Positions 1 to 33,255 of a stretch of DNA of 33,255 nt are shown piece by piece. Each line of letters opens with the position of its first letter. The stretch's first letter is position 1. Source of the stretch: Deltaproteobacteria bacterium tcs-42 (GTDB taxonomy: Bacteria > Desulfobacterota > Desulfuromonadia > Desulfuromonadales > Geopsychrobacteraceae); assembly GCA_002049545.1 (NCBI GenBank), contig LLYT01000023.1:1-33255 (forward strand). Direction: 5' to 3'. The translations under genes and the position numbers were made by a program. The notes beneath the pieces were generated by a model. It made no database searches and had not been told where the DNA came from. It was given only the letters and a program-made list of their open reading frames with translations.

Positions 1-88
1 CCTCCTTTTGGAGCTATGTTCCCATATGACTGTGTCAAACTATGTCACATCCACCTTTTTTTGGTGGATAGAACCGAAATTAATATTC
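1..88 (-). mobile_element. Probable insertion-sequence end interrupting gspK
   Basis: Read on the minus strand, the gspK reading frame loses its family character after the residues MNIN (about position 89) and runs into a stop at 40. The following bases contain GACATAGTTTGACACA, which resembles the GACATCGTTTACA motif at the other window edge (33148-33160). They end in AAAAGGAGG at the window edge, a good ribosome binding site for a minus-strand gene lying just outside. All three frames soon meet stops, so a single base error does not restore GspK. The simplest reading is a mobile element, possibly IS481-like, inserted in the same direction as gspK. The transposase itself is outside the window, so the family assignment is inference. 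Confidence 0.4.
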
Positions 89-396
89 ATACGACCCGTC
101 AGATCAACTATGGTGATACTGACATCACCATCTCCAGCCGGAATGTTGGCCAACGGATTGCCCCAGAATTCTATGGGGTGGTCATAATCATTCTTATCTT
201 CCTGCAAAATTGTTCGTGCTGCTTCAATTCCGCCCCGAGCCAGATAGTAGCCCTTGGTGCGATCACGAAAAGTTTCAGTCGCCCTGAGATCAATCAGAGT
301 GGAAAAAGAAAATTCAATCACCAGGCCACTAAGCAAGGCAACAACAACCAGAACCAGAAGTAGAGCCATGCCGCTTTGATTACGCAAGCGGTTCAT
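40..396 (-). pseudogene. gspK: Type II secretion minor pseudopilin GspK, 5' fragment (truncated)
   Basis: Encodes the N-terminal part of GspK, the large minor pseudopilin that caps the type II secretion pseudopilus with GspI and GspJ. The first residues give a prepilin leader, MNRLRNQSG, followed by MALLLVL and a hydrophobic helix to about residue 28. The region to about residue 102 (DLTGRMNIN) fits the family, and then unrelated residues lead to a stop at codon 119. A normal GspK is near 300 residues, so roughly two thirds is missing. Its ATG overlaps the gspJ stop as ATGA, which indicates translational coupling. Loss of GspK would be expected to impair pseudopilus tip assembly unless another copy exists. 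I rate the identity as strong and the truncation as real in this sequence; its cause (insertion element) is inferred. Confidence 0.8.
49..69. repeat. Short perfect inverted repeat with T7 loop
   Basis: ATCCACC and GGTGGAT form a 7-bp stem around seven T residues. It lies in the last codons of the broken gspK frame, inside the presumed insertion-element end. It has no U-run after the stem, so it is not a typical terminator. Confidence 0.55.
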
Positions 397-989
397 CCGC
401 GCCCCCCGGATAAAACAAAACTGCTGCGAAATGGGATCAAGCGATTATCATTCTCCAGTTCCAGAGTAATCTCAACCAACTCCGGAGGATTTTTCCCGGA
501 CCAACCCTCCTGCCAGCGCCCACGGTAAAAATAACGAACCTGAAACGTTTTCAGATCCTCTATGAAATGAAGTGGTTCAGATGCCGCCAGATCGGCCAAT
601 AAAACCTTTTCACTGCGTGACAGAACGACAGCCTCCTCCATCTGCTGCACTTCATATCGAACCCGGGAAATTCCCCCGTGCCGCTGCAACAACGGCGAAA
701 CCAGCTCGGTATTAAACTCAAGAAAAATTTCACCAGAACGCGTTTTACCAGAGCTGAAAACGGCCTCATTCCCAACAGGAGAAAATCTCAGACTACTCAG
801 TTCACCACCAATCCGATCAAAAAAAATCCGGGTCTGATGATATAAGGCCCCCTCTACCCCAAGACGCTTTCGAGTCGTACTGACTGAGCTGAAAATCCCA
901 TACACACTGGTCAGAACCAGAGAACCGATAAGAATCGCCAGCAACACTTCGATAAGGGTAAACCCGCGTGGACTTAGCCTTTTACTCAT
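393..989 (-). CDS. gspJ: Type II secretion minor pseudopilin GspJ
   Basis: Minor pseudopilin of the type II secretion system, expected in the inner membrane and pseudopilus tip. The chosen ATG at 989 gives a short leader, MSKRLSPRG, followed by FTLIEV, the prepilin peptidase cleavage context with Glu at +5, and then a hydrophobic helix to about residue 30. A longer frame starting at 1046 would add 19 residues ahead of the leader and is less likely. At 198 residues it matches the usual GspJ length. The start lies inside the end of gspI (8-base overlap) and its stop overlaps the gspK start, as expected in a coupled operon. Assignment to GspJ rests on gene order, length and the leader, since minor pseudopilins diverge beyond the helix. 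Confidence 0.9.
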   Translation of the reverse strand: MSKRLSPRGFTLIEVLLAILIGSLVLTSVYGIFSSVSTTRKRLGVEGALYHQTRIFFDRIGGELSSLRFSPVGNEAVFSSGKTRSGEIFLEFNTELVSPLLQRHGGISRVRYEVQQMEEAVVLSRSEKVLLADLAASEPLHFIEDLKTFQVRYFYRGRWQEGWSGKNPPELVEITLELENDNRLIPFRSSFVLSGGRG

Positions 990-1377
990 CCCGCCTCCCC
1001 ACCGGCAGGAAAGAGACCAACTGGACCTGTTCATCTTTTTCCGCATCCCCCCAAAGGACGATGACGGTGACCTGTTTCACTTGACTGATCAAGGTATCCT
1101 GATAACTGATTTGCCAGCGAAAGTCGGTAAATGGTTCGGTAAAGTTATCTTCCTGTGCTTCCCGGTTTGAACGTGATTCTTCAACGTTCAATTCCAGTTC
1201 ACTCATCAATTGTTGCGCCAGCAAAGTCGCTCTGGTCAGCTGTTGAATCTTATCCTGAACCAGAATAGTACGATTTGACAGCCCCAGAAGAGCGACCAGG
1301 GCAACAGCAACAATTGCCAGAGCAATCATCACTTCCAATAGAGAAAATCCCTTATTGCATTGTCGCAGACTCAGCAT
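982..1377 (-). CDS. gspI: Type II secretion minor pseudopilin GspI
   Basis: Small minor pseudopilin, 131 residues, thought to nucleate the GspI-J-K tip complex of the pseudopilus. The leader MLSLRQCNKG precedes FSLLEVM, followed by a hydrophobic helix (ALAIVAVALVALLGL). The ATG at 1377 is preferred over an adjacent in-frame TTG at 1380. The gene starts inside the 3' end of gspH (26-base overlap) and its stop overlaps the gspJ start. The size, the Glu at +5 after the cleavage site and the position between H and J support the call. Confidence 0.9.
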   Translation of the reverse strand: MLSLRQCNKGFSLLEVMIALAIVAVALVALLGLSNRTILVQDKIQQLTRATLLAQQLMSELELNVEESRSNREAQEDNFTEPFTDFRWQISYQDTLISQVKQVTVIVLWGDAEKDEQVQLVSFLPVGRRDE

Positions 1378-1870
1378 CAATAGTGACCGCTCCAGTCAAT
1401 GGTGAAAACGCAAGCTGCACTTCATCTCCGTTTTCGTGACGGACAAGAAGGTGAGTTTGCTCCATCCAGCCCAGAGGAAACACCCGGACAGAGACCTGGC
1501 CGGTACGAAAAGTCCCCTTTCCTTTAACATCGATCTGTTCAATCTGCAGAGGTGCCAGCATCACTTCCCGCCCAAATGGCTCTTTTTCAACCGCCCCTGA
1601 ACTGGCTCGCAGGCGAAAGGCCAATAAGCTGTTGCGATCAAGATCGAACGTCAGTAAATGTTCATCCCGGGTCAAAGTTGCCTCATTATACAATTGTTTG
1701 ACGGTTCCGGCGACCCGACGTAATTTCAACCGTTCATCACCATCACCGCGATTAGCCAGTAATGGCATACTGATAAAGCTGACCAGAGACAGAATAACAA
1801 TAACAACCATCAGCTCGATCAGGGTAAATCCTGAACGATTAATCGAGATTCCAGTTGGCGACATCGGCAT
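1352..1870 (-). CDS. gspH: Type II secretion minor pseudopilin GspH
   Basis: Minor pseudopilin GspH (172 residues), a component of the pseudopilus shaft or tip. The ATG at 1870 follows a GAGG motif at about six bases and yields the leader MPMSPTGISINRSG followed by FTLIELMVVIVIL, the prepilin cleavage signature. A longer frame reaching 1930 would place about 34 residues before the cleavage site and is rejected. The C-terminal part is mostly beta-strand-like sequence typical of GspH/FimT proteins. The start overlaps the end of gspG by 32 bases and the stop lies inside gspI. Function is by family and position. Confidence 0.9.
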   Translation of the reverse strand: MPMSPTGISINRSGFTLIELMVVIVILSLVSFISMPLLANRGDGDERLKLRRVAGTVKQLYNEATLTRDEHLLTFDLDRNSLLAFRLRASSGAVEKEPFGREVMLAPLQIEQIDVKGKGTFRTGQVSVRVFPLGWMEQTHLLVRHENGDEVQLAFSPLTGAVTIDAESATMQ

Positions 1871-2276
1871 TTTCACCCTCACCCCCGGTTTCACCATCGG
1901 GGCCGTAGGAAAAGAGATCAAGTTCGCCACGCACTCCAGGGTAAAGATAAATATATGGCTGCCCCCAGGGATCGAGAGGGATTTTCCTGATATACCCCCC
2001 CTCTTTGTAGCGGTTGGGGATCCGTCCGACGGTCGGCTTTGTGATCAATGCCTGTAAACCCTGCTCGGTCGAAGGGTAAAATCCATTCTCCAGCTTAAAG
2101 ATCCCCAGCGCCTCTTCAAAACTGCGAATCTGGGTTGCCGCCGCAGTTCGCCGGGCTTTTTCCGGTTCATCCAGCAAACGAGGCACAACAATTGCGGCCA
2201 GGATCCCAAGAATAACCACAACAACCATAATTTCTATCAGTGTGAAACCACGCTGACTCCGCTTACCTGAATCCAT
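1839..2276 (-). CDS. gspG: Type II secretion major pseudopilin GspG
   Basis: Major pseudopilin that polymerises into the type II secretion pseudopilus. At 145 residues it has the leader MDSGKRSQRG, then FTLIEIMVVVVILGILAAIV, the conserved Pro-Arg after the helix, and the GspG-typical segments ENGFYPSTEQGLQALI, PLDPWGQPY and a C-terminal SYGPDGETGGEGENADVANW calcium-site region. The ATG is preceded by GAGGAG at seven bases. It lies 40 bp downstream of gspF and overlaps gspH. This is one of the most secure calls of the operon. Confidence 0.97.
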   Translation of the reverse strand: MDSGKRSQRGFTLIEIMVVVVILGILAAIVVPRLLDEPEKARRTAAATQIRSFEEALGIFKLENGFYPSTEQGLQALITKPTVGRIPNRYKEGGYIRKIPLDPWGQPYIYLYPGVRGELDLFSYGPDGETGGEGENADVANWNLD

Positions 2277-2316
2277 TGATCACTCCTCGAATCATAACTC
2301 TCCTGCAAACCAGCCC

Positions 2317-3525
2317 TTATCCCATCCCCTGACTAGCCTGAAAGATCGGCAACAGAATGGCAAGGACAATGAAACCAACAACCGTCCCCATCACCAGAAT
2401 CATCAACGGCTCCAGCAAAGCCATCAGGCCGTTCAATCGTGTTTGGACCTGGTGTTCGTATATTTCTGCGACCTTGTATAACATCCCCTCAAGTTCACCG
2501 CTTCGCTCACCTACGGCCGCCATCTGTGACAACATGGCCGGGAACACCCCCGCATCCTGGAGAGGCTCTGACAGCCCGGCACCTTCTGTCACTTTTTCTC
2601 GGACCCCCTCAAGAGCCCGCTGCAGATAGTTATTCCCCAGCAGGTTCTGGACTATTTCCAAGGTCGTCAATAAAGGGACTCCACTATGCAACAGTGTCGC
2701 CGTTGTCCTGGCAAAACGGGCAGTTGCATTCTGCAACGCAAGTGACCCGAACAGCGGCAAGCGGTACTTCTTCTGATCAAACCAGAATCGTCCCCTCGCG
2801 GTTAACGAAAAACGTTGCGCCGCCCAGAGAGAACCAATACAAATAATCGATAACAACCACCAATAGGTTGCCAGAAAGTGACTCAAAGACATCAGCAATA
2901 AAGTTGGTAACGGCAGAGCCTGCTCCAGGTCTTCGAGCATCCGGGTAATTTTCGGCACGACAAAAGTCATCAAAAACAACAGGACTCCGCTGCCGACCAA
3001 AAACATCAACAGTGGATAGGTTAATGCAGCTTTGAGCTGAGAATTAAAGCGAGCCTGTTCATCCGTAAAATCAGCAAGCTGCAACAGTACTTTATCAAGA
3101 GTCCCGCTCGCCTCACCAACCTGAACCATATTGGTATAAAGCGGTGGAAAAATTTTCGGATGGGCCTGAAGAGCAAGATAAAGAGCACTTCCTTGTAAAA
3201 CATCATCCCGTACCCGAGTCAGGACAGAGCCAAGGGAACCCTGTGTCTGCTGCTCTGCCACCATCATCAGGGCCTCGTCAAGGGGCATTCCCGCCGTCAG
3301 CATTGTCGCCAATTGACGTGTCGCAATACCCAGCTGGACAGCACTCACCCGCCGAAACAACGTCCGCTGGGCTGTTCCTACAGTATTCCTTGCGGTTGCA
3401 AGGGCAGTCGGGAATAAACCCTGGTCACGTAATTTACGGCTGGCAGCCTTCTGACTCAGAGCTTCAATCACGCCACGTTGCTTTCTCCCCTGAGCATCAA
3501 AAGCACTGTACTCATAAAGTGCCAC
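2317..3525 (-). CDS. gspF: Type II secretion inner-membrane platform protein GspF
   Basis: Polytopic inner-membrane protein (402 residues) that links the cytoplasmic ATPase GspE to pseudopilus assembly. It has two repeated GspF domains, each a helical cytoplasmic bundle (about residues 60-170 and 265-370), and hydrophobic segments near 168-190, 215-240 and 370-395. Family signatures visible include YEYSAFDAQGRKQRG at the start, MLTAGMPLDEAL and VGEASGTLDKVL in the first half, and SGVPLLTTLEI and VGERSGELEGML in the second. The start is GTG, with AGGAGG about eight bases upstream inside the end of gspE; the gap to gspE is three bases. Confidence 0.97.
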   Translation of the reverse strand: MALYEYSAFDAQGRKQRGVIEALSQKAASRKLRDQGLFPTALATARNTVGTAQRTLFRRVSAVQLGIATRQLATMLTAGMPLDEALMMVAEQQTQGSLGSVLTRVRDDVLQGSALYLALQAHPKIFPPLYTNMVQVGEASGTLDKVLLQLADFTDEQARFNSQLKAALTYPLLMFLVGSGVLLFLMTFVVPKITRMLEDLEQALPLPTLLLMSLSHFLATYWWLLSIICIGSLWAAQRFSLTARGRFWFDQKKYRLPLFGSLALQNATARFARTTATLLHSGVPLLTTLEIVQNLLGNNYLQRALEGVREKVTEGAGLSEPLQDAGVFPAMLSQMAAVGERSGELEGMLYKVAEIYEHQVQTRLNGLMALLEPLMILVMGTVVGFIVLAILLPIFQASQGMG

Positions 3526-3528
3526 CGT

Positions 3529-5223
3529 TTAGACCTCCTCCTGCGTGACCCGCAGGATCTCTTCGACTGTCGTCTCCCCGGCCAGAACCTTGGCCAATCC
3601 AGCTTGCCGCAGAGAGCGCATCCCCATTTTCAATGCTTGCTGGCGAATTGTTGCCGCATCAGCATTGCTGGTCACCAGATGGCGAATCGGATCCGTCACC
3701 TCCAGTAGTTCATACAACCCAGTTCGCCCCAGATACCCAACATCCATACAATGACTGCAACCACGGCCACGATAAAAAGTTGCCTGCGTCGGCACTTCGG
3801 TTCCATCAAACAGCTCAGCCAGTAATTGCTTCTCGGGCTGATAACTGGCCCGGCAATAGGGACAGACGGTTCGGACCAACCGTTGCGCCAGGACTCCAAC
3901 CAAGGCTGAAGCAGCCAGAAATGGCTCAACTCCCATCTCCACCAGACGCGCCAGCGCCCCGGCCGAGTCATTGGTATGCAGAGTGGAGAACACCAGGTGA
4001 CCGGTCAATGCCGCTTGAACAGCAATTTTTGCCGTTTCACTATCGCGGATTTCACCCACCATAATCACATCTGGATCCTGACGTAAAATTGAACGTAACC
4101 CCTGGGCAAAACCCAGATCTACTTTTGAATTCACCTGAATTTGCCCAACCCCGGGAAGCTGGTACTCGATTGGATCTTCAACAGTAATAATATTTTGTTG
4201 CTGTGAATTGATATCCAGCAGTGCCGAATACAGGGTCGTGGTTTTCCCCGCCCCGGTCGGGCCGGTGACCAGAAAAATGCCATGACTCTTCTGAATCATT
4301 TTTTTGATCTGCGGGAGCATGGCAGTGTCGATACCGATATCTTCCAATCCCAACATTCCCGAACTTTTATCCAGCAAACGCAGCACAACCCGCTCACCAA
4401 AGGCAGTTGGCAGCGTCGACATCCGGATGTCTGCTTGTTTTCCAGCAATACGGATCGAGAAACGTCCGTCCTGAGGAAGACGTTTTTCAGCGATATCGAG
4501 ATTTGCCATAATTTTCAGTCGGGAGATAATATTTGACAGAGCACGATAAGGGGGGCGTTGCACTTCGTAGAGCAGACCGTCAACCCGGTAGCGAACGATC
4601 ATTTCTGTTTCAAATGGCTCGATATGGATATCACTGGCACGCTGGCGGTACGCCTGGGTCAGCAAATTATTGACAAAGCGGATAATCGGCGCCTCGTCAC
4701 TGGTATCAAGGAGATCTTCTAGCGGAACAGCCTCACTCTCTTCCTGGCCAATGTCACCAACGGAGTTGTCACCACCACCCGAGAGAGCTTCATAGCCCTG
4801 GTTGATCGCTGCAATTAATTTATCCGGTTCCGCCAGACAGGGGATAATCCGACAACCGGTCAAAACGGAAAGATCGTTTAATATCTGATTATTGCCGGGA
4901 TCAACAACTGCCAGCCGGATTGTTTGTCCATCAATTTCTAATGGAACCGCAAGGTTCTCTTTGGCATAACTGATGGGGACTGTGGTCAGCAGATGCAGAG
5001 CACTTGTTTTAACCTTAGGCTCTGCGACATATTCCATCCCACTCTGGGTTGCCAGAGCTTCTGTCAGAACAATTTCTGAAGCTTCACCCTTCTCCCGAAG
5101 GATTTCCCCCAACCGTTGTTGAGTTGATTCTTGCTCTCGCAGTGCTTGACGGACGACACCCTCCGGAACCCCCTTATCCCGTATCAGAATATCTCCAAGT
5201 TGACGCCACTTCAACGGTCGCAT
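3529..5223 (-). CDS. gspE: Type II secretion ATPase GspE
   Basis: Cytoplasmic traffic ATPase that powers pseudopilus assembly. The 564-residue protein has an N-terminal GspE/MshEN-type domain (about 1-150), an N2 domain with ASDIHIEP, then Walker A GPTGAGKTTT (near residue 325), the Asp box TVEDPIEYQ, Walker B within DPDVIMVGEIRD, and a His box GHLVFSTLHTNDS. A zinc-binding tetracysteine follows as CPYC (near 454) and CSHC (near 488), characteristic of GspE. All catalytic elements are intact. The ATG at 5223 with GGGGA seven bases upstream is preferred over the preceding TTG that directly follows the gspD stop. Position between gspD and gspF matches canonical gsp operons. Confidence 0.97.
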   Translation of the reverse strand: MRPLKWRQLGDILIRDKGVPEGVVRQALREQESTQQRLGEILREKGEASEIVLTEALATQSGMEYVAEPKVKTSALHLLTTVPISYAKENLAVPLEIDGQTIRLAVVDPGNNQILNDLSVLTGCRIIPCLAEPDKLIAAINQGYEALSGGGDNSVGDIGQEESEAVPLEDLLDTSDEAPIIRFVNNLLTQAYRQRASDIHIEPFETEMIVRYRVDGLLYEVQRPPYRALSNIISRLKIMANLDIAEKRLPQDGRFSIRIAGKQADIRMSTLPTAFGERVVLRLLDKSSGMLGLEDIGIDTAMLPQIKKMIQKSHGIFLVTGPTGAGKTTTLYSALLDINSQQQNIITVEDPIEYQLPGVGQIQVNSKVDLGFAQGLRSILRQDPDVIMVGEIRDSETAKIAVQAALTGHLVFSTLHTNDSAGALARLVEMGVEPFLAASALVGVLAQRLVRTVCPYCRASYQPEKQLLAELFDGTEVPTQATFYRGRGCSHCMDVGYLGRTGLYELLEVTDPIRHLVTSNADAATIRQQALKMGMRSLRQAGLAKVLAGETTVEEILRVTQEEV

Positions 5224-5226
5224 CAA

Positions 5227-7230
5227 TCAGTCCCCTACTGTCGTTTCAGATTTTAATCTATCCCCCTCCGGGTCTTCCAAGCCAAAGAACTTATCGGAAC
5301 CACCTTCTTCCTGGAACGTCTCCAGACTGGCCCGATTCTTCTGAGTAATTTGTTGCAGATCCTCACTATTGCGAATCACCCGCGGGGTGATAAAAATGAG
5401 CAGGCTGGTTTTGTTCTCAATATCTTTCGTCCGTTTAAACAGGTGTCCAAGAATTGGAACATCCCCCAAAAGGGGAACTTTGGTCACAGACTTGGATTTA
5501 TCGGTTTGAAACAAACCTCCAAGGACAACGGTCTCACCGTCACTGGCCACGATTGAATTGCGCAGCAGGGTCTTTTTAAAAGTTGGCCCAACCTCATCAA
5601 CAGTCCCGACAGATTCGGCTATATCACTGATTTCCTGGAAAATTTTCAACCGGACCAGGTTCCCTTCGGTGATCTGCGGGGTAAATCGTAACGTGAGAGC
5701 GGCATCCTGACGCTCAACCGAGTTGATCGGGTTACCCGCATTATCGGTCGACTTTGAAGTAATGATGGGAACATTTTTACCGACAACAATCTCGGCTTCC
5801 TCATTATCAGAAGTCAACAAGCGTGGCGCAGAAAGGACATTAACATTTGCATCAACCTCAGAAAGTCCGATTAAAGCTGAGAGAGCCGGAACGGTCACGC
5901 TTTCGCCATTAATTACGGTCGTAATCGGATTGAACATCCCGCCAAGCAGAATGCCGTCAACAGCTTGAGTCAGAACACTTGGAGTCCCATCGCTTATCGT
6001 TTCAAGACCTTTCCCTCCTGTGTTACTGCTCGTAGCGAAGATCAAACTGTCGCTGCCGGTATCAACCGCCCCTTGCAAAGACGTTCCCAGATCCATCAAA
6101 GCATCCATAGACAATTCAAGAATCAAAGCTTCAACAAAAACCTGCTTCCGCTTGATATCAAGCTGTCTGATCAGCGCCTGAACATTCTCATAGTCCTCAG
6201 CGGTGGCATTGACGATGAGTGCGTTGGTCGGCTTATCAGCTGTGATAGCAACATCTCCGAATATCCCGGCAGTGTGGCTATCCTGCTTTGCAGTCTGTCC
6301 CTTTTTCGCTCCGGCAATAATTTTGTTCACAGTTTCGGACAAACCTTCGGCTTCAGCATGCTCCAGATAATAAACATGCACTCCGGCACGACCCAGATCA
6401 GCTTTTTCATCCAACCGAGCAATTAACCCTTGAGCATGGAGGATAAACTTTTCATCGCCGAGCAACATCAGCTTATTGGTGCGTTCATAGGGGAAAACCT
6501 GCCCACGTGTCTTTTTGCGTAGAGAGGTTCCCGGTCTTGCGCCGCGAACCGGAGTTGTCGCTCCCCCTTCCAGAATCTGCATAACCAGCTTGGCAGTTTC
6601 CTCAGCATCAGAGAACCGTAGAGCGACGATCTCCATTTTTTCACCTTCCCAGGATCTATCCAGAGAGGCAAGAATCTGCGATAAACGTTTAATATTAGCC
6701 GCACTATCGGTAATAACGACTGTATTGGTTGGTGCATGGGCAACGACATGGCTGGTCTTAGGCATAAGAGGACGCAGGATAGTATCAACCACTACTGTTG
6801 CATCGAGATTCTTCAGTTCGATAAGACGGGTAATAAATTGCTCACCAAGATTTTTTCCGTTACTGATCGGCAGGTTTTCTTCTTTTGCACGGCGAATCGA
6901 GATAATTTTGTTCACTTCGCCTGATGGGACAATGGTAAATCCCTTCACTCTCAGAACAGTACTGAATAAACGGTAGGCTTCATCCACCGAAACCGGCCGG
7001 GGCGATACAATACTGACCTTACCGCGCACCGATTCGTCGTAGACAAAATTCTTGCCGGTCAATTCGCTGATAGTCCCGATCATATCTATTAACTCGACAT
7101 TTTGAAAATCCAGGGTGACTTCAAGCTCTCCGGCTACGTTTTCACTCTGGGCTGCCAGCGGCTGAGAACCCAGCAAGGTCAGAAGAAAACACAGGGACAG
7201 TAAAACATTTATGCCACGTCGAATCACCAC
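5227..7230 (-). CDS. gspD: Type II secretion outer-membrane secretin GspD
   Basis: Forms the multimeric outer-membrane channel through which folded exoproteins leave. The 667-residue precursor starts with a Sec signal peptide (hydrophobic core LLSLCFLLTLLG, likely cleavage after LAAQ). It continues with an N0 domain (VTLDFQNVELIDMIGTIS), three N1-N3/KH-like repeats carrying NALIVNATAEDYENVQALI-type motifs, and a secretin domain with VPLLGDVPILGHLFK and LLIFITPRVIR near the C-terminus. The start is GTG, with AGGAG six bases upstream. It begins ten bases after gspC and ends against gspE. The protein continues for about 50 residues after the secretin core, possibly a pilotin-binding S domain; no pilotin gene is visible here. 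Confidence 0.96.
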   Translation of the reverse strand: MVIRRGINVLLSLCFLLTLLGSQPLAAQSENVAGELEVTLDFQNVELIDMIGTISELTGKNFVYDESVRGKVSIVSPRPVSVDEAYRLFSTVLRVKGFTIVPSGEVNKIISIRRAKEENLPISNGKNLGEQFITRLIELKNLDATVVVDTILRPLMPKTSHVVAHAPTNTVVITDSAANIKRLSQILASLDRSWEGEKMEIVALRFSDAEETAKLVMQILEGGATTPVRGARPGTSLRKKTRGQVFPYERTNKLMLLGDEKFILHAQGLIARLDEKADLGRAGVHVYYLEHAEAEGLSETVNKIIAGAKKGQTAKQDSHTAGIFGDVAITADKPTNALIVNATAEDYENVQALIRQLDIKRKQVFVEALILELSMDALMDLGTSLQGAVDTGSDSLIFATSSNTGGKGLETISDGTPSVLTQAVDGILLGGMFNPITTVINGESVTVPALSALIGLSEVDANVNVLSAPRLLTSDNEEAEIVVGKNVPIITSKSTDNAGNPINSVERQDAALTLRFTPQITEGNLVRLKIFQEISDIAESVGTVDEVGPTFKKTLLRNSIVASDGETVVLGGLFQTDKSKSVTKVPLLGDVPILGHLFKRTKDIENKTSLLIFITPRVIRNSEDLQQITQKNRASLETFQEEGGSDKFFGLEDPEGDRLKSETTVGD

Positions 7231-7239
7231 AATCAGCTC

Positions 7240-8130
7240 CTATTCAAAACTATATTCAAAAGTTTCCGGTTTGCCGTCGCGCATAAGGCCGAGTGTAATA
7301 TCGTTCGCCTCACGAACTTGCTGGAAAATCTGCAACGCTTTTTCAGGGCTGTCCAGTTCAATCTGATTAATTTCAACAATCAGGTCCCCGACTCGCAGAC
7401 CAATTTGCTCAAGCAAAGACCCTTTATCTATCGCTACCAGCTTAAAACCTACTGTTTTCCCATTATTGATCTCTGGAATCATTCGCGCAGTTTGCAATAG
7501 AGAATTCAGATTAGCGCGAGCGTTGTTCGCAACAGCCTTGGAAACCCGCCAACGCCCTTCATCAATCGCAACGATTCCCTCCTGCGCAGAACCAATAACT
7601 TTCTTGACAAGTTGAGCCCTGGCCCCTTTGCGCTGCTTCAGCGGCAGGTCACGCCGAACACCATGATCTTTGAGTACAACTAATTTACGCCCGATTTCAC
7701 TGACAACCAATCGGGGCGACAGTTCTTCATTTAATTGAAAGATGCCGGCCTTTTTCCCCAATTTAATCAACGCCAAAGAATCTTTCCCGGCAACGACGGT
7801 TCCAATTAATACCAAATCTGCTGTCGCACGAGGGGCTTCATCGGCAGTGACAGGAATAGCCGTCGAGTAAAGGTTCACTCTCTCGGCGGCCGTACCGACG
7901 GCGGCAGAATTAAACAGATTTCGACTCAGAATAATCTGAAAATCTTCTTCGTCCAGTTGACGTACGGCTGTTTGACCAGATCCGGGACGGCCAAACGAGA
8001 TGACTTCTCCCCCGATTGACAGATCGATCAGGCGCCCCGCCAATACCCCGGATATTATTCCGCCGACAATGGACAAAATCAGCAGCAGATAATTCAATAA
8101 TCTTTGCAAGTCAATTTGCACAGCAACCAC
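7240..8130 (-). CDS. gspC: Type II secretion inner-membrane coupling protein GspC
   Basis: GspC links the inner-membrane platform to the secretin and helps select substrates. The 296-residue protein has a short cytoplasmic start, one transmembrane helix (about residues 11-32), a periplasmic homology region (about 60-160, starting FQIILSRNLFNSA, with ADLVLIGTVVAGKDSLALI), and a C-terminal PDZ domain (about 205-296) with GSLLEQIGLRVGDLIVEIN. The start is GTG and no strong ribosome binding site is visible, so the exact N-terminus is less certain than the rest. It is the first gene of the operon. No gspL, M or N genes occur in the window; they may lie beyond gspK. Confidence 0.93.
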   Translation of the reverse strand: MVAVQIDLQRLLNYLLLILSIVGGIISGVLAGRLIDLSIGGEVISFGRPGSGQTAVRQLDEEDFQIILSRNLFNSAAVGTAAERVNLYSTAIPVTADEAPRATADLVLIGTVVAGKDSLALIKLGKKAGIFQLNEELSPRLVVSEIGRKLVVLKDHGVRRDLPLKQRKGARAQLVKKVIGSAQEGIVAIDEGRWRVSKAVANNARANLNSLLQTARMIPEINNGKTVGFKLVAIDKGSLLEQIGLRVGDLIVEINQIELDSPEKALQIFQQVREANDITLGLMRDGKPETFEYSFE

Positions 8131-8202
8131 GCCAATAACCGATTCAGATTCCAGTGAAATTCATCAAGATACTCTTATCAATCTATTTAAGTTGGACCTT
8201 TA

Positions 8203-8208
8203 ATTATA
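8203..8208 (-). promoter_or_regulatory. Candidate -10 box for the gsp operon
   Basis: On the minus strand the sequence is TATAAT, 73 bases before the gspC start. The -35 region at normal spacing is poor, so this is a tentative housekeeping-sigma promoter. Confidence 0.35.
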
Positions 8209-8270
8209 CACAATTTGGCGGAAATTATTACATTTTTTTTATCTTGCCAGAAAAAACGCTCATGTCTGGT

Positions 8271-8299
8271 TTGAATCTGTAACCATTTCCGCCTATAAT
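8271..8299 (+). promoter_or_regulatory. Promoter for the quinone oxidoreductase gene
   Basis: TTGAAT at 8271-8276 and TATAAT at 8294-8299 are separated by 17 bases, a near-consensus housekeeping promoter. Transcription would start near 8306, leaving an untranslated leader of about 120 bases. The -10 box sits exactly between CCGCC (8289-8293) and GGCGG (8300-8304), so the -10 is the loop of an inverted repeat. Confidence 0.7.
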
Positions 8300-8367
8300 G
8301 GCGGCGTAAAAAGCCTGACCTACGGCGTTACGGTCGTTTTTCAGGACAAAATTTTTGCTTAGCCATC
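8298..8367. repeat. Intergenic hairpin element, short form
   Basis: An approximately 70-bp imperfect inverted repeat with ends ATGGC and GCCAT, inner arms CCTGA/TCAGG and GACC/GGTC. Its right end, read on the minus strand, shares the 16-mer GATGGCTAAGCAAAAA (8352-8367) with the left end of the larger element at 21999-22126. It occupies the start of the presumed leader of the oxidoreductase mRNA. Confidence 0.6.
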
Positions 8368-8425
8368 CCGTAAGTTCTTGCGAAAGCATCTTCTTTAAAT
8401 CATTTTTTATCAAGAGGAGAGAGAA

Positions 8426-9418
8426 ATGAAAGCAGTTCTGATAGAAGACTTCGGTGCCCCTGAAGTTATGAAGATCGGGGAGATCGACAAACCACAGCCC
8501 AAAGCCAATGAGGTTCTGATCAAAGTCGTTGCCACCAGCATTAATCGTCCAGATCTGGTTCAACGGGTCGGGAATTACCCACCTCCGGCCGGTGATTCAG
8601 AAATTCTCGGTCTCGAAGTCGCAGGCACTGTCGCAGCAATCGGCAGCGATGTCGGTAACTGGAAAGTGGGGGACCGGGTTATGGCGCTGGTTGGCGGTGG
8701 CGGCTATGCTGAGTATGCTGTCGCTTTTGAAAATCACCTGATGCCAATCCCTGACACTATGAGTTTTGCAGAAGCAGCCTGCGTAAATGAAAGCTACATC
8801 ACTGCATTTCTTAACGTTTTTATGATTGGCGGATTGAAAGATGGCCAGACCGCAATCTTTCATGGCGGTGGGGGTGGTGTTAATACTGCCGCTATTCAGC
8901 TGGCAAAAGCCTTGACTCCGAACGCAAAACTGATCATCACTGCCAATCCAACAAAAATGGAACGGGTCAAAGAGCTTGGTGCCGATCTGGTTATCGATTA
9001 TACCGAAACACCCGATTTTTCAGGTCTGATCAAAGAATATACCAACAAAAAAGGGGTTGATGTCATCCTTGATCACGTTGGTGCAAAGTACCTGAAACCA
9101 AATATGAATTCTCTTGGCTACCAGGGGAAATTGGTCATTATTGGAATCATCAGTGGAATTAAAGCTGAATTGAATCTGGCATTGATGATGGTGAAACGGC
9201 AGCAAATTATCGGATCGGTTCTGCGCAGCCGGCCCGTTGCTGAAAAAGGTGACATCATTGCCGAGTTCACCCGCCGCGCCCTGCCCAAGTTTGCCGACCG
9301 CAGTATCGTTCCGATCATCGAAAAAGTGTTCCCCCTTGCTGATGTTGTGGATGCACACCGGATGATGGAAGAAGACAAGCATTTCGGTAAGATCGTTTTA
9401 AAAATTGCAGATGCCTGA
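8426..9418 (+). CDS. NAD(P)H-quinone oxidoreductase, PIG3/TP53I3-like (MDR family)
   Basis: A zinc-free medium-chain dehydrogenase/reductase of 330 residues that would reduce quinones or related carbonyls with NADPH in the cytoplasm. The N-terminal GroES-like domain contains SINRPDLVQRVGNYPPP, the hallmark of the PIG3 subfamily, and lacks zinc-ligand cysteines. The Rossmann domain has the nucleotide motif HGGGGGVNTAAIQLAKAL (about residues 150-168) and the ELGADLVIDY segment. The ATG follows AGAGGAGAGAGAA. It is transcribed divergently from gspC, with its own strong promoter. The substrate cannot be told from sequence. Confidence 0.9.
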   Translation: MKAVLIEDFGAPEVMKIGEIDKPQPKANEVLIKVVATSINRPDLVQRVGNYPPPAGDSEILGLEVAGTVAAIGSDVGNWKVGDRVMALVGGGGYAEYAVAFENHLMPIPDTMSFAEAACVNESYITAFLNVFMIGGLKDGQTAIFHGGGGGVNTAAIQLAKALTPNAKLIITANPTKMERVKELGADLVIDYTETPDFSGLIKEYTNKKGVDVILDHVGAKYLKPNMNSLGYQGKLVIIGIISGIKAELNLALMMVKRQQIIGSVLRSRPVAEKGDIIAEFTRRALPKFADRSIVPIIEKVFPLADVVDAHRMMEEDKHFGKIVLKIADA

Positions 9419-9439
9419 TTTATTGCAGGGCCGATAAAA

Positions 9440-9484
9440 AACCGCAGACGTCCTCCTGAATTTTACTGGGGGACGTCTGCGGTT
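9440..9484 (-). terminator. Strong hairpin with a U-tract on the minus strand
   Basis: AACCGCAGACGTCC pairs perfectly with GGACGTCTGCGGTT over 14 bp, extended inward by a few more pairs. Read on the minus strand it is followed by TTTTTT, an intrinsic-terminator layout for transcription towards lower coordinates. Read on the plus strand it lacks a clean U-tract, yet it separates two plus-strand genes. It may simply be the end of the oxidoreductase transcript. Confidence 0.6.
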
Positions 9485-9505
9485 CCGCAACAAAAAGGAC
9501 ACGTC

Positions 9506-10081
9506 ATGCCTTTCAAAATTACCGATTTTTCCATATCAGCACAGCAGAATAACAATTTTGTCAAACCGGTACAGCTCCATTATTGTCAGGACGGAAACAC
9601 ACGGACCTGGGAGGCGGTAAAAAGTCACGACAGCGTCTCGATTCTCCTCTACCACACCGAAAAAAATGCCTTTCTCCTGGTGAGACAGTTTCGACCGCCA
9701 GTTTACATGAACCACAAAAAACATACGTCCACCTACGAACTTTGTGCCGGAATTGTTGACAAGAAAGAGTCGCTGGAACAAATCGCCAGGGAAGAGATTA
9801 ACGAAGAATGTGGATACGATGTGCCACTGGAACAGATTGAGAAAATCAGCTCATTTTTTACCAATGTCGGCATTACTGGAACCCAGCAACATCTTTTTTA
9901 CACCACAATAAATGAATCGATGAAAATCAATGCCGGTGGCGGAGTCCACAACGAACAAATCGTACTTGAATTCGTTCCACTTCGCGAAGCAAAGGCGTTT
10001 CTCTTCAACGAAGATCTGGCGAAGACTCCCGGTCTGATGTTCTCTTTTTACTGGTTTTTTGAACAAAACAAAGCAGAATGA
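9506..10081 (+). CDS. Nudix hydrolase, NUDT14/AdpP-like nucleoside-diphosphate-sugar pyrophosphatase
   Basis: A 191-residue Nudix protein likely to hydrolyse UDP-sugars or ADP-ribose to a sugar phosphate and a nucleoside monophosphate. The sequence VRQFRPPVY and the preceding strand fit the ADP-ribose/UDP-glucose pyrophosphatase subfamily. The Nudix box is GIVDKKESLEQIAREE followed by INEECGY. It keeps the Gly and the metal-binding EExxEE glutamates, but the usual Arg of REUxEE is Glu, a deviation also known from NUDT14-type enzymes. The preceding segment YELCAG supports that subfamily. It converges on the MYG1-family gene (25-bp gap). Exact substrate is open. Confidence 0.85.
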   Translation: MPFKITDFSISAQQNNNFVKPVQLHYCQDGNTRTWEAVKSHDSVSILLYHTEKNAFLLVRQFRPPVYMNHKKHTSTYELCAGIVDKKESLEQIAREEINEECGYDVPLEQIEKISSFFTNVGITGTQQHLFYTTINESMKINAGGGVHNEQIVLEFVPLREAKAFLFNEDLAKTPGLMFSFYWFFEQNKAE

Positions 10082-10106
10082 CAAAAAACTTACCCCGGGA
10101 GGTGCC

Positions 10107-10958
10107 CTAATGCTGAACAATCACGGACGAATCGTCAACGGCCTGAGAGGCAAGGGCAATAACATCCTCAAGGGGGATCAAGCTTCTGGTTTTCGCAATA
10201 AATCCATTGGCGTGTACAAAACGGATTTCCGGATTGGTGGCAACTGAACGGAAATCAACCATCATATTATCCCCCAGGCGCAACATTTCCCACCCGGCAC
10301 CACGAATCGACGGGGTAATACTCATGACAACTGCCTCGTCATTGAGAGCCTGCAAATAGAGCTCCATTGACAGCTTAGGATTATCTTCAATGTTGCTGAC
10401 AAGAGCCTTCAGGTGTTTGACCGGCAGAATTTGGGTCTCTTTTTTCAGCCGCTCCAACCGGTTCATTTTCAACCCGACCATCTCAATAAGATCCTCCCCG
10501 AACTCTTTCATCAATCCATAAAATGTATCTTGCTCTGTCAATGATGTCAGTTTCGAAAAACAGGACAGGATATAACCATCGATCGGCGAAGAAGACGCAA
10601 ACAGAATACTGGTATCAACACCCAAATGTTCGGCCGTTTTATACGGCCCCCGGACATCCATCATACTCATATGTCCATACCAGCCAAAAACGGCCATGGC
10701 CATGTCATGGTAGCCGAGATAGCGCATCACCAGATGGAAGGCACAGGGAAATGTCGGATCTTGATGGTGATCAAAATTGTGCCTTTCGACATCATATTCC
10801 ATCCCGACATCGACAACATAAGTATCGGGATCGACAAGATCCTCACGGGTCGCTTCACGCCGAAAAATTTCTGCTGAGCCGAGGGTTGCAAGTAAAATAC
10901 TGACCGACATAAAATCGTCTTTGTGAGCACTTCCCGGGTGGGTTATAATTCTATACAC
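10107..10958 (-). CDS. MYG1/UPF0160 family protein (putative metal-dependent hydrolase or exonuclease)
   Basis: A 283-residue protein of the MYG1 (UPF0160) family, related to DHH phosphoesterases. Family motifs are visible: THPGSAHKDDFMSVSILLA at the N-terminus, VVDVG near residue 50 and HNFDHHQ near residue 65, which carry the likely metal-binding His and Asp residues. Eukaryotic MYG1 has been described as a 3'-5' RNA exonuclease; the bacterial role is not established. The start is GTG with AAGG about eight bases upstream. A perfect TTGCG-N2-CGCAA palindrome lies about 40 bp upstream. It has no obvious operon partner. Confidence 0.85.
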   Translation of the reverse strand: MYRIITHPGSAHKDDFMSVSILLATLGSAEIFRREATREDLVDPDTYVVDVGMEYDVERHNFDHHQDPTFPCAFHLVMRYLGYHDMAMAVFGWYGHMSMMDVRGPYKTAEHLGVDTSILFASSSPIDGYILSCFSKLTSLTEQDTFYGLMKEFGEDLIEMVGLKMNRLERLKKETQILPVKHLKALVSNIEDNPKLSMELYLQALNDEAVVMSITPSIRGAGWEMLRLGDNMMVDFRSVATNPEIRFVHANGFIAKTRSLIPLEDVIALASQAVDDSSVIVQH

Positions 10959-11263
10959 TACTTAAACCTTTGAATACTATGAAAATATTAATTTTATTTT
11001 GCGAACGCAAGCCGAAGAGATTTCATCCTCAGCTGCCCCGTTGTGACTTTGTAAATTCTAGCACACATTGGTGAATCTGTTTATTGCCTCAGCAAAACAG
11101 AAAACCAGTCTGTCCGATTCTCTCAGATTGGATAAAGTCGAGAGAAAAAAAGCCTATCGAAATACGGCACGATCTCTATCTCTGGGATGAACCAGAAAAT
11201 TTCCGGGCAGATCGGGTAGCGGCTGAAGAAAGACCAGTTTGCGGACCCGGGAATATTGGAAAA
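10959..11263. other. Intergenic region between MYG1-family and CDGSH genes
   Basis: A 305-bp gap with no convincing gene. It holds the palindrome TTGCGAACGCAA at 10999-11010 and a weak minus-strand hairpin/T-run at 11145-11168. An open frame on the plus strand from 11084 matches no family I recognise and overlaps the CDGSH gene antisense. Confidence 0.6.
11145..11168 (-). terminator. Candidate terminator downstream of the CDGSH gene
   Basis: On the minus strand a short stem (GCC-G-TA paired with TAGGC, loop of six bases) is followed by seven T residues. It lies about 95 bases beyond the CDGSH stop codon. The stem is weak, so confidence is moderate. Confidence 0.4.
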
Positions 11264-11518
11264 CTACCTGGAGAGATCGTTCAGTTCAACGCCGCAACTC
11301 CCATCACAATGTGGTGGATTTTCAGTGTTGCCACAACTGCACAAATAAACCTTCTCACGCTGCTGTACTTCAAACCGAATCGGCGTCAATTCTCCACTTT
11401 GATGATGCCCGTCACAAAATGGTAAATATTCAGATCGACCACATGTACAGCGATAGTAAACACCCGGCTCAAGAGTCAGGGCAATCGGCATCCCGGCATC
11501 ATTATTCATTTTATCCAT
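11264..11518 (-). CDS. Two-motif CDGSH iron-sulfur protein
   Basis: A small (84-residue) protein with two CDGSH-type [2Fe-2S] motifs, the mitoNEET/MiNT fold class used in redox or cluster-transfer roles. The first motif is CTCGRSEYLPFCDGHH with three Cys and a final His ligand. The second is CSCGNTENPPHCDGSC, in which the position normally held by the ligand His is Cys, so an all-Cys second cluster is possible. The ATG follows GAGGAG at seven bases. No signal peptide or membrane anchor is present, so it is likely cytoplasmic. It is divergent from aroK. The physiological partner is unknown. Confidence 0.92.
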   Translation of the reverse strand: MDKMNNDAGMPIALTLEPGVYYRCTCGRSEYLPFCDGHHQSGELTPIRFEVQQREKVYLCSCGNTENPPHCDGSCGVELNDLSR

Positions 11519-11569
11519 TAAGAGCTCCTCAAAAACGTTAAATCCATTATATACAAGAGATTCGTGTTC

Positions 11570-11598
11570 ATTATATATGATTTTTCATTTTACAAGAA
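11570..11598 (-). promoter_or_regulatory. Candidate promoter for the CDGSH gene
   Basis: The minus strand reads TATAAT (11575-11570), with only a weak -35 (TTCTTG, 11598-11593) at 17 bases. A second TATAAT lies closer to the gene at 11551-11546. The AT-rich context supports a promoter but not a precise one. Confidence 0.35.
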
Positions 11599-11763
11599 AT
11601 CGATAATTACTGATAATGCTGATGGTAAAATCTATTTTGTCCGGTTGGAGAATCCATTCTCTCCCCAGAGCGTTTAAGTTTATATTTCACAAAAAGCACC
11701 ACGAATGCAATCATCAGACAATGAAACCCCGGAACAATATTAGTGTTAAACAGGAGGTTCAGC

Positions 11764-12294
11764 ATGAATAAAAACAATATTATTTTAATTGGCATGCCCG
11801 GGGCAGGCAAAAGTACCGTCGGGGTCATTCTGGCCAAGCGGATTGGCTTCGATTTCATCGATACCGATCTGATCATTCAAGCTCGGGAAAAATGTCGCTT
11901 ACAGCAGATCATTGATACCCATGGTCTGAAAAAATTTCGCCACATAGAGGAACAGATTCTCCTTGGCCTGCATCCGGAACACAGCATTATTGCAACCGGA
12001 GGATCGGTGGTTTACTGTGAAAAGGGGCTCGAGGCACTCGGCAGAACCGGGACACTGATCTACATCCAAGCCTCCCTGACCGACCTGCAAAAGAGAATTG
12101 CCGACATGGGTCAACGCGGCCTGGTGATGGCCAAACAACAGACCTTTGATCAGCTCTATCAGGAACGGACCCCCCTTTACGAAAAATTTGCCGAGCTGAC
12201 CATTTCTGCTGAAGGAATCAATGCTGAACAAGTTGCGAAAGAAATTGAAAAAAAGATCTGTCAACGCCGGACAGCCCCTATGCCTTGGAGCTAA
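11764..12294 (+). CDS. aroK: Shikimate kinase
   Basis: ATP-dependent phosphorylation of shikimate to shikimate 3-phosphate, a step in aromatic amino acid synthesis. The 176-residue protein starts with the P-loop GMPGAGKST (residues 10-18), then DFIDTDLII with the shikimate-binding Asp, FRHIEEQILL with Arg and Glu, and ATGGSVV corresponding to the GGG substrate loop of the family. The lid region contains RGLVM and the later QERTPLYEKFAELTI is typical. The ATG at 11764 follows CAGGAGG at seven bases and is preferred over a start at 11743. It stands alone, convergent with the flavoprotein gene. Confidence 0.9.
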   Translation: MNKNNIILIGMPGAGKSTVGVILAKRIGFDFIDTDLIIQAREKCRLQQIIDTHGLKKFRHIEEQILLGLHPEHSIIATGGSVVYCEKGLEALGRTGTLIYIQASLTDLQKRIADMGQRGLVMAKQQTFDQLYQERTPLYEKFAELTISAEGINAEQVAKEIEKKICQRRTAPMPWS

Positions 12295-12329
12295 AATGTG
12301 ACATGCAGAATCTTCAAGGCACCCAGCGA

Positions 12330-12917
12330 CTATCGCTTCAACAGATCATATAACTTTTGGCCAGCTTTTTCCGCTGTTTGTAAAAACTCACGATCAGATT
12401 TAATCCGACCGGCCTCAAAATATCCAACCCCGGCTACAGACTCGACAACATTCAGGCCGATGTCTTTAGAAAAGTCGGTAAGTAGAGATAGAGTGTTCCC
12501 CATCATAGCCAGATCCGACTGCTCACAAACGGCGGCAGTAATGCAAACTTTTCCCATTCCCTGGTATTTAGCGATCCATTCTTTGCGGCTGACTGGAAAC
12601 TGGAGGAGGCTGTAGCAACGGTCAATAAACCGTTTCATGTCAGAAGTTACCGAGTACCAATAGGTTGGAGAGGCGATGACCACCGCACTCGCTGCATCGA
12701 GCTTTTTTACGATCGTGGCAAAATCATCCTTTATCACACATTCCCAGGACTCGCTGCACCCCTCACACCCGGTACAAGCGTCAATATGATAATCACCAAG
12801 AAAAATTGATTCGACCTGTGCTGCGCCATCCTGAACGGCAGGTTCAAGTATAGATTGAATAAGGCCGCTTGTATTCCCGTTTTTTCTTCTGCTACCATTG
12901 ATCGTCAGGATTTTCAT
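12330..12917 (-). CDS. Flavodoxin-fold NAD(P)H/FMN oxidoreductase, iron-sulfur flavoprotein-like
   Basis: A 195-residue protein of the NADPH-dependent FMN reductase/Isf superfamily. The FMN phosphate loop is NGSRRKNGNTS (residues 7-17) and the SPTYWYSVTSDMKRFIDR segment (about 80-97) is the second flavin contact. Between them lies CTGCEGCSESWEC, a CX2CX2CX5C pattern matching the compact cysteine motif of archaeal and anaerobe iron-sulfur flavoproteins, so a [4Fe-4S] cluster is likely. Such proteins move electrons to or from ferredoxin or reduce oxygen species. The ATG at 12917 follows GGAGG at about seven bases; an upstream start at 12968 is less likely. No neighbour reveals its partner. Confidence 0.85.
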   Translation of the reverse strand: MKILTINGSRRKNGNTSGLIQSILEPAVQDGAAQVESIFLGDYHIDACTGCEGCSESWECVIKDDFATIVKKLDAASAVVIASPTYWYSVTSDMKRFIDRCYSLLQFPVSRKEWIAKYQGMGKVCITAAVCEQSDLAMMGNTLSLLTDFSKDIGLNVVESVAGVGYFEAGRIKSDREFLQTAEKAGQKLYDLLKR

Positions 12918-12984
12918 TATTTGCCTCCATACTTCAGTAAGCTGCACAGCAAGGTAATACATAAACAAGCGAGATGCAAATAGC

Positions 12985-13060
12985 CTGGCACCCTGTAATT
13001 TTTAAAGGGTCGACAAGATTGCGCCGCTATTGGTCGAAAATATCCGCACCTTCCAACTCA
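12985..13060. repeat. Degenerate copy of the 16019-16108 hairpin element
   Basis: The segment from about 13020 to 13056 matches the right half of the element at 16019-16108: GCGCCGCTATTGGTC here versus GCACCGCTATTTGTC there, followed in both by AAAATAT, CG, CACC and TCCA. An eight-base block is missing here. The left half is poorly conserved and no longer pairs well, so its left boundary is approximate. Confidence 0.5.
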
Positions 13061-13125
13061 AAAATAGGTTATAATGGAGGATTCGGCCCATAGATGAAAA
13101 GCATACATAAAGAGGACAGTCCAGT

Positions 13126-13569
13126 ATGAGCCCAGATCAGCTCGATGATTTATTACAGAAGGGAATTGAAGCAGCAGAAAAAGGCTATATTCATTCCGCT
13201 CAAGTTTTCCTCGGACAAGTCGCGGAACAGCGTAAAACCCCCGAGCTGAACAGCTATCTGGCCTACTGCCTGGCCAAAGGTCAGGGGCGTAACCATTCCG
13301 CAGCCAAGATCTGCCGAGAATCCATCAAGCGGGAACCGGGCAACTCACTCCATTATTTGATTTTAGGACGTATTCTGCTGCTATCCGGGGACAAAGGTAA
13401 AGCAATCGATGCTTTTCGCCGGGGACTTCGAAGCGAACCGAACCCTTTGATTATAGATGAATTTAAAAAGCTTGGTTTGCGCAAGCCAGCAATCATTAAA
13501 AGTCTGAAAAGAAATCACCCCATCAACCGGGTACTGGGGAAAATACTTGGTCTCATCGGTTTCAGGTAA
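13126..13569 (+). CDS. Small TPR-repeat protein
   Basis: A 147-residue soluble protein made largely of tetratricopeptide-like helical pairs. One repeat is visible near residues 10-45 (GIEAAEKGYIHSAQVFLGQV) and a clearer one near 80-115 (HYLILGRILLLSGDKGKAIDAF). No signal peptide is seen. TPR units usually mediate protein contacts, but nothing here shows the partner. The ATG is preceded by GAGGA at about nine bases. It converges on the YaiI-family gene with a nine-base gap. Basic C-terminus (KSLKRNHPINRVLGKILG) is notable. I cannot assign a specific function. Confidence 0.8.
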   Translation: MSPDQLDDLLQKGIEAAEKGYIHSAQVFLGQVAEQRKTPELNSYLAYCLAKGQGRNHSAAKICRESIKREPGNSLHYLILGRILLLSGDKGKAIDAFRRGLRSEPNPLIIDEFKKLGLRKPAIIKSLKRNHPINRVLGKILGLIGFR

Positions 13570-13578
13570 AATTGCTAT

Positions 13579-14025
13579 TTATCCATGACGAGCCAGAAAA
13601 CGGTCCAGTTCATTGGCAAACTTCTGTTTATCCTTGGCACTGTAAGCCGTAGGTCCCCCGGTTTCAATTCCACTGTTACGCAGATCATCCATAAAATTCC
13701 GAACCGACAACCGCTCACGAATATTCTCTTCACTGAAGAAAATACCGCGCGGATCCAACGCATGCGCCCCTTGGCTAATTGTCTCGGCAGCCAATGGAAT
13801 ATCTGCTGTCACAACCAGATCCCCCGCTTCCAGTAAGCGGATAATTTCCTGATCCGCAACGTCTGGACCTGCTGCAACCTGGATTGATCGAATCCAGGGA
13901 GATGCAGGATGACCCAGTGATCGGTTTGCAACCAGTGTCAAGATAATCTTTTTTCGCTCCGACGCCCGATAAAGCAATACCTTGATCGGCTTCAGACAAG
14001 CATCGGCATCAATCCAGATCTTCAC
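13579..14025 (-). CDS. YaiI/YqxD (UPF0178, DUF188) family protein
   Basis: A 148-residue cytoplasmic protein of the conserved UPF0178 family, which has a PIN-like nuclease fold but no established activity. It begins with the signature [14 protein letters not shown] (acidic residues of the possible active site), then [25 protein letters not shown] and a C-terminal [22 protein letters not shown], all family hallmarks. The start is GTG with AAAGGA about nine bases upstream. It is a typical full-length member. Nearby hairpins lie upstream between it and the ACT-domain gene. Confidence 0.93.
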
Positions 14026-14057
14026 CCTTTTAAATCCTTTCTCACATACAACCAGCC

Positions 14058-14082
14058 CCTTGACGATTCAAAACCGTCAAGG
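14058..14082. repeat. Perfect 8-bp stem-loop in divergent intergenic region
   Basis: CCTTGACG and CGTCAAGG flank a nine-base loop. The site lies between the divergently transcribed YaiI-family and ACT-domain genes and has no U-tract, so an operator or leader structure is possible. Confidence 0.5.
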
Positions 14083-14178
14083 TGAACCCTTGTAGCACCT
14101 GTTCGTGTCGACAATCTATTGCCTTTTTTCCTGACTGTGTTTAAATACGTGAAATCAACCGATCACAGGAGGAAAATC

Positions 14179-14709
14179 ATGACAAACCGCTATATTATGA
14201 CTGCATTCGGCAAAGACCGTACCGGAATTGTTGCCGATGTCACTCGCCTGCTTTACGAAAATGACTGCAATCTGGAAAACACCACCATGTCAATGTTGGC
14301 AGATGAGTTCACCCTCAGCTTACTGTTCTCAAGCCAGCTACCTGATATCGAGGAACAGCTCAACAGAGAGTGTCGCCGTCTCGATCTGGACAAAGGAATT
14401 TCTGCCTTCATCCGGCCATTGCGAGCACAACAAGAAATAAAGCAAAAAAGTTATAAAACTTGCACCCTGCATATCGAAGGTTTAGATCAGGCGGGAATTG
14501 TTTATAAAACCAGCCAATTTCTGGCTGATCGTCAACTTAATATTATCCAGCTTAACTCTGCAGCCAGCGCCTCACCTCAAAGTGGTGCGACGATGTATAG
14601 CATGAACATTGACATTCAGGTTCCAGAAAGTCTCCCCTTTGATCAATTGGAAGAGGAGCTTGCGAGCGTTGCTGATGAACTCCACGTTGACGTCACGGTG
14701 AAACGCTAG
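14179..14709 (+). CDS. Double-ACT-domain protein, GcvR-like
   Basis: A 176-residue protein of the glycine cleavage repressor (GcvR)-like ACT family. The first ACT domain starts at residue 4 (YIMTAFGKDRTGIVADVTRLL) and the second near residue 98 (CTLHIEGLDQAGIVYKTSQFL). Both have the G-x-D-x-x-G-I-V ligand-binding turn that typically binds amino acids. GcvR acts by binding GcvA in enteric bacteria, but no GcvA gene is visible here, so the role is likely amino-acid sensing in general. The ATG at 14179 follows AGGAGG at seven bases, preferred over a start at 14119. A GC-rich stem-loop follows the stop. Confidence 0.88.
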   Translation: MTNRYIMTAFGKDRTGIVADVTRLLYENDCNLENTTMSMLADEFTLSLLFSSQLPDIEEQLNRECRRLDLDKGISAFIRPLRAQQEIKQKSYKTCTLHIEGLDQAGIVYKTSQFLADRQLNIIQLNSAASASPQSGATMYSMNIDIQVPESLPFDQLEEELASVADELHVDVTVKR

Positions 14710-14721
14710 AAAATCAACGCC

Positions 14722-14739
14722 CCCGCAGCTTGCTGCGGG
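14722..14739 (+). terminator. GC-rich stem-loop after the ACT-domain gene
   Basis: CCCGCAGC pairs with GCTGCGGG with a minimal TT loop, 13 bases after the stop codon. It has no U-run, so termination would be weak or factor-assisted; it may protect the mRNA 3' end. Confidence 0.4.
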
Positions 14740-14903
14740 AAACATCCCTCTGTCCTGACCCAACAAGTTGTTATTGACCATCCATAGCAAAAAATATTTG
14801 AACATTTAAATATTGGTTCCCTTTAAATAAGTTTTGCTATAGAATAGCGTATTGTCTTTCACTAAAGAGGTCAACATTACAAACAAACTTGTCGGAGGAA
14901 GGA

Positions 14904-15983
14904 ATGGCAAAAAAAGCTAAGTTTGGAATATCACAAAAAGTATTGCTCATATTGTTGTTGGTTGCATTAGTCCCACTTGTCAGTATCTGGTTTGTCAGCT
15001 ACCAAAGTATCACTGGCTTAACGACGCAAAAAGTCAACCACGAGCTAACGGCAATCAATGACAACCTGATCACACATGTTGACGATTGGGTCGATATGAA
15101 CCAACGGATGCTGCGACAGAATGCCTCTTTAAACGAGATGCAGTCGATGAAATCACGACTTCAGAATCCCGCTCTGGAAACAATTACAAAATACTATGAT
15201 TGGGCCTATCTGGCATTTACCATTGACCCGAAGGGCAACAATATCGGTCGGAGTGATGGTAAAAAAACCAAATATTATGGTGATCGCGCTTATTTCACCC
15301 AGATTGCTGAAGGGAAACAGTTTGGAAAACAGCTTCTGATTGGAAAAACCTCTGGAAAACCCGCAATGGTTCTTTCGACTGGTATTTTTGATGAAGCGGG
15401 CAAACTCAAGGGTGTTTTAGCTCAGGCGATGACCCTGAACAAACTATCGGGAAAGATTGTCAGCAATCGAATTGGTGAAACAGGTTTTACTTTTCTGCTT
15501 GACGAAAAGGGCGAAGTTATTGCTCATCCTGATGCTGAGATGACACGCTCACGGGTAGATTTGAGCAAAAATCAAGCCCTTCAAGCTTTGAAACAGGGAC
15601 AATCATTCACCAGCTATGAAAATTTCAATGGCGATAAAATTGTCGCTGTTGCGCAAAAAACCGCTCAGGGCTGGGTCATGATCAGCCAACAAAACTATGC
15701 TGAAGCTTACCAAGTCATCAAAGCGGAAAACCAAAAAGCCCTCTATCTGTTGATTGCGACTCTGGTCGTTGTTGTTCTTATCGCGGTCTTCGTTTCTCGA
15801 TCATTGACAGCACCAATTCGTGAATTAACCGAAGTTGCCGATAAATACAGTCAAGGCCAGCTGGATCTTAAAATCAGCGGTCTGAATCGAAATGACGAAA
15901 TCGGCCAACTCAGCCAATCAATCGAGAGGTTGGGGACAAGCATCCGGATGGCAATCAGCCGGTTACAAAAAAAGAAATCCTGA
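14904..15983 (+). CDS. Membrane sensor with Cache and HAMP domains but no output domain
   Basis: A 359-residue membrane protein with the architecture of a chemoreceptor's sensor half. A transmembrane helix at about residues 13-34 is followed by a periplasmic double-Cache (dCache_1) domain (about 35-275) with DWAYLAFTIDPKGNNIGRSD, YGDRAYFTQ and GETGFTFLLDEKGEVIAHPD. A second helix lies near 288-308, then HAMP (RSLTAPIRELTEVADKYSQG, DEIGQLSQSI), and the chain ends about 20 residues later at RLQKKKS. There is no methyl-accepting, kinase, cyclase or phosphatase domain. Such short receptors exist in this group and may work with a separate partner, but none is adjacent. The ATG follows GGAGGAAGGA. 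Confidence 0.88.
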   Translation: MAKKAKFGISQKVLLILLLVALVPLVSIWFVSYQSITGLTTQKVNHELTAINDNLITHVDDWVDMNQRMLRQNASLNEMQSMKSRLQNPALETITKYYDWAYLAFTIDPKGNNIGRSDGKKTKYYGDRAYFTQIAEGKQFGKQLLIGKTSGKPAMVLSTGIFDEAGKLKGVLAQAMTLNKLSGKIVSNRIGETGFTFLLDEKGEVIAHPDAEMTRSRVDLSKNQALQALKQGQSFTSYENFNGDKIVAVAQKTAQGWVMISQQNYAEAYQVIKAENQKALYLLIATLVVVVLIAVFVSRSLTAPIRELTEVADKYSQGQLDLKISGLNRNDEIGQLSQSIERLGTSIRMAISRLQKKKS

Positions 15984-16018
15984 GAAGCTGCCAGACTTTG
16001 CGGATCGTAACGAGAAAT

Positions 16019-16108
16019 CGACTGGATGAAGGCAGATTTTCGTAGATTTGAGAGCGAATAGCACCGCTATTTGTCAAAAATATACGGAAATCTGCACCGT
16101 CCAGACGG
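16019..16108. repeat. 90-bp imperfect inverted-repeat element
   Basis: Two arms of about 43 bases pair around a tiny loop near 16062. Matching blocks include CTGGA/TCCAG at the outer ends, GCAGATTT/AAATCTGC in the middle and GAATAGC/GCTATT at the centre. It begins 36 bases after the Cache-HAMP stop codon. A related, degenerate copy lies at about 12985-13060, which indicates a dispersed repeat family and not a gene-specific terminator. Confidence 0.7.
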
Positions 16109-16198
16109 TTCCCAAGTAGATTCTTACAACCTTCTCTAGCTTAAATAACTGTTCAGCAATGCCTTGAGGCACCTATTCCAAGGGCCACTTTGCGCCGT

Positions 16199-16248
16199 CC
16201 ATGGCCGTTCGACTGTCGCCGTCCGTGGCGACAGTCGAACGGCCATGG
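16199..16248. repeat. Perfect 22-bp inverted repeat with 6-base loop
   Basis: The left arm (16199-16220) starts CCATGGCCGTTCGAC and ends GTCGCC; the right arm (16227-16248) is its exact reverse complement; the loop is GTCCGT. There is no U-tract on either side. It lies just beyond the decayed lpd fragment. Confidence 0.85.
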
Positions 16249-16281
16249 GTACCACAAGCCCCTATCAGTCGTGGTGGTGAA

Positions 16282-16515
16282 TAGTTACGCTTAAATAACA
16301 TCTCCGCTGCTTCATCAATAGTCTCTGACAGAGTCGGGTGGGGATGATCGATTTTCTTGGATCCTCGCTCACTGCAGCCATTTCGATAGCCACCACAGCT
16401 TCAGCAATCAATTCACCAGCATCTGATCCAGCGACCGCGACACCGAGGATCCGATCAGTTTCAGGATCGACAAGCTATTTTGTCATCAGGTTGATTCCGG
16501 GGCAGCTATCCCTTT
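16282..16515 (-). pseudogene. lpd: Decayed 3' fragment of dihydrolipoamide dehydrogenase
   Basis: Read on the minus strand, three frame segments together give a recognisable Lpd C-terminus. GIAAPEST is followed, in another frame, by LMTK, an in-frame TAG stop, and LVDPETDRILGVAVAGSD continuing to AGELIAEAVVAIEM. After a further frameshift comes DHPHPTLSETIDEAAEMLF. The HPHPTLSE segment corresponds to the catalytic His-Glu dyad region of the dimerisation domain. With at least two frameshifts and a stop, and no N-terminal FAD or NAD domains in the window, it is a relic of about 75 codons. Its origin (deletion of an ancestral gene or an imported fragment) cannot be told. Confidence 0.85.
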
Positions 16516-16555
16516 AAGTTTCAATAAGCAACTGATGTTGAAAAACTTGAACAAA

Positions 16556-16993
16556 TCAACTGAGCACCCGATATGGCCCTGTAGCATAACTGCGAAATTG
16601 CAGAGTGTCATGCTCATCCAGTAAAGCCCCGATCCGATCGCGATTCACAGGGTGAGAGACGCGCCGCCCGGCCTCTCCCTCCGTACACCATTCAACGCTG
16701 GGAGTTTCGTCACTTGGGGTCAGCTCACCCGAAGCATAACGGGCAGAAAAACAAAACACCAGGGTGGCAGGAGCAGAGACTTTAGACCAGACGACCGATA
16801 ACTTTGCGTGACTGACTGTCACTCCGGTCTCTTCAAGAATCTCACGACAGAGGGCAAAAACGAGACCCTCGCCCTCCTCAACGCGTCCCTGTGGTAATTC
16901 CCAACCCCGTATATGATGGTTAACCAGAAGGATCTGGTTTTGTGCATTGCGAACAAGACAGCTGACAACCAGTACATGTTTCGGCTGAGTCAT
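16556..16993 (-). CDS. Nudix hydrolase
   Basis: A 145-residue Nudix protein with a complete canonical box: GRVEEGEGLVFALCREILEE followed by TGV matches GX5EX7REUXEEXGU, so metal-dependent pyrophosphohydrolase activity is expected. The preceding IRGWELPQ is typical of MutT-like and NUDT families. The substrate (a nucleotide derivative) is not predictable. The ATG overlaps the mltA stop by one base (TGATG), implying translational coupling to mltA; an adjacent TTG at 16996 is less likely. It is the last gene of a priA-mltA-nudix cluster. Confidence 0.9.
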   Translation of the reverse strand: MTQPKHVLVVSCLVRNAQNQILLVNHHIRGWELPQGRVEEGEGLVFALCREILEETGVTVSHAKLSVVWSKVSAPATLVFCFSARYASGELTPSDETPSVEWCTEGEAGRRVSHPVNRDRIGALLDEHDTLQFRSYATGPYRVLS

Positions 16994-18237
16994 CAATTAA
17001 TCTTTCCATCCTTAACTTCAGAAACCTTGGCACGGCTTTGAAGCTGATCACTTAGACCCTCTTTTGGCAACAGAACCCAAAGTTGCCCATCCTGCTTCAT
17101 TCTCCCGGCTATTTTACCGGCGTCATCCCCCATTCCCCAGAAAAAATCGGCCCGAACCTGCCCCTTGATAGCCCCACCGGTATCTTGAGCAACCATCAGT
17201 TGCTTTAAAGGAAAGTCGGTACCAGGATAGGTTGTCGAAACAAAAACCGGTGCACCAAGGGGAATAGTGCGTGGATCAACGGCCAGGCTGCGCAAGGCGG
17301 TCAGAGGAATCCCCAAAGCCCCAGGTGGAGACTGAATATCTGTCGGCAAGGACCGGAAAAATATATAGCTGGGGTTTTCTGCCAGTAACCGCTTACCTGC
17401 CTCGGGATTTTGCTTGACCCAGCGCATAATATTCTGCATCGACATCTGATCTCGCGTCATGGCATTACGTTCCAGTAACAATTTACCAATAGATCGATAA
17501 GGATGGCCATTTTGATTCGCATAGCCAACCATAACCCCTTCACCATTGGCTAAACGAATCCGCCCTGAGCCTTGAATGTGCAGAAAAAACAACTCTACCG
17601 GATCTTCCACCCAAAAAATTTCGTTCCCGTTAAGAGGATTCTGACCATTATCAATTTCACCACGTTCAAAGTACGGCACCACTCGATTCCCATCCACCCG
17701 GCCTCGCAAGCGGTAATCACTCAACTCAGGATAAACATCATTCAAGTTGATAATCAAGAGGTCCTCTGGTTGACGGTAGAGTGGATACTGATATTTTTCC
17801 GTCTTCTTCCGGCTACCAGACAATTCGGGGCCATAGTAACCAGTAATCAACCCATCAGCAGTACCATCTTCGTTACGGACCTGGTTGGGTTGAAAATAAT
17901 CTTCGAAAAATTGACGTGCAGCGTCATCAGAATTCGGTGGGATCTGCAAAGCGGCAAAACAAACCTGCTGCCACTGTTCGTGCTTTTTGATGGCTTGACA
18001 GCTTTGCTGGAAAGTCGTCAGCGCAGCAGCAGGGCGATCCAACAGCCACCCATCGACCTGATCCCAAGCGACTGGTTTTAATGGTTCAATTTCAACAACA
18101 GGTGGAGGAGTCATAACCGGAGGCTTAACTACTTTCGAGGGTTTACCGACACAACTGACAAGAGCCAGAAGCAGGCAAACGGCAAGGAAATTTTTGTGCA
18201 GAATAGTCATTGTAAAAAAGAATTGTTTATTCAACAT
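16993..18237 (-). CDS. mltA: Membrane-bound lytic murein transglycosylase A (MltA)
   Basis: Cleaves peptidoglycan glycan strands to 1,6-anhydromuropeptides, anchored at the outer membrane. The 414-residue lipoprotein precursor has a hydrophobic signal and a lipobox LVSC (Cys near residue 29). The MltA domain contains GLITGYYGPELSGS, FFLHIQGSGRIRL and GVMVGYANQNGHPYRSIG. The C-terminal 3D domain carries VAQDTGGAIKGQVRADFFWG with the catalytic Asp context. Another ATG at 18210 would give a shorter, equally plausible signal peptide. Neither start has a strong ribosome binding site. It lies 51 bp downstream of priA and is coupled to the Nudix gene. Confidence 0.93.
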   Translation of the reverse strand: MLNKQFFFTMTILHKNFLAVCLLLALVSCVGKPSKVVKPPVMTPPPVVEIEPLKPVAWDQVDGWLLDRPAAALTTFQQSCQAIKKHEQWQQVCFAALQIPPNSDDAARQFFEDYFQPNQVRNEDGTADGLITGYYGPELSGSRKKTEKYQYPLYRQPEDLLIINLNDVYPELSDYRLRGRVDGNRVVPYFERGEIDNGQNPLNGNEIFWVEDPVELFFLHIQGSGRIRLANGEGVMVGYANQNGHPYRSIGKLLLERNAMTRDQMSMQNIMRWVKQNPEAGKRLLAENPSYIFFRSLPTDIQSPPGALGIPLTALRSLAVDPRTIPLGAPVFVSTTYPGTDFPLKQLMVAQDTGGAIKGQVRADFFWGMGDDAGKIAGRMKQDGQLWVLLPKEGLSDQLQSRAKVSEVKDGKIN

Positions 18238-18288
18238 AATGGTAACTCACAAAATTCCACCAATAAAAAAGAGAGGGTATATACAAAC

Positions 18289-20487
18289 TTACAGCATATC
18301 AATTGGATCAACATCAATTTGCAAATTCACCTGTCGGGGTAATTGTTTAATTCCACTGTCAAGACGATTGAGTAACCGCCTGAGCGCAGACCGAAGAGTA
18401 GATTTTAACAATATCTGATAACGACTTTTACCACGCAGCCGCGACAACGGACAAGGGCTGGGACCAAGAACCTCTACCGACTCAGCAAGACCGGCTAGAT
18501 AATGACCAAACTGCTTAGCAGCAGCCTGAACCTGATAATTGTTATTCCCGGTAAAGACAAGGTTGACCAGATGACCACAAGGGGGATAACCAAGTTCCTG
18601 CCTGAAAGGGAGCTCTTGAAGGTAAAAATCTCGATAATCCTGTTCAGCGGCACAAGTCAGAGCGTAGTGTTCCGGGTTATAGGACTGGATATAAACCTGA
18701 CCACCACCACAGGCACGTCCAGCTCTGCCGGCGACTTGGGTCAACAGAGAAAAGCTCCGTTCAGCCGAGCGAAAATCGGGGAAATTAAGAATGCTGTCAG
18801 CACCTAACACACCGACTAACGCGACTCCTGGAAAATCATGCCCCTTTGCGACCATCTGGGTCCCGACGAGGATATCAATTTTACGCGCCAACATTTCAGT
18901 CGCTATTCTCCGGTGCGCCCCTTTTCGACTGGTCGTATCACGATCCATCCGGGCAATCGTGGCGGTTGGAAACAGCTCGACAAGCTCCTGCTCCAACCTT
19001 TCAGTTCCAGCGCCTTGAGGTTCAATATTCAATCCCTGACACTTGCAACATTGGTCAGGAACGACATCGACATAATCGCAATAGTGACATCGCATTTGTC
19101 GGATATGCTGATGGTAGGTCAAAGTAATTTCACAATTAGGACAATAGAAACTCTCACCACAGTCGGTACATAATACAAAAGGTGCAAATCCGCGACGATT
19201 TAACAACAACAGGACCTGCTCGCGTCGCTCCAATGCCTGCCCAATGACTTCAATCAGACCATTGGACAACGCCCCCTGAAGAACTTCATCCCTTAAATCA
19301 ACTAACTCAACCTGGGGTAAATCTCCACCATGCACGCGATTATCCAGCGTCAACCGGGTCAATGCTCCCTGTTCACTCCGATAATAACTGGCAAAGGAAG
19401 GGGTTGCACTGCCAAGCAATACCGGACAATTCTGCTGATGGCCACGAACCAATGCCAGATCTCGCGCATGATAGCGAAACCCTTCACCCTGCTTATAGCT
19501 TGACTCATGTTCCTCGTCGACAACTATGAGACCGAGGTTCTGCAACGGAGCAAAAACGGCTGAACGTGCGCCAATAACAATCTCGATTTTGTTGCGCCCG
19601 ATCTCCCTCCAGGCGTCGTAACGTTCACCGGCAGACAAACCACTATGCAGAACAGCAATCCTGACACCTCTGGATTCAAATCGAGCTCTGAATCTGGCAA
19701 CCAATTGGGGCGTCAATGAAATTTCCGGAACCAGAATCAACGCCTGGCGATCATCCAGCAGACATTGCTCGACAGCTTGTAAATATACTTCGGTTTTGCC
19801 ACTCCCAGTGACACCATGGAGCAGAAAACCGGAAAAACGCCTCTCATTTATTGCAGTAACTAGCCCATCAACAGCTATACTCTGGGAACTATTGAGGGTC
19901 AGGCATTTATCTTCAGGTAATGATTCGGTGAGAAAAGGGTCCCGCAGGAGTTCCTGTTCACTCACAGTCAAGGCATCCATTTCAACCAACCGCTTCAACG
20001 CTGCATAAGGAGAAGGGAAATGCTCACGAATTTTAGCGAGACCAGCACCAGCAGCCCCTTGTTGCACAATAAACAACAATAGCTCCTGTTGCTTCTTGCC
20101 AGTTGGTTGAATATCTTGATTCAATGATTTGTAGAGAGGTTCGGTAAGGATAGTCGTTGCCGCTGTTTCGCTACCAAGACCAGCAGGAAGCGCAGTACGA
20201 ATCGCCTGCCCAATCGGGTAACAGTAATAATCTGCCGCCCAGCACAGCAACTTGATCAGTTCAGGAGTTAATATCGGTTCCTCGTCAAGCACCCCCTGCA
20301 TATCTTTCAAATCTTCAGCCTGACCCTCACTGATGGCAAGAATGAAACCGATTGTTGAACGTCTCCCAAATGGAATATTGACACGCATTCCAACTTGAAC
20401 AGAATCGATCAAAGCTTCAGGCACCCGATAAGAGAATAGCTGCTTAAGCGGTACGTTTACAGCAATGTCGGCAATCAATTCAGACAA
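18289..20487 (-). CDS. priA: Primosomal protein N' (replication restart helicase PriA)
   Basis: A 3'-to-5' superfamily 2 helicase that reloads the replisome at stalled forks. The 732-residue protein has the N-terminal DNA-binding domain, Walker A GVTGSGKTEVY (near residue 228), the DEEH box (VVDEEHESSYKQ, near 322), GSATPSFAS, and a zinc-binding insertion with paired cysteines (CTDCGESFYCPNC, CHYCDYV and CCKC, about 440-485). Helicase motifs V and VI appear as DILVGTQMVAKGHDFP and LLTQVAGRAGRA. All catalytic elements are intact and the length is normal. The start is TTG at 20487 without a strong ribosome binding site, so the exact N-terminus is slightly uncertain. Confidence 0.97.
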   Translation of the reverse strand: MSELIADIAVNVPLKQLFSYRVPEALIDSVQVGMRVNIPFGRRSTIGFILAISEGQAEDLKDMQGVLDEEPILTPELIKLLCWAADYYCYPIGQAIRTALPAGLGSETAATTILTEPLYKSLNQDIQPTGKKQQELLLFIVQQGAAGAGLAKIREHFPSPYAALKRLVEMDALTVSEQELLRDPFLTESLPEDKCLTLNSSQSIAVDGLVTAINERRFSGFLLHGVTGSGKTEVYLQAVEQCLLDDRQALILVPEISLTPQLVARFRARFESRGVRIAVLHSGLSAGERYDAWREIGRNKIEIVIGARSAVFAPLQNLGLIVVDEEHESSYKQGEGFRYHARDLALVRGHQQNCPVLLGSATPSFASYYRSEQGALTRLTLDNRVHGGDLPQVELVDLRDEVLQGALSNGLIEVIGQALERREQVLLLLNRRGFAPFVLCTDCGESFYCPNCEITLTYHQHIRQMRCHYCDYVDVVPDQCCKCQGLNIEPQGAGTERLEQELVELFPTATIARMDRDTTSRKGAHRRIATEMLARKIDILVGTQMVAKGHDFPGVALVGVLGADSILNFPDFRSAERSFSLLTQVAGRAGRACGGGQVYIQSYNPEHYALTCAAEQDYRDFYLQELPFRQELGYPPCGHLVNLVFTGNNNYQVQAAAKQFGHYLAGLAESVEVLGPSPCPLSRLRGKSRYQILLKSTLRSALRRLLNRLDSGIKQLPRQVNLQIDVDPIDML

Positions 20488-20671
20488 ATCAATTCTCGTT
20501 TAAAATAAAGGAATCTGGTTATCCAGTTGAGTTCGAAATTTCCATTAACAGGGACGCATGAATTCATTCATGGGCTTGTCTGACGCCACCAGCCTCAGAT
20601 ACCATTCCAATGGAGTCATCGAACTCTTTAGCGTTTTACAGGATTAACAGAGTCACGATTTAAAAACAAAC

Positions 20672-21862
20672 TTAGAGCCCTAACTGTTTCTTCACCCGAC
20701 CAAAGGCTTCAATCGCAAATTCGAGATCATCCGCCGTCAAGGCAGCCGACATCTGGGTACGGATCCGTGCCGACCCCTTGGGAACGACCGGATAAGAAAA
20801 TGCCACGACATAGACACCTTGTGCCAGCATGGCATCGGCAAACCTTCCGGCAACGACAGCATCGTGCAGCATAACCGGAACTATGGGATGCTCACCCGGC
20901 AAAAGATCAAAACCGTGCTTTTCCAGACCGTTGCGGAAAATTGCGGTATTCTCGTTTAGCTGATCGCGCAGAGCACTCGATTCGCTCACCAGATCGAGGG
21001 CTTTCAACGCACCAGAGACCGCAGGCGGAGCTACCGTGTTGGAAAAAAGATAAGGCCGTGAGCGCTGCCGCAACAGATCAACAATCTCCTGACGTGCACT
21101 GGTAAAACCACCACCCGCACCACCCAACGCTTTACCTAAAGTACCGGTGATGATGTCAATCCGTTCCATACAACCACGATATTCCGGGGTACCACGACCT
21201 CTGGCACCAACAAAACCGGTCGCGTGGGAATCATCGACATGCACCAGAGCATTATATTTCTCGGCCAGCGCACAGATTTCATCAATCTTGGCAATGTAGC
21301 CATCCATAGAGAAAACGCCGTCGGTAGTAATCAGTTTGAAGCGCGCGCCGTTTTTATCTGCGGTCTGCAATTGCTCTTCCAGGTCGGACATATCGCTGTT
21401 ACGGTACCGGTAACGACTGGCTCGGCACAGACGCACCCCATCAATAATACTGGCATGATTAAGTTCATCTGAAATAACCGCGTCTTCTTCGCCCAGCAGA
21501 GTTTCGAACAGTCCCCCATTCGCATCAAAACAGGAGGGGTAAAGAATGGTATCTTCAGTGCCTAAAAAAGCACTCAACTTATCTTCCAGCTTCTTGTGCA
21601 AGGTCTGGGTTCCACAGATGAAACGAACCGATGCCATACCGAAACCCCACTCCTCAAGAGCGAGCTTGGCAGCAGCACTAACGTCCGGGTGTTGAGCCAA
21701 ACCGAGGTAGTTGTTGGCGCAGAGATTCAATACTTCTTCACCACTGCTGACACCCACATGGGTACTTTGCTGGGTGGTGATGAGTCGTTCATGTTTATAT
21801 AGACCGGCAGACTCAATCCCTTTTAATTCAGTGCTTAAATGTTCCTGAAATTTACCGTACAC
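20672..21862 (-). CDS. kbl: 2-amino-3-ketobutyrate CoA ligase (glycine C-acetyltransferase)
   Basis: PLP enzyme that splits 2-amino-3-ketobutyrate with CoA into glycine and acetyl-CoA, the second step of threonine breakdown. The 396-residue protein has the alpha-oxoamine synthase features: [39 protein letters not shown], and the PLP lysine in [13 protein letters not shown] (near residue 244). The length equals the enteric Kbl. The GTG start has AGGGAGAAG about seven bases upstream. It follows tdh, which makes its substrate, but a 262-bp gap holding a large hairpin element separates them, in contrast to the compact kbl-tdh pairs of many bacteria. Confidence 0.97.
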
Positions 21863-21914
21863 AGCTCTTCTCCCTAAAAAATGAAGATTTAAATCTCTAT
21901 ATCTTCAAACCCTC

Positions 21915-21935
21915 CCTTCTCTCCAAGGGAGAAGG
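21915..21935. repeat. Small stem-loop upstream of kbl
   Basis: CCTTCTCTC pairs with the downstream GGGAGAAGG (one G-T pair) around a three-base loop. It lies about 50 bp upstream of the kbl start. Confidence 0.4.
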
Positions 21936-21998
21936 AAGTAACTGAAATTCCTAGACTAAAGTCCATGGTTTTCACCAGAATAATGGAACAATAAACAT

Positions 21999-22126
21999 GA
22001 TGGCTAAGCAAAAAATTTCATCCAGCAAGGCGTAGCATTTTTTCAGGGGTGAAGACATACATCAGTATGTCGAGATCCTGAAATAAATACTGCAACACAG
22101 CTGGGCGGACATTTTGGGACGCCATC
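21999..22126. repeat. 128-bp imperfect inverted-repeat element between tdh and kbl
   Basis: Two arms of about 62 bases pair around the loop ATCA. The centre is GACATAC-ATCA-GTATGTC and the outer ends are GATGGC and GCCATC. Intermediate blocks such as TTTCAGG and CCTGAAA also match, although the arms carry many mismatches. The right end overlaps the tdh stop codon by two bases. It shares its terminal 16-mer with the shorter element at 8298-8367. No open reading frame lies inside it, so it resembles a palindromic MITE or REP-type repeat. Confidence 0.75.
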
Positions 22127-23153
22127 AAGCATCCCAGTTCAAAATCACTTTGCTCGCCGCACCGCTGTTCATCGCGGCAAAACCCTGTTCATACTCGGTA
22201 TAATCGAGTCGATGGGTGATAACCGGCGAAATATCCAACCCCGATTCAATCATCACCGACATTTTGTACCAGGTTTCATACATCTCACGGCCGTAAATAC
22301 CTTTCAGGGTGAGCATGTTGAAAATCACAATATTCCAGTCGATGGCGACATCTCCAGCCGGAATCCCCAACATTGAGACCTTGCCACCGTGGCACATATT
22401 GGCCAGCAGATCTTTGAATGCCGAGGAATTTCCTGACATTTCCAACCCCACATCAAAACCTTCCGACATGCCCAACTTTTTCTGCACATCGGCAATACTT
22501 TCCCGGCCAACATCAACAGTGCGGGTCGCACCCAAGGCTTTGGCCAATTCAAGGCGCCGGGGATTGATATCGGTAATCACAATATGCCGGGCACCAGCAT
22601 GGCGACAGACCGCCGCAGCCATGACACCGATGGGGCCGGCACCAGTAATCAGCACATCTTCACCAAGAAGATCGTATTGGAGAGCGGTATGGACTGCATT
22701 GCCGAAGGGATCGAAAAGGGCGGCTACATCCAGATCGATATCGGGACGATGCTCCCAGACATTCGACATCGGCAGAACCAGATACTCGGCAAAAGCTCCC
22801 GGTCGGTTCACACCGATACCACTGGTATGGGCGCAGAGGTGGCGACGCCCCGCCATACAGTTGCGACAGCGTCCGCACACCACATGTCCCTCGCCGGAAA
22901 CGATCTGCCCTGCCCGGAAATCGTTCACATTGGAACCGACCGCGACGATCTCTCCAACAAACTCGTGCCCGACAATCATCGGGACTGGGATGGTTTTTTG
23001 TGACCACACATCCCAATTGTAAATATGCAGGTCGGTCCCACAAATGGCGGTACGCTTTATTTTTATCAGAACATCGTTGATGCCAATTTCTGGTTCCGGC
23101 ACCTCTTCTAACCAAAGTCCGGGTGCAGATTCCTTCTTAACTAATGCTTTCAT
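22125..23153 (-). CDS. tdh: L-threonine 3-dehydrogenase
   Basis: Zinc- and NAD-dependent oxidation of L-threonine to 2-amino-3-ketobutyrate, which Kbl then cleaves. The 342-residue MDR protein carries the catalytic zinc site ([12 protein letters not shown] with Cys38, and GHEF) and the structural zinc cysteines [15 protein letters not shown]. The NAD fold motif is [19 protein letters not shown] (near residue 170), and [14 protein letters not shown] is typical of Tdh. The ATG is preceded by GGGAGG at about eight bases. The stop codon lies in the outer end of the hairpin element 21999-22126. Confidence 0.97.
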
Positions 23154-23294
23154 GATGTCGGCCTCCCGCCGGGAAATTTAAACAAACCTGCCACATTGTA
23201 CACCTGTTTACCCTGCTATGACGATCAATATCGGCCTACAAATTACTTTAGACACAACTTGGTTATGCCAAAACTCAAGCTGTAACATATAACC

Positions 23295-23328
23295 GGCCAA
23301 ACTCCCCTTAAAAAAAGGGGAATCGGCC
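23295..23328. repeat. Two-part stem-loop upstream of fhs
   Basis: An inner stem TCCCCTT/AAGGGGA with an A-rich loop is enclosed by an outer GGCC/GGCC pair. There is no U-tract, so it is more likely an mRNA structure or repeat than a terminator. Confidence 0.4.
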
Positions 23329-23378
23329 TGTCACTGGAATATCGTGCGTAACCAGAAAACACAATTTGATAAATCGAC

Positions 23379-23387
23379 TGGTATACT
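23379..23387 (+). promoter_or_regulatory. Extended -10 promoter element for fhs
   Basis: TGGTATACT matches the TGnTATAAT extended -10 pattern with one mismatch; a -35 at normal spacing is poor. A palindrome, ATCAATTGAT (23390-23399), follows directly at the presumed start point and could be an operator. Confidence 0.45.
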
Positions 23388-23457
23388 GTATCAATTGATC
23401 AAACCAAACTAGCGGCATCACCGGATGACAAACCTCCTCCCCGAGAAGGAGATCGAC

Positions 23458-25122
23458 ATGCTCAGTGACACTGCAATCGCTCAACAGGTTCAATCCAGAC
23501 CCATCGGCCAGATTGCCGATAAACTTGGTATTGAACAACAGTCCCTGCTCCCCTATGGCCGGGAAATGGCCAAGGTCAACATAAATTCGTTACAGCAACC
23601 AGGCAATAAGCAAGGTCGTTTGATTCTGATCTCAGCAACCACCCCCACCGCCGCCGGCGAAGGCAAAACCACCACCACAATCGGCCTGGGACAAGCCCTG
23701 GCCAAGTTGGGAAAATCGGTCTGTCTGGCACTGCGCGAACCCTCTCTCGGACCTTGTTTGGGGATGAAAGGGGGTGCCACCGGCGGTGGCTACAGTCAGC
23801 TTCTGCCAGCGGATCGGATCAACCTCCATTTTACCGGCGATTTTCACGCTATCACCTCTGCCAACAACCTCCTCTCGGCGGTGATTGACAATCACATTTA
23901 TCAAGGTAACGAATTGAACATCGATCCACGCCGGATTCTGTGGCGTCGCGTCATCGATATGAACGATCGCAGTCTCCGCCATATCGTGCTGGGACTGGGT
24001 GGAAAACTACAAGGCATTCCACGGGAAGGGGGTTTTGACATCAGTGCCGCCTCCGAAGTCATGGCGATGCTCTGCCTGGCATCCAGCCTCGATGATTTTC
24101 GCCAAAGGCTTGAAAATACGCTGATCGCCTTCACTTACAGCGGTAACCCGATTTTTGCCAAGCAACTACAAGTCACCGGTGCTATGCTCGCCCTGCTGCG
24201 CGACGCCATCCACCCCAATCTGGTACAGACTCTCGAAGGAGTTCCAACATTGGTGCACGGTGGCCCTTTTGCCAATATCGCTCACGGTTGCAACAGCCTG
24301 CTGGCGACCCGAATGGCTCAACACCATGCCGACTGGGCCATCACTGAAGCCGGTTTTGGCTTTGACCTGGGTGCCGAAAAATTCTTCGATATCAAATGTC
24401 GGCTTGGCGGTCTTGATCCACAGGTGGTCGTACTGGTGACCACGGCCAGAGCGCTCAAGTTCCATGGCGGAACAACAAAGGATAAGCAAGAGGGCAACAA
24501 TCTGACAACACTACGCTGCGGACTGGCAAATCTTGATAAACATATCGAAAACGTGCGTAAGTTCAATAAACAGCCGATCGTTGCCATCAACCGCTTTACT
24601 GACGACAACACCACGGAACTGGCGTTGATCAAAGCCCACTGTCAAAAGCTGAACATCCCCAGCGCCATTTGTGACCATTATGCCAGTGGCGGTGAAGGAG
24701 CCATTGAACTGGCCAGGCAAGTGATCGAGACAGCCCACCAGAGCCAGCCCTATCGCCCTCTCTATCGTCTCGATCTGCCGGTCGAGGAGAAAATACGGAT
24801 TATCTGCCGGGAGATATACGGCGCCGACGATGTCGCTTTTACCAAACAGGCGGCCAAAGATTTACGTCAAGTGCAGCAACTCGGCTTCGCCCAACTGCCG
24901 GTCTGCATCGCCAAAGCCCCTGGTTCCCTGTCAGATGATCCCAATTTGCTCGGCCGTCCACGCAATTTCAACATTACTGTACGTAACATACAGATCAATT
25001 CCGGGGCTGGTTTTCTGGTCGTTCTCACCGGAGATATCCTACGGATGCCGGGATTGCCAAAACATCCGGGCGCTGAACGGTGGCAGTTAGGGGAAGACGG
25101 CTTGATTCTCGGACTGGAGTAG
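23458..25122 (+). CDS. fhs: Formate-tetrahydrofolate ligase
   Basis: ATP-dependent ligation of formate to tetrahydrofolate giving 10-formyl-THF, the entry of formate into one-carbon metabolism. The 554-residue protein has the nucleotide loop TPTAAGEGKTTTTIGL (near residues 62-77), the family block REPSLGPCLGMKGGATGGGY and HFTGDFHAITSANNLL. Further motifs are VIDMNDRSLR, EAGFGFDLGAEKFFDIKCR and the C-terminal FLVVLTGDILRMPGLP. Length is normal for bacterial Fhs. The ATG at 23458 follows AAGGAG at about seven bases; a start at 23425 is less likely. The next gene begins 11 bases after the stop, so the two are probably co-transcribed. Confidence 0.97.
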   Translation: MLSDTAIAQQVQSRPIGQIADKLGIEQQSLLPYGREMAKVNINSLQQPGNKQGRLILISATTPTAAGEGKTTTTIGLGQALAKLGKSVCLALREPSLGPCLGMKGGATGGGYSQLLPADRINLHFTGDFHAITSANNLLSAVIDNHIYQGNELNIDPRRILWRRVIDMNDRSLRHIVLGLGGKLQGIPREGGFDISAASEVMAMLCLASSLDDFRQRLENTLIAFTYSGNPIFAKQLQVTGAMLALLRDAIHPNLVQTLEGVPTLVHGGPFANIAHGCNSLLATRMAQHHADWAITEAGFGFDLGAEKFFDIKCRLGGLDPQVVVLVTTARALKFHGGTTKDKQEGNNLTTLRCGLANLDKHIENVRKFNKQPIVAINRFTDDNTTELALIKAHCQKLNIPSAICDHYASGGEGAIELARQVIETAHQSQPYRPLYRLDLPVEEKIRIICREIYGADDVAFTKQAAKDLRQVQQLGFAQLPVCIAKAPGSLSDDPNLLGRPRNFNITVRNIQINSGAGFLVVLTGDILRMPGLPKHPGAERWQLGEDGLILGLE

Positions 25123-25133
25123 GAAACAATCCA

Positions 25134-25934
25134 ATGGCAAAAAAATCGACAGTGTCACAAAGCCCCGGAAAACCCGCCATGGTAGCATTATACGCCCACT
25201 ATAATTCGGACACCGCCGTTTCTCAGTACTGCGATGCCCACTACGGCCCGGACAAATTTGGAGTGGAAAACTTCCCCAGAAAGATCGCCCGGATCTCGAC
25301 CGCAGCACTGGAAGGAAAGCCGCGGCACAGCGCCCTCAACCTCGGTTGCGCCGTCGGTCGAACCTCCTTCGAACTAGCGACCCACTTCGAGCAAGTCACT
25401 GGCGTAGACTTCTCTTCACGCTTCATCGATATTGCCCGCCGCATTCAAAAGCGGGGCAGAACCTGCTACCAATGTCCTGAAGAGGGGGTTCTGAGCTCCG
25501 ATCATGAGGTTTGTCTCGCCGACCTCAACTTGGCAGAGACGGCAGACAGGGTCACCTTTCTTCAAGGAAACGTTGGCTGCCTCGAAACGCGCTTCTGCGA
25601 CTACGATCTGGTTCTGGCCGCCAACCTCATCGACCGCCTCCGCGAACCGGGAAAGTTCCTTGCCGGTATCCACCAGAGGCTGGTTGTTGGAGGCCTGCTG
25701 GTGATCGCCTCACCTTACGACTGGATGGCACAATACACCCCTCGCAAACAGTGGCTCGGTGGCTTCTTCCGCTCTGGCATCCCCTTGACGTCTCTGGAGG
25801 GGCTGGAGAAGAAACTCGCCAGACATTTTGCCAGGGTCGGTGAACCGCAGGAGGTCGAATTTGTCATCCGTGAAACAGCGCGGACCTTCCACCATAATGT
25901 TTCCCAGGTGACCCTCTGGCAGCGAACTCGCTGA
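25134..25934 (+). CDS. OvoA C-terminal-type SAM methyltransferase (putative 4-mercaptohistidine N1-methyltransferase)
   Basis: A 266-residue protein matching the methyltransferase half of the ovothiol enzyme OvoA. It opens with ALYAHYNSDTAVSQYCDAHY, then the SAM loop ALNLGCAVGRTSFELA (about residues 63-78) with GVDFSSRFIDIA. It continues with CPEEG, YDLVLAANLIDRLREPGKF and SPYDWMAQYTPRKQWLGG. It ends with FVIRETARTFHHNVSQVTLW, all close to the OvoA C-terminal domain. The DinB-like and sulfoxide synthase halves of OvoA are absent here and in the rest of the window. The ATG follows AGGA at about ten bases. The likely activity is N-methylation of a histidine thiol or similar; the true substrate is unproven. 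Confidence 0.85.
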   Translation: MAKKSTVSQSPGKPAMVALYAHYNSDTAVSQYCDAHYGPDKFGVENFPRKIARISTAALEGKPRHSALNLGCAVGRTSFELATHFEQVTGVDFSSRFIDIARRIQKRGRTCYQCPEEGVLSSDHEVCLADLNLAETADRVTFLQGNVGCLETRFCDYDLVLAANLIDRLREPGKFLAGIHQRLVVGGLLVIASPYDWMAQYTPRKQWLGGFFRSGIPLTSLEGLEKKLARHFARVGEPQEVEFVIRETARTFHHNVSQVTLWQRTR

Positions 25935-26023
25935 CCTTGGAGCGCTGAAAAACCTTAAGTGGTGGAAAAGTTGGCTTTCCGATTCATTTCAACGAGTTAC
26001 CACCCAACAACCTGTCATCTCTC

Positions 26024-27034
26024 TTAATAACCAAGAAATTCGAGTAAGTGATTAATCTCTTTCATCAGTTCAGCAAAATCATTTCCCGACAAGCTCTGTG
26101 CTCCGTCGCAGAGCGCCTTGGCGGGATTGGGATGAACCTCCATCATCACCCCATGAGCCCCGGCGACCAGGGCAGATTTTGTCATTACTGGCACCAGCAT
26201 CCGCTTGCCCGTTGCATGGCTGGGATCAACAATGATCGGCAGGTGGCTCATTTCTCGAATCAACGGCACAACGGATAGATCCAGTGTATTGCGGGTCGCT
26301 TTTTCAAAGGTACGAATTCCACGCTCACAAAGGACAACGTTACGGTTCCCCTCGGCCAGAATATACTCTGCCGCAGCCAGAAATTCTTCAATCGTCGCAC
26401 TCATCCCGCGCTTGAGCAAAACTGGATGCTGAATCTTGCCAACCTCTTTGAGCAAATCGAAATTCTGCATGTTGCGGGCTCCGATCTGCAACATATCTGC
26501 ATATCTACAAACCGCATCCAACTGCTCTATCCGCATCACTTCTGTTACCACAGGCAAATCATGTGCCTTACCAGCCTGTTGGAGATATTTCAAACCTTCG
26601 ATGCCAAGACCCTGAAAGGAATGGGGCCCGGTCCGAGGTTTAAAGGCTCCACCACGCAACATTTGGCCACCGCCCGCTTTAACCTCTGCAGCAGCAGCCA
26701 GCATCTGTTCTTCAGTTTCTATCGAGCAAGGTCCGGCGATAATCACCGGTTTTTGACCATCGCCAAATTTAACCCCGGAGATATCAACAACCGTAGGTTC
26801 CGGGTGAAAGTCACGTGAAGCCATCTTGTATGGCTTGCTGACATGAATCGTCTCGCGCACGCCCGGCAAGGTACGAATGGTTGAATCATCGACATAGCCC
26901 TGATTGCCGAGCACACCAATAGCCGTTCTTAAACTTCCGGGTATCGGTTCAGCCGTCAGCCCCATCGCCTTGACTGCTGCGAGAACCTGATCCATCTGGT
27001 CCTGTGTTGCATGGTGGTGCATAACAATAAGCAT
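26024..27034 (-). CDS. aroF: 3-deoxy-7-phosphoheptulonate (DAHP) synthase, AroA-beta type
   Basis: Condenses phosphoenolpyruvate and erythrose 4-phosphate, the first step of the shikimate pathway. The 336-residue protein has an N-terminal ferredoxin-like regulatory domain (about 1-70, with [16 protein letters not shown]) and a TIM-barrel with [37 protein letters not shown] and [31 protein letters not shown] and DPSHATGKR complete the family signature. The regulatory domain resembles that of Thermotoga-type enzymes, which feel aromatic amino acids. The ATG follows GAGGAG. It is 90 bp downstream of an aminotransferase gene in the same direction. The symbol varies by organism (aroF/aroG/aroA). 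Confidence 0.95.
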
Positions 27035-27076
27035 AAAAACTCCTCAAACAGAAAAATCCAATGATAGTGGTCAAGA

Positions 27077-27097
27077 CTGAAGGTTTGAAACCTACAG
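27077..27097. repeat. Near-perfect palindrome upstream of the DAHP synthase gene
   Basis: CTGAAGGTTTGAAACCTACAG is symmetric apart from one base pair and lies about 43 bp upstream of the start codon. It could bind a regulator or fold in the mRNA. Confidence 0.4.
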
Positions 27098-27124
27098 CCC
27101 GATCCTCTTCAGCCTTTTTTGGGC

Positions 27125-28279
27125 TCATCCCCCCCGTTGCCGCAGATAAACCCCGATCTTTTCCAGCGCAGTGACAATTTCATCAAATGGACGGGTATAG
27201 GAAAAGCGCAAATAGCCTTCAGCCCCCTGACCAAAATCGACACCCGGGGTCACAGCAACGCCGGTCTTTTCCAGAATATCGAGAGCCAATCGTTGTGAAT
27301 TCTTGTCAATATGTCGCGCATCGGCAAGCACATAAAATGCCCCCTTGGGCTCAAAGTGCACCCCAAGACCAAGGTTGCGCAACCGAGCGACCAGTTCTTT
27401 GCGGCGCTTATCATAAACGTTCCGCATAGCAGCAACATCATCCTGACACTGTTGCAAAGCGGCGATACCGCCATGCTGGACAAAATGATTGGCACAAATC
27501 AAAAAGTTCTGATGCAGGGTTTGCAAGGCTCGAACACACGACAGTGGTGCAATCAGGTAGCCCAAACGCCAACCCGTCATCGCGTAGGCCTTTGAGAATC
27601 CACCCAGGACAAAAGCATCTTGAGTGAATTCCAGAATACAACGCTCATCCCCCTGATAAGTCAGGCCATGATAAATTTCATCGGAAATAATTGGGACCGG
27701 CAAGTCAGCCAATGCCTGCATCTCCCGACTGGACAGTATCGACCCGGCAGGGTTAGAGGGGGAATTGATCAATAATCCCCGCGTTTTTTCGCTGATTAAC
27801 GCCTGTACCTGATCGGGCCGAGGCTGAAAACCATCCTTTGCATCGGTTTGCAACAGAACCGGTTTGCCCCCGGAAAACTTAACAAAGCCAGGATAACAGG
27901 CATAGCCGGGGTCGCTCAGGATCAGTTCATCCCCTTCATCCAGAATTGTCGAAAAAAGAAGTAACATCAGGGGACTGGTTCCCGAAGAGACGATCACCTG
28001 TTCAGGAACGATCTCTACCCCGTAGTAATCGAGATAATGGCGGCAGATTTCCTGACGGAGCTCCAGCAGCCCCAACGAATGGGTATAAGAGGTCGCCCCC
28101 TCTGCCAGTGCCTGGCCGGTCGCCGCTAAAATTGCCGGAGGGGTACTGAAATCAGGCTCACCAAGGCAGAGATAGGTAATATCACGACCCTCAGCCTCCA
28201 ACTCTTTAGCCCGTTCCATTAACTCCATCGCCAGAAAAGGTTCGACCTGTTTGGCACGATTTGAAATCGGTATCTGCAT
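27125..28279 (-). CDS. PLP-dependent aminotransferase, class I/II
   Basis: A 384-residue fold-type I aminotransferase. Motifs include LCLGEPDFSTPPAI near the N-terminus, SSGTSPLMLLLFS (PLP phosphate region), INSPSNPAGSILS with the conserved Asn, ISDEIYHGLTY (Asp contacting the PLP ring), and GGFSKAYAMTGWRLGYL with the PLP lysine. The C-terminal FSYTRP has the substrate-carboxylate Arg. The family covers aspartate, aromatic and N-acyl-diamino enzymes. Its position next to a DAHP synthase gene makes an aromatic amino acid role attractive, but the substrate is not readable from the sequence. The ATG is unambiguous; the gene is divergent from the cytochrome c gene. Confidence 0.92.
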   Translation of the reverse strand: MQIPISNRAKQVEPFLAMELMERAKELEAEGRDITYLCLGEPDFSTPPAILAATGQALAEGATSYTHSLGLLELRQEICRHYLDYYGVEIVPEQVIVSSGTSPLMLLLFSTILDEGDELILSDPGYACYPGFVKFSGGKPVLLQTDAKDGFQPRPDQVQALISEKTRGLLINSPSNPAGSILSSREMQALADLPVPIISDEIYHGLTYQGDERCILEFTQDAFVLGGFSKAYAMTGWRLGYLIAPLSCVRALQTLHQNFLICANHFVQHGGIAALQQCQDDVAAMRNVYDKRRKELVARLRNLGLGVHFEPKGAFYVLADARHIDKNSQRLALDILEKTGVAVTPGVDFGQGAEGYLRFSYTRPFDEIVTALEKIGVYLRQRGG

Positions 28280-28409
28280 AGATTTATCTCCCCATCTTTA
28301 TATCTCTGTTCAGATTAGTCCTCGGCTTATTCGATTGCAACCATTTTGCCGCCGATTTGCCGGGAGAATTAATTGCAATGAGCACCAAGTGCAGGTAAAA
28401 TCCATCGTG

Positions 28410-28739
28410 ATGAAAACTCCGCCCTTGATATTTGTGATTATATTTCTATGCAGTTTTTTTTCCGTCGCTGCCATTGCAGCAGACGACACTCCTCAGATCG
28501 ACCCGGCATTGGAGTTAATCAACGTCCTGGGTTGCAAGGGGTGCCATGTTATCAGTGGCAAAGGCGGTTCTCTGGCCACAGATCTGACTCACATAGGAAG
28601 TCGATTGTCGGCAAAGCAAATTGAGGCACAACTGACATCGGGTTCAGCCGCGCAGGTAAAAGGTTTTATGCCAAGCTATACGTCACTCCCAAAGGCAGAT
28701 TTGCAACGGATCAGCGAATATCTCTACAACCTCCACTAA
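28410..28739 (+). CDS. Small periplasmic monohaem cytochrome c
   Basis: A 109-residue precursor with a signal peptide (MKTPPLIFVIIFLCSFFSV, cleavage likely after AIAA) and one haem motif, CKGCH, near residue 45. A possible distal Met ligand lies in KGFMPSYTSL, so it is a class I cytochrome c with His/Met coordination. It would carry electrons in the periplasm. The ATG at 28410 gives a clean signal peptide; a GTG three bases earlier is possible and neither has a strong ribosome binding site. It is followed 19 bp later by trmB, a combination with no obvious functional link. Confidence 0.88.
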   Translation: MKTPPLIFVIIFLCSFFSVAAIAADDTPQIDPALELINVLGCKGCHVISGKGGSLATDLTHIGSRLSAKQIEAQLTSGSAAQVKGFMPSYTSLPKADLQRISEYLYNLH

Positions 28740-28758
28740 AAGATGAAAAAGAAAAACC

Positions 28759-29448
28759 ATGTCCCAAAGAATGACCTTAATTACTTCACCGGTATTTATT
28801 CCTGAAGCACACTTAAAAAATACTGGCAGCTTTGCGGCACTGTTTGGCAATGACCACCCTTTATCACTTGAGATTGGCTGTGGAATCGGCGATTTCGTTG
28901 TTCAGATTGCGGCGCGCCATCCTGAGCGGAACTTCATTGCCATTGACATATTCAATCAGGGCTGCCGCCAGACATGTAGCCGAATTGAACGTTCCGGCCT
29001 GACTAACATTTTGATGATGCGTATAGAAGCCCGCTATCTGATGCACGAATATTTGGGAAAAAACAGTCTCCAGGCGATCTATATCAATTGTCCCGATCCC
29101 TGGCCAAAAAAACGGCAGCGCAAGCGAAGATTGCTCAACCATGATTTTCTCGACCTGTCGCTTTATTGCTTGCAGGACCATGGCGAACTGAACTTCTGCA
29201 CCGATTTTGTCGATTACGGTGAATCGGCTGCCGATTTGTTGCATCGGGATACCCGCTTTGAAAATTTCACCACGACTCCCTATAGCCACGACCTGGGAGA
29301 CTATCCTGTCTCAAAATATATGCAGCGCTTCCTCGACCTTGGTCAGCCGATCTTTCTCTGTCGTTACCGCAAAAAAACCGGTCTCAAAATTGAGACACCG
29401 AACTTGAGCAAGGGGTTCAGACTCCGTTGGCCAAAGGAGAAAAATTGA
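28759..29448 (+). CDS. trmB: tRNA (guanine-N7)-methyltransferase
   Basis: SAM-dependent methylation of G46 in the variable loop of tRNA. The 229-residue protein carries the SAM-binding EIGCGIGDFVVQIA (about residues 35-48), FIAIDIF, the RIEARYL segment, and the substrate/catalytic block INCPDPWPKKRQRKRR, very close to the family consensus FPDPWPKKRHxKRR. The stop codon TGA lies within the truD TTG start (TTGA overlap). No strong ribosome binding site is seen upstream of the ATG. It is part of a cytochrome c-trmB-truD run. Confidence 0.95.
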   Translation: MSQRMTLITSPVFIPEAHLKNTGSFAALFGNDHPLSLEIGCGIGDFVVQIAARHPERNFIAIDIFNQGCRQTCSRIERSGLTNILMMRIEARYLMHEYLGKNSLQAIYINCPDPWPKKRQRKRRLLNHDFLDLSLYCLQDHGELNFCTDFVDYGESAADLLHRDTRFENFTTTPYSHDLGDYPVSKYMQRFLDLGQPIFLCRYRKKTGLKIETPNLSKGFRLRWPKEKN

Positions 29449-30665
29449 ACTGGCTCACAGAAAACCTGCCCGGTACCGGTGGAATCTACAAACAGAACCC
29501 GGAAGATTTTCAGGTCGAAGAAATCCCCCTCTACCCATGTTCAGGTCAAGGGGAACACCTTTACCTGTGGATTGAAAAATCGGGAATCACGACACGCGAA
29601 TTATTAACCCAGCTGACCCGTGGATTAAAATTGAGAGAACGTGATCTCGGTTATGCGGGATTAAAAGATGCCCATGCCTTGACCCGTCAAATGATCTCCG
29701 TGCCATTCAGTAAAATTGATCAGATAATAAAATTGAACCTCAATAACGCAAAAATACTGAGTATGACCCGGCATAGCAATAAACTTCGCCTTGGACACCT
29801 GGCTGGCAATCGTTTCACTATCACCATCCGTCAAACCCATGCGGATGCTTTGTCTCGCGCTGAAGCCATTCTGACTCAATTAAGAAAACGGGGAGTTCCC
29901 AATTTTTTTGGTGAACAGCGTTACGGTATTTTGGGAAATTCAGCACAACTGGGATTACTTCTTGTCCGAAAAGAATGGGGCCGATTCTGTCAGGAGTATA
30001 TTGGCGACCCAGAGTTAATCCGCAATCAGGACTGGAAAAAAGCGGCAGAACACTATCGCCGGGGCGAGATCGGAACCGCCCTTGACAGTTTACCCCAAAG
30101 GATGCGGGATGAACGTCGCCTGCTCCGGACACTCCTGACAGGGGCAACCTGTCGGGCAGCGGTCTCAACATTACCGCGAAACTTGTTACGCTTGTTTCTT
30201 TCCGCAGCTCAATCGAACTTATTTGATCAGCTCCTCAAACAACGGCTAGCGACCCTTGATCAGCTTAACGATGGTGATATTGCCGTCAAGCACATCAATG
30301 GAGCATGTTTCAGGGTGGAACATGCAGCAGATGAACAATCGCGCAGTGACAGTTTTGAGATCAGCCCATCGGCACCGTTGTATGGGTGTAAAGTGATGCT
30401 CGCTACGGGGGAAACCGGGCAGGCTGAAATCGACTTACTGGAAAAAACCGGGTTAACTCTTGAAAGCTGGAAACTTGCACAGGGGCTGACAATGCCGGGG
30501 GAACGGCGGCCACTCAGAGTTCCCTTAAGCGGAGCAAAGATCATAGACCACGGAGATCATTCTCTAACCCTCAGCTTCGCTTTACCCAAAGGCAGTTACG
30601 CAACCAGCGTCCTGCGAGAATTGATTAAAGCAACCCGGGAGCTTCGGACTGAAGCGAAAAGTTGA
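29445..30665 (+). CDS. truD: tRNA pseudouridine(13) synthase TruD
   Basis: Converts U13 in tRNA-Glu to pseudouridine. The 406-residue protein contains the TruD catalytic motif GLKDAHALTRQ (catalytic Asp within GxKDxxAxTxQ) near residue 75, the early PEDFQVEEIPLYPCSGQGEHLYLWIEK, the conserved GVPNFFGEQRYG (near 155-166), and the C-terminal RPLRVPL and FALPKGSYATSVLRELIK. The start is TTG at 29445, with AAGGAG five to six bases upstream; the TTG overlaps the trmB stop as TTGA. An alternative TTG at 29427 lacks a ribosome binding site. The catalytic set is intact. Confidence 0.95.
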   Translation: MNWLTENLPGTGGIYKQNPEDFQVEEIPLYPCSGQGEHLYLWIEKSGITTRELLTQLTRGLKLRERDLGYAGLKDAHALTRQMISVPFSKIDQIIKLNLNNAKILSMTRHSNKLRLGHLAGNRFTITIRQTHADALSRAEAILTQLRKRGVPNFFGEQRYGILGNSAQLGLLLVRKEWGRFCQEYIGDPELIRNQDWKKAAEHYRRGEIGTALDSLPQRMRDERRLLRTLLTGATCRAAVSTLPRNLLRLFLSAAQSNLFDQLLKQRLATLDQLNDGDIAVKHINGACFRVEHAADEQSRSDSFEISPSAPLYGCKVMLATGETGQAEIDLLEKTGLTLESWKLAQGLTMPGERRPLRVPLSGAKIIDHGDHSLTLSFALPKGSYATSVLRELIKATRELRTEAKS

Positions 30666-30701
30666 GGCTTTGAGAGCAGAATTTCGCTCGTTTGCAGCCT
30701 C
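30664..30701 (+). repeat. Stem-loop at the truD 3' end
   Basis: GAGGCT pairs with AGCCTC and an inner GAGC with GCTC around an eight-base loop, separated by small internal loops. It overlaps the truD stop codon and lacks a U-run, so it is at best a weak terminator. Confidence 0.4.
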
Positions 30702-30835
30702 ATAGTCGTTGCTATAGGATAGAAATATGGGCCGAAGGATCGAAGTTACAGCCAGCCCTTGGAAGCCCGACAGGCTCCTGCCCCCCTCCTCACAGTAAAA
30801 AGGCACTGCAAAACAACCGAAATCTCCAGTTATGT

Positions 30836-30864
30836 TTGACAATAATAGAACACCATTCTATACT
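30836..30864 (+). promoter_or_regulatory. Promoter of the IclR-family regulator gene
   Basis: TTGACA (30836-30841) and TATACT (30859-30864) are 17 bases apart, an almost consensus housekeeping promoter. Transcription would start near 30871, about 100 bases before the ATG. Confidence 0.8.
30845..30861. promoter_or_regulatory. Operator-like palindrome inside the iclR promoter
   Basis: ATAGAA and TTCTAT flank a five-base centre (CACCA) and overlap the -10 box. A regulator bound here would block RNA polymerase, which suggests autorepression by the IclR protein encoded downstream. This is inference from position. Confidence 0.55.
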
Positions 30865-30972
30865 TCCAGTAAGTCCGCTTGAGCGGCCCGATACTGCTTG
30901 ACAGAGTGGCTCCCCAGGGCTAAAATCAGCACCATTATATATAAAAAAAACACAAGAAGGGTACAGAGACTC

Positions 30973-31755
30973 ATGGTCAAAAAAGATAAATCCGAATATA
31001 TCATTCAGGCAGTTTCCCACGCACTCGATCTGCTCGAGCAATTTCATGATGATGTTGATGAACTTGGCGTGACTGAGCTGAGCAAGCGTCTGAAGCTGCA
31101 CAAGAACAATGTTTTTCGACTGCTTGCGACTCTCGAATCACGTGGTTATATTGAACAGAACAGGGCAACTGAAAATTATCGCCTTGGTCTGAAATCTCTG
31201 GAACTTGGTCAAACCTTCATTAAACAAATGGGTTTACTGCGTCAGGCCAAACCAATTCTTGAGCAAATCGTCGAAGAGAGCAACGAAACTGCATATGTTG
31301 CTATCTACAAAGAAAACCATATTGTCTATCTGGATGTTGTTGAGACCAACCTCACCGTCCGGGTCGTTTCCCGGGTGGGCTCAAGGCTACCTGCATATTG
31401 CACTGCCGCTGGCAAAGTTCACATGGCACACATGACAGAAGAAGAGCTCGAAGCTTTGTTGAGTGATATAAAACTGGTTTCACATACCCCGACCACCCTC
31501 GACACCCCGGATAAATTAAATGCCGAGATGATCAAGATTCGTGAGCAGGGCTATGCCTTTGATGACGAAGAACTCGACCTGGGTGTCCGCTGTATCGCCG
31601 CACCAATTCGCGATTACACCCGCCGTATTGTTGGTGCCATCAGTATTTCCGGGCCCACCATGCGAATCAGCAACGCACGCACAGAAAGTGAGCTGGTTCC
31701 TCTGGTTATGAAGGCATCGGCGGAACTTTCGACCCGCCTCGGTCATCCAATATAA
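30973..31755 (+). CDS. IclR-family transcriptional regulator
   Basis: A 260-residue regulator with an N-terminal winged helix-turn-helix (about residues 8-70; ALDLLEQFHD, LGVTELSKRLKLHKNNVFRLLATLESRGYIEQ). An IclR effector domain follows (about 85-255) with LLRQAKPILEQIVEESNETAY, AYCTAAGKVHMAHM, YAFDDEELDLGVRCIAAPI and IVGAISISGP. The effector is unknown. It has its own near-consensus promoter with an overlapping palindrome and a strong terminator after it, so it is monocistronic. The ATG at 30973 is preferred over an upstream start at 30898; its ribosome binding site (AAGGG) is rather distant. Confidence 0.93.
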   Translation: MVKKDKSEYIIQAVSHALDLLEQFHDDVDELGVTELSKRLKLHKNNVFRLLATLESRGYIEQNRATENYRLGLKSLELGQTFIKQMGLLRQAKPILEQIVEESNETAYVAIYKENHIVYLDVVETNLTVRVVSRVGSRLPAYCTAAGKVHMAHMTEEELEALLSDIKLVSHTPTTLDTPDKLNAEMIKIREQGYAFDDEELDLGVRCIAAPIRDYTRRIVGAISISGPTMRISNARTESELVPLVMKASAELSTRLGHPI

Positions 31756-31775
31756 CTGCTATCTTTTAAAATTTA

Positions 31776-31802
31776 AAAAGGCTCCTCACTGAGGAGCCTT
31801 TT
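31776..31802 (+). terminator. Strong intrinsic terminator of the iclR gene
   Basis: AAAAGGCTCCTC pairs with GAGGAGCCTTTT around the loop ACT, giving a GC-rich stem followed by TTTT. It starts about 20 bases after the iclR stop codon and may act on both strands. Confidence 0.9.
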
Positions 31803-31827
31803 CTGTTTGAGCAGAGGATACAAACGG

Positions 31828-32628
31828 GTGCAATGGCTTGATCAGGAGATTGAACTAGCTCACAGTGACGGGGTTTCACACCCCGAAAATCTCCCCTTCT
31901 ATCTATCTCCGAAGCATCCCGACGGGGATGCGGTTTTGTTGGTTCACGGTTTCGGAGCCAGCCCCAGAGAGATGTTCCCACTGGGGAAAATTCTTCAGCA
32001 ACACAACTTTACTGTTTACGGGGTCCGACTCCCCGGTCACGGTACCAGCCCCGAAGATCTGGCTGGCCGAAAAGCCGAAGAATGGCTGGCAACCGTTGAA
32101 CGCGGTTATCAATCCCTTGCTGCAATGAATTTCACCGTCAACGTCGCAGGATTAAGCACCGGAGCCCTGCTCGCCTTGAAACTCGCATTTCTGCATCCTC
32201 CGAACAGCCTGATCCTCCTCTCGCCCTTTCTTCAACTGCAACATTCTCTGGCGCCATTTGCCGGCCTCCTGAGTCACCTGATCCCTTATCAGGATAAAGA
32301 TATTTCCATAGCAGAACGCCCTTTTTATTACCAGAAGCGCCCCCTTAGAGGCATTGCCCAGATCAACAGATTGCTCAAACAACTGCGTGGCAACCTCAAC
32401 TCAATCACAACACCAAGCTTGATTCTAACTTCAACTGGAGATGCAACCATCGCTCCAGGAACCGCAGCAGAAATCTACCAGCAGCTTGGTAGCAAGCATA
32501 AGGATTTTCACTGTTATGGTCCCGAGGTTCCCCACGTATTGACGGCAACCGAAAACCCTCAGCAACGTGATGTTTTAAGGCGTTGTATCAGTTTTTTAGA
32601 GACTCTACTTCTGACAGAAACAAAATGA
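31828..32628 (+). CDS. Alpha/beta hydrolase (carboxylesterase-like)
   Basis: A 266-residue cytoplasmic alpha/beta hydrolase similar to Est30-type carboxylesterases and monoglyceride lipases. VLLVHGFGASPREMFPLG holds the oxyanion-hole HGF motif and VAGLSTGALLAL the nucleophilic Ser (GxSxG). The Asp (STGDATIAP) and His (EVPHVLTA) of the triad are placed correctly near the C-terminus. GVRLPGHGTSPED is typical of the family. The start is taken as GTG at 31828, with AGAGG about ten bases upstream; a TTG at 31807 would begin in the terminator region. The natural ester substrate is unknown. Confidence 0.88.
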   Translation: MQWLDQEIELAHSDGVSHPENLPFYLSPKHPDGDAVLLVHGFGASPREMFPLGKILQQHNFTVYGVRLPGHGTSPEDLAGRKAEEWLATVERGYQSLAAMNFTVNVAGLSTGALLALKLAFLHPPNSLILLSPFLQLQHSLAPFAGLLSHLIPYQDKDISIAERPFYYQKRPLRGIAQINRLLKQLRGNLNSITTPSLILTSTGDATIAPGTAAEIYQQLGSKHKDFHCYGPEVPHVLTATENPQQRDVLRRCISFLETLLLTETK

Positions 32629-32640
32629 CCTTTACTTTTT

Positions 32641-32668
32641 GGTACAATCAAGGTACATTTCAGGTACA
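32641..32668. repeat. Three GGTACA direct repeats with an 11-bp period
   Basis: GGTACA occurs at 32641, 32652 and 32663, exactly one helical turn apart, in the 67-bp gap between the hydrolase and the DUF4019-like gene. The phasing places all copies on the same face of the DNA, as expected for a protein-binding array. Confidence 0.6.
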
Positions 32669-32695
32669 CATCGAACGATATGAGAGGGGGAACAC

Positions 32696-33130
32696 ATGAA
32701 AAATCAATTTCTGGTTGTTCTGTTTACACTTATTCTATTTTCAATCACACCCATTCACAGCTTTGCCGAACCTCAAACCGATCTTGCTGCAATTGTCACT
32801 GCAGAAAAATTTACTGAAACGCTCGACAAAGGAGATTTTATTGTGGCGTGGAGCCAGACCGGTGCTATTAATCAGAGCTATACCAATTATCCCGAATGGT
32901 TCAAAAAGATTCTTGCAGTACGCCCACACCTTGGAAAAGTCACCAAACGATCAATTGAGAAACTCAGCAGACATGCTTCCTGGGTCGGATTACCCGATGG
33001 AGATTATCTACGGGTCAGCTTTACGACGGTGTTTACGCATAAGCAAGACAGTCTCGAAACTGTCGTGTTGATGAAAGAGCAGGGAACATGGATCGTTAGT
33101 TCCTACCTGTTAAGTGCCAGCACATCGTAG
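32696..33130 (+). CDS. Secreted DUF4019-like protein
   Basis: A 144-residue protein with a clear signal peptide (LVVLFTLILFSITPIHSFA) and a small alpha/beta domain. Features such as AAIVTAEKFTETLDKGDFIVAWSQTG, followed by a late VVLMKEQGTWIVSSYLL, resemble DUF4019, a periplasmic family of unknown function. The final residues LSASTS and the TAG stop lie inside the probable left end of the insertion element that starts near 33108. The native C-terminus may therefore have been replaced by a few residues, though the domain looks complete. The ATG is preceded by GAGAGGGGGAAC. Family assignment is moderate. Confidence 0.75.
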   Translation: MKNQFLVVLFTLILFSITPIHSFAEPQTDLAAIVTAEKFTETLDKGDFIVAWSQTGAINQSYTNYPEWFKKILAVRPHLGKVTKRSIEKLSRHASWVGLPDGDYLRVSFTTVFTHKQDSLETVVLMKEQGTWIVSSYLLSASTS

Positions 33131-33255
33131 ACAAAAAAATGTGCCAGGACATCGTTTACAAAATAGATCTCTGACAATCGAATAGCCACCCTTTATTCTT
33201 CTGAGCATTTCCACTGTGGAGGTGCTCATGAATGAAGAAGAAAAACTACGTATCT
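33108..33255 (+). mobile_element. Left end of a probable IS481-like insertion sequence
   Basis: The element seems to begin at TGTTAA (33108). It shows two tandem 23-base direct repeats beginning GTGCCAG (33114-33136 and 33141-33163) that differ at three positions (CACATCGTAGACA versus GACATCGTTTACA). Terminal repeats of this look and a following transposase start are typical of IS481-type elements. The right end lies beyond the window. Confidence 0.6.
33228..33255 (+). CDS. Probable transposase, 5' end only
   Basis: An ATG preceded by GGAGG at six to seven bases opens a frame reading MNEEEKLRI, cut by the window edge. The position just inside the presumed insertion-element end and the MNEEEKLRI start suit a DDE (IS481-type) transposase. 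Only nine residues are visible, so the family is a guess from context. Confidence 0.45.

Follow-up and report, generated by a model that had tools for sequence, protein, structure and literature searches.

What does a methyltransferase of the ovothiol pathway act on in a genome that lacks the enzyme making its substrate? The question is raised by a stretch of 33,255 nucleotides from Deltaproteobacteria bacterium tcs-42 (hereafter the window), in which a gene resembling the methyltransferase half of OvoA stands alone. The known ovothiol route needs oxygen for the carbon-sulfur bond, and the sulfoxide synthase half of OvoA is the part that depends on it. The locus reads as follows:

23425..25122, + strand: fhs, formate--tetrahydrofolate ligase (NF010030, 820.7 bits)
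25121..25125, + strand: Shine-Dalgarno-like AGGAA, read from the sequence, overlapping the fhs stop codon
25134..25934, + strand: stand-alone TIGR04345 SAM-dependent methyltransferase of 266 aa, an orphan of OvoA C-terminal type (profile, PDB and AlphaFold2 matches)
26024..27034, - strand: convergent 3-deoxy-7-phosphoheptulonate synthase gene (NF006421/TIGR01361)

The open reading frame begins with an ATG spaced eight bases from the AGGAA. An alternative in-frame GTG at 25080 would run into fhs, and the ATG, not this GTG, fits the starts found in genus relatives. The fhs stop codon occupies 25120-25122 and is separated from the methyltransferase gene by 11 bp (25123-25133), where no terminator-like site was seen on the + strand; the two genes are probably co-transcribed in tcs-42. 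Downstream, the convergent 3-deoxy-7-phosphoheptulonate synthase gene ends the transcription unit and is a context unrelated to the methyltransferase.

From the short gap the initial annotation had suggested co-expression with one-carbon metabolism. Co-transcription holds as a likely feature of tcs-42 itself, but the linkage is conserved in only four genomes of one genus (gaps of 11, 75, 89 and 93 bp), that is, in 4 of the 9 gene-bearing genomes of that genus. Being confined to part of a genus, the fhs operon was rejected as a functional clue, and co-transcription with it tells little about what the methyltransferase does. Elsewhere the gene is flanked by what we take, from reading the sequences, to be carbonic anhydrase, a SulP transporter, a MerR-thioesterase pair, MiaB and others. 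An all-against-all comparison over 17 loci returned no conserved partner gene beyond the synteny of a few genus members.

The assignment of the protein to the OvoA methyltransferase-half type, made initially from the letters alone, was borne out by all searches. Against TIGR04345 (ovoA_Cterm, 'putative 4-mercaptohistidine N1-methyltransferase', curated cut-off 170 bits) it scores 305.8 bits (E 2.1e-91) over positions 1-242 of 242, and generic class I methyltransferase Pfam domains are matched as well. Its only sequence relatives in the PDB are the OvoA C-terminal half (8khq), OvsM (9bxh) and OvoM (9bxl). An AlphaFold2 model built with 30 homologues (pLDDT 84.7, pTM 0.83) finds the same three enzymes as best fold matches, at TM-scores of 0.85-0.87 (OvoA 8khq; OvsM 9bxh/9bxj/9bxk; OvoM 9bxl/9bxm/9bxn), and the next methyltransferases follow at about 0.5.

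The tcs-42 genome (2.55 Mb in 121 contigs, completeness 100, contamination 0.87), that of an anaerobe placed next to Desulfuromusa within the Desulfuromonadales by its named relatives, holds one TIGR04345 gene above cut-off. The synthase half had been reported missing from the window, with a full OvoA elsewhere in the genome named as what would overturn the idea. TIGR04344, the OvoA N-terminal sulfoxide synthase domain, has no match in the window or in the whole 2.55-Mb genome, and PF03781 (FGE-sulfatase) is likewise without a match anywhere in that genome. A synthase encoded elsewhere in the genome was thus rejected and, there being no protein of the FGE-sulfatase fold, tcs-42 has no OvoA, EgtB or SenA-type sulfoxide synthase.

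The anaerobic ergothioneine enzymes EanA and EanB, also proposed initially as candidates, were not found either. The ergothioneine pathway was rejected because the histidine trimethyltransferase EgtD/EanA (PF10017) has no match in the tcs-42 genome, and none of the three rhodanese genes present is EanB-like: one is an MnmH/SelU sequence (presumably MnmH), one encodes a 183-aa protein and one carries an in-frame TGA. A metallopterin ergothioneine synthase was sought as a fused metallopterin-desulfurase, that is, a frame of about 1000 aa or more, and was rejected since the Aminotran_5 (cysteine-desulfurase-type) frames of tcs-42 measure just 389-418 aa.

The third rhodanese deserves a remark of its own. 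This 142-aa protein (L197:351-779, - strand, i.e. G000:C67:33050-33478) has a single in-frame TGA, which falls on the active-site residue (YCTUPNEATS), and is probably a selenocysteine-containing rhodanese. Rhodanese matches with one TGA also occur in genomes G042, G051 and G164; no SECIS-like Rfam match was detected near the tcs-42 gene.

The absence of the synthase is not limited to tcs-42. In an order-level survey of 136 genomes, 29 carry TIGR04344 above cut-off, and TIGR04345 matches above cut-off belong mostly to fused proteins of about 700 aa that include the synthase. In the window's genus, 9 of 14 genomes have the stand-alone enzyme and TIGR04344 is absent throughout (0/14); the enzyme also occurs without synthase in G042, G044, G074, G101, G132 and G133. 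Altogether the clade without TIGR04344 covers 15 genomes from five genera and four families (f1, f8, f12 and f20). Nine of these 15 reach 90% completeness or more while contamination stays at 5% or below, and the G042 assembly consists of one contig. Weak FGE-sulfatase-like matches were seen in G042 (three, at 34-38 bits where the cut-off is 400) and, far below cut-off, in a few other clade genomes. Given 15 genomes sharing the absence, nine of high quality and one in a single contig, the loss of the synthase is a lineage trait, for which an assembly gap is a poor explanation.

Two further occurrences are worth recording. A clade member without TIGR04344 was found in G139 on a contig labelled Xanthomonadales (L066:2523-3320), where a Desulfuromonadales stand-alone protein (61% identity) is encoded; this genome is probably mis-binned or mislabelled. 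In draft genome G082, a stand-alone copy coexists with a fused OvoA (L054, L191) and, if this is not contamination, the two would be paralogues with separate roles.

A class-wide TIGR04345 search over 277 genomes added stand-alone enzymes in all eight matched genomes of genus g72 (G197-G204, a Geobacteraceae-like family), in Geomobilimonas luticola (G164, L113) and in G263, all of them without TIGR04344 above cut-off. An apparent orphan in G280 was rejected, since the contig ends within what is a fused OvoA. At four g72 loci (L181, L184, L185 and L186) the orphan gene adjoins CbiM, with CbiQ/CbiO next in line wherever the contig is long enough, and in three of the four a ferredoxin/glutamate-synthase-like pair lies on the opposite flank; a link between a thiohistidine-type compound and nickel or cobalt uptake is possible in this genus.

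Phylogenetic analysis of 97 sequences groups 17 stand-alones in one clade (SH-aLRT 100, stem 0.57), which makes a supported set (96) with Desulfuromonadales fused OvoA domains, nested in the wider fused OvoA tree. This clade has one origin inside the fused sequences, the simplest reading being that a fused OvoA lost its N-terminal half or that the C-terminal half was duplicated. A single clade for all stand-alones was rejected (AU test, p-AU 0.010), which means that orphans have more than one origin. Close relatives compared in pairs give dN/dS values of about 0.13-0.19; the gene is thus maintained under purifying selection.

To compare the orphans with their relatives we selected columns with 95% conservation or more in fused OvoA and the same residue in OvoA 8khq, OvoM and OvsM, an operational criterion and not a published definition; 61 columns qualify. 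The tcs-42 protein keeps 54 of the 61, along with the motifs NLIDR, SPY and RET..R; its seven exceptions are E24N, D69N, D146N, A147V, T196D, K251T and Q253H. Five of these positions vary recurrently in the clade. Glu24 has given way to N, H, Q, C or R in 16 of 17 members and is E in 97/97 non-clade sequences; the L066 protein is the sole clade member retaining it. Asp146 is N in 11/17 members and D in 98/98 non-clade sequences. At position 196, all 16 readable members have N or D in place of Thr; Lys251 is replaced in 12/15 and Gln253 in 9/15. No column fixed to one letter in fused OvoA was found fixed to another in the clade, the changes going instead from invariant to several letters.

All five residues are retained in both OvoM and OvsM, even though these share only 45% identity with each other, and they are equally retained by the g72 orphans; in those of Geomobilimonas and G263, a conservative Ser196 is the sole difference among them. 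The signature is nonetheless not universal outside the clade. Genus g23 encodes fused but strongly diverged OvoA-like proteins in which position 196 is Asp and the RETxRKFQH hairpin of Lys251/Gln253 is missing, which leaves only Glu24 and Asp146 as universal outside the clade. These proteins (L192-L196, family f7) combine a normal synthase half with a methyltransferase half whose branch is very long (2.09) and have K for Y at position 23; they possibly make a different product.

In class I methyltransferases the lid helices, the segment after strand beta5 and the beta6-beta7 hairpin usually form the acceptor side, and adenine is usually bound after beta3. The predicted model puts residue 24 at the N-terminal lid helices, residue 196 directly behind beta5 and residues 251 and 253 at the beta6-beta7 hairpin, positions that would place these changes at the acceptor site; residue 146 follows beta3, and D146N may touch SAM only.

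Taken together, the reading we favour, at about even confidence, is that the window's clade methylates an altered acceptor and not the 5-thiohistidine made by OvoA, since that compound is no longer supplied and replacements affect the otherwise invariant Glu24, Asp146, Thr196, Lys251 and Gln253. The enzyme would be a class I SAM-dependent N-methyltransferase, derived from the C-terminal half of a Desulfuromonadales OvoA, that persists without the oxygen-dependent synthase half. SAM would be bound at the LNLGCAVGR and GVDFS motifs and, as suggested by the family, a methyl group moved to the ring nitrogen of a histidine-like small molecule, the acceptor having most likely shifted from 5-thiohistidine to a related imidazole or another small amine. 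As a counterpoint, with 54 of 61 invariant columns kept, the pocket may still accept 5-thiohistidine. The initial annotation had left two options side by side, ovothiol by another route or a different substrate; the replaced residues tip the balance towards the second and away from the first, for the window's clade only.

The strongest competitor, which we consider rather unlikely for tcs-42, is that ovothiol A is still made, an undescribed oxygen-independent sulfur-insertion enzyme providing 5-thiohistidine and the methyltransferase completing the pathway. Such a scheme would suit the synthase-free orphans in separate lineages of the class (AU p 0.010), above all those of g72, which are genus-wide (8/8 genomes) with the ovothiol signature intact, and most invariant columns are kept by the tcs-42 protein too. 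It also has a precedent, as histidine methyltransferases without a sulfurising partner in anaerobes led to the metallopterin-dependent ergothioneine synthase of Caldithrix abyssi (PMC9516567). Opposed to it are the lack of any conserved neighbour gene, the lack in the tcs-42 genome of both a fused metallopterin-desulfurase frame and an EanB-like rhodanese, and the loss of otherwise invariant residues in the window's clade. A broader form of the proposal, that the orphan-bearing Desulfuromonadales and Geobacteraceae possess an oxygen-independent enzyme placing sulfur at histidine C5, is likewise doubtful; it would yield anaerobic ovothiol where the signature is intact and a differently methylated thiohistidine in the window's clade.

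Somewhat less probable again is salvage, in which cells would import 5-thiohistidine or a precursor from aerobic or fused-OvoA neighbours and then only methylate it. Fused OvoA is common in close relatives (TIGR04344 in 29/136 genomes), so the compound may occur in the same sediments, and the methyltransferase is under selection although the synthase half is missing; yet no uptake gene, for a transporter or otherwise, accompanies the methyltransferase gene, and the changed invariant residues are left unexplained. Both anaerobic 5-thiohistidine synthesis and salvage are better candidates for the intact-signature orphans than for the window's clade.

Methylation of some other low-molecular-weight thiol is very improbable. 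The model here would be NmbA, a class I methyltransferase that N-methylates the thiol cofactor bacillithiol in anaerobes (PMC12719100), but BshC (PF10079) is absent from 20/20 genomes, with and without the methyltransferase gene, so that bacillithiol is unavailable and was rejected as substrate; moreover, NmbA is not among the matches listed in the PDB sequence and fold searches. That the synthase half sits in an assembly gap, or that the gene is a decaying relic, is hardly credible: the 121 contigs of the genome and the truncated OvoA of G280 speak for it, but the gene has its own start, its own ribosome-binding site and an intact upstream gene, the synthase is missing from all 14 genus genomes and from single-contig G042, and dN/dS is well below 1.

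Returning to an altered acceptor as the preferred reading, the locus can be set against known systems. The Caldithrix abyssi case likewise concerns a thiohistidine-type methyltransferase in anaerobes lacking a known sulfurising enzyme; it encodes a fused metallopterin-desulfurase alongside, and tcs-42 differs in having neither such a protein nor a conserved neighbour. The C-terminal domain of OvoA (OvoC; PDB 8khq, OvoA_Th2), the probable ancestor of the tcs-42 enzyme, shares with it 48% identity over 243 residues, a TM-score of 0.87, the SAM motifs and most invariant columns; unlike OvoA, tcs-42 has no sulfoxide-synthase half in the protein or in the genome, and E24, D146, T196, K251 and Q253 are changed.

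Closest in architecture are two enzymes that stand alone too. OvoM from Sulfuricurvum, a 5-thiohistidine N-methyltransferase described as ovothiol-biosynthetic, is of similar length, 42% identical and alike in fold (9bxl/9bxm/9bxn) but, unlike the tcs-42 enzyme, retains every signature residue. The same is true of OvsM from Marinimicrobium koreense, a 5-selenohistidine N-methyltransferase with 43% identity and the same fold (9bxh/9bxj/9bxk). OvsM is accompanied by a selenohistidine synthase of the FGE-sulfatase fold; tcs-42 differs from the ovoselenol pathway in having no FGE-sulfatase-type synthase that could supply selenohistidine.

Evidently, with OvoM and OvsM already known, the stand-alone state is not new in itself. 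What is new, allowing for a possible earlier mention of such orphans, is the genome- and lineage-wide absence of the synthase, the repeated origins and a derived clade with changed invariant residues. In at least two independent cases the last step alone has been kept, which would mean either a thiohistidine obtained without the oxygen-dependent enzyme or a new methyltransferase substrate. Databases label the derived group as 4-mercaptohistidine methyltransferase by similarity alone; Glu24, Asp146, Thr196, Lys251 and Gln253 separate it from the ovothiol-type enzymes.
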